A DNA stretch of 64,000 nucleotides from Baekduia soli. GTDB lineage: Bacteria > Actinomycetota > Thermoleophilia > Solirubrobacterales > Solirubrobacteraceae. The notes under the pieces were generated by a model that did not search any database, was not told the origin of the DNA, and worked only from the letters and a program-made list of their open reading frames with translations. Below, in pieces: positions 1 to 64,000 of the stretch. The first letter of the stretch is position 1, and the number at the start of each line of letters is the position of its first letter. The position numbers were made by a program, and so were the translations under genes. Location of the stretch: positions 3,286,001 to 3,350,000 of the forward strand of contig NZ_CP042430.1 of assembly GCF_007970665.1 (NCBI RefSeq), read 5' to 3'.

Positions 1-2
1 TC

Positions 3-125
3 GTGCTGCTCATCGCCGGCTGGATCCTGCTCAAGTTCGTGATCGGGCTCATCGCCGGCGTCGCGACGATCATCATCATCGCCCTGGCCGCCGTCGCCGT
101 GCTCTGGGCGCTGCGCACCCTCTGA
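3..125 (+). CDS. C-terminal end of a small membrane protein (partial)
   Basis: The reading frame is open from the window edge to a TGA at 123-125 and gives about 40 residues, nearly all hydrophobic (Ile/Leu/Val/Ala with one Trp-rich stretch). It looks like one or two transmembrane helices ending in a short basic tail (ALRTL). The beginning lies outside the window, so family and length cannot be judged. It ends 11 bases before the next small membrane gene on the same strand, which suggests the two are co-transcribed. Function unknown. Confidence 0.5.
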   Translation: MLLIAGWILLKFVIGLIAGVATIIIIALAAVAVLWALRTL

Positions 126-136
126 CGGCCCCGACG

Positions 137-418
137 ATGGTCTACATCGTCATCGCCATGTCGTTCGCCCTGGCCGGCGGCATCGTCGGCCGCCTGAAGG
201 GCAGCTCCTTCCTGCTGTGGTTCCTCATCTCGGGCCTGTTCCCGATCGTCGGGCTCGCCGCCGCGGTGCTCTATCGCTTCGACACCGAGGAGCCCCGGCG
301 CTCGTGCCCGACGTGCGGGCACGTCTGCATGCTGCACGACGCGATCTGCACCCGCTGCGGCTGCGAGCTGGACTTCCCCGACGAGTCCGAGATCCTGCAG
401 CCGCCCGCCCCGGCGTAG
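137..418 (+). CDS. small membrane protein with C-terminal zinc ribbon
   Basis: A 93-residue protein. Residues about 1-15 and 25-47 are hydrophobic and likely form two membrane helices separated by a short basic loop (RLKGSS). The C-terminal part carries four cysteines as CPTCGHVC...CTRCGC, a rubredoxin-knuckle type zinc ribbon (residues about 57-75), followed by an acidic tail. Such membrane-plus-ribbon proteins are common and mostly uncharacterised in actinobacteria. The start ATG lies 11 bases after the upstream membrane gene. It precedes ilvB by 82 bases with a separate promoter between. Function not known. Confidence 0.65.
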   Translation: MVYIVIAMSFALAGGIVGRLKGSSFLLWFLISGLFPIVGLAAAVLYRFDTEEPRRSCPTCGHVCMLHDAICTRCGCELDFPDESEILQPPAPA

Positions 419-449
419 GGCGCACGGCGGGGCGGCGGCGGCGGGCCGA

Positions 450-455
450 TACACT
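450..455 (+). promoter_or_regulatory. putative -10 box of the ilvBN promoter
   Basis: TACACT matches the TANNNT actinobacterial -10 pattern and lies 45 bases before the ilvB ATG. Transcription starting about 7 bases downstream would leave a leader of roughly 40 bases. That leader holds a strong Shine-Dalgarno sequence (AGGAAGGAGGTC, 482-493) ahead of the ATG at 501. No long attenuator or T-box-like leader fits into this gap. Confidence 0.4.
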
Positions 456-500
456 CGCCGCTCCCTGGACCAGCGGATCCTCAGGAAGGAGGTCAAGCGC

Positions 501-2177
501 ATGCGAGCGGTCGATGCCGTGATGGAGTGCCTGAAGGCAGAAGGTGTGGACGTCGTATTCGGGTATCCGGGAGGCGCGAACCTCCCGACCTACGACGCGT
601 TCGTGGATGCGGGCATCCGCCACGTGCTCGTGCGCCATGAGGCCGGTGGCGGCCACGCCGCCGAGGGCTACGCGAAGTCGACGGGCAAGGTCGGCGTCGC
701 GCTGGGCACCAGCGGCCCGGGCGCCACGAACCTCGTCACGCCGATCATGGACGCGATGATGGACTCGGTCCCGGTGGTGTTCATCACCGGCCAGGTGCGC
801 ACGGAGCTGCTCGGCACCGACGGCTTCCAGGAGGCCGACATCCTCGGCATCACGATGCCGGCGGTCAAGCACTCGTGGATGATCCAGCACCCGCTGGAGA
901 TCCCCCGCGTCCTGCACGAGGCCTTCCACGTCGCGCGCACGGGCCGTCCCGGCCCGGTCGTCGTCGACATCCCGACCGACCTGTCCAAGGTCGACATCCC
1001 CTACGAGCCGGTGACCGACGTCCACCTGCCCGGCTACCAGCCCACGACCGAGGGCAACGTCAAGCAGATCCGCCAGGCCGCCAAGGCCCTGGCCGCCTCG
1101 CGGCGCCCGGTCATCTACGCGGGCGGCGGGGTCATCAGCGCCGGGGCCTCGGCCGAGCTGACGGAGTTCGTCACCTCCGACCGGTTCCCGATCACGTGCA
1201 CGCTGAACGGGCTGGGCGGGTTTCCCGCGCCGCACCCCCAGTGGCTCGGGATGCTCGGCATGCACGGCACGCGCACCGCCAACTACGCGATGGACGAGGC
1301 CGACCTCATCTGCGCGGTCGGCGCACGCTTCGACGACCGCATCACCGGCAAGCTGTCGGAGTTCGCGCCGCGGGCCAAGTTCATCCACATCGACATCGAC
1401 CCGGCCGAGATCTCCAAGAACGTGCCGGCGCACATCCCGATCGTCGGCGACGCCAGGAACATCCTCGGCAAGCTCGTCAACGAGTACCGCGCCCTGGACG
1501 CCGACGCGGGCCGCCTGGACGAGTGGTGGCAGCGCATCGGCGCCTGGCAGGAGAAGCACCCGCTGGGCTTCACCGACTCCTCCGACGAGGAGATCAAGCC
1601 CCAGCGCGCCGTCCAGGCGATCTACGAGGCCACGGGCGGCAGCGCGATCGTGTGCTCCGACGTGGGCCAGCACCAGATGTGGGCCGCGCAGTACTACCAC
1701 TTCGACCGGCCCCGCAAGTGGCTGAACTCGGGCGGGCTGGGGACGATGGGCTTCGGCTTTCCCGCCGCCATCGGCGCCGCCGTCGGCAACCCGGACGAGA
1801 CCGTGGTGTGCATCACGGGCGATGGCTCGTTCCAGATGAACCTGCAGGAGCTGGCGACGGTCTCCGAGAACCGGATCCCGGTCAAGGTGCTCATCCTCAA
1901 CAACGGCTACCTGGGCATGGTCCGCCAGTGGCAGGAGCTGTTCTGGGACAACCGCTACTCGCAGGTCGACATGGGGCAGACCCCGGACTTCGTCAAGCTC
2001 GCCGAGGCCTACGGCGTGGCGGGCGTGCGCCTGACCCGCAAGGACAGCCTCGTCGAGGACCTGCGCGCGGCGATCGCGATCGACGGCCCGGTGGTCGTCG
2101 ACATCAGCGTCACGCGCGAGGAGAACGTGTACCCGATGATCGCGCCCGGGGCCGCCGCGCGCGAGATGGTGGGATGA
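501..2177 (+). CDS. ilvB: acetolactate synthase, large (catalytic) subunit
   Basis: A 558-residue thiamine-diphosphate enzyme that condenses two pyruvates to acetolactate, or pyruvate and 2-oxobutyrate to acetohydroxybutyrate, in branched-chain amino acid synthesis. Three TPP-enzyme domains are visible. The catalytic glutamate is Glu47 in RHEAGGGHAAEGYA, FAD/TPP-domain motifs such as VFITGQV are present, and the Mg/TPP-binding motif GDGSFQMNLQEL followed by NNGYLGMVRQWQ lies near residue 435. Length is normal for the family. A strong ribosome site at 482-493 supports the ATG. Its stop overlaps the ATG of ilvN (ATGA), so the catalytic and regulatory subunits are translationally coupled. Confidence 0.97.
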   Translation: MRAVDAVMECLKAEGVDVVFGYPGGANLPTYDAFVDAGIRHVLVRHEAGGGHAAEGYAKSTGKVGVALGTSGPGATNLVTPIMDAMMDSVPVVFITGQVRTELLGTDGFQEADILGITMPAVKHSWMIQHPLEIPRVLHEAFHVARTGRPGPVVVDIPTDLSKVDIPYEPVTDVHLPGYQPTTEGNVKQIRQAAKALAASRRPVIYAGGGVISAGASAELTEFVTSDRFPITCTLNGLGGFPAPHPQWLGMLGMHGTRTANYAMDEADLICAVGARFDDRITGKLSEFAPRAKFIHIDIDPAEISKNVPAHIPIVGDARNILGKLVNEYRALDADAGRLDEWWQRIGAWQEKHPLGFTDSSDEEIKPQRAVQAIYEATGGSAIVCSDVGQHQMWAAQYYHFDRPRKWLNSGGLGTMGFGFPAAIGAAVGNPDETVVCITGDGSFQMNLQELATVSENRIPVKVLILNNGYLGMVRQWQELFWDNRYSQVDMGQTPDFVKLAEAYGVAGVRLTRKDSLVEDLRAAIAIDGPVVVDISVTREENVYPMIAPGAAAREMVG

Positions 2178-2740
2178 GCGTCATGGGCGATCCTGGCACC
2201 AAGGAGCTGCTGAGCCTCGAGGAGCTCGAGGCCTCCGGGCAGATGCGCACGGGGCGCAAGCACGTCCTGTCGATCCTCGTGGAGAACAAGCCCGGCGTGT
2301 TGACGCGCATCGCCGGGCTCTTCGCACGGCGCGGATTCAACATCGACACGCTGACGGTCGGACCGACCGACGACGAGCACGTCTCGCGCGTGACGCTGAC
2401 CGTCGACGGGGCGCTGCACCCGATCGACCAGGTCACCAAGCAGCTGCACAAGCTCATCAACGTCCTGAAGATCCGCGACCTCGAGCCGGCCGACACGGTC
2501 ACGCGCGAGCTCGCGCTCTTCAAGGTCGCCGCCGACGGCGTGCAGCGCGCGGAGGTCCTCCAGCTCTGCGAGATCTTCCGCGGCCGCGTCGTGGACGTCA
2601 CGCGGCGCTCGATCATCCTGGAGATCACCGGGACGACCGACAAGATCGAGTCCTTCGAGAGCCTGCTGCGGCCGTTCGGTCTCGTCGAGATGATGCGCAC
2701 GGGGGAGATCGCCATCTCCCGTGGCCGGGGCGAGACCTAG
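2174..2740 (+). CDS. ilvN: acetolactate synthase, small (regulatory) subunit
   Basis: A 188-residue regulatory subunit. An N-terminal ACT domain (LSILVENKPGVLTRIAGLFARRGFNIDTLTVG, in parts from about residue 28) is followed by the typical ACT_5 C-terminal domain with RELALFKV and the EIFRGRVVDV stretch. Family knowledge: it activates IlvB and gives valine feedback. The start ATG overlaps the ilvB stop by four bases. An N-terminal extension of about 25 residues (GDPGTKELLSLEELEASG) precedes the ACT domain and is acidic and probably unstructured. The partner ilvC lies 10 kb downstream, beyond the menaquinone genes, not directly next as in many genomes. Confidence 0.96.
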   Translation: MSVMGDPGTKELLSLEELEASGQMRTGRKHVLSILVENKPGVLTRIAGLFARRGFNIDTLTVGPTDDEHVSRVTLTVDGALHPIDQVTKQLHKLINVLKIRDLEPADTVTRELALFKVAADGVQRAEVLQLCEIFRGRVVDVTRRSIILEITGTTDKIESFESLLRPFGLVEMMRTGEIAISRGRGET

Positions 2741-2750
2741 GAACGCGGTC

Positions 2751-2779
2751 GGCGGCGCCCGGCCTGGCCCGGCGCCGCC
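2751..2779 (+). terminator. GC-rich hairpin after ilvN
   Basis: GGCGGCGCC (2751-2759) and GGCGCCGCC (2771-2779) form a perfect 9-bp stem with an 11-base loop, starting 11 bases after the ilvN stop. There is no T-tract, as usual in high-GC actinobacteria. A new promoter-like box follows at 2792, so the hairpin may separate ilvBN from menF transcription. Confidence 0.4.
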
Positions 2780-2791
2780 CGCCGCCGTTCG

Positions 2792-2797
2792 TAGACT
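2792..2797 (+). promoter_or_regulatory. putative -10 box for leaderless menF mRNA
   Basis: TAGACT ends 6 bases before the menF ATG at 2804. With a normal -10 to start-site spacing, transcription would begin at or next to the A of the ATG, giving a leaderless message. No Shine-Dalgarno sequence precedes the ATG, which agrees. Confidence 0.45.
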
Positions 2798-2803
2798 GGC
2801 GGC

Positions 2804-4249
2804 ATGGCCCTGCTCCCGATCACCTCCGGTGCCGGCGGCTTCGTCCTGTCGCCCGACGCCGTGGACCGGCTGGAGCGCCGGATGGCCGAGGCCCTGCGGC
2901 GGGCCCGGCGCCACGGTGAGGCGCTGGGGGCGATCACCGTCACCGTCGACCCGGCCACCGACCCGACGGCGGTCGTGGCGGCCTCGCGCCGGACGGGCGA
3001 GCCGTGGTTCTGCCTCGAGCAGCCCGATCGGGACGGTGCCGCGCTGGCCGCGCTGGGCTGCACGGTGGCGATCGAGGCCTCGGGGGCCGACCGCTTCACC
3101 CGCGTCGCAGCGCGCTGGCGGGCTCTCGCCTCGCGCGCGGCGTGCGACCCGCCCGACGGCCCGCGCGGCTGCGGCCCGGTCGCCGTCGGCGGCTTCGCCT
3201 TCGCGCCCGACGGTGGCGCGGCGCCGCACTGGGCCGGCTATGCGGCCGCGTCGCTGCACGTGCCCGAGGCCACGCTCGTGCGCCGCGGCGGCGACGTGCG
3301 CCTGACGCTCTGCGCGCTGGCCTGCCCCGACGACACCACCGCCGACCTCGTCGACCGGCTGCTGCGGCGCGTGGGGGAGCTGCGGGCCGCCACGGCCCTG
3401 CCGATGCTCGACCCCGATCCCGCCGGGCGCTACCGGGTGGCCTCGGCCATGCCGCCCGAGCACTACGAGCAGGCCGTGGCCCGCGGTGTGGAGCGGATCC
3501 GCGCCGGGGACCTGGAGAAGGTCGTGCTGGCCCGCGAGGTGCAGGTCCACGCCCCGGTCGACCACGACCCCGCCGCCGTGCTCGGCGTCCTGCGCGAGGC
3601 GTTCCCGTCCTGCCACCTGGTCTGCGCCGGCCGGGGCGACGCGGCCTTCGTCGCCGCCAGCCCCGAGCTGCTCATCCGCCGCGACGGGCTGCGCGCCGCG
3701 ACGCTCGCGCTCGCGGGGTCGACGCGGCGCAGCGCCGACCCGGCCGTCGACGACCACCTCGGCGAGCGGCTGCTGCGCTCGGCCAAGGACCGCGAGGAGC
3801 AGGCCATCGTCTCCCGGCGGATCGCGCGGACCCTGCGCCCGCACGCCGTCTGGGTCACCGCGCCCGACGAGCCCGAGGTCGTGCGGATGGCGAACATCCA
3901 GCACCTGGGCACGCCCATCCGCGCCCAGCTCGCGCGGCCGGTCAGCACCATCGAGCTGGCCGGGCTGCTGCACCCGACGCCCGCCGTCGGCGGGGAGCCG
4001 TTGCCGGTCGCCGCGCCGCTCATCCCGGCGCTGGAGGGCCTGGACCGCGGCTGGTACGCGGGGCCGGTCGGCTGGACCGACCTCGACGAGGACGGCGAGT
4101 TCGTCGTCGCGCTGCGCTGCGCGCTGCTGCGCGGCCCCGTGGCCCGCTGCTATGCGGGCGTGGGCGTGGTCCGGGACTCCGATCCGGCGGCCGAGCTGGC
4201 CGAGACCGAGGTCAAGCTGCAGGCGCTGCTGCCGGTGCTGGCGGCCTAG
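2804..4249 (+). CDS. menF: isochorismate synthase (menaquinone type)
   Basis: A 481-residue chorismate-binding enzyme that turns chorismate into isochorismate, the first committed menaquinone step. The C-terminal half holds the conserved family signature: EQAVARGVERIRAGDLEKVVLAR, ASPELLIRR, LAGSTRR, DREEQAIV and IQHLGTPI, ending with the CYAGVGVV and TEVKLQAL motifs. The N-terminal third is more variable, as is usual for MenF/EntC. Context (menD, menH, menC, menA, menB, menE around it) favours MenF over the siderophore EntC. The ATG has no ribosome site but a -10-like box 6 bases upstream. Salicylate synthase is a less likely alternative. Confidence 0.92.
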   Translation: MALLPITSGAGGFVLSPDAVDRLERRMAEALRRARRHGEALGAITVTVDPATDPTAVVAASRRTGEPWFCLEQPDRDGAALAALGCTVAIEASGADRFTRVAARWRALASRAACDPPDGPRGCGPVAVGGFAFAPDGGAAPHWAGYAAASLHVPEATLVRRGGDVRLTLCALACPDDTTADLVDRLLRRVGELRAATALPMLDPDPAGRYRVASAMPPEHYEQAVARGVERIRAGDLEKVVLAREVQVHAPVDHDPAAVLGVLREAFPSCHLVCAGRGDAAFVAASPELLIRRDGLRAATLALAGSTRRSADPAVDDHLGERLLRSAKDREEQAIVSRRIARTLRPHAVWVTAPDEPEVVRMANIQHLGTPIRAQLARPVSTIELAGLLHPTPAVGGEPLPVAAPLIPALEGLDRGWYAGPVGWTDLDEDGEFVVALRCALLRGPVARCYAGVGVVRDSDPAAELAETEVKLQALLPVLAA

Positions 4250-4255
4250 GGGTCG

Positions 4256-4474
4256 TCAGCGCCGCCGCGGCGGGGCCCCGGGCGCCGGCGGCGGCACGGG
4301 CGCCAGCCACGTGCGCGAGCGCCCGCCGGCCGTCCACGCGTGCAGGTGGGCGCGCGCGACGTGGGCCGCGAGGTCGGCGCTGCGCCGATCGGCGCGGGCG
4401 GCGGCGTGCAGCAGGGCACCCACGAACACGCAGGCGGTGAGCCACGCTCCGATCGAGGAGACGATCCACACCAT
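4256..4474 (-). CDS. small membrane protein, hypothetical
   Basis: Reading leftward from an ATG at 4474, the frame gives 72 residues: one hydrophobic helix (VWIVSSIGAWLTACVFVGALLHAA) and then an Arg/His/Pro-rich cytoplasmic-type tail. An upstream ATG at 4525 is possible but adds a charged, unlikely N-terminus. It lies between menF (convergent, 6 bases away) and menD (same strand, 79 bases). I do not recognise a family; coding potential is plausible from the clear membrane segment but not proven. Confidence 0.4.
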   Translation of the reverse strand: MVWIVSSIGAWLTACVFVGALLHAAARADRRSADLAAHVARAHLHAWTAGGRSRTWLAPVPPPAPGAPPRRR

Positions 4475-4553
4475 CGGCGCGACCCTACACCGGTCCCGCG
4501 GGCCGTCGCCAGTGCCGTGGCACAAGATGGGCGCCTCCTTGCACGAAGCTCCC

Positions 4554-6236
4554 TCAGCGGCGGGAGGTTCGGACCCGGACGGCGTCCCAGCAGCGCCGGT
4601 GCAGGGCGACGTTGGCGTCGCGCCGCGTGCGCACGTGCAGGATCCGTACGCCGCGGGGCGGCTCGGCCAGGGCGGCGTGCAGGCCGGCCAGGTCGCCGAC
4701 GGCGGCGTAGGCGGCGCCGTACAGGGCCGCGGCGCGCTCGATGTCCAGCGCCGTCGGGGTCAGCACGTGCTCGGCGTAGTGGTCGCGCTGCGTCGAGACG
4801 GGCAGGAAGTCGAAGATGCCGCCGCCCTCGTTGTCGACGACGACGGCGGTCAGGTCCAGCCCGAGCCGCGGGCCGGCCAGCAGGCCGCCCAGGTCGTGGG
4901 CGAAGGCCACGTCGCCGAGCAGCACGTACGTGGGGCCCGTGCCCGCGGCGGCCACGCCGAACGCCGTCGACAGCGTGCCGTCGATGCCGTTGGCGCCGCG
5001 GTTGGCCAGTGCGAGCGGCGGCGCGTCCAGGACGGGCCAGAACGTCTCGACGTCGCGGATGGGCATCGAGGCGGCGACGATGACGCGGGCGCCGGCGGGC
5101 ACCGCCACGGCCAGCGCCCGGGCGACGTTGGGCTCGCTGAGCTCGTCGCCGAGCACGGCGTCCAGCGCGGCGGCGGCGTGCGCGTCGGCGCGCCGCCAGC
5201 CCTCCGCCCAGTCCTGCTGCGGCGTCAGGGGCGCGTCCGGGCCCAGCGCGTCGGCGGGATCCAGGGCGAAGGAGCGCGTCACGACGCCGTCGGGGTCCTG
5301 CCAGGCGCCCTCGGGGTCCAGCGACCACTGCTCGGCGTCCAGTTCGGCGAGCCAGGCCCGCAGCGGCTTGGACGTCGGCAGGTCGCCGAGGCGCAGGACG
5401 AGGTCGGGGTGCAGCCCCGGGTCGGCCGCGACGGCCTCGTCGCGCAGGAGGGCGTCGTAGTGCGCGACGGCGCCCGGGCCGCGGCGGCGGCCCGACAGCG
5501 GGTCGGCCAGGACCGGGACCCCGGGCGGCGCCGCGGTGACGGCACCGCGCTCCTGGCGGCCGGCGACGACGAGCGGGCGGGTGAAGCCCGCCAGCGCCGC
5601 GTGGAACGCCGCGGTCCCGCCGCGCGCGCCCTCCGACCGCCGAAGCGAGGGCGCCGCGTCGTCAGCGGCCTGGCCGCCGGGCGCCAGCGGCTCGTCGAGC
5701 ACGAGCGGCTCGCGCAGCGGCAGGTTGAGGTGCACGACGCCGGGACGGTCGCCCAGCGCGGTCCACATCGCTCGGCAGGCCAGCCGGCGGATCCAGCGCT
5801 CGCGCGCCGGGGTGTGCGGGTGCGTGCCCACCTCGACGAACCACTTCGCGAACGGCCCGAAGAGCCGCAGCTGGTCGATGGTCTGGCCGGCGCCGACGTC
5901 GCGCAGCTCGGGCGGGCGGTCCGTCGTCAGCACGATGAGCGGCACGCGCGCCTCGCGGGCCTCGATGACGGCGGGGTAGTAGTGCGCGGCGGCGGTGCCC
6001 GACGTGCAGGCCAGGACCGCGGGCCGGCCGGTCGCCTTGGCCAGGCCGAGCCCGAAGAAGCCCGCCGCGCGCTCGTCGACGTGCGACCAGCACGGGATCC
6101 GGCCGTCGCGGGCCAGCGTGAGCACCAGGGGCGTGGATCGCGAGCCGGGGGAGGTGCAGGCGCCCGCCACGCCGCAGCGGGCGAGCTCGTCCACGAAGGC
6201 GCGCAGCAGCAGGTAGGTGTCGCGGGTCTCGCTCAC
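4554..6236 (-). CDS. menD: SEPHCHC synthase (2-succinyl-5-enolpyruvyl-6-hydroxy-3-cyclohexene-1-carboxylate synthase)
   Basis: A 560-residue thiamine-diphosphate enzyme. It adds the succinic-semialdehyde unit from 2-oxoglutarate to isochorismate, the second menaquinone step. Typical MenD features: CTSPGSRSTPLVL with the following HVDERAAGFFGLG (catalytic Glu), DRPPELRDVGAGQTIDQ, the NRGANGIDGTLSTAFG motif and the cofactor-binding LLGDVAFAHDLGGL...NEGGGIFDFLP. Length matches the family. The start is a GTG at 6236. It is divergent from menH, whose start codon at 6253 is only 17 bases away, so both promoters must overlap the neighbouring coding ends. Confidence 0.95.
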   Translation of the reverse strand: MSETRDTYLLLRAFVDELARCGVAGACTSPGSRSTPLVLTLARDGRIPCWSHVDERAAGFFGLGLAKATGRPAVLACTSGTAAAHYYPAVIEAREARVPLIVLTTDRPPELRDVGAGQTIDQLRLFGPFAKWFVEVGTHPHTPARERWIRRLACRAMWTALGDRPGVVHLNLPLREPLVLDEPLAPGGQAADDAAPSLRRSEGARGGTAAFHAALAGFTRPLVVAGRQERGAVTAAPPGVPVLADPLSGRRRGPGAVAHYDALLRDEAVAADPGLHPDLVLRLGDLPTSKPLRAWLAELDAEQWSLDPEGAWQDPDGVVTRSFALDPADALGPDAPLTPQQDWAEGWRRADAHAAAALDAVLGDELSEPNVARALAVAVPAGARVIVAASMPIRDVETFWPVLDAPPLALANRGANGIDGTLSTAFGVAAAGTGPTYVLLGDVAFAHDLGGLLAGPRLGLDLTAVVVDNEGGGIFDFLPVSTQRDHYAEHVLTPTALDIERAAALYGAAYAAVGDLAGLHAALAEPPRGVRILHVRTRRDANVALHRRCWDAVRVRTSRR

Positions 6237-6252
6237 GGAGAAGAATGCAGGC

Positions 6253-6981
6253 GTGCCCGAGACCCTCGTCCTCCTCCACGGCTTCGCCGGAACGCACCGT
6301 GCCTGGGACCTCGTCGTGCCCGAGCTGGATCGGGAACGCTACAGGCCGATCCTCCCCGACCTGCGCGGGCACGGGACGAAGGGCACCGTGCGCGCCATCT
6401 GCTTCGACGACTGCGTGCGCGACGTGCTCGCCCAGGCCCCCGAGCGCTTCGCGCTGTGCGGCTACTCCTTCGGGGGCCGGGTCGCCCAGCACGTCGCGCT
6501 GCAGGCGCCCGGGCGCGTCACGCGGCTCGTGCTCGTCTCGACGAGCGGCGGCCTGGAGGATCCCGCGGAGCGCGCGGCGCGCCGCGCCGAGGACGAGGCG
6601 CTGGCCGACGAGGTCGCCGGCATGAGCGGCGAGCGCTTCGCCGACCGCTGGCAGGCCCAGCCCGTGTTCGCGGGCACGCCGCCCGAGGCGGCCCGCTGGT
6701 GGCGGGCCGACCTGCTGCGCAACGACCCGCGGGGGCTGGCCGAGGCGCTGCGGACGCTGGGTCCGGGCGCCATGGAGCCGGTGTGGTCGCGCCTGGCCGC
6801 GCTGACGATGCCGGTCACGGTGGTGGTGGGCGAGCGCGACGCCAAGTTCCTGGCCCACGCGCGGCGCTACCTGGAGCTGCTGCCCGACGCCCGGCTCGTG
6901 GTGATCCCGGGGGCCGGACACGGGCTGCCGCGGGAGGCGCCGGCCGAGCTGGCGGCCGCGATCGCGGACCGCCCGGCGTGA
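6253..6981 (+). CDS. menH: SHCHC synthase, alpha/beta hydrolase
   Basis: A 242-residue alpha/beta-hydrolase. Family role: elimination of pyruvate from the MenD product to give SHCHC. The N-terminus reads VPETLVLLHGFAGTHRAWD, with the oxyanion HGF motif. The nucleophile elbow is GYSFGG and the catalytic His lies in GAGHGLP near the end; an Asp of VGERDAKF completes the triad. I chose the GTG at 6253 because it has GGAG at 6237-6240 and avoids overlapping menD; an upstream start at 6217 would overlap it. The stop overlaps the GTG of the following glycosidase (GTGA). Hydrolase specificity comes from context, so MenH is likely rather than certain. Confidence 0.82.
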   Translation: MPETLVLLHGFAGTHRAWDLVVPELDRERYRPILPDLRGHGTKGTVRAICFDDCVRDVLAQAPERFALCGYSFGGRVAQHVALQAPGRVTRLVLVSTSGGLEDPAERAARRAEDEALADEVAGMSGERFADRWQAQPVFAGTPPEAARWWRADLLRNDPRGLAEALRTLGPGAMEPVWSRLAALTMPVTVVVGERDAKFLAHARRYLELLPDARLVVIPGAGHGLPREAPAELAAAIADRPA

Positions 6982-8132
6982 GGCGCGCGCTCGGCGCCCT
7001 CGGCGCCGCCGGCGCGGCCCTCGCGCTGCTGGGCGGCGGGTGCGGCGGGGGCGGTGGGCCTGCCGGCGGCCCCGCGCACCGCCGGGGCGGGCCGGCGGCC
7101 ACGACGTCTCCTGCGAGCGGGGCGGGCACCACCACCGCGCCTGCGGTGCGCACGACGCTGCGCCAGGCCATCGGCCAGCGGTTCGTGTTCGCGTTCACCG
7201 GCGCGCAGCCGCCCGCTGCGCTGCGGCGGCGCATCGCCCGCGGGGAGGCCGCCGGGGTCATCCTCTTCGGGCGCAACGTCCGCGACGTCGCCCAGGTGCG
7301 CCGGACCGTCGGCAGCCTGCAGGCCATCCGCCGCCCGGACGGGCTCGACGTGCCCTTGCTGGTCATGGTCGACCAGGAGGGTGGCCCCGTGCGCCGGCTG
7401 GCCGGGCCGCCGGCCGCCGCGGCCGGCGACACCGCGGGGACCACGCAGGCGCGCGCCAACGGGCGCGCCGCCGCCGGGCTGCTGCGGGCCGCGGGGATCA
7501 ACGTCGACCTGGCCCCCGTGGTCGACGTCGCCCGGCCCGGCACCGCGCTGCTGGCCGAGCGCCGGGCCTACGGGACCGACCCCGCCACGGTGGCCGCGCG
7601 CGCGGGGGCCTTCGCGGCCGGGCTGCGGACCGGCGGGGTCCAGCCCGTGCTCAAGCACTTCCCCGGCCTCGGCGCGGCCGCGGCCAACACGGACGACGGC
7701 GCGGTCCGCATCGACCTGACGGCGGCCGAGCTGCGCCGCGTCGACGCCGCGCCCTACCGCGGTATCCGCGCGCCGGCGGTCATGGTGTCCACGGCGGTCT
7801 ACCCGCGGGTCGACCCACGGCCCGCCGCGTTCTCGGAGCGCTGGGTGACCCGCGAGCTGCGCGGCGCGCTGGGCTTCGACGGGGTCACGATCACCGACGA
7901 CCTGCAGGCGCCCGCCGTCACATCGTTCGGCACGCCGGCCCAGCTCGCGTTCTTCGCGATGCGCGCGGGCGTCGACCTGCCGCTGTTCGCCAAGTCCTAC
8001 ACGGCGGGCGCGCGCGCCGCGGCCGGCCTCGAGCGGGCTGTGCGCACGGGCGCGCTGCCGCGCGCGGCGCTGGACGCCGGCGTGCGCCGAGTGCTGGCCT
8101 GGCGCGGGCGGCTACCGGTCGCGGCGCGCTAG
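6978..8132 (+). CDS. glycoside hydrolase family 3 lipoprotein (beta-N-acetylhexosaminidase-like)
   Basis: A 384-residue exported protein. The N-terminus is a lipoprotein signal (ALGALGAAGAALALLGGGC, lipidated Cys22) followed by a Thr/Ala/Gly-rich linker to about residue 55. The rest is a single GH3 barrel like NagZ: GVILFGRN, VDQEGGPVRRL, DLAPVVDVA, KHFPGLG and the nucleophile region TITDDLQAPAV. NagZ-type enzymes release N-acetylglucosamine in cell-wall turnover. The loop that normally carries the catalytic Asp-His pair (FPGHGDT...DSH) reads FPGLGAAAANTDDG, without either His, so its activity or mechanism may differ. GTG start overlaps the menH stop; the 3' end overlaps menC by 4 bases on the other strand. 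Confidence 0.85.
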   Translation: MRRALGALGAAGAALALLGGGCGGGGGPAGGPAHRRGGPAATTSPASGAGTTTAPAVRTTLRQAIGQRFVFAFTGAQPPAALRRRIARGEAAGVILFGRNVRDVAQVRRTVGSLQAIRRPDGLDVPLLVMVDQEGGPVRRLAGPPAAAAGDTAGTTQARANGRAAAGLLRAAGINVDLAPVVDVARPGTALLAERRAYGTDPATVAARAGAFAAGLRTGGVQPVLKHFPGLGAAAANTDDGAVRIDLTAAELRRVDAAPYRGIRAPAVMVSTAVYPRVDPRPAAFSERWVTRELRGALGFDGVTITDDLQAPAVTSFGTPAQLAFFAMRAGVDLPLFAKSYTAGARAAAGLERAVRTGALPRAALDAGVRRVLAWRGRLPVAAR

Positions 8133-9160
8133 GGGTCGATGCCCAGGCCCGGTCCCGTGGGGACGCGGATGTGGCCCGCGCGGACGGGCAGCGCGGGGTG
8201 CTCGGCGCCGATCGCGGGCAGCGTGGCCAGGCCGCAGGGCAGCTCGACGCGCAGCGCCGCAGCGCAGTGCACGGCGGCGGCGATGCCGAGCGGGCCGTCG
8301 AGGGTGGACGCGACGTAGACCTCGGCGCCCAGCGCCCGCACGAGCGCGGCCTGGGCCACGAGCGTGCCGATGCCGCCGGCGCGCCCGATCTTCAGGCACA
8401 CCGCGTCGGCGGCGCCCGAGGCGATCGCGCCGTGACGGGCCGCGGTCTCGTCCATCGCGATGCGCGCGGCGACGCGCTCGCGGACGGCGCGCAGCCGCTC
8501 GACGCCGCTCACCGGCTCCTCGACGAGCTCGAGGTCGTGGCGGGCCAGGCGTTCGATGGACGCCACGGCCTCCTCGACGTCCCACGCTCCGTTGGCGTCG
8601 ACCCGCAGCGCCACGTGCGGGCCGACGGCCCGGCGCACGGCCTCCAGGCGGGCATCGTCGTCGCCGATGCCGACCTTGACCTTGACGCAGGAGAAGCCGG
8701 CGTCGGCCGCGGCCGCCGCCTCCTCGGCGGCCTGCGCCGGCTCGCCCGCGCCGATCGTCGCGTTGACGGGCACGTCGCGCAGCGGGCCGTCGGTCAGCAG
8801 CTCGGCCACCGGCCGCCCGGCCCGGCGCCCGGCCATGTCCCACAGCGCCAGGTCCACGGCGGCCAGCGCCTGGGGAAGGTCGGCGACGCGCCGGCAGCGG
8901 TCCAGCAGCTCGGGGCCGGTGCGCCCGTCGCCGTCGGCCAGCACGGCGGCGTAGCGCTGCAGCGCCTCGGACACGATCGCCAGCGACACGCCGTCATAGG
9001 CCTCCAGCGGCGCGGCCTCGCCGCGGCCGGCGACCCCGTCGCGCGCGGTGAGGGTGAGCACGAACGCGCCGCGGTCGGCGACCTCGCCGTAGGCGGTGCG
9101 CAGCGGGGTGCGCAGGCGGTGGGTGACCGGCTCGATGGCGACGTCCATGCGGGCCCGCAA
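8129..9160 (-). CDS. menC: enolase-superfamily enzyme, probable o-succinylbenzoate synthase
   Basis: A 343-residue member of the muconate-lactonizing subgroup of the enolase superfamily. The capping domain (first 115 residues) includes RTAYGEVADRGAFVL and GRGEAAPL. In the barrel, KVKVG carries the catalytic lysine pair, followed by metal ligands in RVDANGAW, ELVEEP and AMDETA, and LKIGRAGG for the second lysine. The same scaffold serves dipeptide epimerases and N-acylamino-acid racemases. Its position between menD/menH and menA/menB makes dehydration of SHCHC to o-succinylbenzoate the likely role. An internal ATG at 9148 is an alternative start. Confidence 0.85.
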   Translation of the reverse strand: MRARMDVAIEPVTHRLRTPLRTAYGEVADRGAFVLTLTARDGVAGRGEAAPLEAYDGVSLAIVSEALQRYAAVLADGDGRTGPELLDRCRRVADLPQALAAVDLALWDMAGRRAGRPVAELLTDGPLRDVPVNATIGAGEPAQAAEEAAAAADAGFSCVKVKVGIGDDDARLEAVRRAVGPHVALRVDANGAWDVEEAVASIERLARHDLELVEEPVSGVERLRAVRERVAARIAMDETAARHGAIASGAADAVCLKIGRAGGIGTLVAQAALVRALGAEVYVASTLDGPLGIAAAVHCAAALRVELPCGLATLPAIGAEHPALPVRAGHIRVPTGPGLGIDP

Positions 9161-9228
9161 GCCTGCCAGGTCCCCGATCCATCACGCGGCCTGATCGATG
9201 CGGACGCGGCCGTCCTGCGATCGGCCGC

Positions 9229-9300
9229 ATGGAGCTCCGCCACCTTCGCACCATCGCCGCCGCCGCCCGCCACGGCTCGTTCGTGGGGCCTGAGCCCTAG
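9229..9300 (+). pseudogene. stub of a LysR-type regulator (first ~18 residues only)
   Basis: An ATG at 9229 opens a 23-codon frame reading MELRHLRTIAAAARHGSF then VGPEP and a TAG at 9298. The first 18 residues match the start of the LysR winged-helix domain (usual form MELRHLRTFLAVAEHGSF). The frame then stops and runs into the 3' end of menA (last 4 bases shared). This looks like the 5' scrap of a regulator gene that was divergent from menC, left after deletion of the rest. Upstream there is a GCGGCC/GGCCGC inverted repeat (9206-9228). Confidence 0.6.
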
Positions 9301-10169
9301 CTCAGCAGCAGCCCGGCGCCGAGCAGCGCGCAGAACGCGAGCTGCAGCATCCCGGTCTTGGCCAGTGCGCCGTTGAGCGTCGGCCCGTCGTCGTGCGTGC
9401 GCACGAGGCGCACGAGCGGCACGGCGAGCGGCAGCGCCAGCCAGGTCAGCAGGAGCCAGGCGTCCAGGTCGCCCGCCAGCCACACGACCGCCGGGATCAC
9501 GAAGGCCGCGAAGATCTCCAGCGCGTAGAGGTCGCGGGCGCGGGCACGGCCGAGGCGCACGGCGAGCGTGCGCTTGCCGACGCGCGCGTCGGTCGGCGCG
9601 TCGCGGATGTTGTTGACGTCGAGGATCGCGGCGGCGATCAGCCCGACGGGCACCGCGAGGGCGAACGCCTCCCACTCCAGGTGCTCGACCTGGGCGTAGT
9701 AGGAGCCCGTGACGGCCACCAGGCCGAAGAACAGGAACACGAACACGTCGCCCAGGCCCTCGTAGCCATAGGGCCGCGGGCCGCCCGTGTAGAGCACCCC
9801 GGCGAGGATCGACGCGGCCCCGATGGCCAGGATGACCCAGCCGGCGATGATGATGAGGTAGATCCCGCACAGCACCGCCACGCCGAAGCTCACGTAGGTC
9901 GCGGTGAGCACCTGGCGCGGCGGAACCAGGCCGCCGGCGGTGACCCGGACGGGCCCGAGGCGGTCCTCGGTGTCGGCGCCGCGGCGCGCGTCGGAGTAGT
10001 CGTTGGACAGGTTGGCGCCGACCTGGATGAAGATCGCGCCCAGCAGCGCGGCGATGAACGCCCCGGCCCGGAACGTGCCCTCGTGGATGGCCAGCGCCGT
10101 GCCGACCAGGACGGGCGCCACGCCCGCGGGGAGGGTGCGCGGCCGTGCCGCCATGAACCAGATGCGCAA
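9297..10169 (-). CDS. menA: 1,4-dihydroxy-2-naphthoate polyprenyltransferase
   Basis: A 290-residue UbiA-family integral membrane protein with about eight or nine hydrophobic helices. It attaches the polyprenyl tail to dihydroxynaphthoate, giving demethylmenaquinone. It shows the typical start (WFMAARPRTLPAGVAPVLVGTALA), the first Asp-rich motif NLSNDYSDARRGADTEDR and the second, LDVNNIRDAPTDARVGKRTLAVRLG, which bind Mg-prenyl diphosphate. Length is normal. It starts 9 bases after the menB stop, so menB-menA form an operon on the minus strand, probably continuing to menC. Confidence 0.95.
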   Translation of the reverse strand: MRIWFMAARPRTLPAGVAPVLVGTALAIHEGTFRAGAFIAALLGAIFIQVGANLSNDYSDARRGADTEDRLGPVRVTAGGLVPPRQVLTATYVSFGVAVLCGIYLIIIAGWVILAIGAASILAGVLYTGGPRPYGYEGLGDVFVFLFFGLVAVTGSYYAQVEHLEWEAFALAVPVGLIAAAILDVNNIRDAPTDARVGKRTLAVRLGRARARDLYALEIFAAFVIPAVVWLAGDLDAWLLLTWLALPLAVPLVRLVRTHDDGPTLNGALAKTGMLQLAFCALLGAGLLLS

Positions 10170-10178
10170 CGGAGCTCC

Positions 10179-11018
10179 CTACGCCCGGCGGGGGAACTGC
10201 GTGAAGTCCGGGCGGCGCTTGGCCTTGTAGGCCTCGCGGCCCTCCTTGGCCTCGTCGGAGGCGTAGAAGAGCAGGTTGGCGTCGTGGGCCAGCTGCTGGA
10301 TGCCGGCGTAGCCGTCCTCGTGGGCGTGGAAGCTGGACTTGACCAGCCGCAGCGCGAAGGGGGAGAGCGCGAGCATCTCGGCACACCAGCCGATCGTCTC
10401 CTCCTCGAGGCGCTCCAGCGGGACCACCGTGTTGACCAGGCCCATGTCCAGGGCCTGCGCGGCGTCGTACTGGCGGCACAGCAGCCAGAACTCCTTGGCC
10501 TTCTTCGTCCCGACGAGGTCGCGCAGCAGCGAGGCGCCGAAGCCGCCGTCCCAGGAGCCCACGCGAGGCCCGGTCTGCCCGAAGCGCGCGTTGTCGGCCG
10601 CGATCGTCAGGTCGCAGCACAGGTGCAGGACGTGGCCGCCGCCGATCGCGTACCCGGCGACCATCGCGACGACCGGCTTGGGCAGCCGGCGCATCTGGAT
10701 CTGCAGGTCGGTCACGTGGAAGCGCCCGACGGTCTCGCCCTCGGGGATGTAGCCCGTGTCGCCGCGGACGTTCTGGTCCCCGCCCGAGCAGAACGCGTGC
10801 GGCCCCTCGCCCGTGAGGATGATCACGCCGACCTCGGCGTCCTCGCGGGCCAGCTCCAGGGCGTGGGAGACCTCGACGAGCGTTTGGGGCCGGAACGCGT
10901 TTCGGACCTCGGGGCGGTCGATCGTGATCTTCGCGATCCCGCCCGCCGGGGTGGCGGTGCGCTCGTAGCGGATGTCGGTGAAGTCGGAGTCGCTTGCGGG
11001 GGTCCAGGTCACGGCCAT
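10179..11018 (-). CDS. menB: 1,4-dihydroxy-2-naphthoyl-CoA synthase
   Basis: A 279-residue crotonase-fold enzyme that ring-closes o-succinylbenzoyl-CoA. Seen in the sequence: [14 protein letters not shown], the oxyanion and CoA loops [16 protein letters not shown] and [42 protein letters not shown], and the MenB-type C-terminus [20 protein letters not shown] (each only partly quoted elsewhere). That C-terminal tail separates MenB from general enoyl-CoA hydratases. The ATG at 11018 is the only sensible start; upstream in frame is non-conserved. It is divergent from menE with 24 bases between the start codons. Confidence 0.95.
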
Positions 11019-11029
11019 GCCCCGCAGGC

Positions 11030-11035
11030 TACTTT
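11030..11035 (+). promoter_or_regulatory. putative -10 box for leaderless menE mRNA
   Basis: TACTTT ends 7 bases before the menE ATG at 11043. No ribosome-binding sequence sits between them. The whole menB-menE divergent region is 24 bases, so the two promoters must overlap the opposite coding starts. Confidence 0.4.
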
Positions 11036-11042
11036 CCGACCG

Positions 11043-12308
11043 ATGATCGTCGAGTCCTGGTTGGCGAGGGCGGCGCGTGCGCACCCCGGTCGCGCCGCGG
11101 TCAACGCGCTCACCTACTCCGAGCTGTACGAGCGCGCACGCGCCGGGGCGGCCACGCTGCCCCGCGGCGCCCGCGTCGGCCTGGCGCTGGCGCCGGGGGA
11201 GGACTTCGTGGTGGCCCTGCACGCCACGCTGCTGGCCGGAGCGCTGGCGGTCCCGGTCGACCTGCGGCTGACCGCGGCCGAGCGCCCGGCCGTCGACGTG
11301 CTCCTTCAGGAGCCGCTGGAGGCGGCCGCCGCCGGCGGCGCCGCCGCCCCCGCCGAGCACGACCTCGAAGCGCCCGCGATCCTCGTGCACAGCTCGGGCA
11401 CCACGGGCCGCCCCAAGCCCGTCCGCCTGACCTACGGCAACTGGCTGTGGAGCGCGCTGGGCTCCGCGGTGGCCCTCGGGCTCGATCCCGCCGAGCGCTG
11501 GCTGTGCACGCTGCCGCTCAGCCACGTCGGCGGGCTGTCGATCCTGCTGCGCAGCGCGATCTACGGCACGACCGCCGTCGTGCACGAGCGCTTCGACACC
11601 GAGCGCGTGCTCGCGGCGCTGCGCGCCGACGAGGGTCCGACGATCGTCTCCCTGGTGCCCACGACGCTCGCCCGCCTGCTCGACGCCGGGCTGCGCGACC
11701 CGCCCGCGCTGCGCTGGGCGCTGCTGGGCGGCGCGCCCATGCCCGACGCGCTGCTGGAGCGCGCCGCGCAGGCCCGGGTGCCCGTGGCGCCGACCTACGG
11801 GCTGACGGAGGCCTGCTCGCAGGTGACGACGCACGGCGTCCCGCTGTTCTGCACCCGCGTCACGCTGGCCGGCGACGGCGAGATCGTCGTGGCAGGCCCG
11901 ACCGTCTCGCCCGACGCCGGCGGCCCGCTGGCCACGGGCGACCTGGGCGCACGGGACGCCGACGGCCGGCTGCAGATCGTCGGGCGCAAGGCCGACACGA
12001 TCGTCACGGGCGGCGAGAACGTCGCGCCCGCCGAGGTCGAGGCCGCCCTCGAGGCCCATCCGGGCGTCGCCGAGGCCGGCGTGACCGCGCGGCCCGACCC
12101 CGAGTGGGGCGAGGCGGTCGTGGCGCTCGTGCGCCTGCGCGAGGGCGCCGCCGTGGCGCCCGGCGAGCTGGCCGCGCACTGCGCGGGGCGCCTCGCACGC
12201 TTCAAGGTGCCCAAGGACTTCATCTTCGTCGCGGAGGAGCTGCCGCGGACGGGCTCGGGGAAGCTGCTGCGCCGTAGGCTGGTGGTCGATGGCCCTCGAC
12301 GACCCTGA
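11043..12308 (+). CDS. menE: o-succinylbenzoate-CoA ligase
   Basis: A 421-residue acyl-adenylating (ANL) enzyme that makes o-succinylbenzoyl-CoA, the MenB substrate. Motifs: phosphate loop [80 protein letters not shown] (quoted in part) and the C-terminal lysine in [12 protein letters not shown]. It is shorter than typical fatty-acid ligases, as expected for MenE, with a compact N-terminal domain. The ATG follows a TACTTT box by 7 bases. Its last 20 bases overlap the start of the methyltransferase gene. Confidence 0.92.
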
Positions 12309-13143
12309 CCAGGAGCGTGCCGACAGCCGCGAGCGCTGGGAGCGCGCCGCGCCCGGGTGGGAGTCCGGCGCCGACGCCTTCCATGCCGGCGCGCTGCCCG
12401 TGGCCCACTGGATGGTCGACCGCCTGGACCCCCAGCCGGGCCAGACCGTGCTCGAGCTGGCCGCCGGCCGGGGTGACGTCGGGTTCCTGGCCGCCGAGCT
12501 GCTTCACCCCGGCGGACGGCTGATCTGCACCGACGGCGCCGAGGCGATGGTCGAGGTGGCCCGCCGCCGCGGCGAGGAGCTCGGCGTGCGCGGCGTGGAG
12601 TTCCGCCCCATGGAGCTGGAGTGGATCGATGAGAAGCTCGCGTCGGTCGACGGGATCCTCTGCCGCTTCGGCTACATGCACGCCGTGGACCCCGAGGCCG
12701 CGCTGCGCGAGGCGCGGCGGGTCCTGCGGCCCGGCGGCCGGCTCGTGCTGGCCGTGTGGGCGCCCGCCGAGGACAACCTCTGGCTCTCGGCGCTGGCCGA
12801 GGAGGCCGTGCGCGCCGGGCACATCGTCCCGCCCTCCGACGGCGCGCCGGGCGCCTTCGCCCTCGCGGCGCCCGGGGTCGTGGACGAGCTGCTGGCCGAC
12901 GCGGGCTTCGAGGACGTCGAGGTCGAGCCGATCGAGCTGCTGTTCCGCGCGCCCGGCGTGGACGCGTGGTGGGAGACCGTACGCGAGATGTCGAGCTCCA
13001 TGCGGCCCGTGCTCGACGCCCTGTCGCCCGCCGACCACTACCGCCTGCGCGACGCCGTCGAGGCGCGGTGGGCGCCCTTCGTCGCCGGCGACGGCACGAT
13101 CGCGCTGCCCGGCCGTGCGCTGGGCGTGGCCGCCGGGGCCTGA
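12289..13143 (+). CDS. class I SAM-dependent methyltransferase, UbiE/MenG-like candidate
   Basis: A 284-residue Rossmann-fold methyltransferase. The SAM-binding motif I is [15 protein letters not shown] (about residues 50-64), then an acidic motif II ([14 protein letters not shown]), motif III-like [35 protein letters not shown] (partly quoted). The last two match the UbiE/COQ5 style of carbon methyltransferases. It overlaps the 3' end of menE by 20 bases and follows a TAGGCT box 8 bases upstream of its ATG (12275-12280). Position suggests the last menaquinone step (demethylmenaquinone methylation), but the sequence is not a canonical MenG, so I leave the symbol empty. Confidence 0.75.
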
Positions 13144-13178
13144 GCGCACCCACGCGGCGCCTGGAGGCCCGCCCGCCA

Positions 13179-13184
13179 TAGACT
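13179..13184 (+). promoter_or_regulatory. putative -10 box of ilvC
   Basis: TAGACT lies 9 bases before the ilvC ATG at 13194. The intervening CCGGGCCC-type bases hold no Shine-Dalgarno sequence. The arrangement fits a leaderless or near-leaderless message. Confidence 0.4.
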
Positions 13185-13193
13185 TCCGGGCCC

Positions 13194-17126
<3,933 letters not shown>

Positions 17127-17127
<1 letters not shown>

Positions 17128-17207
17128 TGGCGGAACGCCGCGCCCAGCGGGCTCGGGTTCCGGTCGCGACCTCGCGCAGCCGGTTCGCGAGGCGGTGGCG
17201 GCCATGA
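17127..17207 (+). CDS. possible 26-residue coupling peptide between serA and the glucosidase
   Basis: The serA stop and an ATG share bases (TGATG at 17125-17129). The frame encodes 26 very basic residues (MAERRAQRARVPVATSRSRF then ARRWRP) and its TGA overlaps the ATG of the GH13 gene (ATGA at 17204-17207). The double overlap would let ribosomes pass from serA through the peptide into the glucosidase. Such a short Arg-rich frame is also easy to get by chance in GC-rich DNA, so I mark it only as possible. Confidence 0.25.
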
Positions 17208-18694
17208 ACGCGCTGAGGCCCGACCCGGTCGTCTACCAGGTCTACCCTCGCTCCTTCCAGGACGCCGACGGCGACGGCGAGGGGGACCTGGCCGGGATCA
17301 CGCAGCGCCTCGGCCACATCGCGGCGCTGGGCGCCGACGCGGTGTGGCTGTCGCCCGTCTACCCGTCGCCGATGGCCGACGGCGGCTACGACGGCGCCGA
17401 CTACACCGGGATCGACCCGCGCTTCGGGACGCTCGCGGACGCCGACCGTCTCATCGCCCGGGCCCACCAGCTCGGCCTGCAGGTGCTCTTCGACGCCGTG
17501 CCGTGCCACACGTCGATCGAGCACCCGTGGTTCACCGAGCATCCCGACTACTACGTGTGGTCGGACCGCGACGGGCCCCAGAACGGCTGGCGCCAGGCCT
17601 TCGGCGGCCCGGCGTGGTCGCGCGACCCACACGGGCGCGGCTGGTACCTGCACTCCTTCTACCCCGAGCAGCCCGACCTGGACTGGCGGAACCCCGCCGT
17701 GGGCGCGGCGTTCGGCGCCGCGCTGGGCTTCTGGCTGGACCGCGGGGTCGACGGCTTCCGGCTCGACGCGCTGGACCGCCTGCTCAAGGACCCGCAGCGG
17801 CGCGACGATCCGCCGCGCACGCCCGACAGCCCGCCGGCGCTGCCCGAGGTCAGCCCCGACAACGCCGCGCTGCGCCAGGTCCACTCGCGCAACGCCCCCG
17901 ACGTCGGCGTGGCGCTGGCGACGCTGCGCGAGGCGGTCGGCCCGGCGTACCTGGTCGGCGAGGTCTACCTGCCCTCCTCGGGGCTCGCGCCCTACCTCGA
18001 GCACCTCGACGCCGCGTTCTCCTTCGAGCTGTTCCACAGCCCATGGGACGCGCGGTCGGTGCGCCACGCGCTGGACGAGGCGCAGGTCCTGCCCGAGGGC
18101 CGCGCGGCGTGGGTGCTGTCCAACCACGACTTCCCGCGCCTGCCCACGCGCGTGGGCGAGGCCAACATCCGCGCCGCCGCGCTGCTCCTGCTCACCCTGC
18201 CGGGGGCCGCGTTCGTCTACCAGGGCGACGAGGTCGGGATGGCCGACGGACCGGGGCGCGCCCACGACCCGCTGGGCCGGGGCCCCGACGACCGCCACGG
18301 CCGCGACGGCTTCCGCCACCCCATGCCGTGGGACGCCACGCCCGGCGGAGGCTTCAGCACGGCGATCCCGTGGATGCCGGCCGACGACCCGGCCCGGCGC
18401 AACGTCGCCGACCAGGAGCGCGACCCGGGGTCGCTGCTGCACCTCTACCGCGACCTGATCGCCGCGCGTCGCCGCCTGCAGGGCCCGGTCGAGCTGGTGC
18501 GCCACGGTGTCGCCGAGGACGTCGTGGCGTTCTCACGGGGCGGCCATCTCGTCGCGCTGAACCTCGGTGCGACGACGCAGCCGGCGCCCGCCGCCGGCGA
18601 TCTGGTGCGCCACACGCACCACGTCAAGGGTGGCGGGGCGCCCACCTCGCTGGCCCCCGGCGAGGGCTTCCTCGCCGCAGTCCCGCGTCACTGA
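17204..18694 (+). CDS. GH13 alpha-glucosidase / oligo-1,6-glucosidase-like
   Basis: A cytoplasmic glycoside hydrolase family 13 enzyme of 496 residues without signal peptide. Conserved regions: YQVYPRSFQDADGDGEGDLAGI, region I DAVPCHTSIEHPWF, region II GFRLDALD with the nucleophile Asp, region III LVGEVYLP with the acid/base Glu, and region IV LSNHDFPR. The D-x-D-G-x-G-D-L start motif is typical of oligoglucosidases and trehalose-related GH13 members. It stands directly before a sugar ABC transporter, so it probably degrades the imported alpha-glucoside. ATG 17204 overlaps the preceding short frame; a GTG at 17195 is an alternative start. Confidence 0.88.
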   Translation: MNALRPDPVVYQVYPRSFQDADGDGEGDLAGITQRLGHIAALGADAVWLSPVYPSPMADGGYDGADYTGIDPRFGTLADADRLIARAHQLGLQVLFDAVPCHTSIEHPWFTEHPDYYVWSDRDGPQNGWRQAFGGPAWSRDPHGRGWYLHSFYPEQPDLDWRNPAVGAAFGAALGFWLDRGVDGFRLDALDRLLKDPQRRDDPPRTPDSPPALPEVSPDNAALRQVHSRNAPDVGVALATLREAVGPAYLVGEVYLPSSGLAPYLEHLDAAFSFELFHSPWDARSVRHALDEAQVLPEGRAAWVLSNHDFPRLPTRVGEANIRAAALLLLTLPGAAFVYQGDEVGMADGPGRAHDPLGRGPDDRHGRDGFRHPMPWDATPGGGFSTAIPWMPADDPARRNVADQERDPGSLLHLYRDLIAARRRLQGPVELVRHGVAEDVVAFSRGGHLVALNLGATTQPAPAAGDLVRHTHHVKGGGAPTSLAPGEGFLAAVPRH

Positions 18695-18709
18695 GGCGCT
18701 CCCGCGAAC

Positions 18710-18726
18710 ACTCAGGTTTCCTGAGT
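18710..18726 (+). promoter_or_regulatory. perfect inverted repeat upstream of the sugar ABC operon
   Basis: ACTCAGG-TTT-CCTGAGT is a perfect 7-bp inverted repeat with a 3-base centre. It starts 16 bases after the glucosidase stop and lies 46 bases upstream of the putative -10 box of the transporter operon. It could be an operator for a sugar-responsive repressor or a small hairpin at the 3' end of the glucosidase message. No regulator gene is next to it. Confidence 0.4.
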
Positions 18727-18771
18727 CTCGCGCAAGGTTCGTGGCATCGGTTACAAAACGTGTCGTGGGGG

Positions 18772-18777
18772 TAGGGT
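18772..18777 (+). promoter_or_regulatory. putative -10 box for leaderless ABC-operon mRNA
   Basis: TAGGGT ends 6 bases before the ATG at 18784 of the binding-protein gene. The spacing places the transcription start at the ATG. There is no Shine-Dalgarno motif. Confidence 0.45.
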
Positions 18778-18783
18778 GCGCGC

Positions 18784-20052
18784 ATGTGGAGGAGGAGGGT
18801 CTTCGGGGCCATGGCCGTCGCTACGTCGATGTTCGCGGTGGCCGCCTGCGGGGGAGGGGGCAGCAGCTCGGGCCGGGTGACCCTGAACTGGTTCATCTTC
18901 AACGAGCCCAGCGGCGGCGTGCAGGCCGCGGCCAAGAAGTGCTCGGCCGCCTCCGACGGGCAGTACACGATCAAGTTCCAGTACCTGCCCTCGCAGGCCG
19001 ACTCGCAGCGCGAGCAGCTCGTGCGCCGGCTCGGCGCCAAGGACTCCTCGCTGGACCTGCTCGGCCTCGACGTCGTATGGACCGGCGAGTTCGCCAACGC
19101 GGGCTGGATCGAGCCGGTGCCGGCCGACCTCCAGGACGCCACGAAGAGCGACTTCCCGAGCGTGCTGAACACGGCCAAGTTCGAGAACAAGCTCTACGCC
19201 GTGCCGATCTGGTCCAACACCCAGCTGCTGTGGTACCGCAAGGACCGCGTGCCGACGGCACCCAAGACCTGGGACGAGATGCTGCAGATGGCGTCCAAGC
19301 TCGGGCCCGCCAAGGGGCAGATCCAGGTCCAGGCCAACAAGTACGAGGGCCTCGTCGTGTGGGCCAACGCGATGATCGCCTCGGCGGGCACGTCGATCCT
19401 CGCCGGCCCGGAGAAGATCGCGCTCGACGAGGCCAAGACGGAGAAGGCGCTGGCGCTGATGGGCCGCCTGGGCCGCTCGCCCGAGCACGCCCCGAACATC
19501 GACACGTCGACGGAGGACACGGCCCGCCTGGGCTTCGAGTCCGGCAGCTCGGCCTTCATGATCAACTACCCGTTCGTCTACCCGTCGGCGAAGTCCAACG
19601 CCCCGGCGGTGTTCAAGCAGATCGCCGCCGCCAAGTTCCCGCAGGTGGACCCGGGCCGGCCGAGCAAGCCCCCGCTGGGCGGCATCAACATCGCGGTCTC
19701 GGCCTACTCCCACCACCAGGCGGCGGCCTTTGCGGCGGTCAAGTGCCTCATCCAGCCGGCCAACCAGCTCAACATCGCCAAGCTGGGCGGCCTGCCGCCG
19801 GTCGACGCCTCCGTCTACGACCAGCCCGCGCTGAACAAGGACGTCTACCCGGGCTTCGCCGACCTCATCAAGCAGTCGATCCAGGACGCCGCGCCGCGGC
19901 CGTCGGAGTCACCGGCCTACCAGGACCTCTCGCTGGCCATCCAGGAGGCGCTGCACCCCGTGACCAGCATCGACCCCAACAACCCGAAGGCCGCCTACAG
20001 CAAGCTCAAGGACAAGGTCCAACAGGCGGTCGACCGAAAGGGCCTGCTGTGA
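18784..20052 (+). CDS. sugar ABC transporter substrate-binding lipoprotein
   Basis: A 422-residue extracellular solute-binding protein, family 1 (SBP_bac_1). It has a basic start MWRRRVFG, a hydrophobic core and the lipobox VAAC with Cys22, followed by a Gly/Ser linker. The body shows the two-lobe pattern of maltose/trehalose binders: LDLLGLDVVWTGEFANAGWIEPV, YAVPIWSNTQLLWYRKD, PKTWDEMLQMA. It resembles LpqY-type proteins (trehalose) but ligand cannot be read directly. First gene of a four-gene operon; its stop overlaps the GTG of the next permease. A glucosidase gene just upstream supports an alpha-glucoside ligand. Confidence 0.9.
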   Translation: MWRRRVFGAMAVATSMFAVAACGGGGSSSGRVTLNWFIFNEPSGGVQAAAKKCSAASDGQYTIKFQYLPSQADSQREQLVRRLGAKDSSLDLLGLDVVWTGEFANAGWIEPVPADLQDATKSDFPSVLNTAKFENKLYAVPIWSNTQLLWYRKDRVPTAPKTWDEMLQMASKLGPAKGQIQVQANKYEGLVVWANAMIASAGTSILAGPEKIALDEAKTEKALALMGRLGRSPEHAPNIDTSTEDTARLGFESGSSAFMINYPFVYPSAKSNAPAVFKQIAAAKFPQVDPGRPSKPPLGGINIAVSAYSHHQAAAFAAVKCLIQPANQLNIAKLGGLPPVDASVYDQPALNKDVYPGFADLIKQSIQDAAPRPSESPAYQDLSLAIQEALHPVTSIDPNNPKAAYSKLKDKVQQAVDRKGLL

Positions 20053-20996
20053 GCTCGACCGCCGCCACCGACGTCGTCCCCGGCACGGCGCCGTCGGGCA
20101 AGGGGAAGCTGACCGAGAAGACGCGCGCCGAGCGCAAGCTCGGGCTGATGCTCTGCGCGCCGGCCGTGGTGATGATGCTCCTCGTCACCGCCTATCCGAT
20201 CGTCTACGCGATCATCCTGTCGCTGCAGAAGAAGGACCTCCGGTTCCCCGCCGAGGGCGGCTTCGTCGGCCTGAGCAACTACATCACGGTGCTCGGCTCG
20301 AGCCTGTGGTGGCAGTCCGTGTTCAACACGGCGTTCATCACGGTGATCTCCGTCGCCATCGAGCTCGTCATCGGCATGGCCGTGGCGCTGATCATGCACC
20401 GCGCCATCTTCGGTCGCGGGCTCGTGCGCACGTCGGTGCTGATCCCCTACGGCATCGTGACCGTCGTCGCCGCGTTCGCCTGGTTCTACGCGTTCGACCC
20501 GGGCAGCGGCTTCGTCAACCACCTGCCGCTCATCGCCGACAACAAGGCCTGGTTCGGCGGGCGCTTCAGCTCCTTCGCGGTGATCATCATGGCCGAGGTC
20601 TGGAAGACGACGCCGTTCATGGCGCTGCTGCTCCTGGCCGGCCTGGCGACGATCGACGAGAGCCTCTACGAGGCGGCCCGCGTCGACGGCGCATCGGCCT
20701 GGCAGCGGTTCACGCGCATCACGCTGCCGCTGCTCAAGCCGGCCCTGCTCGTCGCGCTGCTGTTCCGCACGCTCGACGCGTTCCGGGTCTTCGACTCGAT
20801 CTTCATCATGACCAAGGGCGCGCAGAACACCGAGTCGGTGTCGATCGTGGGCTACCAGCAGCTGCTCTCGCGCCTGAACCTCGGGCTCGGATCGGCGGTC
20901 TCGGTCCTGATCTTCCTCATCGTGCTGCTCATCGCGTTCGCGTTCGTCAAGGGGTTCGGCACCACCGTGCCCAAGGGCGGAGGACAGGAGGACTGA
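20049..20996 (+). CDS. sugar ABC transporter permease (MalF type)
   Basis: A 315-residue inner-membrane permease with about six transmembrane helices after a 30-residue charged, probably disordered N-terminus. The ATPase-contact EAA loop is readable as [41 protein letters not shown] forms the first helix. The GTG start overlaps the binding-protein stop (GTGA). It pairs with the following MalG-type permease, which starts one base after this gene's stop codon plus a G-rich ribosome site (GGAGGACAGGAGG). Confidence 0.92.
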
Positions 20997-20997
20997 C

Positions 20998-21837
20998 ATG
21001 CGCCATGGCACGGGTGAATACACGAGGTGGTCGATCGCGATCGCGGTGGTGTTCGTCGCGGCGATGTTCCCGGTCCTGTGGATCGTCTCCCTGTCGTTCA
21101 AGACCCCGGCGACGGTCGGCGACGGGCGGCTCATCCCCAAGAAGTGGACGTTCGACAACTACAAGGGCCTGTTCAGCGGCGGGTTCGACAGCCCGCTGCT
21201 GCGCCCGCTGATCAACTCGATCCTCATCGCGCTGATCGCCACCGTCATCGCGGTGGCGCTCGCGTCGCTGGCCGCCTACGCCATCGCCCGCCTGGACTTC
21301 CCGGGCAAGGCGCTGGTCCTGGGCGGCGCGCTGGCGGTGTCGATGTTCCCGCCGATCTCGGTCGTCGGGCCGCTGTTCGACATGTGGCGCACGCTCGGCC
21401 TCTACGACACGTACCCGGGCCTGATCATCCCGTACCTGACGTTCGCGCTCCCGTTGGCCATCTACATCCTGGTGGCGTTCTTCAGAGAGATCCCCTGGGA
21501 CCTCGAGGAGGCAGCCCAGGTCGACGGGGCGACACCGTTCCAGGCGTTCCGGCGGATCATCTTCCCGCTCGCCGCGCCCGGCGTGTTCACGGCCGCGATC
21601 CTCGTGTTCATCTTCGCGTGGAACGACTTCGTGTTCGCGATCTCGCTCACCTCGTCCAACGCGTCGCGCACCGTCCCGGCGGCGATCGCCTTCTTCACCG
21701 GCGAGTCGCAGTTCACGTCGCCGACCGGCAACATCGCCGCGGCGGCGGTCCTCGTCACGGTCCCGATCATCGTCTTCGTCCTCATCTTCCAGCGCCGGAT
21801 CGTCGCGGGCCTCACGGCCGGCGCGGTCAAGGGCTAG
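20998..21837 (+). CDS. sugar ABC transporter permease (MalG type)
   Basis: A 279-residue permease with six predicted helices. Typical second-permease features: N-terminal helix ending in [15 protein letters not shown], the GLFSGGF periplasmic stretch, and the EAA loop [26 protein letters not shown]. It has the usual C-terminus of the MalG/UgpE group ([15 protein letters not shown]). A ribosome site (AGGACAGGAGGAC) ends the previous gene. It is followed after 22 bases by the ATPase with its own ribosome site (AGGAGGAA). Confidence 0.93.
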
Positions 21838-21859
21838 CCCGACCAGGAGGAACCATCAC

Positions 21860-23091
<1,232 letters not shown>

Positions 23092-23095
<4 letters not shown>

Positions 23096-23943
23096 GAGCC
23101 GCGCCGCGCCGCGCGCAGCAGGGCGAGGACGTCCTCGTTCCACGCGTGCGTGCGCAGCAGCCGGTAGCGCTCGCCGCCGACGCGCAGGTAGGCGTCGGCC
23201 TCGCTGCCGTCGCCGAGCATGTCGGCGTCGCGCAGCATGGTGACCACGGGGATGTACTCCTCCTCGTACCAGCGGCGCGCGAGCTCCCGGCGGTCCATGG
23301 TCTGCTCGTGCTCCTGGGTCCAGCGCCAGCCCCAGGCCTCGATGGCCTCGGCCAGGACCGCGAAGTCCCACGGGTCGCTGGGGCGCACGCGGCCCCGGGC
23401 GTGGTCGGGCAGCGGCACTCGCTCGAAGAAGATCCGCTCGTGGCTCTTGAGCGGCAGGTCGGCGCGCAGGAGGTCGCTGCCCGCGCCGACGCGCGTGAGG
23501 ACCTCGACCACGTGGGCCTCGATCACGTCGAGCCCGAGCGTGCGTGACACCGAGACGCGATGGTGGCCGTCGCGGACGAAGTAGACGTCGCCCACCTTGT
23601 ACAGGTCGACGGGCGGCATCTCCTCGCCGCGGCGCATCGCCGTCGCGATGCGCTCCCAGCGGGCACGGACGTGCGGCGTGGTCGGGCGGAAGTGGCGGTC
23701 GAAGCCCTTCGGCCGGTCGACGGTGCCGACGATCGCATCCAGGGGGACGACCTTCAGGCCCGTGTCGCGCTCCTGGAGGCGCCCGAGGGCGGTCACGACC
23801 TCGTCGAAGGGCAGGATGTGGTCGATGTCGCCGGGCTCCCGGCGCAGCCAGCGGCGCAGCCGCGAGAGCGCGAGCCGGCGACGGGCGCGCAGGAAGTCGT
23901 CCTGGGCGTCCGCGCCCGCCAGTCCGGTGCTCCGCGGAGGCAC
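23092..23943 (-). CDS. ParB/sulfiredoxin-like nuclease-domain protein
   Basis: About 283 residues from the GTG at 23943. The central part (MPPVDLYKVGDVYFVRDGHHRVSVSR, partly quoted) is the ParB-N/sulfiredoxin fold motif with the G-H-H-R signature. The N-terminal part is an Arg-rich helical stretch (FLRARRRLALSRLRRWLRR). The C-terminal part is helical with many Trp and acidic residues. No ParB HTH is seen, so this is not the chromosome-partitioning ParB but a lone member of the superfamily, function unknown. A longer frame reaches 24237 but its extra N-terminus is low-complexity and overlaps the divergent potA gene, so I reject it. Confidence 0.7.
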
Positions 23944-24109
23944 ACCTGCACGGTACCGGCTGCCGGAAGCGGGCCGTCGCCGGCCGGCCCGCTCTGCCGC
24001 CCCGGCCAACCCGGGGGTGAGATCTGCTCCGCGATGGCGGAACTCCGGTTGCGGGATGGCGCAGGCCTGCCTAGGGTGCGTCGGCACCGGGGGAGGCCAG
24101 GAGGGGAGC

Positions 24110-25264
24110 ATGCAGGGGACACCGATCGACGCGCTCGACGGCGAGCGCGATGTCCGGGGCACCGCGGAGACGGCGGACATCCGTCTCGAAGGGGTGACGA
24201 AGCGCTTCGGGGACGCCGTGGCGGTCGACGAACTCACCCTGTCGATCGAGCGGGGCGCGTTCTACGCGCTGCTCGGCCCGTCGGGCTGCGGGAAGACCAC
24301 GACCCTGCGCATGATCGGCGGGTTCGAGGACCCGACCGCGGGCGTCGTGTACCTCGGCGGCCAGGCGGTGACCGACCTGCCGCCCTACCGGCGCGACGTC
24401 AACACCGTCTTTCAGTCCTACGCCCTCTTCCCGCACCTCAACGTCGAGCGCAACGTGGCCTTCGGGCTCGAGCGCCGCAAGGTCGACCGGGCCGAGGTCA
24501 GGCGCCGCGTCGCCGAGACGCTGGAGATGGTCCAGCGCGGGCCGCTGGCCCGGCGCCGCCCGGGGCAGCTGTCGGGCGGTCAGCAGCAGCGCGTCGCGCT
24601 GGCCCGCGCCCTCGTCAACCGCCCGCGCGCGCTCCTGCTCGACGAGCCGCTGGGCGCCCTGGACCTCCGGCTGCGCAAGCAGCTGCAGCTCGAGCTCAAG
24701 CGCATCCAGCAGGACGTCGGCATCACGTTCGTGCACGTGACCCACGACCAGGAGGAGGCCATGAGCATGGCCGACACCATCGCGGTCATGAACCACGGGC
24801 GCATCGAGCAGGCCGGCTCGGCCGAGGAGCTCTACGAGCGTCCGCGCACCGCGTTCGTCGCCAACTTCCTCGGCGTGTCCAACCTCGTGGACGGCAAGGT
24901 GCTCGAGCGCGGGTCACAGCTCGCGACGGTGCAGACCGAGGACGGCACGGTCCGCGTGCCCTGCGACCGGATGGCCGAGACGGCCGGCGACGGCGTGCGG
25001 ATCGGCGTGCGGCCCGAGAAGATCGACCTCGTCGCGGCCGCCGACGGCGCCCCGCCGGGGCGCAACGCGCTGCGCGGCGTGGTGAGCGTCGCGTCGTTCC
25101 TCGGCGTCTCCATCCAGTACGTGGTCCTGGCCCCGGGCGGCGAGGAGCTGACGGTCATCGCGCCCAACCGGGAGGGCCATCAGCCCCAGGCGCTGGGCGT
25201 GGGGCAAGAGGTCCTGCTGACCTGGGATCCCGGCCACACGTTCGTCGTGGCCCGCGATGCCTGA
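24110..25264 (+). CDS. potA: polyamine-type ABC transporter ATPase
   Basis: A 384-residue ATPase of the spermidine/putrescine family. Walker A GPSGCGKTTTLRMIGGFEDP, signature LSGGQQQRVALARALV, Walker B LLLDEPLGALDLRLRKQLQ and VTHDQEEAMSMADT are intact; the C-terminal TOBE domain (IGVRPEKIDL) is present. The first 22 residues are an extra acidic lead. A strong ribosome site (GAGGGGAGC) supports the ATG at 24110, and a TAGGGT box lies further upstream (24072-24077). Its last 8 bases overlap potD. Substrate is inferred from family resemblance only; other small cations or compatible solutes are possible. Confidence 0.87.
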   Translation: MQGTPIDALDGERDVRGTAETADIRLEGVTKRFGDAVAVDELTLSIERGAFYALLGPSGCGKTTTLRMIGGFEDPTAGVVYLGGQAVTDLPPYRRDVNTVFQSYALFPHLNVERNVAFGLERRKVDRAEVRRRVAETLEMVQRGPLARRRPGQLSGGQQQRVALARALVNRPRALLLDEPLGALDLRLRKQLQLELKRIQQDVGITFVHVTHDQEEAMSMADTIAVMNHGRIEQAGSAEELYERPRTAFVANFLGVSNLVDGKVLERGSQLATVQTEDGTVRVPCDRMAETAGDGVRIGVRPEKIDLVAAADGAPPGRNALRGVVSVASFLGVSIQYVVLAPGGEELTVIAPNREGHQPQALGVGQEVLLTWDPGHTFVVARDA

Positions 25265-26459
25265 GCCCGGGGTCGAGCGCGCCCTGGAGCGCCTGCTGTT
25301 CGAGGAGGGCGCCACGCGCCGGCGCTTCCTGGGCCGCGCGGGCGCGGCGGGGCTGGCCCTGAGCGGCCTGGCCGCGCTGACGGGCTGCAGCATCGAGGGC
25401 GAGGCCGCGCGCGGCGTCAACGCCTCCAAGCCGGTGACCGTGCGCCATCCGCGGACAGCGATCTCCGACATCGAGTGGGCCAACTGGCCGCTGTACATCG
25501 ACAAGAAGACGCTGAAGGCCTTCGACGTCCGCTACCACGCCAAGGTGCGCTACGTCGAGGAGATCAACGACAACTTCGAGTTCTTCGGCAAGGTCCGCCA
25601 GCAGCTCGCCCAGGGCCAGGCCATCGGGCGCGACATCGTGACCCTGACCGACTACATGGCGGCGCGCTGGGTCCGCGACGGCTACTGCGAGCCGCTGGAC
25701 AAGGCCAACATCCCCAACATCAAGAACCTGGTCTCCAACCTGCGGTCGATCAACTACGACCCCGGGCGCACCTTCACGCTGCCCTGGCAGTCGGGCGGCA
25801 CCGGCATCGGCTACGACCCGCGCCGCACCGGCCGCAGGCTCGAGAGCGTCAACGACCTGTTCGACCCGGCGTTCAAGGGGCGGGTCACCATGCTCTCCGA
25901 GCCCTACGACAGCGCCTGCCTGGTGCTGCTGGGCATGGGCGTCGACGCCTCCACGGCCAAGCTGGCCGACATCCTCAAGGCGATCGAGAAGATCAAGCAG
26001 GCCAAGGACGCCGGCCAGATCCGCCGGTTCACGGGCAACGACTACACGACCGACCTGGCCAAGGGCAACGTGTGGGTCGCGGTCGCCTACTCCGGCGACC
26101 TGGTGCAGCTGCAGGCCGACAACCCCGCGCTGGAGTTCGTCTTCCCGAAGGAGGGCGCCATGCTGTTCACCGACAACATGATGATGCCCAAGCACCTCGC
26201 CCACCCCTACGCCGCCGAGGTGCTCATGAACTACTACTACGAGCCTCAGGTGGCCGCGAAGGTCGCGGCCTATGTCAACTACATCAGCCCGGTGCAGGGG
26301 GCGCGGCAGGCGCTGGAGCGCACGGATCCCAAGCTGGCCAACAACCCGCTGATCTTCCCGCCCGACGACGTTCGCGCGCGGCTGAAGGCCTACCCGGCGC
26401 TGAACCCGGCCGACGAGCGGGCGATGCAGTCGGCGATGGCCGACGTGACGGGGGCCTGA
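25257..26459 (+). CDS. potD: polyamine-type ABC transporter substrate-binding protein, Tat lipoprotein
   Basis: A 400-residue PotD-like binding protein. The N-terminus has a twin-arginine motif (RRRFLG, residues 21-26), a hydrophobic core and a lipobox ending in LTGC (Cys44), so it is probably exported folded by the Tat route and lipidated. The mature part shows LTDYMAARWVRDGYCEPLDKANIPNI, the LPWQSGGTGIGYDP substrate region and YSGDLVQLQ, as in PotD/PotF. ATG at 25257 overlaps potA by 8 bases. The next permease gene is truncated, so transport through this system is doubtful. Confidence 0.88.
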   Translation: MPEPGVERALERLLFEEGATRRRFLGRAGAAGLALSGLAALTGCSIEGEAARGVNASKPVTVRHPRTAISDIEWANWPLYIDKKTLKAFDVRYHAKVRYVEEINDNFEFFGKVRQQLAQGQAIGRDIVTLTDYMAARWVRDGYCEPLDKANIPNIKNLVSNLRSINYDPGRTFTLPWQSGGTGIGYDPRRTGRRLESVNDLFDPAFKGRVTMLSEPYDSACLVLLGMGVDASTAKLADILKAIEKIKQAKDAGQIRRFTGNDYTTDLAKGNVWVAVAYSGDLVQLQADNPALEFVFPKEGAMLFTDNMMMPKHLAHPYAAEVLMNYYYEPQVAAKVAAYVNYISPVQGARQALERTDPKLANNPLIFPPDDVRARLKAYPALNPADERAMQSAMADVTGA

Positions 26460-26462
26460 GCC

Positions 26463-27170
26463 GTGCTGCGCCTCAGCCTGCGCCGCCGCCGCAGCCTGCT
26501 GCCCTACCTCTTCCTCGGGCCGGGTCTGCTGTGGCTGGTCATCTTCTTCGCGATCCCCCTGGTGAACCAGGCCGGCGTGTCGCTCATGACCGGCAACCCG
26601 GAGCAGGGGTACACGCTGCAGTGGCACTTCGCGACCTACACCCACGCCGTCTCGGACTACGGGACCCAGTTCGGCCGCTCGGTGCTCTTCGCCGGCGCCG
26701 CCACGATCCTCGACCTCGTCATCGCGTTCCCGCTGGCCTACTTCATCGCCTACAAGGCCGGCCGGTGGAAGAACCTGATGCTCCTGCTGATCGTCCTGCC
26801 GTTCTTCACCTCCTACGTGCTGCGCACGGTCTCCTGGCAGCTCATCCTCAACGACAACGGCTGGGTCGTGCACCGCTTCCGCGACCTCGGCCTCGTCGGT
26901 GCCAACGGGCGCCTGCTGGCGACCACCCCGGCCGTCGTCGCCGGTATCACCTACAACTTCCTGCCGTTCATGGCGCTGCCGCTGTACGTGTCCCTGGAGA
27001 AGATCGACCGCCGGCTCATCGAGGCCGCCACCGACCTCTACGCCTCGCGGGCGACCGCGTTCCGCCGAGTGACGCTCCCGCTCGCACTGCCGGGCATCTT
27101 CGCCGGGTCGCTGCTGACCTTCATCCCGGCCTGCGGCGACTTCATCAACGCCGCCCTGCTGGGCACGACG
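26463..27170 (+). pseudogene. potB: polyamine ABC permease potB, C-terminus lost in a deletion
   Basis: From the GTG at 26463 the frame is a good PotB permease for about 235 residues, including FLGPGLLWLVIFFAIPLV, LPFFTSYVLRTVSWQLIL and the EAA loop IEAATDLYASRATAFRRVTLPLALPG, ending GDFINAALLGT. Beyond about 27167 the frame (open to 27341) encodes Ser/Thr/Ala/Arg-rich nonsense that is the antisense of a response-regulator start. The last two membrane helices are missing and the usual second permease potC is absent. Either a deletion or an assembly join removed them. The product is probably non-functional. Confidence 0.85.
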
Positions 27171-27316
27171 TGGGGCGCGGCGTCGCGGGCGGCGGGCAGC
27201 ACCTCGTCGCCGCGGGCCACCTGGGCCACGACGTCCAGGTCGCCCTCCAGCGCCAGCAGCGAGGCCAGCGCCCCGCGGACCATCGCCTGGTCCTCGGCCA
27301 CCAGCACGCGGATCAC
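27164..27316 (-). pseudogene. N-terminal fragment of a NarL/LuxR-type response regulator
   Basis: Reading leftward from the ATG at 27316: MIRVLVAEDQAMVRGALASL, then LALEGDLDVVAQVARGDEVL and PAARDAAPHVV. This is the start of a NarL-type receiver domain with the acidic pair Glu8-Asp9. It stops being homologous just before the phosphoacceptor Asp (expected in the next LLD). From there the sequence is the antisense of potB. The ATG overlaps the stop of the histidine kinase gene (ATGA), the usual kinase-regulator layout. The output HTH domain is gone. Confidence 0.8.
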
Positions 27317-28458
27317 GAGGCGGCCTCCAGCGGGACCGTGACGGCCAGGCGGAAGCCGCCCGTCGCGCCGGGCGCGGCGTCCATGCGTCCGCGCACGCGG
27401 GCCACGCGCTCGGCCAGGCCGGCCAGGCCCGTGCCGTCGGCGCCGCCGGCCGGCGCGCCGCAGCCGTCGTCGACGAGCTCCAGCGCGGCGTCGCGGTCAT
27501 CGACCGCGACGCTGATGCGCACGCGGTGGGCGTCGGCGTGGCGCAGGACGTTCGTGGCGCCCTCGCGGACCGCCCAGGCCAGCACGGCCTCGGCGTCGGG
27601 CGGCAGCTCGCCCTCCGGTGCCGGGCCGGCCTCGACCTCGATGCCCGCGGCGGCCAGCGTCGAGCGCGCGCCGGCCAGCTCGGCCGACAGCAGCGGGCGG
27701 CGGTAGCCGGCGACGGCGTCGCGGACCTCGGCCAGGGCGCGGCGCGAGACGGCCTCGATGTCGCGCACGTGCGCGGCGGCCTGGTCGGGGTGCTCGTCGA
27801 TCAGGCGGGCGGCCAGCTCGCTCTTGAGGGCCACGACCGACAGCGAGTGGCCGAGCAGGTCGTGCAGGTCTCGGGCGAAGCGCAGGCGCTCGTCGGCGAC
27901 GGCGAGGCGGCCGATCTCATCCCGGGCCTGGCCGAGCTCGACGTTGACGACGCGCAGGCGCCGGAAGCCGGCGGTGAGCATCCCGACGCCGACCGCCACG
28001 ATGAACAGGGAGACGATCGTCGCCGCGTCGGAGGTGTTCAGCGCCTCGGTCCCCGCGGCCGCCGCACCGACGGCGAACAGGGCCGGGAAGGCCTGGCGGC
28101 GCTCGATGCGCAGCCCCGTGGCGGCGGCCACGAAGCACCACATGCCGGCCCAGTCGGTGGTCCCGATCGCGATGAGCACGCCGGTGAGGGCGACGAGGAC
28201 CAGCACGCCGGAGACCGCGGGACGGTCCTCGGCATCCGCCGGCGGGCCGGGCCAGCCGCCGCCGATCATGAGCCGGCAGTAGGCCAGGACGAACAGCGCG
28301 AGCGCCGCGAGCCCGCCCCCCAGGCGCGGGCCTTCGGCGTTGCCGACGAGCCCCAGGCCGGGGGCGACGAAGAAGATCAGCCCGCTCAGCACGGCCCATC
28401 GCCCACGGCGCGGGACCACGAGCAAAGGCTCACCAACGGGTGTGGGCGTGGCGCTCAC
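27313..28458 (-). CDS. DesK/NarX-family sensor histidine kinase, now without its regulator
   Basis: About 381 residues from a GTG at 28458 (the frame stays open to 28623, but that extension is Arg-rich and non-conserved). Five or six hydrophobic helices occupy residues about 15-165. The HisKA_3 dimerisation helix follows with the phospho-His in RFARDLHDLLGHSLSVV. A HATPase_c domain contains REGATNVLRHADA (N box), VDDGCG and GTGLAGLAERV. Such kinases normally phosphorylate the NarL-type regulator encoded next to them. That regulator is truncated here, so the kinase is orphaned unless it uses another partner. Confidence 0.85.
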   Translation of the reverse strand: MSATPTPVGEPLLVVPRRGRWAVLSGLIFFVAPGLGLVGNAEGPRLGGGLAALALFVLAYCRLMIGGGWPGPPADAEDRPAVSGVLVLVALTGVLIAIGTTDWAGMWCFVAAATGLRIERRQAFPALFAVGAAAAGTEALNTSDAATIVSLFIVAVGVGMLTAGFRRLRVVNVELGQARDEIGRLAVADERLRFARDLHDLLGHSLSVVALKSELAARLIDEHPDQAAAHVRDIEAVSRRALAEVRDAVAGYRRPLLSAELAGARSTLAAAGIEVEAGPAPEGELPPDAEAVLAWAVREGATNVLRHADAHRVRISVAVDDRDAALELVDDGCGAPAGGADGTGLAGLAERVARVRGRMDAAPGATGGFRLAVTVPLEAAS

Positions 28459-28626
28459 GCCCACATGGTGCCTGTCCGGGGGTGATCCGTCAGCTTGAGA
28501 CGGACATCCGTCCAGTCGGGCCCTCACGGCCGTCGCAACCCTCCGGGCGCTGTGCATGCCCCGGATGCTGCGCGGCGGGCCCCCGCGGCGCCAGTGCCGT
28601 GCGTCCGGGATCGCCCGTGACATCCG

Positions 28627-30033
28627 TCACGGCAGCCGCACGGCGCTGCGCACCACGGTGTGGACGTCGGCCGTCGGGATGCCCGGTCCCGTGCCCTGCG
28701 GGCGCGCCGTCCAGACCGCGACGGGCTGGCCCGCACGGCCGTCGGCGCCGAGCCGCACCTCGTGGGCGGCCTCCGCGGGCGAGGCGTCCTCGACGGGACC
28801 GAACGGCGCGTCGGGGACCCCCGCGTCGTCGGCCGCGGCCCGCACGAGACCGTCGCCGTCCTGGCCGGCGACGGGTTGGACCCAGGCCACGACGATGCCG
28901 CCGACGGGCGACCAGGTCAGCACGACGTCGCGCAGGCCGCTCTGGGCGCGCGCGGGGTACCGGGGCGCGCCGAAGCCCTGGCCGGCCGGGGTGACGCGCA
29001 GCACGGGCCGCGCCCCGGCGGGGGTGTCGACGGCGTAGGCCACCGGCCACCCGCCGGGCGTCGGGGCCAGCGACGTCTCGCGGACGCCGTCGGGCTCGAG
29101 GACCTGGGCGGGCCTGAACGTGAAGCGCCCGACGGGCGCCCAGGTGCCCTCGAGCGAGCGCCGGGCGGCCACGCCGCTGCGCGAGCGCTGGTGTCGGCGC
29201 CACACGACGCGCATCTGCCCACGGGCGTCGGCCGCCGCGGTCAGCTCCCACGTCGTGGCGCCGTCGGCGCGGGCGAGCCCGGCGACCGACCCCCAGCCGT
29301 GGCCGTGGCGCCGCAGCCGCGCCAGCAGCCGCCCCTCGCGGACGAAGGCCACGGCCTCGTCGCCCCGACCCGAGACGGCGACGGCCAGCGTGTCGGCGCG
29401 GCCGCGGCCCGAGAGCGTGGACGGCGCGCCGAACCTGCCGCCCGGCCGGCGCTCGGCGACCCGGACCACGCGGCGCACCGCCCCGGCCGCGGTGCGCGTG
29501 ATCTCGATCCAGGCCACGAGCGCGGTGCCGTCGGCGCCCACCGCGAGCTGCGGGCGGTAGACGACGGCGCCCGTGACCAGGGTCCGCGGCGCGCCGAAGC
29601 CGCCGGCCACCGTGCCGGCCGAGATCTGCAGGCGCACCCGCCGGGCGCCGCCCGGTCCGCTGCCGCCGGCCGGGACCTGGGCGAGCGCGAGCATGCGCGA
29701 GCGGCCGTCGGCGGCCACGTCGAGCAGCGTGGCCGGCGCCCGGAGCTCGAGGCCGAACGCGGAGGTGGGGGGCTGCCCGGGGCCGAAGCCGGGCAGCTCG
29801 GGGCGGTCGGCGATCGCCGCGCCGACGGTGGCCTGCGCGCCGAGGCCGTCCTGCCAGGGCCAGAAGGCCAGCAGCGAGCCGTCGCCGGCGACCGTGGTGC
29901 CCAGCGGCCCGGCGAAGGTGTGGGGGACCTGGGAGACCGTCTGCGGCGCCGACCACGTCGCGGCGCCCGCGGCGCCCGCGATCGCGCCGGGCAGGAGGGC
30001 GGCGAGCGCGAGGGCGAGGGGGAGGCGGCGCAC
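28627..30033 (-). CDS. exported protein, probably beta-propeller-like, unknown function
   Basis: A 468-residue protein starting at a GTG (30033). Residues 1-24 are a classical signal peptide (RRLPLALALAALLPGAIAGA then AGAA). The mature part is built of repeated short beta-strand units such as ALVAWIEI, AVAFVREGRL, IVVAWVQPV and QPVAVWTARP, where a hydrophobic strand ends in W and alternates with Gly/Pro turns. This rhythm resembles sialidase-type or BNR-like propellers. No catalytic motif is recognised. Similar secreted 'exo-alpha-sialidase'-like proteins are common in Solirubrobacterales; the function is unknown. It is divergent from the isomerase gene. Confidence 0.7.
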   Translation of the reverse strand: MRRLPLALALAALLPGAIAGAAGAATWSAPQTVSQVPHTFAGPLGTTVAGDGSLLAFWPWQDGLGAQATVGAAIADRPELPGFGPGQPPTSAFGLELRAPATLLDVAADGRSRMLALAQVPAGGSGPGGARRVRLQISAGTVAGGFGAPRTLVTGAVVYRPQLAVGADGTALVAWIEITRTAAGAVRRVVRVAERRPGGRFGAPSTLSGRGRADTLAVAVSGRGDEAVAFVREGRLLARLRRHGHGWGSVAGLARADGATTWELTAAADARGQMRVVWRRHQRSRSGVAARRSLEGTWAPVGRFTFRPAQVLEPDGVRETSLAPTPGGWPVAYAVDTPAGARPVLRVTPAGQGFGAPRYPARAQSGLRDVVLTWSPVGGIVVAWVQPVAGQDGDGLVRAAADDAGVPDAPFGPVEDASPAEAAHEVRLGADGRAGQPVAVWTARPQGTGPGIPTADVHTVVRSAVRLP

Positions 30034-30092
30034 ACCCGGTCAACGGTCGGCGGGGGCCGGAGGTTTCGGTCGCCCGGTCATACTGGGACGCG

Positions 30093-30539
30093 ATGCGGAT
30101 CGCGATCGCCGCCGACGAGCGCACCGGGATCGCCGGGGACCTGGCCGCCGAGCTGGCCCGGCGCGGGCACGACGTCGTCGCCGCCCACGGCGCCCTGGCC
30201 GAGGCCGGCCGCGACGACTGGGCCTGGTGCAGCGAGGCCGCCGCGCGCGACGTGGCCGGCGGCCGCGCCGACCAGGCCGTGGTGTGCTGCTGGACGGGCA
30301 CGGGCGCGTCCATCGCCGCCAACAAGGTCGCCGGGATCCGCGCGGCGCTGTGCGCCGACGCGGTCACCGCCGAGGGCGCCCGGCGCTGGAACGACGCCAA
30401 CGTCCTGGCGCTCTCGCTGCGCGCGACGTCGGCCGCCCAGCTCGGCGAGATCCTCGACGCGTGGTTCGCCGCGGGCCCCAGCGCCGACGCCGGCGACCGG
30501 GCCAACGTCGCGCACCTCGCCGACCTCGAGGCCCGCTGA
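30093..30539 (+). CDS. RpiB/LacAB-family sugar-phosphate isomerase homologue
   Basis: A 148-residue single-domain protein of the RpiB/LacA/LacB family. VVCCWTGTGASIAANKVAGIRAALCAD corresponds to the phosphate loop and the catalytic-Cys strand of RpiB (usual ICGTGIGMSIAANK), with the Cys kept but the following Gly replaced by Trp. The N-terminal Asp-His of RpiB (CDH..G) is replaced by ADERTG, so ring-opening chemistry may be lost or altered. I therefore do not call it ribose-5-phosphate isomerase. A CATACT box lies 8 bases before the ATG. The next gene starts 2 bases after its stop. Confidence 0.75.
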   Translation: MRIAIAADERTGIAGDLAAELARRGHDVVAAHGALAEAGRDDWAWCSEAAARDVAGGRADQAVVCCWTGTGASIAANKVAGIRAALCADAVTAEGARRWNDANVLALSLRATSAAQLGEILDAWFAAGPSADAGDRANVAHLADLEAR

Positions 30540-30541
30540 GC

Positions 30542-31546
30542 GTGCGGGTCCTCATCGACGCCCGGGCCGCGGCGCGGCCCGAGCTCGGCGGCGTCGAGCG
30601 CTGGGCGCGCGAGCTCAGCGCGCGCCTGCCCGCGCTGGACCCCGGGCGCTACCGCGTCGCCCGCCCGCCCGCCGCGCTGGCCCACCGGCCCGGCCACGCC
30701 TGGGAGCAGCTCTGGCTGCCGCTGCGCCGCGCCGACGTGCTCCTGTGCCCGGCCAACCTCGCCCCGCTGGCGGGCCGGCGCACCGTCGTGGTCATCCACG
30801 ACGTCGCGGCGCTGCGCGAGCCCGGCTGGTACTCCGACCTCTACGTGCGCTGGCAGCGCACCGTGCTGCCGCGCATCGCACGCCGGGCCCGGCTCGTCAT
30901 CACGCCGTCGGCGTTCTCGCGCGACGAGGTCGTCGAGCTGCTCGGGGTCGCGCCCGAGCGCGTCCGGGTGGTGCATGGCGGCGTCGACGGGCGCTTCACC
31001 CCGGCCGCCGACGTGCCCGCCGCCCGCGCGGCGCTGGGCCTGGCCTCCCAGCCCTACGTTCTGACGGTCGCCAGCCGCACCGCCCGCAAGAACCTCGCCG
31101 CGCTGGAGCCCGCCGCCGAGCGGCTCGCGCGCCGCGGCGTCCAGCTCGTCGCCGCCGGCGGCGACCGCCCGCAGTTCCGCGGCGCGACGCCCGTGTCCGG
31201 GGTGCGCGCCCTCGGCCACGTCGACGACGCGCTGCTGCCCGGCCTGTATGCGGGGGCGGCCGCGTTCGTGCTGCCCTCGCTCTACGAGGGCTTCGGCCTG
31301 ACCGCACTGGAGGCGCTGGCCGCCGGGGTGCCCGTGGTGGCCGCCGACCGCGGCGCGCTGCCCGAGGTCTGCGGGGACGCCGCCCAGCTCGTGGACCCGA
31401 CCGACCCCGAGGCGCTGGCCGGCGCGCTGGAGCGCGCGCTCGACGACCCGGCCCCGTGGCGGGCGGCGGGGCCGCCGCGCGCGGCGCCGCTGACGTGGGA
31501 CGCGACGGCCCGCGCCGTCGACGCGCTGCTGCGCGGCCTGGCGTGA
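30542..31546 (+). CDS. glycosyltransferase family 4
   Basis: A 334-residue GT-B glycosyltransferase starting at GTG 30542, two bases after the isomerase stop. The N-terminus VRVLIDARAAARPELGGVERWARELSARLP is the acceptor-side Rossmann start. The GT4 donor-site signature is complete: VLTVASRTARKNLAALEPA, ALGHVDDALLPGLYAGAAAFVLPSLYEGFGLTALEALAAG (E-x7-E) and VVAADRGALPEVCGDAA (all in part). Likely mannosyl/rhamnosyl-type transfer to a cell-surface glycan; donor and acceptor unknown. Its stop is back to back with the stop of the convergent MBL gene (31547). The sugar-nucleotide genes that follow may supply its substrate. Confidence 0.87.
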   Translation: MRVLIDARAAARPELGGVERWARELSARLPALDPGRYRVARPPAALAHRPGHAWEQLWLPLRRADVLLCPANLAPLAGRRTVVVIHDVAALREPGWYSDLYVRWQRTVLPRIARRARLVITPSAFSRDEVVELLGVAPERVRVVHGGVDGRFTPAADVPAARAALGLASQPYVLTVASRTARKNLAALEPAAERLARRGVQLVAAGGDRPQFRGATPVSGVRALGHVDDALLPGLYAGAAAFVLPSLYEGFGLTALEALAAGVPVVAADRGALPEVCGDAAQLVDPTDPEALAGALERALDDPAPWRAAGPPRAAPLTWDATARAVDALLRGLA

Positions 31547-32524
31547 TCAGGCCGGGGCCGAGAAGCGCACGACGCCGTCCTGCTCGTCCTCGGCGACCTG
31601 GCCGCGGTCCAGGAGCAGGTCGATGTGCCCCAGGACCTCGGAGAGCGTGAGGTAGGCCTGGGTCAGCGCCACGTTGCCCCACATCCGCTGGGCGATGTCG
31701 TAGGCGCTGAGCGGCCCGTGCTCGGCGACCATCGCGGCGATCTTCTCCGCGCGGCGCTCGTGCATCGCGATGCGGTCGTCGATGAGCGCGCGGTACTCCG
31801 TGAACGGCTCGCCGTGGCCGGGCAGCAGGACGGTGAGGTCCATCGCGGCGGTCGCGCGCAGGGAGTCCAGGTAGCCGATCAGCGTGCGCGGGTGGCGCTT
31901 GGGCGTGCTGCCGTCCAGCGGCCGCGAGATCGTCGGGTTCGACGAGATGTGGCGGATGAGGTGGTCGCCGGCGATGAGCTCGCCGGAGGCCTCGTCGTGG
32001 AAGACGGTGTCCGACGGCGAGTGCCCGGGACGGTGGTGCGCGGTCCAGCTGCGCCCGGCGAAGGCCAGCACGTCGCCGTCCTGCAGGAGATGGGTGACGC
32101 GCACCGCATTGCCCCAGGCGCGCACCTGGCTGACGATGGCGCGCAGCGCGATCGCGACGTCCTTCGGGACGCCGTGGCGGAGCATGAGCGACTCGGCGAA
32201 GACGTCGTCGGCCTCCATCTCCTGCCCGTAGGCCGCCAGCCAGGGCGCCAGCGCGGCCAGCGTCCACACCTCGGCGCCCGAGCGGTCGGCGAGGATCTGG
32301 GCCAGGCCGATGTGGTCGATGTGCTGGTGGGTGAGCACGATGCGCTCGAGGTCCTCCACCCGCCGGCCGTGGCCGGCCAGCCCCTGCTCCAGCGCGGTCA
32401 GCGCCGTGCCCGAGTTCGGGCCGGTGTCGACGAGCGTGAGCGGGTCGTCGTCGACGAGGTAGCAGTTGACGTTGCCGACCGCGAACGGGGTGGGCACGGG
32501 GATCAGGTGCACGGTGCCGGCCAT
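31547..32524 (-). CDS. metallo-beta-lactamase-fold hydrolase
   Basis: About 325 residues from the ATG at 32524 (a GTG at 32533 is possible). The MBL motif is intact: LTHQHIDHIGL (HxHxDH), HHRPGHSPSDT, ELIAGDHLI (metal-bridging Asp) and PGHGEPF. The C-terminal helical domain (AYDIAQRMWGNVALTQAYLTLSEVLGHIDLLL, in part) is a winged-helix-like tail found in the LACTB2/YflN-type hydrolases. Substrate is unknown; such proteins often act on thioesters or lactones. It is convergent with the glycosyltransferase and co-directional with manB. Confidence 0.85.
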   Translation of the reverse strand: MAGTVHLIPVPTPFAVGNVNCYLVDDDPLTLVDTGPNSGTALTALEQGLAGHGRRVEDLERIVLTHQHIDHIGLAQILADRSGAEVWTLAALAPWLAAYGQEMEADDVFAESLMLRHGVPKDVAIALRAIVSQVRAWGNAVRVTHLLQDGDVLAFAGRSWTAHHRPGHSPSDTVFHDEASGELIAGDHLIRHISSNPTISRPLDGSTPKRHPRTLIGYLDSLRATAAMDLTVLLPGHGEPFTEYRALIDDRIAMHERRAEKIAAMVAEHGPLSAYDIAQRMWGNVALTQAYLTLSEVLGHIDLLLDRGQVAEDEQDGVVRFSAPA

Positions 32525-32549
32525 CCACACCACCCTACGATGCGGCCGC

Positions 32550-33929
32550 TCAGGACCGGATGCGCCCCAGCACCTCGTCGCGGCGCGCCTCCATGTCGGC
32601 CTCGGAGACCAGCGACTCGAGCGTGAGGCGCAGCAGCGGCTCGGTGTTGGAGGGCCGCACGTTGAAGTGCCAGTCGTCGAAGTCGACCGACACGCCGTCG
32701 ACGTGGGTCACCGTGGCGCCGGGCAGGGAGCCGTAGTGCTCCTCGAGCTCGGCCATCTTGGCCGGCCCGTCGGCGACCTCGGAGTTGATCTCGCCCGAGA
32801 TGAAGTACGTGTCGCGGTAGCGCTGCAGCAGCTCGCTGAGCTTGAGGCCCTCGACCGACAGCTTCTCCAGGATGAGCAACGCCGGCAGCGTGCCGCTGTC
32901 GGCGTTGTAGAAGTCGTGGAAGTAGTAGTGGCCGCTGACCTCGCCGCCGAAGATCGCGCCCTCGTCGCGCATGCGCGTCTTGAAGTAGGCGTGGCCGACG
33001 CGGTTGATGTGCGGCGTGCCGCCGGCGGCGGTCACGGTGTCGGGCACCGCCCGCGACGCGCGGGCGTCGTAGAGGATGTGGCTGCCGGGCTTCTTGGCGA
33101 GCAGGTGCTCGGCGAGGATCGCGGTCAGGAAGTCCCCGTCGACGAAGCGGCCCGTGTCGTCGATGAAGAAGCAGCGGTCGGCGTCGCCGTCCCACGCGAT
33201 GCCCAGGTCGGCGCCCTCGGCGACGACCTTGTCCATGATGAACCGCCGGTTCTCCTCCAGGAGCGGGTTGGGCTCGTGGTCGGGGAAGTTGCCGTCGGGC
33301 GTGAAGTAGGTCTCGACGAGATCCAGGCCCAGCCCGCGCAGGATCGGCCCGGCCATCGGGCCGGCCATGCCGTTGCCGCCGTCGACGACGACCTTCAGCG
33401 GCTTGACCTTGGCCGGGTCGATGGCCTCCAGCGCCGCGGCCTGGAACTCCTCGTAGATCTCGACCTCCTCCACGGAGCCCGGCTGCCCGGCCGGCTCGCC
33501 GAGGCCCTCCTGGACGAGGCGGCGGATGTCGTCGATGCCCTCGTCGCCGCTCAACGCGATCGATCCCTGCTTGACGAGCTTGACGCCCGTGTAGGCCTTC
33601 GGGTTGTGCGAGGCGGTGCACATGAGCCCGCCGTCCAGGCCCCGCGACCCGACCAGGAAGTACAACATCTCGGTGCCGACCTGGCCGGCATCGACGACGT
33701 CGGCGCCCTCGGCGACCATCCCGTCGCGGTAGCGCGCGGCCATCTCCGGGGCCGACAGGCGCATGTCGCGGCCCAGACCGAGACGCAGCGCGGAGGCGGG
33801 CTTGCCCTGCAGGCCGGCGATGACGCGGACGAAGGCGCGCCCGATGAGCTCGGCCGCGTCGGGCCCCAGCTGCTCGCCGTGGATGCCGCGGATGTCGTAG
33901 GCCTTGAAGATCTCGGAAGCGACGTTCAT
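32550..33929 (-). CDS. manB: phosphomannomutase / phosphoglucomutase
   Basis: A 459-residue alpha-D-phosphohexomutase. It starts MNVASEIFKAYDIRGI, has the phosphoserine loop MCTASHNPKAYTGVK, the Mg-binding loop GIAWDGDADRCFFID, and the sugar loop GGEVSGHYYF, with the phosphate-binding C-terminal loop VRPSNTEPLLRLTLE. These cover all four domains at normal length. Role: interconversion of mannose- or glucose-6-phosphate and the 1-phosphate, feeding sugar-nucleotide synthesis. Likely partner is the nucleotidyltransferase gene, divergent by 60 bases. Confidence 0.93.
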   Translation of the reverse strand: MNVASEIFKAYDIRGIHGEQLGPDAAELIGRAFVRVIAGLQGKPASALRLGLGRDMRLSAPEMAARYRDGMVAEGADVVDAGQVGTEMLYFLVGSRGLDGGLMCTASHNPKAYTGVKLVKQGSIALSGDEGIDDIRRLVQEGLGEPAGQPGSVEEVEIYEEFQAAALEAIDPAKVKPLKVVVDGGNGMAGPMAGPILRGLGLDLVETYFTPDGNFPDHEPNPLLEENRRFIMDKVVAEGADLGIAWDGDADRCFFIDDTGRFVDGDFLTAILAEHLLAKKPGSHILYDARASRAVPDTVTAAGGTPHINRVGHAYFKTRMRDEGAIFGGEVSGHYYFHDFYNADSGTLPALLILEKLSVEGLKLSELLQRYRDTYFISGEINSEVADGPAKMAELEEHYGSLPGATVTHVDGVSVDFDDWHFNVRPSNTEPLLRLTLESLVSEADMEARRDEVLGRIRS

Positions 33930-33989
33930 GGACCGCCAATCCTAGGCACCGGGCGCCGGGGCCGCCGGTCGGTCATCCTTGCGCCCCGC

Positions 33990-34718
33990 ATGGAGCCGAC
34001 CCCACCGGTGGCGATCCTCTGCGGCGGGCGCGGGACCCGGCTGCAGGAGCACACGCGCACGATCCCGAAGCCGCTGGTGGAGATCGGCGGCCGCCCGATC
34101 GTCTGGCACGTCGTCCGCCTGTACGCGCAGGCGGGCTTCGCCGACTTCGTCCTCTGCACGGGCTACCTGGGCGAGCAGATCGAGGCCTTCGTGACGGGCT
34201 GCGACTGGCCGCCCGGGGTCCGCGTCCGCTGCGTGGACACGGGGGAGCACACGCCGACGGGCGGCCGCCTGGCCGCTGCGGGCGCGCACCTCGGCGACGC
34301 CCCGGTGCTCTGCGCGACCTACGCCGACGGCGTGTCCGACGTCGACCTGCGGGCCCTGCTGGCCTTCCACGCCGGGCATGGCGCCCTGGCGACGATGACC
34401 GTCGTTCGGCCCCGGCTGCAGTTCGGCGTGACCGAGCTGACCGCCGACGGCCGGGTGACGGGCTTCGTCGAGAAGCCGCGCTCCGAGCACTGGATCAACG
34501 GCGGCTTCTTCGTCCTGGACCGCGCCGTGCTGGGGCGCCTGGCGCCCGACAGCGTCCTCGAGCGCGGGCCGCTGGAGGCGCTGGCCGCCGAGGGCCGCCT
34601 GCGCGCGTTCCGCCATGAGGGCTTCTGGGACTGCCTGGACACCTACAAGGACGCGGTCGAGCTCGACGACCTGTGGACCTCGGGGGCCGCGCCGTGGAAG
34701 ACGTGGCCCGGGGACTGA
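33990..34718 (+). CDS. sugar-1-phosphate nucleotidyltransferase, RfbF-like
   Basis: A 242-residue nucleotidyltransferase. The N-terminus VAILCGGRGTRLQEHTRTIPKPLVEIGGRPI is the NTP-binding signature; the pattern LQEHT...PKPLVEIGG together with YADGVSDVDL, GFVEKPRSEHWINGGFFVLD and GFWDCLDTYKD (each partly quoted) fits glucose-1-phosphate cytidylyltransferases best. It would make CDP-glucose or a related activated sugar for surface polysaccharide. ATG at 33990 has no ribosome site. It is divergent from manB. Nucleotide specificity is inferred. Confidence 0.82.
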   Translation: MEPTPPVAILCGGRGTRLQEHTRTIPKPLVEIGGRPIVWHVVRLYAQAGFADFVLCTGYLGEQIEAFVTGCDWPPGVRVRCVDTGEHTPTGGRLAAAGAHLGDAPVLCATYADGVSDVDLRALLAFHAGHGALATMTVVRPRLQFGVTELTADGRVTGFVEKPRSEHWINGGFFVLDRAVLGRLAPDSVLERGPLEALAAEGRLRAFRHEGFWDCLDTYKDAVELDDLWTSGAAPWKTWPGD

Positions 34719-34866
34719 CCCGGGCCACGCGCGCGCCGGCGCCAGGCCGAGCGCGAGGTGTGCAGCTCGGGCACGAGCAGGCGGGCGCGGTCCGACGGCC
34801 CCTTGGCCCAGCGCTCGAACTGCTCTCGTCATCAGCCGATGCATCGGCGACTTCAGCGGCGGCCTC

Positions 34867-34872
34867 TAGAAT
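34867..34872 (+). promoter_or_regulatory. putative -10 box of yebC
   Basis: TAGAAT lies 9 bases before the ATG at 34882, with no Shine-Dalgarno sequence between. The preceding 140 bases after the nucleotidyltransferase stop hold no recognisable gene. Confidence 0.45.
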
Positions 34873-34881
34873 CCGAGGCGT

Positions 34882-35637
34882 ATGTCCGGACATTCCAAGT
34901 GGGCCTCGATCAAGCACAAGAAGGCGGTCGTCGACTCCCGCCGCGGCAAGCTCTTCACGAAGCTGGCGCGGGCGGTGACCGTCGCGGCCAAGGAGGGAGG
35001 CGGCGACATCGAGGGCAACCCGTCGCTCGCGCTGGCCGTGCAGAAGGCCCGGGACGCGTCGATGCCCAAGGACAACATCGAGCGCGCGATCGCCAAGGGC
35101 ACCGGCGCGGGCGCCGACGCCGCGGCGCTGGAGACGATCCTCTACGAGGGCTACGGCCCCGGCGGCGTCGCGCTGCTCATCGAGGCCGTGACCGACAACC
35201 GCAATCGCACGGGCGCCGACGTGCGCCACCTGCTCGCCAAGGGCAACGGCTCGCTCGGCGAGCCGGGATCGGTGGCCTACAACTTCGACAAGAAGGGCGT
35301 CGTCGTCGTCGACGGCGACCGCTACGGCGAGGACGACCTCATGGTCGCCATCGACGCCGGCGCCGAGGACATCTCGCGCGAGGACGACGCCTGGGAGATC
35401 ATCACCGAGCCGTCCGACCTCACCGCCGTGCGCAGGGCGCTCGAGGACGCCGAGGTCGAGATCCAGAACGCCGAGGTCACGCAGCGGCCCAAGGTGCTCG
35501 TGCCCGTCGACGAGGACACCGCCGCCAAGCTTCTGCGCCTCATCGACGCGCTGGAGGACAACGACGACGTCGACGCGGTGCACGCGAACTTCGACGTCGA
35601 CGCCGACGTCCTCGAGCGCCTCATGGCCGCCTCCTAG
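34882..35637 (+). CDS. yebC: YebC/TACO1-family translation/transcription factor
   Basis: A 251-residue member of the YebC/TACO1 family with the diagnostic start MSGHSKWASIKHKKAVVDSR, the segment MPKDNIERAIAKGTG and YEGYGPGGVALLIEAVTDN...NRTGADVRH. Members relieve ribosome stalling on proline-rich sequences or act as regulators of the RuvC region. In many bacteria yebC directly precedes ruvC; here four gene units (MFS, cyclase, TetR remnant, HD-GYP) separate them. The MFS gene follows after 8 bases on the same strand. Confidence 0.95.
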   Translation: MSGHSKWASIKHKKAVVDSRRGKLFTKLARAVTVAAKEGGGDIEGNPSLALAVQKARDASMPKDNIERAIAKGTGAGADAAALETILYEGYGPGGVALLIEAVTDNRNRTGADVRHLLAKGNGSLGEPGSVAYNFDKKGVVVVDGDRYGEDDLMVAIDAGAEDISREDDAWEIITEPSDLTAVRRALEDAEVEIQNAEVTQRPKVLVPVDEDTAAKLLRLIDALEDNDDVDAVHANFDVDADVLERLMAAS

Positions 35638-35645
35638 CGCCGGCC

Positions 35646-36893
35646 ATGCTGCCTGCGGCGCTCCGCGAGGAGCGCCAGTTCCGTCTGCTGTTCGCCGGCC
35701 AGGCGCTCTCGGTCGTCGGCGACCGGATCACGATGGTGGTCCTGCCGTTCGCGGTGCTGTCGATCGGCGGCTCGACGACCGACGTCGGGATCGTGGCCGC
35801 CGCCGGCTTCCTGCCGTTCATCGTGCTCGGGCTCATCGGGGGCGTGATCGCCGACCGGATGCGCCGGCAGCGGATCATGGTGGTCTCCGACCTCGTGCGG
35901 ATGGGCACGCAGCTGGCGGCCGGCGTCCTGCTGGTCTCCGGCCACGCCGAGGTCTGGCACCTCGCGGCGCTGACCGCGGTGTTCGGGGCGGCCGACGCGT
36001 TCTTCGCGCCGGCGATGGGCGGCCTGATGCCGCAGACGATCGACCAGCCCCACCACCTCCAGCCCGCCAACGCGCTGCGGTCGATGTCCATGTCGACCGG
36101 GTCGATCGTCGGCCCGGTGCTCGGCGGCCTGCTCGTGGCGCTGGCGGGGGAGGGCACGGCGCTCATCGTCGACGCCGGCACGTTCCTGGTCTCCGTCGCC
36201 TGCCTGCTGGCGCTGCGGCCCCGCGAGGTGGTCCGCGGCGAGGTGCCCGAGCCGTTCATCGCCGACCTCGCCGGGGGCTGGCACGAGGTGCGCGCCCGCA
36301 CGTGGGTGTGGTCGTTCCTGCTGGCCATGGTCGTCTACCACGTCATCGTGCTGCCCTCGATCTTCGTGCTCGGGCCCGTGCTCATGGAGGACGAGCTGGA
36401 CGGCGCGACGTCGTGGGCGGTGATCGTCACGGCGTTCGGCCTGGGCTCGTTCGTCTCGGACTTCCTCCTGCTGCGGTTCCGCCCGCGCTTCGCGCTGCGC
36501 ACCGCGGCGATGGGCCTGGGGGTCGCCTCCTGCCAGGCGGCGATCATCGGCAGCGGCCTGCCGATCGCGGCCATCGCGGCGGTCGAGTTCTGTTCGGCCA
36601 TCGGCGTCTCGGGCTTCTTCACGCTCTGGGAGACCTCGCTGCAGGAGCACATCCCCGAGACCTCGATCTCGCGCGTGACGAGCTACGACTACGCGGCCAG
36701 CGCGGGCATGATCCCGCTCGGCGTGATCGTCGCCGGGCCGGTGAGCGACGCGATCGGGATCCACGAGACGCTGGCCGGGATGACCGCGCTGGGGATCCTC
36801 GCCGCCGTGCTGTGCCTGTCGGTGCCGGCGGTCAGGAACCTGCCGCGAGGCGCCGTGCGCGATACAGCGGCACCGGATCCGGCAGCCCCTTGA
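35646..36893 (+). CDS. major facilitator superfamily transporter (DHA3/MFS_3 type)
   Basis: A 415-residue membrane protein with about 12 hydrophobic segments. It starts REERQFRLLFAGQALSVVGDRIT, the common opening of MFS_3 enterobactin/drug exporters, and has the loop 2-3 motif GGVIADRMRRQRIMVVSD (motif A type) and PANALRSMSMSTGSIVGPVLGG. Substrate unknown, likely efflux of a small molecule. ATG 35646 is 8 bases after yebC, so they may be co-transcribed. The last 62 bases overlap the 3' end of the convergent cyclase gene. Confidence 0.85.
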   Translation: MLPAALREERQFRLLFAGQALSVVGDRITMVVLPFAVLSIGGSTTDVGIVAAAGFLPFIVLGLIGGVIADRMRRQRIMVVSDLVRMGTQLAAGVLLVSGHAEVWHLAALTAVFGAADAFFAPAMGGLMPQTIDQPHHLQPANALRSMSMSTGSIVGPVLGGLLVALAGEGTALIVDAGTFLVSVACLLALRPREVVRGEVPEPFIADLAGGWHEVRARTWVWSFLLAMVVYHVIVLPSIFVLGPVLMEDELDGATSWAVIVTAFGLGSFVSDFLLLRFRPRFALRTAAMGLGVASCQAAIIGSGLPIAAIAAVEFCSAIGVSGFFTLWETSLQEHIPETSISRVTSYDYAASAGMIPLGVIVAGPVSDAIGIHETLAGMTALGILAAVLCLSVPAVRNLPRGAVRDTAAPDPAAP

Positions 36894-37959
36894 TCCGCCG
36901 CGCGTGCGCGGCCGACCAGGCGAACTCGTCGCGCGCGGCGTCGCGCACCTCCCGGGTGGCGAGCACGCTGCCCGCGCGCGCGATGCCGGTCACGCGGCTG
37001 GAGAGGTTGACGGCCCGGCCGAAGACGTCGCCGCCGCGGGCCACGGCGGGTCCATGGGCCAGCCCGACGCGCACCTGCGGGAAGTCGCCGCCGGCGCCCG
37101 CGGTCTCCGTGGCCTCGACGAGGTCCAGCGAGGTGCGCACGAGGTCGGCCGGCTCGGCCGCCGTCAGCAGGACCGCGTCGCCGATCGTCTTGACGAGGCG
37201 CACGGGCGGCTCGACGAGCTCGCGCGCGATGGAGAACAGGCGCTCGGCGACGAGGCCGAGGTCCTCGGCCGGGACCTCCTCGCCCAGCCGGGTGAAGCCG
37301 ACCAGGTCGGCGAACGCGACGGTCGTGTCGCGCGCGCCCGGCAGCGTCCCCGAGGCCCGCTCCGACGCGCCGAGGGCCTCGCTCTGCAGCATGTTGCGCA
37401 GGTGCATGCGCATCATCTGCTGGACCATCGGGCCGACGAGCGGCATGACCTGGTGCACCCCGGCCGCATAGCGCTCCGCCAGCTCGCGCTCGCTGGTTCC
37501 GGGCTCGAGCACCGTCTCGAGCATCACCGCGCGCATCGCGGCCGCCGCGGTGGCCAGGCTGCGGCCGATGACGCGCGTCGTGCCGACCATCTGCTCCTCG
37601 GTCAGGCCGATCGCGGCGAAGCGGCGTGACATCGCCGCGCTCTCGAGGTCGAGCTCGCTGAGCTCGACGGCGTCGGCCTCGGGAAGCGGCAGGCCGTGGG
37701 CGCGCCGCAGCCGGGTCAGTAGCTCGGGGTCCGCGCCCGAGAGGTCGGCGACCTCCTGGGCGGTGTAGCGCGGCTCGCCGCCCACCTCGCGCTCGGCGGC
37801 CAGGAACAGCAGCAGCCCGCGGCGCTGTGCGCGGCGCAGCTCGTCGGGGGAGAACCCCTGGTCCTGCAGCCAGGCCAGCAGCTCCCGGCGCTCGGCGGCC
37901 GCCGCCGCGTCCAGGCCCTCGTAGAAGCCCTCGCCCTCGAAGTCGATCGCCGCGTCCAC
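36832..37959 (-). CDS. class III adenylate/guanylate cyclase with N-terminal regulatory domain
   Basis: About 375 residues from the GTG at 37959. The N-terminal 200 residues (VDAAIDFEGEGFYEGL...ELLAWLQDQGFSPDELRRAQRRG) resemble the pH-sensing regulatory domain of mycobacterial Rv1264-type cyclases. The catalytic domain shows VAFADLVGFTRLGEE (first metal Asp), KTIGDAVLLTAAEP (second Asp), VRVGLAHGPAVARGGDVFGRAVNLSSRV and RRIKGLPDPVPLYR. The substrate-defining residues are not decisive, so cAMP is only likely. A TAGGGT box 8 bases upstream supports this start over the ATG at 38007. It overlaps the MFS gene by 62 bases at the 3' ends. Confidence 0.87.
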   Translation of the reverse strand: MDAAIDFEGEGFYEGLDAAAAAERRELLAWLQDQGFSPDELRRAQRRGLLLFLAAEREVGGEPRYTAQEVADLSGADPELLTRLRRAHGLPLPEADAVELSELDLESAAMSRRFAAIGLTEEQMVGTTRVIGRSLATAAAAMRAVMLETVLEPGTSERELAERYAAGVHQVMPLVGPMVQQMMRMHLRNMLQSEALGASERASGTLPGARDTTVAFADLVGFTRLGEEVPAEDLGLVAERLFSIARELVEPPVRLVKTIGDAVLLTAAEPADLVRTSLDLVEATETAGAGGDFPQVRVGLAHGPAVARGGDVFGRAVNLSSRVTGIARAGSVLATREVRDAARDEFAWSAAHARRIKGLPDPVPLYRARRLAAGS

Positions 37960-37967
37960 GCCCGCTA

Positions 37968-37973
37968 ACCCTA
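37968..37973 (-). promoter_or_regulatory. putative -10 box for leaderless cyclase mRNA
   Basis: On the minus strand TAGGGT is followed by 8 bases and the GTG at 37959. The box directly abuts the first homologous bases of the TetR remnant, so the promoter sits at the deletion edge. Confidence 0.4.
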
Positions 37974-37975
37974 CG

Positions 37976-38299
37976 GACGAGATCGCCCAGGCCTCCGGGA
38001 CCTCCAAGACGCTGATCTACGAGCGCTTGGCGTCCCAGCGCGAGCTGCACGAGACGCTGCTGACCGAGCACGCGGGCGCGCTGCCGGCGCGCATCGCCGC
38101 CAACGCGCACGCGGGCACGACGGGGGAGGCGCGGCTGCGCGGCGGCATCGACGCCTTCTTCGCCTGGGTGCAGGAGCGCCCGGAGGGCTGGCGCGAGCTG
38201 CTCCGCGACGCGGCCGACCCCGACGCTGCCGGACCGGGCTGGAGCACCGCGGCCGGGCCTGAGCCGGCGGGGGCTCAGGCGGCGCTGCGCGCGGCGTAG
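37976..38299 (+). pseudogene. internal fragment of a TetR-family regulator
   Basis: Without any start codon, the plus-strand frame reads DEIAQASGTSKTLIYERLAS, then QRELHETLLTEHAGALPARI and FFAWVQERPEGWRELLRDAA. This is the second half of a TetR HTH (usual V-x-x-IA...S-x-x-x-LY-x-HF-x-S-K-x-EL) and the first ligand-domain helices. The first about 20 residues of the HTH are missing at the cyclase side, and after about 38260 the frame runs into the 3' end of the HD-GYP gene. It is a gene remnant truncated at both ends. Confidence 0.7.
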
Positions 38300-39489
38300 T
38301 CGACCGGCGTGCAGTCGGCCACGTAGCCCAGCAGCGCGTCGACGATCCGCGGGTCGAAGCGCGTGCCGGCGCCGGCGCGCAGCTCCGCGGCGGCCTGCGC
38401 GGGCAGCATCGCCTCGCGCCACGGGCGATCGGAGGTCATCGCGTCGTAGGCGTCGCAGACGGCGACGATGCGGCTGCCGAGCGGGATCGCCTCGTCGCGC
38501 AGCCCGTCGGGGTAGCCGCCGCCGTCGACGTGCTCGTGGCAGTGGCGCACGATGCGAGCCACCGGGCCCAGGCCGGGGACGGCGCGCAGGATGCGCTCGC
38601 CGACCAGGCTGTGCTCGCGCATCACGCGCCACTCGGCCTCGTCGAGCGGGCCGGGCTTGCGCAGGATGCGGTCGGGGACGGCGACCTTGCCGACGTCGTG
38701 CAGCAGCGCGGCCGCCGCGATGCGCTCGACGTCCTCGCTGTCGAGGCCCAGGCGGCGGGCGACGGCCCCGGCCAGCGCGACGACCTTCTCGGAGTGCTCG
38801 CCCGTCGGGCGGTCGCGCTCGGCCAGCGCGAGGGCCAGCGCGCCGATCGCCCCGCGCGAGGGCTCGGCCGGCGCCTGGACGCGCCCGGGCATGCCGACCC
38901 GTCCGCCGCCCGCCTGGCGCGCGCGCTCCAGGACCTCGGCCCCGTCGGCCAGCAGGCCGTCGAGGTGGGCGGTCCCGCCGTCGACGGCGATGCCGACCGA
39001 GACCGTCACCGGGCCGCTCTGCTCGAGCGCGGCGACGAGCCGCTCGGCCACGCCTCGGGCGCCGGTCAGCGGCGCGCCGGGCATGATGACCGCCAGCTCG
39101 TCGGCACCGGTGCGCCCGACGATGTCGCCGCCGCGCACGAGCTCGCGCAGGTGCGCGCCGACGACCGACAGCGCCTCGTCGCCGGCCGCCGAGCCGCGAC
39201 GGCCGTTGAGCGCCCGGAACCCGTCGATGTCGGCGAGCACCAGGGCGGCCGGCTCACCGCGGCGCTGCGAGCCGCGCAGCGCGGCCGCGGCGGCCTCGCG
39301 GAACGCGTCGTGGGTCAGGACGCCGGCGACGCGGCGGTCGCGCCGCAGGTAGTCCGTGCGCTCCGCCTCCAGGGCGGCGATGCGGGCCTGCGTGACGCGC
39401 AGCTCGTCGCGGAGGCGACGGCTCTCGGTGAACGGGCGCGTCGCCCATCCACCCAGTGCGTCCTTGTTGAGATCACGAGCTCCGGGCAC
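38275..39489 (-). CDS. degenerate GGDEF plus HD-GYP domain protein
   Basis: About 404 residues, start uncertain (GTG 39489 chosen; the open frame to 39660 overlaps ruvC and is low-complexity). A coiled-coil (RRLRDELRVTQARIAALEAERTD) leads to a GGDEF-like domain whose signature reads GRTGADELAVIMP, i.e. GADEL rather than GGDEF, so no diguanylate cyclase activity is expected. The HD-GYP domain is complete: LLHDVGKVAVPD, REHSLVGERIL, RHCHEHVDGGGYPDGL and GSRIVAVCDAYDAMTSDRP. Likely role: cyclic-di-GMP or other cyclic dinucleotide hydrolysis. It is divergent from ruvC. Confidence 0.85.
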   Translation of the reverse strand: MPGARDLNKDALGGWATRPFTESRRLRDELRVTQARIAALEAERTDYLRRDRRVAGVLTHDAFREAAAAALRGSQRRGEPAALVLADIDGFRALNGRRGSAAGDEALSVVGAHLRELVRGGDIVGRTGADELAVIMPGAPLTGARGVAERLVAALEQSGPVTVSVGIAVDGGTAHLDGLLADGAEVLERARQAGGGRVGMPGRVQAPAEPSRGAIGALALALAERDRPTGEHSEKVVALAGAVARRLGLDSEDVERIAAAALLHDVGKVAVPDRILRKPGPLDEAEWRVMREHSLVGERILRAVPGLGPVARIVRHCHEHVDGGGYPDGLRDEAIPLGSRIVAVCDAYDAMTSDRPWREAMLPAQAAAELRAGAGTRFDPRIVDALLGYVADCTPVDYAARSAA

Positions 39490-39622
39490 ACCGGCGGCAT
39501 CGACATGCGCGCCCGCGGGCTCGTGCGAGTCGCCGTGATGGTGGACACATCGGCGATCGCCGCCGGATCTTGAGCGCGATGTCCGGGAAGGCATCCGCCC
39601 CGGGCCGCAGAATGCCGGGTCC

Positions 39623-40120
39623 GTGAACGTCCTCGGCATCGATCCCGGCCTGGCGAACACCGGCTACGGCCTGGTGGCGCGCCGCGGCGCGCGCATCGTC
39701 GCCCTCGACGGCGGGGTCGTGCACACGGCGGCCGGCGTGCCGGCCGAGCAGCGCCTGGCGTCGATCTTCTCCGAGGTCGACGAGCTGCTGGAGCGCCACC
39801 GGCCCGACGCCGTCGCGCTCGAGGACCTCTTCTTCGGCCAGAACGCCCGCAGCGCGTTCGCGGTCGGCCAGGCCCGCGGGGTCGTCATGCTCGCCGCGGG
39901 CCGGCGCGGCGTGCCGTGTGCGTCCTACACGCCCCAGCAGGTCAAGCAGGCCGTCTGCGGCACGGGCCGCGCGGGCAAGGACCAGGTGGCGCGGATGGTC
40001 TGCGCGATGCTCGGCCTCCCCGGCGACCCGCTGCCCGACCACGCCACCGACGCGCTGGCGGTCGGCGTCTGCCACGTCAACCACGCCCCGTTGGCGCAGG
40101 CGCTGGCGGTGGCCCGGTGA
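39623..40120 (+). CDS. ruvC: Holliday junction endodeoxyribonuclease
   Basis: A 165-residue RuvC resolvase. RNase-H-like fold with the catalytic acids visible: Asp7 in [16 protein letters not shown], Glu in [22 protein letters not shown], and the Asp pair in [16 protein letters not shown]. It cuts Holliday junctions in the RuvABC complex. The start is GTG 39623, with a weak CAGAAT box 9 bases upstream (39608-39613) and no clear ribosome site. The stop overlaps the ruvA start (GTGA). Confidence 0.96.
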
Positions 40121-40713
40121 TCGCGCTCGTCGCCGGCGAGGTCGCGGTGCGCCGCGCCGACCACGTCGTGATCGAGACGGCGTCGGGCGTCGGGTACCGC
40201 CTCGCGGTGTCGGCCGAGACCCTCAAGCACGTGCCGGCGGCCGGCGGCGCGGTATCGCTGCACGCCCACCTCGTCGTGCGCGACGACGCGCTGGCGCTCT
40301 ACGGCTTCGCCACCGAGGACGAGCGCGACCTCTTCCTGCTGCTCATCGGCGTGCAGTCCGTCGGCCCCAAGATGGCGCTGGCGGTGCTCTCGGGCGGCTC
40401 CTCGCGGGAGCTCATCACCGCGCTGGCCGCCGGCGACGTCAAGCGCCTGGTGGCCGTGCCGGGGATCGGCAAGCGCACGGCCGAGCGGATCGTCGTCGAG
40501 CTGCGCGAGAAGGTCTCCGTGCACGCCGGCGGCCTGGACGTCCCGGGCGAGGGCATCACCGTGCGCCGCACCGACGAGCCGCGCGAGCTCGCACGCGACG
40601 GGCTCGTCGAGCTCGGCTTCAGCCCCGAGGAGGCCGAGCGCCTGCTGGCCGGCGCCGACGGCGAGACGACCGAGGAGCTCCTGCAGCAGGCGCTGCGGGC
40701 GGCGCGATCCTGA
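40117..40713 (+). CDS. ruvA: Holliday junction branch-migration protein RuvA
   Basis: A 198-residue RuvA. The N-terminal OB fold ([32 protein letters not shown], in part) is followed by the helix-hairpin-helix motifs [17 protein letters not shown] and [23 protein letters not shown], then a linker and the C-terminal RuvB-binding domain ([19 protein letters not shown]). Binds four-way junctions and loads RuvB. GTG start overlaps ruvC; the stop overlaps the ruvB ATG (TGATG). Confidence 0.96.
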
Positions 40714-41717
40714 TGCGCATCCAGACGCCCGAGGAGGCCTTCGCCGAGGACCTCGACCGCTCGCTGCGACCCCGGACGCTGGCCGACTTCGTGGGCCAGG
40801 ACGGCCTCAAGGCCCAGCTGCAGGTCTCGCTCGAGGCGGCCAAGGCCCGCGGCGAGGCGCTGGACCATGTCCTGCTGGCCGGGCCGCCCGGCCTGGGCAA
40901 GACGTCGCTGGCCCAGATCCTGGCCGCCGAGATGGGCGTGCCGTTCGTCCAGACCGCCGCGCCCGCGCTGGAGCGCAAGGCCGACATCGCCGCGTTCCTC
41001 AGCGCGCTCGAGCCGCGCAGCGTCTTCTTCGTCGATGAGCTGCACCGCCTCAGCCGCGCGCTGGAGGAGACGTTCTACCCGGCGATGGAGGACCTCCAGC
41101 TGCCCATCACGCTGGGCCAGGGCGCCGGGGCGCGCGTGACGAACCTGCCCCTGCCGCCGTTCACGCTCGTCGGCGCCACGACCCGGGCCGGGCTGCTGAC
41201 CACGCCGCTGCGCGACCGCTTCGGCATCCAGCATCGCCTCGAGCCCTACGACGGGCCGGAGCTGACCGCGATCGTGCACCGCAGCGCCCACATCCTGGGC
41301 TGCGAGGTGCAGGAGGCCGGCGCGTCGGCCATCGCCCGGCGCTCGCGCGGCACCCCGCGCGTGGCCAACCGGCTGCTCAAGCGCGTGCGCGACTTCGCCG
41401 AGGTCCGCGGCCGCGGGGTCGTGGACGCCGCGACGGCCGACGCGGCGCTCGACCTCCTGCAGATCGACGACCTCGGGCTCGACCGCCTGGACCGCGAGAT
41501 CCTCTCCGCCGTCTGCTCGAAGTTCGGCGGCGGCCCGGTCGGCCTCTCGACCCTCGCGGTCACCGTGGGGGAGGAGCAGGACACCATCGAGGACGTCTAC
41601 GAGCCCTACCTGCTGCAGTGCGGCTTCCTCATGCGCACGCCGCGCGGCCGCGTCGCCACGGCCGGCGCCTACGCGCACCTCGGGCTCGAGGCGCCCGAGG
41701 ACCCCGCGCTGTTCTAG
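40713..41717 (+). CDS. ruvB: Holliday junction DNA helicase RuvB
   Basis: A 334-residue AAA+ motor. It begins with the RuvB signature [20 protein letters not shown]; Walker A is GPPGLGKTS, Walker [10 protein letters not shown] (usual DEIHR), sensor motifs [18 protein letters not shown] and the arginine finger region are present, and the winged-helix C-domain ([45 protein letters not shown], in part) is intact. It drives branch migration with RuvA. ATG overlaps ruvA. A 16-base direct repeat GGGCGGGCG-T-G-CAC follows its stop (41730 and 41764). Confidence 0.97.
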
Positions 41718-41779
41718 GGCGCCCACGCCGGGCGGGCGGTGTCACGCGGCGGGCTTCGCCCCTGGGCGGGCGTTGCCAC

Positions 41780-42643
41780 TCACGCGCACGGGCGCTGGCC
41801 CAGCGGCAGCTCGCGCGCGCCGCCACGGCGGGTGATGTCGAAGCCCGCGGGGCTGCCGGCGAGCACCAGGGCGTTGCCGTCGACGGTCACGCGCGTGGAG
41901 GCCAGGCCGATGTTCAGGCGCACGCGGCGCTCCGTGAAGACCTTGACGCCGTCCAGCGTCCCGTTGAACAGCTCCGTGCCCGCGCCGTCGTCGACGCACA
42001 GGAACGTCGGCACCCGCGACGCGTCGACCCGCACGGTCACGAGCCCCTGGGCCTGCTCGGCGGCCGCCTGGCGGCGCCGGCGCGCCGCGCGCTGCGCGGC
42101 CGCGTCGTCGGCCGGCGTGGTCGTGGTCGTGGTCGCGGTGGTGTCCGTCGTCTCGGCCGGCGTGCTCGCCGTCGTGTCGGGCGCGGCGGTCGTCGTCGTG
42201 GAGGCGCCGGGCACCCGGGCGGTCGTCGTGCCCGTGGCCGGCAGGTCGTCGCCCGCGCTGCCGCCGCCCGAGCCGCTGCCGATCAGCGCGGCGGCGCCGA
42301 CGGCGATGGCGAGCACCGCGGCGAGGGCCAGCAGCCCGCCCAGGGCGCGGCCGCGCGAGCGCCCGCTCGGGACGCCGGGGGGAAGCAGGAGCAGGCGCTG
42401 GCCGGGCTCGGCATCCAGCAGGTCGGGCTTGACGCCCATCCCCGAGACCTGCAGCGCGGCGCGGACGCGGCGGCGGGCCGCCTCGGTCGGCTCGCGCTCG
42501 CCGAAGGCCGCCAGGAGCTGCTCGAGCGTGGGGGAGCGGTCGGCGCCGCGGCCGCGGGCGGCGGCGCGCGCGATCTCGGCCGCGATGCCCGCGTCGACGA
42601 GCGGGACCTCAGGGTCTGGCGGTCGCTGGCCCGAGCTCTCCAT
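41780..42643 (-). CDS. RodZ-like membrane protein with DUF4115-type C-terminal domain
   Basis: A 287-residue protein from the ATG at 42643 (a longer frame to 42844 overlaps the divergent PAS gene). The N-terminal cytoplasmic part is acidic-helical without the usual RodZ helix-turn-helix. One membrane helix (GGLLALAAVLAIAVGAAALIG) is followed by a Thr-rich linker (TTTTAAPDTTASTPAETTDT). The C-terminal beta domain (LVTVRVDASRVPTFLCVDDG, LFNGTLDGVKVFTERRVRLN, VDGNALVLAGSPAGFDI) resembles the DUF4115 domain of RodZ. A cell-shape or envelope role is possible but not established. Confidence 0.7.
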   Translation of the reverse strand: MESSGQRPPDPEVPLVDAGIAAEIARAAARGRGADRSPTLEQLLAAFGEREPTEAARRRVRAALQVSGMGVKPDLLDAEPGQRLLLLPPGVPSGRSRGRALGGLLALAAVLAIAVGAAALIGSGSGGGSAGDDLPATGTTTARVPGASTTTTAAPDTTASTPAETTDTTATTTTTTPADDAAAQRAARRRRQAAAEQAQGLVTVRVDASRVPTFLCVDDGAGTELFNGTLDGVKVFTERRVRLNIGLASTRVTVDGNALVLAGSPAGFDITRRGGARELPLGQRPCA

Positions 42644-42749
42644 GTGGGCGGGTGTGTACCAGAGGACCCGGCGTGTTGTGCGCAGATGAAGGCCGTGACG
42701 GGGATCGCCCGAAGGCCGATCGCGGCCCGGATACCCTAGACGCGATCCG

Positions 42750-43199
42750 ATGGCCCATCTCTTCATCTGCCCCAACTGCGGCAACCGCACCACCGAGAGC
42801 GAACGCAACGCCGGCTTCCGCCGCCAGGCCCGAGGCTGCGCCAAGTGCGGGTTCGGCTTCCTCTTCGAGCTGCTCGACGACTACTACCCCGCGCCGGACG
42901 CCGCGTTCTTCGTCTGCGACCAGCAGGGCAAGGTCCTGGCCTGCGGGCGCGGGTCCTTCGAGTTGACCGGCCTCGACGACGAGCGGGTCATCGGACGTCC
43001 GGTCCGTGACGTGCTCGGACTGCGCTTCGAGGACGGCGACGATCCCGTCGGCACAGTGCTGGAGTGGGGGGTGCGCAAGCTCAAGCAGACCGTGGAGGTC
43101 AACGCGGAGGGCGACCTGCCCGCTCAGGCGACCGCCGACCTCTTCCCGGCGTACGATGACGACGGCGGCATGCTGCTCGTCCTCACGCCGTCCAAGTAA
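42750..43199 (+). CDS. zinc-ribbon plus PAS-domain protein
   Basis: A 149-residue protein. Residues 6-36 form a zinc ribbon (CPNCGN...CAKCGF). A PAS domain follows (FFVCDQQGKVLACGRGSFEL, GLDDERVIGRPVRDVLGLRF) and ends in beta strands (LLVLTPSK). There is no output domain, so it must work through partners or as a redox/ligand-sensing adaptor. It lies between the divergent RodZ-like gene and secDF (51 bases downstream, same strand). A TACCCT box at 42732-42737 lies 12 bases before the ATG. I know no characterised protein of this architecture. Confidence 0.7.
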   Translation: MAHLFICPNCGNRTTESERNAGFRRQARGCAKCGFGFLFELLDDYYPAPDAAFFVCDQQGKVLACGRGSFELTGLDDERVIGRPVRDVLGLRFEDGDDPVGTVLEWGVRKLKQTVEVNAEGDLPAQATADLFPAYDDDGGMLLVLTPSK

Positions 43200-43250
43200 G
43201 GGTCCGGTCCGGATCCCGCGGCCCGGGGCAGTACCCTCCCGTCGCTCCGC

Positions 43251-45920
43251 ATGACCGACCGTCGCCGAAACATCATCGTCCTGGGCCTCGTCGCCGCGCT
43301 GCTGCTCGCGTCGCTGGCGATCATCATCCCCGGGCTGCCCACCTCGAAGCAGACCCGGCAGGGCCTGGACCTCAAGGGCGGCACGTCGCTGGTCTACGAG
43401 GCCAAGCCGACGCGGTTCAGCAAGGTCACGTCGGACTCCATCCAGCGCACGATGGACATCATGCGCGACCGCGTCGACAACCTCGGCGTGGCCGAGCCCG
43501 AGATCCAGCGCGCGGGCTCCAACCAGATCGACGTCTCGCTGCCCGACGTCCAGAACGCCGACCAGGCCCAGCAGCAGGTCGGCACGACCGCCCAGCTGTA
43601 CTTCTACGACTGGGAGAAGACGGTCCTCGGCCCGGACGGCAAGCCGCATCCGACCGACGCCGCCGTCACCGGCGGCCAGGCGGCGGGCACCCCCGGCCAG
43701 GGCACCCAGAGCTACTACGAGGCCGTCACCCGCGCCTCGAAGTTCCCGGCCACCAACGAGCCCAACGACACCACCAACGGCCTCTACTACGGCGTCGACG
43801 ACAAGGCCAAGACCGTCCTGTGCGGCCCGCAGGAGGCACTGGCCGACATCAAGGAGACCTGCACGAACGCCGGCAAGCGGCCGAGCTCGTTCGTCCACGT
43901 GCCGCGCGGCTACGTCATCGTCCAGGCCGAGAACGACTCGACGAGCAAGGCGGCGGCCGCGGCGGCCTCCGACGCCTATTACATCCTCAAGGACGATCCG
44001 TCCCTCCTGGGCACGGACATCAAGAACCCCGAGCAGAACATCGACAGCTCGGGCACCGGCCAGCCCAACGTCACCTTCGACTTCACGAGCGCGGGGCGCA
44101 AGAAGTGGCAGGCCACGACGCGCGAGATCGCCCAGCGCGGCACGGCGCTGCTGCTGCCGGGGACCGACCCGCGCGCGGTGGCCAACCACTTCGCGATCGT
44201 CCTCGACAACAAGCTCATCTCGGTCCCGTACATCGACCCGCAGCAGAACCCGGACGGCATCGACGGGTCCAATGGGTCGGAGATCTCGGGCGGCTTCACC
44301 ATCAAGTCGGCCCAGCGGCTGGCCAACCTCATCAAGACCGGCGCGCTGCCGATCCGCCTCGAGCTCATCTCGCAGTCCCAGGTCTCGGCCACGCTGGGCC
44401 AGCAGGCGCTGCACCAGGGCCTCATCGCGGGCATCGTGGGCTTCGCGATCGTCGCGGTGTTCCTGCTGGTCTTCTACCGCGTGCTGGGCATCATCGCCGT
44501 GGGCGCGCTCTTCGTCTACGCGATCTACTTCTTCGCGCTCATCAAGCTCATCCCCATCACGATGACCCTGCCGGGCATCGCGGGGCTGATCCTGACGATC
44601 GGCGTGGCGGCCGACGCCAACATCGTCATCTTCGAACGCGTCAAGGAAGAGGTGCGCGCGGGCAGATCGGTGTCGGCGGCCATCGTCACGGGCTACCGCA
44701 AGGGCCTCGCGGCGATCATCGACGCCAACGTCGTGACCTTCATGGTCGCGTTCATCCTCTTCATCCTCGCGACCGCTGGCGTCAAGGGCTTCGCCTTCAC
44801 GCTGGGCATCGGCACGCTGACGTCGCTGTTCACGGCCGTGCTGGCGACCCAGGCCGTCCTCGGGTCCATGGGGCGCTCGCGTTTCCTGCACAGCCCCGCG
44901 GCGCTGGGCGCCGGCGAGAAGAAGCGCTCGTGGAGCCAGGACTTCATGGGCGCCTCGAAGTGGTTCTTCTCCATGTCGGGGATCATCCTGCTCATCGGCG
45001 CGCTGGCCATCGGCGGCAAGGGCCTGAACTTCGGCATCGACTTCCAGTCGGGCACGCGGGTCAAGGCGGCGTTCGCCCAGGTGCCCAACGAGAAGGACGT
45101 CAGCAGCGCGCTGCGCTCGGCGGGCTTCAAGAACCCCGAGGTCCAGAAGGTCAAGGGCGACAAGGCGCTCAAGCGCGCCGGGATCCAGATCTCGCTGGGC
45201 GAGAGCGCCCCGCAGACCATCGCCAAGGTCAAGCCCCTGCTGACCAAGCGCTTCGGGACGCCCACGGCCTACGAATCGGACTCCATCGGCCCGACCTTCG
45301 GCAAGACGGTCGCCAACAGCGCCATCATCGCCATCATCGCGTCGCTCGTCGTCATCAGCGCGTACATCGCGCTGCGCTTCGAGTGGAAGTTCGCCGTGCC
45401 CGTGCTGATGGCGCTGATGCACGACCTGCTCATCACGGCGGGCGTCTACTCCCTCACCGGCCGGGAGGTGACGACGTCGACGGTCGCGGCGCTGCTGACC
45501 ATCCTGGGCTACTCCCTCTACGACACGATCATCGTGTTCGACCGCATCCGCGAGAACGTGCCGCGCATGCCACGCGCCGCGTTCACGCAGATCGTCAACC
45601 GGTCGATGAGCGAGGTCCTCACCCGGTCGCTGGCGACCTCGTTCTGCACCCTGCTGCCGATCCTCGCGCTGCTGCTGTTCGGTGGCAGCACGCTGAAGGA
45701 CTTCGCGTTCGCGCTGCTGGTCGGCGTGGTCTCCGGCGCCTACTCGTCGGTGTTCATCGCCTCCCCGGTGCTCGCGCACTGGAAGGAGCGCGAGGAGGTC
45801 TACCGCCGCCGCCGCGCGCGGATCGCCGAGGAGACCGGGGGCCACGTGCCCCCTACGCCGAGGCCGCCCACGGCGTCGTCGTGGACCCCACGCGCCGCCG
45901 GCGCCCGGGCAACCGCCTGA
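43251..45920 (+). CDS. secDF: fused SecD-SecF protein-export membrane protein
   Basis: An 889-residue fusion of SecD and SecF that uses the proton-motive force to pull exported proteins out of the Sec channel. SecD half: GLDLKGGTSLVYEA, periplasmic P1 region with VDNLGVAEPEIQRAGSNQIDVSLPDV, then LPIRLELISQSQVSATLGQQAL and VGVAADANIVIFERVKEEVRAG. SecF half from about residue 560: NFGIDFQSGTRVKAAF, LMHDLLITAGVYSLTGREVTTSTVAALLTILGYSLYDTIIVFDRIREN (in part). About 12 helices. The last about 20 residues after a C-run at 45849 are Pro/Arg/Ala-rich and probably out of frame; see the next entry. Confidence 0.93.
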   Translation: MTDRRRNIIVLGLVAALLLASLAIIIPGLPTSKQTRQGLDLKGGTSLVYEAKPTRFSKVTSDSIQRTMDIMRDRVDNLGVAEPEIQRAGSNQIDVSLPDVQNADQAQQQVGTTAQLYFYDWEKTVLGPDGKPHPTDAAVTGGQAAGTPGQGTQSYYEAVTRASKFPATNEPNDTTNGLYYGVDDKAKTVLCGPQEALADIKETCTNAGKRPSSFVHVPRGYVIVQAENDSTSKAAAAAASDAYYILKDDPSLLGTDIKNPEQNIDSSGTGQPNVTFDFTSAGRKKWQATTREIAQRGTALLLPGTDPRAVANHFAIVLDNKLISVPYIDPQQNPDGIDGSNGSEISGGFTIKSAQRLANLIKTGALPIRLELISQSQVSATLGQQALHQGLIAGIVGFAIVAVFLLVFYRVLGIIAVGALFVYAIYFFALIKLIPITMTLPGIAGLILTIGVAADANIVIFERVKEEVRAGRSVSAAIVTGYRKGLAAIIDANVVTFMVAFILFILATAGVKGFAFTLGIGTLTSLFTAVLATQAVLGSMGRSRFLHSPAALGAGEKKRSWSQDFMGASKWFFSMSGIILLIGALAIGGKGLNFGIDFQSGTRVKAAFAQVPNEKDVSSALRSAGFKNPEVQKVKGDKALKRAGIQISLGESAPQTIAKVKPLLTKRFGTPTAYESDSIGPTFGKTVANSAIIAIIASLVVISAYIALRFEWKFAVPVLMALMHDLLITAGVYSLTGREVTTSTVAALLTILGYSLYDTIIVFDRIRENVPRMPRAAFTQIVNRSMSEVLTRSLATSFCTLLPILALLLFGGSTLKDFAFALLVGVVSGAYSSVFIASPVLAHWKEREEVYRRRRARIAEETGGHVPPTPRPPTASSWTPRAAGARATA

Positions 45921-46198
45921 CCGCGCCCGAGGATCCCGAGCGCGGCGTCTCGCAGGACGAGTTCCAGGAGCTCGTGCGCGACATCGAGCACGAGACCGGG
46001 CCCGCGACCGGGCGCGTGGCGGCCAAGCCGCGCTCGAAGGCGCGGCCCAAGGCCGAGCCGGAGCCCACGCCGCCGGCCGCCGAGCCCGAGCCCGTCGACC
46101 CGACCGCCGACGCGCTGCCCGAGGACCTCGTCCTCAAGGACGACAAGCGCGACCGGCCCAAGCGGTCGCGCAACCGCCGCCACGGGAGGCCGCGCTGA
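45881..46198 (+). CDS. likely displaced C-terminal tail of SecDF (or separate 105-residue protein)
   Basis: In the frame one base back from secDF, the sequence after the C-run 45849-45853 reads PYAEAAHGVVVDPTRRRRPG, then the acidic-helical QDEFQELVRDIEHETGP and a Lys/Pro/Glu-rich tail ending RPKRSRNRRHGRPR. If the run held six C instead of five, this would continue SecF in frame to give about 982 residues. As a separate gene, the only sensible start is GTG 45881, overlapping secDF by 40 bases. Charged C-terminal tails are common on actinobacterial SecF. I favour a frameshift. Confidence 0.5.
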   Translation: MDPTRRRRPGNRLTAPEDPERGVSQDEFQELVRDIEHETGPATGRVAAKPRSKARPKAEPEPTPPAAEPEPVDPTADALPEDLVLKDDKRDRPKRSRNRRHGRPR

Positions 46199-46199
46199 C

Positions 46200-46472
46200 A
46201 TGGCCATGTTCGCCTGGATCATGATGGGCCTGGCCCTCTGGCACTTCGCGATCTTCCTGCCCGACCGCTTCTGGGGCGGCATCGTGGGCGCCTTCCTCGG
46301 CGCGCTGTTCGGGGCGGCCCTCTTCGGCCTCATCGTCAACGGATTCTCGATCCCCGGCGAGAACGCGACGCACCTGCTGCAGGCCCTCGAGGCCGCGCCG
46401 GGCGCGGTCCTGGGCATGGCCGCCGTGTACGCCGAGGGCGTGCGGCGCGGCATCCCGGCGCTGGATCTGTAG
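46200..46472 (+). CDS. small membrane protein, hypothetical
   Basis: A 90-residue protein starting one base after the preceding stop. Two hydrophobic helices (MFAWIMMGLALWHFAIFLP and GIVGAFLGALFGAALFGLIV) are followed by an amphipathic helix (NATHLLQALEAAPGAVLGMAAVYAEGVRRG). It sits between secDF and recJ in the position where small membrane subunits are often found, but it is not YajC (no YajC motif). A 14-base palindrome (GGGCGCCGGCGCCC, 46472-46485) follows the stop. Function unknown. Confidence 0.6.
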   Translation: MAMFAWIMMGLALWHFAIFLPDRFWGGIVGAFLGALFGAALFGLIVNGFSIPGENATHLLQALEAAPGAVLGMAAVYAEGVRRGIPALDL

Positions 46473-46499
46473 GGCGCCGGCGCCCGCAGTCGTCCGCCC

Positions 46500-46530
46500 G
46501 GGCCGGGCCGGGGCCGGGCCGGGGGCGGGG
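46500..46530 (+). other. G-tract cluster, potential G-quadruplex upstream of recJ
   Basis: Six G-tracts of 3-5 bases (46500-46502, 46505-46507, 46510-46513, 46516-46518, 46521-46525, 46527-46530) are separated by one or two C. Four suffice for a quadruplex on the plus strand. It lies in the 226-base gap before recJ. The C interruptions also allow hairpins. Confidence 0.4.
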
Positions 46531-46550
46531 TCGCCCCGCGCTCCTGGTCG

Positions 46551-46577
46551 CCTTGACGTGCATATCGCCGGTCAAGG
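46551..46577 (+). promoter_or_regulatory. inverted repeat upstream of recJ
   Basis: CCTTGAC (46551-46557) and GTCAAGG (46571-46577) form a perfect 7-bp inverted repeat with a 13-base spacer. It is directly followed by GTGACC-ACGAC-GGTCAC (46577-46593), a 6-bp hairpin. The 21-base centre-to-centre type spacing suggests a regulator site more than a terminator; no partner regulator is known. Confidence 0.3.
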
Positions 46578-46698
46578 TGACCACGACGGTCACGAAACGC
46601 GCGCGGACGACCGGGAACGCCCGCGCCACGGCACCGATCCCCGCAGGTTGCGGCAACGGCCCCGTCGTTCCGTCGGGCGCCGATGACACCCTGGGGCC

Positions 46699-49211
46699 GT
46701 GATCACCCCGCGCCTGGACGTCCCGCCGTGTGCCAGCGCCGCGGCGCTGGCGCTGGCGCGCGACCTCGGGGTGGGCTTCCCCGTCGCGCAGGTCCTCGTG
46801 CGGCGCGGCCTGGGGGACCTCGAGGCCGCGCGGCGCTGGCTGGCCGCCACCGACGAGCACCCGGCCTCGGCGTTCGCCGGGATCGACGTCGCCGTGGAGC
46901 TCATCGCGCGGCACGCCGCCGAGCGGACGCGCATCACCGTCCACGGCGACTACGACGTCGACGGCGTGGTCTCGACGGCGATCCTCGTGCGCACCCTGCG
47001 GGCGGTGGGCGCCGACGTCGACTGGTACCTGCCCAGCCGCGGCGAGGACGGCTACGGCCTCTCGGCCGCGACCGTCGAGCGCCTCGCCGCGCGCGGCACG
47101 CGCCTGCTCGTGACGGCCGACTGCGGCATCACGTCGGTGGCCGAGGTCGCGCTCGCGCGCTCGCTGGGCCTCGACGTGGTCGTGACCGACCACCACACGC
47201 CGCGCGCCGACGGCGCGCTGCCCGATGCGCCCATCGTGCACCCGGCGGTCTGCGGCTACCCGTGCGCCGACCTGTGCGCCGGGGGCGTGGCGCACAAGGT
47301 CGCCGGCGCGCTGCTGGAGGCCTGCGGCCACGACGCGGACATCGCGCTGGCCGATCTCGACCTGGTCGCGCTGGCCACGGTCGCCGACTGCGTGCCGCTG
47401 CGCGGGGAGAACCGGCGCCTGGCGCGCACCGGCCTGCTCACGCTGACGCGCACGGAGAAGGTCGGCCTGCGCGCGCTCATGCGCGTCGCCGAGGTCGACC
47501 CGACCCGCATCGACGCCCGCACCCTCGGCTTCCAGCTTGCCCCGCGCCTCAACGCCGCCGGCCGCCTGGCGCGTGCCGACGCCGCGCTGGAGCTCCTGCT
47601 CACCCACGACGAGGACCGCGCGCAGCACATCGCGCAGGAGCTCGACCGCGCCAACGCCGACCGCCGCTTCGTCGAGCAGCGCATCCTGTTCGAGGCCGAG
47701 GCGCAGGTCGCCGACCTCGGGCCCCAGCCCGCGTACGTGCTCTGGGCCGAGGGCTGGCACAAGGGCGTCATCGGGATCGTCGCCTCCCGGATCGCCGAGC
47801 GCCACCACCGCCCGGTGCTGCTCGTCGCGCTGGCGGAGGGCGAGGACGAGGGGACGGGCTCGGGCCGGTCCATCCCGGCGTTCGACCTGCTCGGGGGCCT
47901 CGACGCCTGCGCCGCGCACCTCGAGCGCCACGGGGGCACCGGGCCGCCGCGGGCTGCACGGTGCGCCGGGGCGAGCTCGAGGCGCTACGGGCCGCCTTCT
48001 GCGCCCATGCCGCGGCGGTGCTGGAGCCCGAGGACCTCGTGCCGGCCGAGCGCGTCGACGCGGTCGTGGCCGGCGACGAGCTGGGCACGAAGCTGGCCGA
48101 GGAGCTCGGCCGCCTGGCGCCGTTCGGCATCGGCAACCCCGCGGTGTCGCTCCTGGTGCCCGCCGCGCGCCTCGTCGACCCCGTGCCGATGAGCGAGGGC
48201 AAGCACGTGCGCTTCACCGTCGAGGCCGGGGGCATCCGGGCGCGCGCGGTCGCCTTCGGGATGGGCAGTCTGCCCGAGGGCGCGGCCGAGGGCCGCCTGA
48301 ACGCGACGTTCACGCTCGAGCTCGACGAGTACCGCGGCGCGGTCGAGCCGCGGCTCGTGCTGCGCCGCCTGCTGCCCGCGGGCGACGTCGCCCCCGAGCT
48401 CGTCGGGGAGCCCGAGCCCGGCGGCGCCGCATGGACCGAGGTCGTCCTGGACCGCGCCCAGCGGGCCGAGGCCCGGGAGGGCGTGCTCGTCGGCGTGGCG
48501 GCCACGGAGGGCGGGGGCGGGCTGCTGGATCCCCGGCGCACGACGTCGCCCGGCCTGGGGGCGATGGCCGGCCACGCCCGCGATCGCCGCCCCGGGCGCC
48601 GCGCGGTGCGCGACCGCCGCGACGGCGGCATCGCCGGCACGATCGCCGCGCTCGTGGCCACCGGCGAGCCCGTGCTCGTGGTCTGCGCGGACGCCGTCGT
48701 GCGCCGCGCCCAGCTGCGCGGCCGGCTCGGCGGGTTCGCCGTGTGCAGCTACGAGGCCCTGGAGGAGACGCCCGAGCTCGCCGACGCCTACGACCACCTC
48801 GTCGCGCTGGACCCGCCGCTGCACCCGGACCACGAGGCGCTCCTGCTGCGGGGCGGAAGCGACCGGATGGCCCATCTGGCCTGGGGGTCCCCTGAGCTAC
48901 GCTGTGCGAGGGAGACCCTGCACCGTGACTACGCCCTTCGCCCCAGCCTCGGCCGTGCCTACCGCGCACTGCGCGACGGCGCCGGCCTGGTCGGCGCGCT
49001 CGGCAGCCTGCCGGCCGCGTCCGCCGCGCGGATGCTGCGCGTCCTGCTCGAGCTCGGCCTCGTCGAGGTCGGTGAGGACGGCGAGGTGGCCGTCCCGCCC
49101 GCGCAGCGCACGGAGCTGGAGCGCTCGCCGTCCTTCCGGGCCGCGGCCCGCCGCCACGACGAGGGCCTGCGATGGCTGACCAGCGTGAGCGAGACGTCGC
49201 AGGCGGCGTGA
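46699..49211 (+). pseudogene. recJ: single-stranded-DNA exonuclease RecJ with a one-base frameshift
   Basis: Together two frames encode a RecJ of about 837 residues. The DHH part is in the first frame from GTG 46699: HGDYDVDGVVSTA (Asp84, 86, 88), TADCGIT, VVTDHHTP, and LATVADCVPLRGENR and PRLNAAGRL. The DHHA1 part is in the frame one base back: HRAAAGCTVRRGELEALRAAF, APFGIGNP. The switch falls in the conserved GGHRAAAG motif: cac-ggg-ggc-acc is read where cac-ggg-ggc-cac is expected, i.e. one C missing at about 47937. The first frame alone stops at 48192. Either recJ is broken or this is a base-call error. The C-terminal domain is longer than in E. coli RecJ and overlaps relA. Confidence 0.85.
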
Positions 49212-51571
49212 ACGGCGCGCCCGACGGGGGCGCCGCCGTGCCGGCGCCGCCCGCCGTCCCCGATGGCGACCACCGCGACCGCACGCCCGTCGACACGATC
49301 GTGCACCCGGGCGGGCACCCGCCGGTCGCCCGTGCCGACCTGACGCCGTTCGAGCGGCGCCTGCTCAGCGACCTGTTCGCGATCGTCGAGGAGCACGCCG
49401 ACGAGGCCGCGCTGCCGATCGACCGCGGCCGCGTCGAGGACGCGTTCGTGTTCGCCTGCGAGCACCACGCCGACCAGCGGCGCAAGTCGGGCGAGGACTT
49501 CATCGTCCATCCCGTCGGCGTGGCCAAGATCTGCGCCGGGATGCGCCTGGACACCGAGACGATCGTCGCGGCGCTGCTGCACGACACCGTCGAGGACACG
49601 TCGGCGTCGCTGGAGGAGGTCGAGGAGCTCTTCGGCGAGGAGGTCCGCGCGCTCGTCGACGGCGTCACGAAGCTCACCGGCATCACCTTCACGTCGCGCG
49701 ACGAGGCCCAGGCCGAGAACTACCGCAAGATGATGGTCGCGATGGCCTCGGACATCCGGGTCATCCTCATCAAGCTCGCCGACCGCCTGCACAACATGCG
49801 GACGATCGACGCGATGTCCAAGCAGAAGCAGATCGAGAAGGCCAAGGAGACCCTCGAGATCTACGCGCCGATCGCGCACCGCCTGGGCATCCACGCGATC
49901 AAGTGGGAGCTGGAGGACCTCGCCTTCGCCGCGCTGCACCCGCGCAAGTACCAGGAGATCAAGGGCCTGGTGAACCAGCAGCGCGAGGAGCGCGAGGACT
50001 ACGTCCAGGCCGCCGGCGACGAGCTGTCGCGCGAGCTCGAGGCCCTCGGCATCACCGCTCGCATCTCCGGGCGCGCGAAGCACTTCTACTCCATCTACTC
50101 CAAGATGACCAAGAAGGGCCGCGAGTTCAACGAGATCTACGACCTGACCGCCATGCGCGTCGTCGTGGACTCCGTCAAGGACTGCTACGGCGCCGTCGGG
50201 GTCATCCACTCGCTGTGGAAGCCGCTGCCCGGGCGCTTCAAGGACTTCGTCGCGATGCCGAAGTTCAACATGTACCAGTCGTTGCACACGACGGTCATCG
50301 GGCCCGAGGGCCTGCCGCTGGAGATCCAGATCCGCACGCGCGACATGCACGACATGGCCGAGTTCGGCGTGGCCGCGCACTGGATGTACAAGCAGGACCC
50401 CAGAAAGGGGGGGCGGCCCGCCGCCGGCCCGGAGGGGGAGGAGAAGCTCAAGTGGCTGCGGTCGATGCTCGACTGGCAGCGCGAGCTCCACGACCCCAAG
50501 GAGTTCATGGAGACCCTGCGCGTCGACCTGTTCGACGAGGAGGTCTTCGTGTTCACCCCCAAGGGCGAGGTCAAGTCGCTGCAGTCCGGCGCGACGCCGC
50601 TGGACTTCGCCTACGAGGTCCACACGGAGGTCGGCCACCGCTGCGTCGGCGCCAAGGTCAACGGCAAGATCGTCCCGCTGAACTACCAGCTGTCCTCGGG
50701 CGACATCGTCGAGATCCTGACCTCCAAGCGCGACCGCGGCCCGTCGCGCGACTGGCTCGCGCTCGTCAAGACCACGCGCGCCCGCAACAAGATCAAGCAG
50801 TTCTTCAAGGCCGAGTCGCGCGAGGACACCGAGCACACCGGCCGCGAGCTGCTGCAGGAGCACCTCAAGAAGCAGGGCCTGCCCCCGCAGAAGATCGTCA
50901 GCTCGCCGCTGCTGGCCGACGTCATCCGCGAGATGGGCTTCCGCAAGGCCGACGACTTCTACATCGCCCTCGGCGGCGCGAAGATCTCGCCGAAGGTCGT
51001 CGTCAACAAGGTCATGCAGCGCCTCAAGCAGGGCGAGGCGGCCGAGGACGAGACCGATCCCGCCCAGGAGCTGGTCAGCACCCGCCGCGCGCGGCGCCAG
51101 CCGACCGGCAAGGCCGGGTCCTACGGCATCCGCGTCGACGGCGTCGAGGACGTGCTCGTGCGCCTGGCCAAGTGCTGCCGGCCCGTGCCCGGCGACCCGA
51201 TCGTCGGCTACGTGTCGCTCGGCCGCGGCATCACCATCCACCGCGACGACTGCCCCAACACCCAGGCGCTGCGCAAGGACCCCGAGCGGTTCGTGCGCGT
51301 CCACTGGGAGGGCGACCATCAGACCGCCTTCCGCGTGGAGCTGCAGGTCGACGCGTGGGACCGCCACCGCCTGCTCGAGGACCTCTCGCGCACGTTCGCC
51401 GAGGCCGGTCTGAACATCGTCGAGGCGCGTTGCATCGTCAGCTCGCCGATGGTCCAGAACCGCTTCGTCGTCGAGGTGCCCGACACCCAGGGCCTCAAGC
51501 AGGCGGTCACGCGCCTGCGCAACATCGAGGGCGTCTTCGACGCCTACCGCATCACCCCCGGCACGCACTGA
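49172..51571 (+). CDS. relA: bifunctional (p)ppGpp synthetase/hydrolase
   Basis: A 799-residue RSH protein, the stringent-response enzyme. HD hydrolase domain: RRKSGEDFIVHPVGVAKI, LLHDTVEDT (His137-Asp138) and LIKLADRLHNMRTI, all intact. Synthetase domain: EIYDLTAMRVVVDSVKDCYGA, KPLPGRFKDFVAMPKFNMYQSLHTTV, EIQIRTRDMHDMAEFGVAAHW; the RFKD form fits bifunctional Rel. C-terminal: TGS (VFVFTPKGEVKSLQSGATPLDFAYEVHTEVGHR, in part), ZFD with KCCRPVPGDPIVGY and an ACT domain. The first 50 residues are an extra disordered lead. The ATG at 49172 overlaps recJ by 40 bases. Confidence 0.95.
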   Translation: MADQRERDVAGGVNGAPDGGAAVPAPPAVPDGDHRDRTPVDTIVHPGGHPPVARADLTPFERRLLSDLFAIVEEHADEAALPIDRGRVEDAFVFACEHHADQRRKSGEDFIVHPVGVAKICAGMRLDTETIVAALLHDTVEDTSASLEEVEELFGEEVRALVDGVTKLTGITFTSRDEAQAENYRKMMVAMASDIRVILIKLADRLHNMRTIDAMSKQKQIEKAKETLEIYAPIAHRLGIHAIKWELEDLAFAALHPRKYQEIKGLVNQQREEREDYVQAAGDELSRELEALGITARISGRAKHFYSIYSKMTKKGREFNEIYDLTAMRVVVDSVKDCYGAVGVIHSLWKPLPGRFKDFVAMPKFNMYQSLHTTVIGPEGLPLEIQIRTRDMHDMAEFGVAAHWMYKQDPRKGGRPAAGPEGEEKLKWLRSMLDWQRELHDPKEFMETLRVDLFDEEVFVFTPKGEVKSLQSGATPLDFAYEVHTEVGHRCVGAKVNGKIVPLNYQLSSGDIVEILTSKRDRGPSRDWLALVKTTRARNKIKQFFKAESREDTEHTGRELLQEHLKKQGLPPQKIVSSPLLADVIREMGFRKADDFYIALGGAKISPKVVVNKVMQRLKQGEAAEDETDPAQELVSTRRARRQPTGKAGSYGIRVDGVEDVLVRLAKCCRPVPGDPIVGYVSLGRGITIHRDDCPNTQALRKDPERFVRVHWEGDHQTAFRVELQVDAWDRHRLLEDLSRTFAEAGLNIVEARCIVSSPMVQNRFVVEVPDTQGLKQAVTRLRNIEGVFDAYRITPGTH

Positions 51572-51606
51572 GGAGCGGTCCCCGGGCCCCGCCAGCCTCG
51601 GGCCCC

Positions 51607-52746
51607 ATGACGAACCTGCTGCTCTACAGCGACACGGAGCGCAGCGCCACGCTGCGCCACGAGATCCCGCTCTCGATCGGCGATCCGTTCCTGTTCGCCG
51701 AGGTCGACGGCGCCCCGGCCGTCCTGAGCAACACGCTGGAGCGCGACCGCATCGCCGCCGTGCGGCCGGGCATCCGCATCATCGACTACCAGGACGTCGG
51801 GTTCCGAGAGCTGCTGGAGAGCGGCTCCCCGCGCGAGGAGATGATGCTCGAGATGGTCTCGCGCGCGGTCGCGCAGCTCGGGATCTCCGAGGCCACCGTC
51901 GACCCGGACTTCCCGCTCGCCGTCGCCGACCGCCTGCGAGCCGACGGCCTGGCGCTCACGCCCGACCACGACACCTTCGCACAGCGCCGCCGGGCCAAGT
52001 CCGGCGCCGAGTTGGACGGCATCCGCCGGGCCCAGCACGCCGCCGAGGCCGGCATGGCGGCGGCCGCTGCGGTGCTGCGCGCCGCCACGCCCGACGGCGA
52101 CCGGCTCGTGCGCGGCGACGGCACGCCGCTGATGGCCGAGCACGTGCGCGAGGCGCTGCGCGACGCCTGCGCCGCCCACGGCGCACCCGCGCCGCCCGAC
52201 GTCATCGTCGCCTCCGTGTGGCAGGGCTTCGGCCACGAGGCCGGATCGGGCCCGCTGCCGGCCGGCCTGCCGATCCAGATCGACCTGTGGCCTCGCGACG
52301 AGGTCACGGGCAGTTGGGCCGACATGACGCGGACGTTCGTCGTCGGCGAGCTGAGCGACGCCGTCCGCGCCCAGGAGGCGCTCGTGACGCGCGCGTTCGC
52401 GGCGGCCCGCGACGCGGCGCGGCCGGGGATCACCGGGTGCGAGCTGCACGCGTCGGCCTGCGACGTCTTCGAGGCGGCGGGGCACCGGACGCAGCGCACC
52501 GGCCCGGGTGAGGATCCCGCCGAGGGCTTCCAGTTCTCCCTGGGCCATGGCGTCGGCCTGCAGGTCCACGAGGACCCGGACCTGGGCCAGACCGGCCGCG
52601 CGCCGCTGGTGGCCGGCGACGTCATCGCGATCGAGCCGGGGCTCTGGGAGCGGGGCGTGGGCGGCGTGCGCTTCGAGGACCTGCTGCTCATCACCGACGA
52701 CGGCGCACAGACCCTGACCGACTACCCCTACGACCTGACGCCGTAG
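51607..52746 (+). CDS. M24-family metallopeptidase (Xaa-Pro aminopeptidase-like)
   Basis: A 379-residue pita-bread-fold peptidase. An N-terminal creatinase-like domain (first about 140 residues) is followed by the catalytic domain. All five metal ligands are present: IQIDLWPRD, WADMTRTFV, LGHGVGLQVHEDPDLG, AIEPGLW and VRFEDLLLI. The replacement of the first usual DxG by DLWP marks a distinct subgroup of M24 proteins. Substrate is probably an Xaa-Pro peptide, but some members are not peptidases. It lies 35 bases after relA on the same strand and converges on the PPOX gene. Confidence 0.82.
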   Translation: MTNLLLYSDTERSATLRHEIPLSIGDPFLFAEVDGAPAVLSNTLERDRIAAVRPGIRIIDYQDVGFRELLESGSPREEMMLEMVSRAVAQLGISEATVDPDFPLAVADRLRADGLALTPDHDTFAQRRRAKSGAELDGIRRAQHAAEAGMAAAAAVLRAATPDGDRLVRGDGTPLMAEHVREALRDACAAHGAPAPPDVIVASVWQGFGHEAGSGPLPAGLPIQIDLWPRDEVTGSWADMTRTFVVGELSDAVRAQEALVTRAFAAARDAARPGITGCELHASACDVFEAAGHRTQRTGPGEDPAEGFQFSLGHGVGLQVHEDPDLGQTGRAPLVAGDVIAIEPGLWERGVGGVRFEDLLLITDDGAQTLTDYPYDLTP

Positions 52747-52769
52747 GGTCGCGCGGCGCCGGCCGGGCC

Positions 52770-53399
52770 TCAGGCCAGCCGGTTGCGCAGCCCGTCCTCG
52801 AGGTAGGCCTGCTCCTCGGCCAGCGTGCGCCGGCGGTCGGGCTGGTGGGCGAGCATGACCTCGGCGGGCGACGGCAGGCCCGCGGCCGTCGTCCAGCTCG
52901 TCGGGTCCCACAGCGCGGAGCGCATGAACGCCTTGGGGCAGTGCGCGTAGACCTCGTCGGCGGCGACGACGATCGCCGTGCGCGGCGGCTTGCCCACGGC
53001 GCCCACGGCCTGCAGGACCTCGGGGTCGGCGGTGACGCACGCGCGGCCGTTGATCCGCAGGGTCTGGTCGCGGCCCGGGATGAGGAACAGCAGGCCGGCG
53101 TGGCCGGTGTCGACCACGTTGCGCAGCGTGTCCAGCCGGCGGTTACCCGTGGCGTCGGGGAGCGCGACGTGGCCGGCGTCCAGGACCGTGACGAAGCCGG
53201 GCGGCCCGCCACGGGGCGTGACGTCGCAGCGTCCGTCGGCGTCGTGGCTGGCCACGAGCACCATGGGGGAGGCGGCGATGAGCGTGCGCGCGATCTCGTC
53301 CACGGCCCCGATGTCCTTGGTCCAGGCGCGGGGCGCGGGCTCGCCGTAGAGCTCGGTGAGCGTCTCGGCGTCCTCGATGGGGCGGGCGAAGGGGTCCAT
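52770..53399 (-). CDS. pyridoxamine-5'-phosphate-oxidase-family (split-barrel flavin) protein
   Basis: A 209-residue FMN-binding split-barrel protein. It shows SPMVLVASHDADGRCDVTPRGGPPGFV, ALPDATGNRRLDTLRNVVDTGHAGLLFLIPGRDQTLRINGRACV (partly quoted) and a C-terminal helical tail with CPKAFMRSALWDP. This is the MSMEG_1061-like subgroup of PPOX proteins, mostly uncharacterised oxidoreductases using FMN or F420, rather than PdxH. ATG at 53399 begins 2 bases after the lipid-kinase stop on the same strand, so the two genes form an operon. Confidence 0.82.
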   Translation of the reverse strand: MDPFARPIEDAETLTELYGEPAPRAWTKDIGAVDEIARTLIAASPMVLVASHDADGRCDVTPRGGPPGFVTVLDAGHVALPDATGNRRLDTLRNVVDTGHAGLLFLIPGRDQTLRINGRACVTADPEVLQAVGAVGKPPRTAIVVAADEVYAHCPKAFMRSALWDPTSWTTAAGLPSPAEVMLAHQPDRRRTLAEEQAYLEDGLRNRLA

Positions 53400-53401
53400 G
53401 G

Positions 53402-54397
53402 TCAGGCCACCACGTGCAGGGGCGCCTCGTCGACGGTGTAGACGGCCTCGGTGACGTCGCCGATGTAGTCGCCGTCGACGTGCAGGGGGACCGGGCGCCC
53501 GTCGACGCTGCGGACGACGAGCTCGCCGATGCCGCTGAAGCCGTCGACCTGGCGGTGGCGCGTCAGGCGGGCGCGCGAGGAGAGCATCCGCCAGATGACC
53601 CCGGGCATGACCGACGGGCGCGCCGTGCGCAGGACGATGCCCGCCAGCGTGTGGTCGGTGAGCGACGCACCCTCGCCGGCGTGGACGGGGATGTCGCGGA
53701 AGTACGTGTAGGGCTCGCCCTTCTGCACGAGGATCGTGACGCCGGGCACCGGTGCGCCACCGTCCTCGACGGCCTCGAGCTGGGGCGGATGGCGGACGTA
53801 GCGGCCCAGGAACTCGGCGATTCCGCACCAGGCGAAGTAGTAGGGGCCGAAGCGCGCCTTGAGGTGGGGGTGGCTGTCGACGCGCGCGACGACCGCGGCG
53901 TCCAGGCCCAGCCCGCTGGAGAACAGGAAGCGCCGGTCGTTGACGACGGCCATCGACACGGCCGTGGGCTCCCAGTGGTCGGCCAGGCGCAGCAGGTGCT
54001 CCGTCGCGTCGACGATGTCGTTGGGGATGCCGAGCATCCGGGCGTAGACGTTCGTCGAGCCGCCGGGCAGGCAGGTCAGCGGCGTCTGGGAGCCCCGCAG
54101 GCCGTTGGCGGCCTCGTTGACCGTGCCGTCGCCGCCGAAGGCGACCACGACGTCGTAGCCCTCCGCGGCGGCCTCGCGGCACAACGCGGTGGCGTGGTCG
54201 CGGGCCTCGGTGTCCACCGCGTCGACCTCGTAGCGCCCCTGCAGCGCCGCGACGACGAGGTTGCGCAGCCGGTCGGAGACCGTGGTGGCGTACGGGTTGA
54301 CGATGACCAGCATCCGCTTGCGCTCGGTGGCGGCGGACGCGGGGAAGGCGTCGCCGAGCGCGTGCAGCGACGAGAGGGAGGCGGCGGGCACGAACAC
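53402..54397 (-). CDS. diacylglycerol/sphingosine kinase-family protein
   Basis: A 331-residue DAGK-catalytic-domain protein. After a variable 28-residue lead comes RMLVIVNPYATTVSD (NP-motif), then VVAFGGDGTVNEAANGL (GGDGT, ATP site) and CLPGGSTNVYARMLGIP (the usual PxGTxNxxA, here GGSTN). The C-terminal part is the beta-sandwich with LHVDGDYIGDV. Family role: phosphorylation of a lipid such as diacylglycerol; the lipid is unknown. It is first gene of a two-gene minus-strand operon. An inverted repeat lies 60 bases upstream. Confidence 0.83.
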   Translation of the reverse strand: MFVPAASLSSLHALGDAFPASAATERKRMLVIVNPYATTVSDRLRNLVVAALQGRYEVDAVDTEARDHATALCREAAAEGYDVVVAFGGDGTVNEAANGLRGSQTPLTCLPGGSTNVYARMLGIPNDIVDATEHLLRLADHWEPTAVSMAVVNDRRFLFSSGLGLDAAVVARVDSHPHLKARFGPYYFAWCGIAEFLGRYVRHPPQLEAVEDGGAPVPGVTILVQKGEPYTYFRDIPVHAGEGASLTDHTLAGIVLRTARPSVMPGVIWRMLSSRARLTRHRQVDGFSGIGELVVRSVDGRPVPLHVDGDYIGDVTEAVYTVDEAPLHVVA

Positions 54398-54454
54398 CCG
54401 TACACCGCGGCGGGGCCCTGGTCACACGCGCCTGCGATGTTCGGGATGTCACAA

Positions 54455-54470
54455 CTGACGGTTCGGTCAG
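54455..54470. promoter_or_regulatory. palindromic operator candidate
   Basis: CTGAC-GGTTCG-GTCAG is a perfect 5-bp inverted repeat with a 6-base centre, between the lipid-kinase gene (leftward) and the small exported-peptide gene (rightward). The size and half-site TGAC...GTCA fit many TetR-family operators. No regulator gene is adjacent. Confidence 0.35.
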
Positions 54471-54535
54471 CCGCACGTCGCAGACGCAAGGGGGCACGAC
54501 TGTCACGAACCGCCCCGGGTTGGAGACTGCATCGC

Positions 54536-54691
54536 GTGACCTCCCTGCGGAACCACCACCGAGAGCTCGTTGCGCTCCTCCTTGTGACGGGTTCCATTCT
54601 CCTGGCCGCGGGGAACGCCGACGCCGCCATCATGACGACAGCGCCGCATCACCACGGCGAGGCCGGCGTCGGCCCCCAGTCCGCGCCCTAG
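54536..54691 (+). CDS. small exported His-containing peptide
   Basis: A 51-residue frame from GTG 54536. Residues 1-9 are polar and basic (VTSLRNHHR). A hydrophobic core (LVALLLVTGSILLAAG) ends at a signal-peptidase-like NADA, which would release a peptide of about 20 residues: AIMTTAPHHHGEAGVGPQSA plus Pro. The three consecutive His with a following Glu could bind a metal. A GGAG (54521-54524) lies 11 bases upstream. The gene is alone between two inverted repeats and a lipid-kinase operon. No known family is recognised. Confidence 0.5.
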   Translation: MTSLRNHHRELVALLLVTGSILLAAGNADAAIMTTAPHHHGEAGVGPQSAP

Positions 54692-54697
54692 GGCCGG

Positions 54698-54818
54698 CCG
54701 CGCTCGCTCGAAACTCCTCCCGGGCGAGCGCGGTCGGTGCGCGTGGAACGTCTCGCCCGGCTCGTTCCCGGTCCTCCGTCAGCCGCTCCGTGCAGCGAGG
54801 CCTCGCCCTCTGGGCGAG
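54698..54818. terminator. two hairpins between the peptide gene and corA
   Basis: CCGCGCTCGC (54698-54707) pairs with GCGAGCGCGG (54724-54733), a perfect 10-bp stem just after the peptide gene stop. CTCGCCC (54802-54808) pairs with GGGCGAG (54812-54818) with a 3-base loop, just downstream of the corA stop. The second is the same palindrome family as at 14185 and 57654. The convergent genes probably share bidirectional termination here. Confidence 0.5.
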
Positions 54819-54822
54819 CGTC

Positions 54823-55818
54823 TCACAGCCAGCCGCGCCGGCGGAACCAGGTGACCATGCCGATGAGCACGACGACCATGAGGCCGAGGATCGCCCAGAA
54901 CGCGTGGACGGTGCCCTCGCCGGGGACGTGGACGTTCATGCCCCACACCGAGGCGATGAGCGTCAGCGGCAGCATGATCACGCTGAACGCCGTCAGCACC
55001 CGGAGGATGTCGTTCAGGTTGTGCGACAGCACCGACTCGTTCGTCGCCTCGAGGCCCTCGATGACCTCCTTGAAGTTCTCGAGCATGTCCCACACCCGCT
55101 CCGACGCGTCGTTGATGTCGTCGAAGTAGATGTGCATGCCGCCCGTGACGTAGCGCTTGGTGCGCTCGAGGTCCTTGAGGGCGGTGCGCTGCGGCCGCAC
55201 GATCTTGCGGAAGTTGATGATCTCCTGCTTGGCGTTGGAGAGGTCGCGCACGATCTCGCGGTTGGCCTCCTCGTCGAAGATCGACTCCTCCAGGCGCTCG
55301 AGCTTGAGCCCCATCTTGCGCAGCATCGGAAACGAGGCGTCGACGCAGGCGTCGACGACCTTGTAGAGCAGGTAGCCCGCACCCTTGCTGAACAGGTCCT
55401 CACGCGTGTCCTCGTTGGTCCGGCAGCGCTCGTAGAGGTACTCCAGCGGCTGGAGCGGCTCGTTGGGCAGCGTGATGAGGAAGTCGGGGCCGACGAAGAT
55501 GTCGACCTCGGCGGCGTTGAGGCGGTTGACCCGCTTGTCGAAGACGGGGAAGTGCAGGACGACGAAGAGGTAGCCGTCGTACTCGTCGACCTTCGGGCGC
55601 TGGTTTCGCGAGAAGACGTCCTCGTAGTCCAGCGGGTGGAAGTCGTAGTGCTCCTCGAGCCACGCGCGGTCGATCGCCCGCGGGCGCTCGATGTTGATCC
55701 AGCGCAGCCCCTCGAACTCGATGACCTCGACGTTCGGGGTGTCAGGCTCGGCAGCCGGGACCGCGCCCGTCCGGGAGCGGGCAGCGCGGCGCAGAGGCGG
55801 GCGGGGCAGCCTCGGCAC
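54823..55818 (-). CDS. corA: CorA-family magnesium/divalent cation transporter
   Basis: A 331-residue CorA. A long cytoplasmic funnel domain (residues about 25-270) leads to two C-terminal membrane helices. The first, LTAFSVIMLPLTLIASVWGMNV, ends in the diagnostic GMN motif (WGMNVHVPGE); the second is AILGLMVVVLIGMVTWF with a basic end. It forms a pentameric channel for Mg2+ and perhaps Co2+. The first 25 residues are Arg/Pro-rich; GTG 55818 is the assigned start and a later start is possible. No M-box leader is visible upstream; the region to the right belongs to the divergent riboswitch gene. Confidence 0.92.
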   Translation of the reverse strand: MPRLPRPPLRRAARSRTGAVPAAEPDTPNVEVIEFEGLRWINIERPRAIDRAWLEEHYDFHPLDYEDVFSRNQRPKVDEYDGYLFVVLHFPVFDKRVNRLNAAEVDIFVGPDFLITLPNEPLQPLEYLYERCRTNEDTREDLFSKGAGYLLYKVVDACVDASFPMLRKMGLKLERLEESIFDEEANREIVRDLSNAKQEIINFRKIVRPQRTALKDLERTKRYVTGGMHIYFDDINDASERVWDMLENFKEVIEGLEATNESVLSHNLNDILRVLTAFSVIMLPLTLIASVWGMNVHVPGEGTVHAFWAILGLMVVVLIGMVTWFRRRGWL

Positions 55819-55953
55819 AGCGACTGAAGGGCTCGTCGACGGTCGGGATCACGGCAGTTCGCAGTGTACCGGGCCGGTCGAGCATCGCGCCTGCGTGCGG
55901 GCGCCTTTGCGCTGCCCGGGGCGACTGCTATCGTTCGCCGGGCACATAGCTGT

Positions 55954-56040
55954 ACACGTCCAGAGGGGTGGAGGGACTGGCCCGATGAAACCCCGGCAAC
56001 CCCCGCGCAAGCGGGAAGGTGCCAATTCCTGGAGACGTGT
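55954..56040 (+). ncRNA. SAM-I (S-box) riboswitch
   Basis: The conserved S-box core is readable: AGAGGGGTGGAGGGACTGGC (55962-55981), CCGATGAAACCCCGGCAACC (55982-56001), then GGTGCCAATTCC (56018-56029). P1 is a perfect 7-bp helix, ACACGTC (55954-55960) with GACGTGT (56034-56040). P3-like CCCCGC-GCAA-GCGGG follows the GGCAACC. This is the SAM-I consensus almost base for base. It stands 61 bases before the threonine synthase ATG. SAM binding is expected to switch off the downstream genes, most likely at translation start since no U-tract terminator is seen and the ribosome site GAGGAG follows. Confidence 0.93.
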
Positions 56041-56101
56041 GGCGCGGGAAGCCACTTCTTCGTCACACGCAGGTCCCCGCGAAGAACGAGGAGTTTCCCC
56101 C

Positions 56102-57379
56102 ATGGCTGTCACGCATCTGTCCTGCCGGGAGTGCGGCTCGGAGTACGAGCTCACTGCGCAGTACGTCTGCCACCGGTGCTTCGGGCCGCTGGAGGTCAAG
56201 TACGACCACGGCGCGCTGGCCGACGACGTCGCCTCGCTGCGCCGGCGCATCCAGTCCGGGCCCCAGAACATCTGGCGCTACGTCGACTTCCTGCCACTCG
56301 TCGAGGGCCAGCCCGGACCGAGCGCCCGCCACCTCTCCCGCGTCGGCCTGCCCGCCGGCTGCACGCCGCTGGTGCGTGCCGACCGCCTCGCCGAGCGCCT
56401 GGGCCTCAAGGACGTCTGGGTCAAGAACGACGCGCACAACCCCACGCACTCCTTCAAGGACCGCGTCGTCTCCGTCGCCGCCGCCCGCGCCCGGGAGCTC
56501 GGCTTCGACACTCTGGCCTGCGCCTCCACGGGCAACCTCGCCAACGCGGTGGCCGCCGCGGCGGCGGCGCTGGGCATGCCCTCCTACGTCTTCATCCCGG
56601 CCGACCTCGAGGAGCAGAAGATCCTCGCGACCGGCGTCTACGGGACCAACCTCGTCAAGGTGCGCGGCAACTACGACGAGGTCAACCGCCTCTGCACCGA
56701 GATCAGCGGCGAGCAGGACACCTGGGCCTTCGTCAACGTCAACATGCGGCCCTACTACGCCGAGGGCTCCAAGACCCTGGCCTACGAGATCGCCGAGCAG
56801 CTCGGCTTCCGCACGCCGGACCGGGTCGTCGCGCCGATCGCCTCGGGCTCGCTGTACACGAAGATCGCCAAGGGCTTCGACGAGTGGCGCGAGCTCGGCC
56901 TCATCGCGGGCGGCGCGCCGATCATGAACGGCGCCCAGGCGCTGGGCTGCTCGCCGGTGGCCACCGCGTTCGCCGCGGGCACCGACGTCTGCCGCCCCGT
57001 CAAGCCCGACACGATCGCCAAGTCGCTGGCCATCGGCAATCCGGCCGACGGCCCCTACGCCATCGAGCTGGCCAACCGCAGCGGCGGCGGCGTCGACAGC
57101 GTCGACGACGACGAGATCCGTGCCGGCATCCGCCTGCTGGCCGAGACGACCGGCATCTTCACCGAGACGGCCGGCGGCGTGACGACCGCGACGCTGGCCA
57201 AGCTCGCCGCGCGCGGCGACATCGACCCCGACGAGACCGTCGTGCTCGTCATCACGGGTGAGGGCCTCAAGACGCTCGACGCCGTCCGCGGCACGTTCGA
57301 GGCCCACGAGATCGAGCCGAAGTTCGACGCGTTCGAGTCGACCGTGCTGTCGGTCCCCGCCCACCGGGCGACGGCCTGA
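56102..57379 (+). CDS. thrC: threonine synthase-like PLP enzyme under SAM riboswitch
   Basis: A 425-residue fold-type II PLP enzyme. An N-terminal zinc ribbon (Cys8, Cys11, Cys23, Cys26: CREC...CHRC) is followed by the catalytic domain with the PLP lysine Lys119 in THSFKDR, ASTGNLANAVAA, and ASGSLYTKIAKG. The SFKDR signature and NPTHSFKDRVV fit threonine synthase, which converts O-phosphohomoserine to threonine. A SAM-I riboswitch upstream is unusual for threonine synthase and hints at sulfur or methionine metabolism. The stop overlaps the start of a ThiS/MoaD-like gene (TGATG). ATG 56102 follows GAACGAGGAG; a longer frame from 55691 is rejected because it runs through the riboswitch. Confidence 0.88.
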   Translation: MAVTHLSCRECGSEYELTAQYVCHRCFGPLEVKYDHGALADDVASLRRRIQSGPQNIWRYVDFLPLVEGQPGPSARHLSRVGLPAGCTPLVRADRLAERLGLKDVWVKNDAHNPTHSFKDRVVSVAAARARELGFDTLACASTGNLANAVAAAAAALGMPSYVFIPADLEEQKILATGVYGTNLVKVRGNYDEVNRLCTEISGEQDTWAFVNVNMRPYYAEGSKTLAYEIAEQLGFRTPDRVVAPIASGSLYTKIAKGFDEWRELGLIAGGAPIMNGAQALGCSPVATAFAAGTDVCRPVKPDTIAKSLAIGNPADGPYAIELANRSGGGVDSVDDDEIRAGIRLLAETTGIFTETAGGVTTATLAKLAARGDIDPDETVVLVITGEGLKTLDAVRGTFEAHEIEPKFDAFESTVLSVPAHRATA

Positions 57380-57654
57380 TGGCGGTCACGGTGAAGCTGC
57401 CGACGCAGCTGCGCGCCGCCGCCGGGGGCGCGTCGGCCGTGCCCGTCGAGGGCGAGACGGTCGGCGCGGTCCTCGAGGCCCTGTGGACCGCGCATCCCGA
57501 GCTGCGCGACAGCCTCTCCGACGGCGACGGCGGGCTGCGGCGCTTCGTCAACGTCTACGTCGACGGCGAGGACGTCCGCTTCGGCGACGGCCTGCAGACG
57601 GCGGTCAAGGACGGCGCCGAGGTGCAGATCCTGCCGGCCGTCGCGGGCGGATAG
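57379..57654 (+). CDS. ThiS/MoaD-family sulfur carrier protein
   Basis: A 91-residue ubiquitin-fold protein. It starts MAVTVKLPTQLRAAAGG, has VEGETVGAVLEALWTAHPEL and RRFVNVYVDGEDVRFGDGLQTAVKDGAEVQILPAVAGG (in part), and ends exactly in Gly-Gly, the site of thiocarboxylation in MoaD, ThiS and CysO. Its start overlaps the threonine-synthase stop, so production is coupled. Such carriers deliver sulfide for molybdopterin, thiamine, cysteine (CysO) or homocysteine (HcyS). The SAM riboswitch context favours an amino-acid role. An E1-like adenylyltransferase is not in the window. Confidence 0.85.
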   Translation: MAVTVKLPTQLRAAAGGASAVPVEGETVGAVLEALWTAHPELRDSLSDGDGGLRRFVNVYVDGEDVRFGDGLQTAVKDGAEVQILPAVAGG

Positions 57655-57710
57655 CTCGCCGAGGGGGCGAGCATCCGCTGCGGGAGACGGCCCCAGGGGG
57701 CCGTTCCCGC
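57654..57710. terminator. twin hairpins after the sulfur-carrier gene
   Basis: Hairpin 1: GCTCGCC (57654-57660) with GGCGAGC (57666-57672). Hairpin 2: GCGGGA-ACGGCCCC (57680-57685, 57687-57694) with GGGGCCGT-TCCCGC (57697-57710), 14 bp with one bulged base and a 2-base loop, very stable. No T-tract. The arrangement copies the one behind ilvC. It lies between convergent genes. Confidence 0.55.
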
Positions 57711-57739
57711 GGCGCGGCCCGTCCCTCCTCGCCGACGGC

Positions 57740-58975
57740 TCACGCGCGCCCGCGGGCCAGGTCGATCAGGCGACCCAGCACGCGGTCGCCGTCGGCGCGC
57801 AGGCCGTTGTGCTCGAACTCGTCGGTGAGCCAGGCCCGCAGGCCGCCGATGTGCGCCGCGGTGGCCTCGGAGAACGCGCGCTCGACGTACATGTCCCGCG
57901 CGTAGATCGCGGCCGCCACCGGCACGGCGTTCTCCCGCAGCCGGTCGGCGTCGTAGAGCGCCGGCCATGGGTGGCGGGCCAGCAGCTCGGCGGCCTCCCG
58001 CAGCGGCGCGAGCCCGCCGTACTCCTCGAACATCCACGGGTAGACGTGCTCGCCCGTGAACAGCTCGGGCTCGGCCGCGTAGTCGGCGGGCAGCGTGCGC
58101 TGCGCCGCCCAGCGCGTCGCGGCGCCGTCGGCCCAGCAGGACTCGTGGAGGATGGCGTACAGCGGGTTGCGCGCGTAGGGCAGCGCCGCGTCGACGTCGT
58201 GGGCGAAGGCCGGCGAGCCCGGCGGCAGCTCGAGCAGGCCGTGCAGGCGCTCGGCGCCGTCGCTCATCCCGAGCACGTCTCCGAGCTGGCGCACGCGGCG
58301 CACGGTCAGCCGGTCGCCCGACGGCAGGCGCACGTCGTGCTCGTCAACGTGGGCCTGCAGCGCGAGCACCCGGGCACGGTCCTCGGGGTAGCGCTCGTAG
58401 TACCGGCGCGAGCGGTCCAGGACGCGGGCGTAGGTCGCGCGGTAGACGTCGTCGATCGAGGCCCGCAAGGGCGGCAGCCCGCCCGTGATGAACGCCTCGC
58501 GCAGGCCCTCGGGGGCGAGGGAGAGGTAGGTCACCGCGCACAGGCCGCCGAAGCTCTGGCCCAGCACGCTCCACGGCGGCGCGCCCAGCTCGCGGCGGAT
58601 CCACTCGCAGTCGGCGACGATCGCGTCGGCGCGGAAGTGCGTCAGCCACCGGGCCTGCGCCGGCGGATCCAGGCCCTCCAGGACGCCCACGGGCGCCGAG
58701 CGCCCCGTCCCGCGCTGGTCGACCAGGAGCACGCGGAAGTCGCGCAGGGCGCGGTCCAGCCAGCCCGGCGAGCGCGGCGCGCCGGCCGGGCGCGGGGCCT
58801 CGTGCCCCGGGCCGCCCTCGAGGTAGACCAGCAGCGGCCGGTCGCGGCCCTCGGGATCGGCGACCTCGCGGGCGAAGACGGTGATCCGCTCGCCGCCGGG
58901 CTGTGCGTGGTCCAGCGGCACGGAGAACTCGTGCTCGGCGAGGTGCAGGCCGGGGACGGCGCGGACGACGGACAC
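57740..58975 (-). CDS. proline iminopeptidase-like alpha/beta hydrolase
   Basis: A 411-residue S33-family hydrolase. The oxyanion region reads VYLEGGPGHEAP (usual HGGPG), followed by LLVDQRGTGRSAPVG, the nucleophile elbow LGQSFGGLCAVTYL (Ser in GQSFGG), and a helical cap domain. The DQRGxGRS signature places it with proline iminopeptidases and related aminopeptidases. No signal peptide, so cytoplasmic. The ATG at 58975 is well placed before the conserved VPLDHAQPGG region. It converges with the sulfur-carrier gene and is divergent from the receiver gene. Confidence 0.85.
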   Translation of the reverse strand: MSVVRAVPGLHLAEHEFSVPLDHAQPGGERITVFAREVADPEGRDRPLLVYLEGGPGHEAPRPAGAPRSPGWLDRALRDFRVLLVDQRGTGRSAPVGVLEGLDPPAQARWLTHFRADAIVADCEWIRRELGAPPWSVLGQSFGGLCAVTYLSLAPEGLREAFITGGLPPLRASIDDVYRATYARVLDRSRRYYERYPEDRARVLALQAHVDEHDVRLPSGDRLTVRRVRQLGDVLGMSDGAERLHGLLELPPGSPAFAHDVDAALPYARNPLYAILHESCWADGAATRWAAQRTLPADYAAEPELFTGEHVYPWMFEEYGGLAPLREAAELLARHPWPALYDADRLRENAVPVAAAIYARDMYVERAFSEATAAHIGGLRAWLTDEFEHNGLRADGDRVLGRLIDLARGRA

Positions 58976-59031
58976 GGGCGGACGCTACCCGCCGGCGCCC
59001 TCCGCAGGCAGGAGAACGACGCCTCACGGCG

Positions 59032-59037
59032 TACTCT
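59032..59037 (+). promoter_or_regulatory. putative -10 box of the receiver gene
   Basis: TACTCT is followed by 8 bases (GGAGCTGG) and the ATG at 59046. The GGAG is too close to the TANNNT box to be a leader ribosome site if the start is leaderless, but could serve if transcription begins further upstream. Confidence 0.35.
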
Positions 59038-59045
59038 GGAGCTGG

Positions 59046-59396
59046 ATGGTCCGCATCCTGCACTGCGACGACTCCGCCGCGTTCCGGGCCCTGCTGCGTG
59101 CCGAGCTCGAGGACGACGACGACCTCGAGATCGTGGCCGAGGCCGCGAACGTCGACGCGGCCGTGCGCGCCGCGGTCCAGGCGCGCCCCGACGTCGTCCT
59201 GCTCGACCTGCTCGACGCCGACCGCGACGCGGTCGGCGAGCTCGCGGCGGCGGCCCCGGGCGTGCGCGTCGTCGTGCTCAGCGGGCACCCGCGCGAGTAC
59301 GGCGAGGGCCGTCGCGGCGGCGCCAGCGCCTACGTCGAGAAGGACGCGTCGATCGCCGAGCTGCGCGAGACGGTGCTGCGCGTCGCCGCCGGGTAG
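59046..59396 (+). CDS. single-domain response regulator (receiver only)
   Basis: A 116-residue CheY-like receiver. Acidic pair Asp8-Asp9 (HCDDSAAF), phosphoacceptor Asp54 in VVLLDLLDADRD, conserved Ser/Thr in VVLSGHPREYGEG and the Lys in YVEKDASIAELRE. It has no output domain, so it signals by protein contact. No kinase is next to it. It ends 11 bases before ligD on the same strand, a link of unknown meaning. The segment DEDDDDLEI-like acidic run after residue 20 is typical of NarL-type receivers. Confidence 0.85.
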   Translation: MVRILHCDDSAAFRALLRAELEDDDDLEIVAEAANVDAAVRAAVQARPDVVLLDLLDADRDAVGELAAAAPGVRVVVLSGHPREYGEGRRGGASAYVEKDASIAELRETVLRVAAG

Positions 59397-59407
59397 GTCG
59401 CTGGGCG

Positions 59408-61804
59408 ATGGCCGGACGGGCCCTGGACCCCTACGACGCCAAGCGCGACTTCACCGCCACACCCGAGCCCAAGGGCCGGCGGACCAGCGCGCGCAAGGGC
59501 GCGCCGCGCTTCGTCATCCAGGAGCACAGCGCCACGCGGCTGCACTGGGACCTGCGGCTCGAACACGACGGTGCGCTGGCCTCCTGGGCGATCCCCAACG
59601 GCCTGCCGTGGGCGGCGCGCGACAACCGCCTGGCCGTGCACACCGAGGACCACCCGCTCGAGTACCTCGACTTCCACGGCGAGATCCCCAAGGGCAGCTA
59701 CGGGGCGGGGACGATGACGATCTGGGACCACGGCACCTACGAGCTGCTCAAGTGGGACGAGCGCAAGGTCGAGGTCGAGCTGCACGGCGAGCGCGTCACC
59801 GGCCGCTACGCGCTGTTCGCCATCGGCGAGGGCGACGGGCCGTCCAAGGACTGGATGATCCACCGCATGGGCGAGCCCGCCGAGGGCGACTGGATCCTCG
59901 GCCACGAGCCCATGCCCGACCGCCTGGTGCCGATGCTCGCCCGCCCCGGCGAGATCCCACGCGACGACGACGGCTGGGCCTACGAGATCAAGTGGGACGG
60001 GGTCCGCGCGATCTGCTTCAGCGAGCCCGGGCGGATGCGGTTCGTGACCCGCAACGGCAACGACGTCACCCCGCGCTATCCCGAGCTGGCCCGGATGAAC
60101 CGCGCGCTGAGCATGCACCGCGCGATCCTCGACGGCGAGGTCGTGGCGCTCGACGCCGACGGGCGCCCGTCGTTCGCCGCCCTGCAGGGACGGATGCACC
60201 TCACGCGCGAGAGCCAGGTGCGGCGCCTGGCCCGCGAGGCGCCCGTCACCTACGTGGCCTTCGACCTGCTCTGGCTCGACGGCCGCTCGCTCATGGACCT
60301 GCCCTACGCCGAGCGGCGCGAGCGGCTCGCCGCGCTCGCGCTCGAGGGCGAGCGCTGGGCGGCGCCCGACCACGTGGTGGGCGACGGGCGCCGGATGCTG
60401 GCGGCCACCCGCGAGCAGGGGCTGGAGGGCGTCATCGCCAAGCGGCTGGACTCTCCGTACGAGCCGGGCCGGCGCACCGGCGCCTGGCGCAAGATCAAGA
60501 ACGTCCAGCGCCAGGAGCTGGTCATCGCCGGGTGGCTGCCCGGGGAGGGGCGGAGGCGCGAGCGGATCGGCGCGCTACTGGTGGCCGTGCGCGAGGGCGA
60601 CGCGCTGCGCTACGCCGGCCGCGTGGGCACGGGGTTCACGGAGGCCGAGCTGGAGCGCCTGGCGGGCCTGCTGGGCCCGCTGGAGCGCGACGCCTCGCCG
60701 CTGGACGTCGTGCCCAAGGCGGTGAAGATCCCGCGCGAGGCGATCTACGTCGAGCCCCGGCTGGTCTGCGAGGTCGAGTTCCTGGAGTGGTCGCGCGAGG
60801 GCGTCCTGCGCGCCCCCTCCTACAAGGGGCTGCGCGACGACAAGCCGGCGGGGCTCGTCGTGCGCGAGCGGCTGCGCACGGGCGGCGCGGGCTCGGCGGT
60901 GCTCGCCGAGATCGACGGCCGCGAGCTGCGGCTGACCAACGTGGACAAGCCCCTCTGGGCCTCCGGGCACACGAAGGGCGACCTCATCCGCTACCTCGTC
61001 GAGCTGGCCCCGACGCTGCTGCCCCACCTCGAGCACCGCCCGCTGACGCTCAAGCGCTATCCCGACGGCGCCGACGCCAAGTTCTTCTACGAGAAGCAGG
61101 CGCCGTCGCACCGGCCCGACTGGGTCGCCGTCGCGCCCGTCCGCCACGCCCGCGAGAAGACCATCACCTACGTGCTGGCCCAGGACGCGGCCACCCTGGC
61201 CTGGCTGGGCAACCTGGCCGACCTCGAGCTGCACACCCCGATGCACCGCGTGCGGGAGACCTCCGGCATCACCGGGCCGACGATGATCGCGTTCGACCTC
61301 GACCCCGGTGAGCCCGCGGGCCTGCTGGAGTGCTGCCGCGTCGCGGTCGTCCTGCAGGGGATGTTCGAGCACCTCGGGCTGCAGGCGTTCCCGAAGACGT
61401 CGGGCTCGAAGGGGATGCAGGTCTACGTCCCGCTCAACACGCCCGAGACCACGACCTACGCCCAGACCAAGGGCCTGGCCAGGGCCGTCGCCGAGCTGCT
61501 GGAGGCCGAGGCCGGCGATCTGGTGGTCTCGCGGCAGGCCAAGCGCCTGCGCCCGGGGCGGGTGCTCGTGGACTGGAGCCAGAACGACGACAACAAGACG
61601 ACGGTGTGCGTGTACTCGCCACGGGCCCGGGAGCGCCCGACGGTCTCCACGCCGCTGGCCTGGGACGAGGTCGCGGCCGCGCTGGACGCCGGCAGCGCGG
61701 ACGGCCTGGTCTTCGACCTCGACGGCGTGCTGGCGCGCGTGCGCGACCAGGGCGACCTCTTCGCCCCGGTGCTCACGCTGGTCCAGGAGCTGCCGGCGCT
61801 CTGA
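59408..61804 (+). CDS. ligD: ATP-dependent DNA ligase LigD (PE-LIG-POL)
   Basis: A 798-residue multidomain DNA repair enzyme for non-homologous end joining. Order is phosphoesterase, ligase, polymerase, as in Pseudomonas and unlike mycobacteria (POL first). PE domain: His40, His46, Asp48 and Arg50 in HSATRLHWDLR, and His82. Ligase: adenylation Lys195 in YEIKWDGVRA, DGEVVALD, EGVIAKR and WRKIKN. Polymerase (from about 500): FFYEKQAP, FDLDPG with metal-binding Asp630 and Asp632, and TSGSKGMQVYVPL. Ku, its usual partner, is not in the window. The ATG 59408 is 11 bases after the receiver gene. Confidence 0.95.
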   Translation: MAGRALDPYDAKRDFTATPEPKGRRTSARKGAPRFVIQEHSATRLHWDLRLEHDGALASWAIPNGLPWAARDNRLAVHTEDHPLEYLDFHGEIPKGSYGAGTMTIWDHGTYELLKWDERKVEVELHGERVTGRYALFAIGEGDGPSKDWMIHRMGEPAEGDWILGHEPMPDRLVPMLARPGEIPRDDDGWAYEIKWDGVRAICFSEPGRMRFVTRNGNDVTPRYPELARMNRALSMHRAILDGEVVALDADGRPSFAALQGRMHLTRESQVRRLAREAPVTYVAFDLLWLDGRSLMDLPYAERRERLAALALEGERWAAPDHVVGDGRRMLAATREQGLEGVIAKRLDSPYEPGRRTGAWRKIKNVQRQELVIAGWLPGEGRRRERIGALLVAVREGDALRYAGRVGTGFTEAELERLAGLLGPLERDASPLDVVPKAVKIPREAIYVEPRLVCEVEFLEWSREGVLRAPSYKGLRDDKPAGLVVRERLRTGGAGSAVLAEIDGRELRLTNVDKPLWASGHTKGDLIRYLVELAPTLLPHLEHRPLTLKRYPDGADAKFFYEKQAPSHRPDWVAVAPVRHAREKTITYVLAQDAATLAWLGNLADLELHTPMHRVRETSGITGPTMIAFDLDPGEPAGLLECCRVAVVLQGMFEHLGLQAFPKTSGSKGMQVYVPLNTPETTTYAQTKGLARAVAELLEAEAGDLVVSRQAKRLRPGRVLVDWSQNDDNKTTVCVYSPRARERPTVSTPLAWDEVAAALDAGSADGLVFDLDGVLARVRDQGDLFAPVLTLVQELPAL

Positions 61805-61841
61805 GCCGCCGGGCACCCGTCCCCGGACCGGGGCGCATGTG

Positions 61842-61855
61842 CGAACATATGTTCG
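61842..61855. promoter_or_regulatory. LexA-type SOS box
   Basis: CGAACATATGTTCG is a perfect 14-base palindrome and matches the LexA consensus of Gram-positive bacteria and actinobacteria (CGAAC-N4-GTTCG). It lies 38 bases after ligD and directly at the start of the following small gene, overlapping its possible start codons. It is the only such match I noticed in the window. LexA would block the small gene until DNA damage. Confidence 0.8.
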
Positions 61856-62160
61856 TGTCAGACGCCGGATCCGCCTACAGCCGCTTCCAACGGGCCCTCA
61901 CCACGGGCAACCTCACGCTCATCCGGGCGGCCGCGGCCGAGCTGCCGGCCGTCCGGCTCGGGGACGCCCTGCAGGTCTGCGTGCTGTTGCGCGACCGCGA
62001 GCCCGAGCGCTACGAGCGCGCGGCCGTGCGCTGGATCGGGCGCTTCTGCGTCGAGCGCGCGGTCACGCTGGAGGACGTCGACCACGCGCGGGTCGCGTTC
62101 CAGATCATGCGTCGCGACCCCGAGCGGGCGCTGGGGATCCTGCAGACGCTCTGCGCGTGA
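61855..62160 (+). CDS. small helical protein controlled by an SOS box, unknown function
   Basis: About 101 residues from GTG 61855 (VSDAGSAYSRFQRALTTGNL...); in-frame ATGs at 61849 and 61837 are alternatives but lie in the SOS box. The sequence is helical: AYSRFQRALTTGNLTLIRAA, AAELPAVRLGDALQVCVLL, RDREPERYERAAVRWIGRFC, VERAVTLEDVDHARVAFQIM. It has two or three Cys and no known motif to me. Proteins like this occur in Solirubrobacterales as uncharacterised. The overlap of its start with the SOS box and position behind ligD suggest a damage-inducible function. Confidence 0.6.
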   Translation: MSDAGSAYSRFQRALTTGNLTLIRAAAAELPAVRLGDALQVCVLLRDREPERYERAAVRWIGRFCVERAVTLEDVDHARVAFQIMRRDPERALGILQTLCA

Positions 62161-62184
62161 CGCCCGTGGCGCCGGCGCCGGCCG

Positions 62185-62400
62185 TCAGTCCTCGAGCGCG
62201 GCGAAGGCCCGGGCGCTGGCCTCCGAGGCGGTCCGCGCCGCCGAGCGCGACGCCGCGGCGGCGCGGCGCAGCCGACGGCGGTCCTCGGCCGGCGCCTGGG
62301 GGATCAGCCCGGCCGTGGCCTCGCCGAGGGCGAGGTGGGCCCGGGAGAGGCGCTCGAGCTCTCGGGCGAGCTCGGCGAGGGGGTCGTCGGTGGCATCCAT
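62185..62400 (-). CDS. small helical hypothetical protein
   Basis: A 71-residue frame from ATG 62400, strongly helical and charged (DPLAELARELERLSRAHLAL, then LRRAAAASRSAARTASEASA). The pattern suggests a coiled coil. The 3' end is 24 bases from that of the SOS-box gene (convergent). A 54-base longer frame has a weak N-terminus. No family recognised; composition alone makes coding likely but not certain. Confidence 0.4.
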   Translation of the reverse strand: MDATDDPLAELARELERLSRAHLALGEATAGLIPQAPAEDRRRLRRAAAASRSAARTASEASARAFAALED

Positions 62401-62500
62401 GCTGCCCCGAGTGTGGCGACGACCGGCGGGGCCCGCAAGGCCGCTGGACCTCAACGCGCGCGCCGTGCGGGCGTTGAGGTCCAGGCGGGCCGGGGCTCGG

Positions 62501-62911
62501 TCAGGCGGTCGCCGCGGGGCCGACCTCGGCCGTGCAGAACGCGCAGCGGCGGGCCGCGACGGGGATGTCGGACAGGCACTCGGGGCACGAGCGCACCGGT
62601 CCGACCTCCTTCTTGGGCATGAGGCGCTCGAGCAGCGCCGCGACGGGCTTGACCACGAAGAAGTACACGACCGCGGCGATGATGAGGAACGTGATCAGCG
62701 CGTTGAGGAAGTCGCCGTACTTGAAGTGCGACTTGTTGATCGTGAACGACAGGTTGCTGAAGTCCGGCTTGCCGCCGATCGCCCCGATGATCGGGGTGAT
62801 GATGTCGGCGACCAGCGCGGTCACGACGGCACCGAACGCGGCACCGATGACGACCGCCACGGCCAGGTCGACGAGGTTGCCACGCAGGATGAACTCCCGG
62901 AAGCCCTTCAT
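62501..62911 (-). CDS. mscL: large-conductance mechanosensitive channel with zinc-ribbon tail
   Basis: A 136-residue MscL. The N-terminus MKGFREFILRGNLVDLAVAV and VIGAAFGAVVTALVADIITP forms the gate helix; SHFKYGDFLNALITFLIIAA VVYFFVVKP the second helix. The channel opens under membrane tension and releases solutes on osmotic downshock. The last about 30 residues (CPECLSDIPVAARRCAFC) are a zinc ribbon, not found in E. coli MscL. The ATG is preceded by a ribosome site (AGAGAGGTG) on the minus strand. It lies 126 bases from tRNA-Arg. Confidence 0.92.
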   Translation of the reverse strand: MKGFREFILRGNLVDLAVAVVIGAAFGAVVTALVADIITPIIGAIGGKPDFSNLSFTINKSHFKYGDFLNALITFLIIAAVVYFFVVKPVAALLERLMPKKEVGPVRSCPECLSDIPVAARRCAFCTAEVGPAATA

Positions 62912-63036
62912 GGATGCACCTCTCTGCGGATGGACGAGATGGGGCACGCCCCCCATGGCGTACCGGATCGGACTTCGGCGCGGGGCGGTGCGCTCCTGCC
63001 CTCGTGCGCGCCGGGCCGGCGAGGTGCTCGCGGCCA

Positions 63037-63109
63037 CGCGCCCGGCAGGATTCGAACCTGCGACCTTCCGCTCCGGAGGCGGACGCTCTATCCACTGAGC
63101 TACGGGCGC
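63037..63109 (-). tRNA. tRNA-Arg (anticodon CCG)
   Basis: The minus strand folds as a complete cloverleaf. Acceptor stem GCGCCCG (63109-63103) pairs with CGGGCGC (63044-63038); discriminator G at 63037. D arm GCTC-AGTGGATA-GAGC; anticodon stem TCCGC/GCGGA with loop CTCCGGA, giving anticodon CCG for arginine; T arm GCAGG-TTCGAAT-CCTGC. CCA is not encoded. The 3' neighbour is mscL 126 bases away. Confidence 0.96.
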
Positions 63110-63462
63110 CTGGAGCACATAGTACGGACCGGCGCCGGGGAGATCGCCGCGGCCGGGTCGCCCGGCCATCCGGGATCGCGGGGACCACTGAGCGATGAGC
63201 GCGGCATCGCGGGATGCCCGCGCGCGGGCTGCGGGGCGCCCGGGCCGAACGTCACCTCCCGGTACGTGCGCAGTCCAGCTCGAGCGCGGCCGACGTCTCC
63301 GCCCTGCCGCGCCCGGCGCGCGGCCCTGCGACATCCGGGGTCCGGCCGGCGTGACCGACCCTCCTGCGGCGCGATCCCGTGGGCGCGGATGCGGGTCATC
63401 GCCCCCCGAGCCGCCGGGCGGCGGGCGGGCGGGCACCCCGGCGCTAGGGTGGGGCCGTCTCC
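63110..63462. other. 353-base gap without a supported gene
   Basis: Between tRNA-Arg and the ribonuclease Z gene the sequence is about as GC-rich as the rest. Open frames here are shadow-like, rich in Arg/Pro/Gly and without domain motifs. A TAGGGT box (63445-63450) lies 12 bases before the RNase Z ATG. I see no repeat, tRNA or terminator that I can support. Confidence 0.5.
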
Positions 63463-64000
63463 ATGGACCTCTCGCTGTTCTTCGCCGGCACCGCGGGCTC
63501 GGTGCCCACCGCCCGCCGCGGCCTGCCCGCGACGCTGGTCCGGTGCGGCTCGGACAAGCTGCTCATCGACTGCGGCGAGGGGACCCAGCGCCAGCTCGTG
63601 CGCAGCGTCGGGCTGCCGGAGATCACCGAGGTCCTGCTCACGCACCTGCACGTCGACCACTGGCTCGGCCTGCCGGGCATGCTCAAGTCCTTCGAGCTCC
63701 GCGACCGCACCACGCCGCTGACGGTCTACGGGCCGCCCGGCACGGTCGCGCTGATGGACGCGATGCGCCGCACCGTGTTCGGCCGGCTGCGCTACCGCTT
63801 CCGGGTCGTCGACCTCGAGCCCGACGCCATCGTCGAGTTCGGCGACTACGAGATCCACGCGCTGCGGGTGCGCCACCGCGGCGAGGCCTACGGCTACGCC
63901 CTGATCGAGCAGGACCGCCCCGGGCGCTTCGACGCCGCGCGGGCCGCCGAGCTCGGCGTGGCGCCGGGGCCCGACTTCGGACGCCTGCAGCGCGGCGAGG
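63463..64000 (+). CDS. rnz: ribonuclease Z / MBL-fold nuclease (partial, N-terminus)
   Basis: The first 179 residues run off the window edge. Start MDLSLFFAGTAGSVPTARRG with LLIDCGEGTQRQLVR; the metal motif is LTHLHVDHWLGLPG (HxHxDH), and the region PLTVYGPPG is typical of RNase Z. ATG 63463 has a TAGGGT box 12 bases upstream. RNase Z cuts the 3' trailer of tRNA precursors, which fits tRNA genes that do not encode CCA such as the one next to it. The second metal-ligand part lies outside the window. Confidence 0.9.
   Translation, partial: MDLSLFFAGTAGSVPTARRGLPATLVRCGSDKLLIDCGEGTQRQLVRSVGLPEITEVLLTHLHVDHWLGLPGMLKSFELRDRTTPLTVYGPPGTVALMDAMRRTVFGRLRYRFRVVDLEPDAIVEFGDYEIHALRVRHRGEAYGYALIEQDRPGRFDAARAAELGVAPGPDFGRLQRGE

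What the first reader, a model, noticed from the sequence alone, without database searches (positions are those of the whole stretch)
46699..49211. recJ is frameshifted inside its conserved GGH motif
The DHH half and the DHHA1 half of RecJ are in neighbouring frames. Restoring one C near 47937 changes GG-TGPPRAA to the family sequence GGHRAAAG and joins the halves into about 837 residues. This is a clear one-base loss, either a genuine inactivating mutation or a sequencing mistake in a G5C context. RecJ is normally important in recombination repair, so a real mutation would be notable next to intact RuvABC.
Basis: seen in the sequence. Interest (0 to 1): 0.5.

Follow-up and report, generated by a model that had tools for sequence, protein, structure and literature searches.

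The report
recJ frameshift, probably a sequence error
A DNA-repair gene in this soil-bacterium genome looks broken by one missing letter, but the same genome record has many such gaps, even in a gene cells are thought unable to live without, so it is most likely a sequencing or assembly mistake.

Summary
The 5' part of recJ (46699 to about 47937) and the 3' part (to 49211) lie in neighbouring frames, the join falls in the GGH motif, and the genome has no second recJ. In 107 of 107 related loci where both halves could be placed, they share one frame.

It is not specific to recJ. In 800 kb of this genome (15%) a frame-switch scan gave 40 candidates; 35 are of the one-base-loss type and 20 have a run of at least four equal bases close by (about 15% at random). 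Three same-genus assemblies gave 12, 4 and 0 candidates in 400, 400 and 337 kb. Genes hit include the only glutamyl-tRNA synthetase gene, pyrD, and the secDF tail 2.1 kb before recJ; the carB tail was found separately. Only part of the candidates was checked by homology. Loss of the only glutamyl-tRNA synthetase is not credible, so dropped bases in the consensus are the simplest common cause. recJ too sits on a run of five G.

Verdict: ordinary, most likely an artefact. A real recent recJ mutation cannot be excluded without reads.

The parts
46699..47937 (+). 5' part of recJ: DHH domain and most of DHHA1, up to the GG of the GGH motif
   Evidence: TIGR00644 positions 5-397, Pfam DHH and DHHA1; the ORF stays open out of the family frame to 48192
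47932..47939 (+). site of the frame break: run of five G followed by CAC
   Evidence: sequence; comparison with 17 relatives
47937..49211 (+). 3' part of recJ in the neighbouring frame: end of DHHA1, RecJ_OB, C-terminal extension, natural stop
   Evidence: TIGR00644 positions 401-544 and Pfam RecJ_OB; one frame with the 5' part in 107 of 107 related loci
45847..45853 (+). second break of the same kind in the window: tail of secDF leaves its frame at a run of five C
   Evidence: G006 and G001 read the tail in one frame with the rest; sequence

Best explanation
The frame break is an error of the deposited consensus sequence: a base was dropped at or beside a G/C run in a 74% G+C genome, as is common in long-read assemblies. 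The organism most likely has an ordinary intact single-copy recJ, a 5'-3' single-strand exonuclease with DHH, DHHA1, OB and C-terminal extension, like its relatives. Shown: the break, its restriction to this record among the loci compared, the excess of loss-type frame switches near base runs in the 15% of the genome sampled, and a break in the only glutamyl-tRNA synthetase gene. Inferred: the sequencing platform, and that the recJ break has the common cause.
For: 107 of 107 related loci with both halves are in one frame (104 of 104 where both alignments touch the junction). 40 frame-switch candidates in 800 kb of this genome, 35 of them loss-type, 20 with a run of 4 or more within 11 nt against 15.1-15.5% at random (binomial p about 1e-6 and 3e-7). 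G001, G005 and G006 give 12, 4 and 0 in 400, 400 and 337 kb, and only 4 of the 12 in G001 are loss-type and 1 of 12 near a run. In 5 of the 6 candidates of the first stretch that could be tested, both relatives read one frame. The only gltX is split over two frames, while 22 of 25 genomes pass the family cut-off. The recJ break lies on a run of five G. Homopolymer indels are the predominant residual errors of long-read assemblies and fragment genes (PMC12007338, PMC8011154: passages).
Against: No reads; platform unknown. Half of the 40 candidates have no run of 4 or more nearby. One of 6 testable candidates was contradicted by both relatives, 11 of the first 17 had no counterpart in the fetched stretches, and the 23 of the second stretch were not compared. 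Completeness (95.55%) is like that of G001 and G006, so the error load is moderate. dN/dS of the 3' part is slightly higher in pairs with this genome (0.49-0.56) than between full-length relatives (0.38-0.49). The carB model still passes its cut-off, only its tail is out of frame.
Confidence: 0.93

Rival explanations
1. A true, recent one-base deletion in recJ of this strain. The product would leave the frame after residue 413, lose the motif VII histidine and the OB domain, and be a recJ null; 5'-3' resection would fall to other nucleases.
For: The site by itself looks the same for a mutation and for an error; base runs are also mutation-prone. dN/dS of the 3' part is slightly higher in pairs with this genome. 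No other lesion in either half, as expected for a recent event.
Against: The same kind of break recurs across the record, also in gltX, which can hardly be a true loss. All 31 of the 31 good-quality genomes (this one included) hold a match to the 5' part, and 23 of 25 pass the RecJ cut-off; the exceptions are this genome and one 78% complete genome.
Confidence: 0.06
2. A programmed -1 frameshift or a recJ encoded in two pieces.
For: The shift is in the -1 sense and lies on a G run.
Against: No relative compared has the arrangement (107 of 107 in one frame). The in-frame heptamer C GGG GGC is not of the usual X XXY YYZ type (pattern recalled). Other breaks in the record have unrelated contexts.
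Confidence: 0.01

Closest known systems
RecJ single-strand-specific 5'-3' exonuclease (TIGR00644; Deinococcus radiodurans RecJ, PMC4846377)
   Same: DHH, DHHA1 and RecJ_OB domains in the usual order and all in open frames; a C-terminal extension is also present in relatives and in Deinococcus RecJ.
   Different: In this record the two parts are in neighbouring frames and neither passes the TIGR00644 cut-off.
Homopolymer indel errors of long-read bacterial assemblies (PMC12007338, PMC8011154)
   Same: Single-base losses, enriched at base runs, many genes hit, indispensable ones included.
   Different: Platform and reads of this record are unknown; half of the candidates are not near a run of 4 or more.

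Membership tests
RecJ (TIGR00644) | DHH domain with its metal-binding motifs | tested here: met
   Pfam DHH 71.8 bits against a cut-off of 28.1; HGDYDVDG and TDHH visible in the 5' ORF
RecJ (TIGR00644) | DHHA1 with motif VII (RxGGH) in one frame | tested here: not met
   frame broken after GG in the record; met in 17 of 17 relatives printed
RecJ (TIGR00644) | RecJ_OB domain | tested here: met
   62.9 bits against 27, in the other frame
RecJ (TIGR00644) | model score over the curated cut-off as one gene | tested here: not met
   366.9 and 62.5 bits in two pieces, cut-off 396.9
Consensus indel error | lesion private to the record, not shared by relatives | tested here: met
   107 of 107 related loci in one frame
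Consensus indel error | many breaks of one type in the record, near base runs, also in indispensable genes | tested here: met
   40 candidates in 800 kb, 35 loss-type, 20 near runs of 4 or more; gltX
Consensus indel error | reads disagree with the consensus | not testable with these tools
   no reads held

The most novel reading that the evidence does not exclude
The breaks are real, and this lineage lives with a genome-wide load of one-base losses, even in gltX, through frequent -1 reading or transcript slippage at G/C runs.
Probability: 0.01. Interest if true: 0.9.

Novelty: not a real feature. Interest (0 to 1): 0.07.

Why it matters
It warns against reading gene loss from this record. At the sampled rate (40 candidates in 800 kb) about 260 would be expected genome-wide (my extrapolation, and not all candidates are true breaks), so any pseudogene claim from it needs reads. 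The biology of recJ here is probably ordinary.

Tried and rejected
A second recJ that could spare the broken one: none found in the genome. A shared or programmed frameshift: not seen in any of 107 loci. An old pseudogene: both halves stay open and dN/dS is well below 1. In pairs with this genome it is 0.27-0.30 for the 5' part (among relatives 0.18-0.30) and 0.49-0.56 for the full-length 3' part (among full-length relatives 0.38-0.49), so slightly higher on the 3' side but not clearly relaxed (simple Nei-Gojobori counts; G004 is cut short on the 3' side, and its pairs, 0.17-0.27, are left out of these 3' ranges).

The first frame-split surveys used a loose gene filter; they listed antisense ORFs, and with relatives as queries they missed recJ and pyrD. 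I therefore relied on a codon-usage frame model and on homology. Without a filter the model's counts do not separate the genomes (48 and 53 for the two stretches of this genome, 51 for G001, 39 for G006, 41 for G005); many of these look like overlapping neighbour genes. The filter (upstream frame open more than 50 nt past the switch) was chosen after seeing the first three counts. Counts of G/C runs by length did not tell the genomes apart clearly. Viral contigs gave 7 distant RecJ relatives and none for the 3' part.

Full report
What is there. The window lies at 3286001-3350000 of a single-contig genome of 5,212,251 bases. The best named RecJ relatives are Solirubrobacteraceae at 68-70% identity (which kept the best 80 of 521 and may leave out records of the genome itself). 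recJ begins with GTG at 46699 and is open in that frame to 48192, but RecJ similarity stops at RHGG, after about 412 residues. From 47937 the family sequence continues in the neighbouring frame to the stop at 49211. TIGR00644 covers positions 5-397 on the first piece and 401-544 on the second. Pfam finds DHH and DHHA1 on the first piece and RecJ_OB on the second. The break is thus inside DHHA1, in the RxGGH motif, and not between DHH and DHHA1.

Is it shared? Of 120 loci in hand, 4 are this genome, 9 show only the first half, and 107 show both; in 107 of 107 both halves are in one frame, and in 104 of these both alignments touch the junction (106 of the 107 have distinct 5' sequences). In the base-level print of 17 relatives GGH is intact in 17. 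By family model 23 of 25 genomes pass the RecJ cut-off; this genome and one 78% complete genome do not. The genome has no other RecJ. What the lesion would do follows from the family: in Deinococcus RecJ His397 of motif VII hydrogen-bonds the scissile phosphate and its alanine mutant is strongly slowed (PMC4846377, passages only). That His397 is the GGH histidine is my inference from the spacing Arg393 to His397.

Error or mutation? The question is whether recJ is special in this record. I fetched 400 kb around recJ from this genome and from same-genus genome G001, and 337 kb from same-genus genome G006, then a second 400 kb of this genome and 400 kb of same-genus genome G005. A codon-usage frame model was run on each, and same-strand frame switches were kept if the upstream frame stayed open more than 50 nt past the switch. 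This genome gave 17 and 23 candidates, G001 12, G005 4, G006 0. In this genome 35 of 40 are of the one-base-loss type, and 20 of 40 have a run of four or more equal bases within 11 nt, against 15.1-15.5% at random places (binomial p about 1e-6 and 3e-7). In G001 the figures are 4 of 12 and 1 of 12. This genome therefore has a signature of its own: losses, often at G/C runs.

Homology check. For 6 of the 17 candidates of the first stretch the fetched relatives have a counterpart at the junction. In 5 both relatives read it in one frame: secDF, recJ, pyrD and two genes I did not name. The sixth is contradicted by both. The other 11 had no counterpart in the fetched stretches, and the 23 of the second stretch were not compared. 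The carB tail, found separately, has its last 44 residues in another frame than the rest, as both relatives show; the carB model still passes its cut-off. pyrD is named by family models on both pieces. The secDF break lies in this window, 2.1 kb before the recJ break, at a run of five C.

The strongest point is gltX, one of the other 11. The genome's only glutamate-tRNA ligase gene is split, profile positions 2-226 in one frame and 224-465 in another. The one other gltX-like gene passes three GluQRS cut-offs and stays below the gltX cut-off. 22 of 25 genomes pass the gltX cut-off; the two failures besides this genome are 81% and 68% complete. A living cell without glutamyl-tRNA synthetase is not credible (established knowledge), so this break is almost surely an error, and recJ carries the same mark. 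Indels at homopolymers are the commonest errors of long reads and fragment many genes in assemblies (PMC12007338 and PMC8011154, passages).

Against. No reads are held, the platform is unknown, and completeness is like that of G001 and G006, so the error load is moderate. Half of the candidates are not near a run of four or more. A recent true mutation in recJ alone would look the same at this site. dN/dS shows no clear decay of either half, but the 3' part is slightly higher in pairs with this genome (0.49-0.56 against 0.38-0.49 among full-length relatives).

Verdict. RuvC, RuvA and RuvB next door are intact.

Noticed in passing
window 45840-45855: The tail of secDF is in a neighbouring frame in this record, at a run of five C; relatives G001 and G006 read it in one frame.
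   Followed up: yes
genome 3262321 (L127 about 10322), outside the window: The only glutamyl-tRNA synthetase gene is split over two frames.
   Followed up: yes
genome about 3357466 and 3358209 (L132), outside the window: The carB tail and pyrD, close neighbours, each have a frame break against both relatives.
   Followed up: partly
G001, L141-L160: G001 has 12 frame-switch candidates in 400 kb without a bias to losses or base runs; 2 of the 12 are in one frame in G006.
   Followed up: partly
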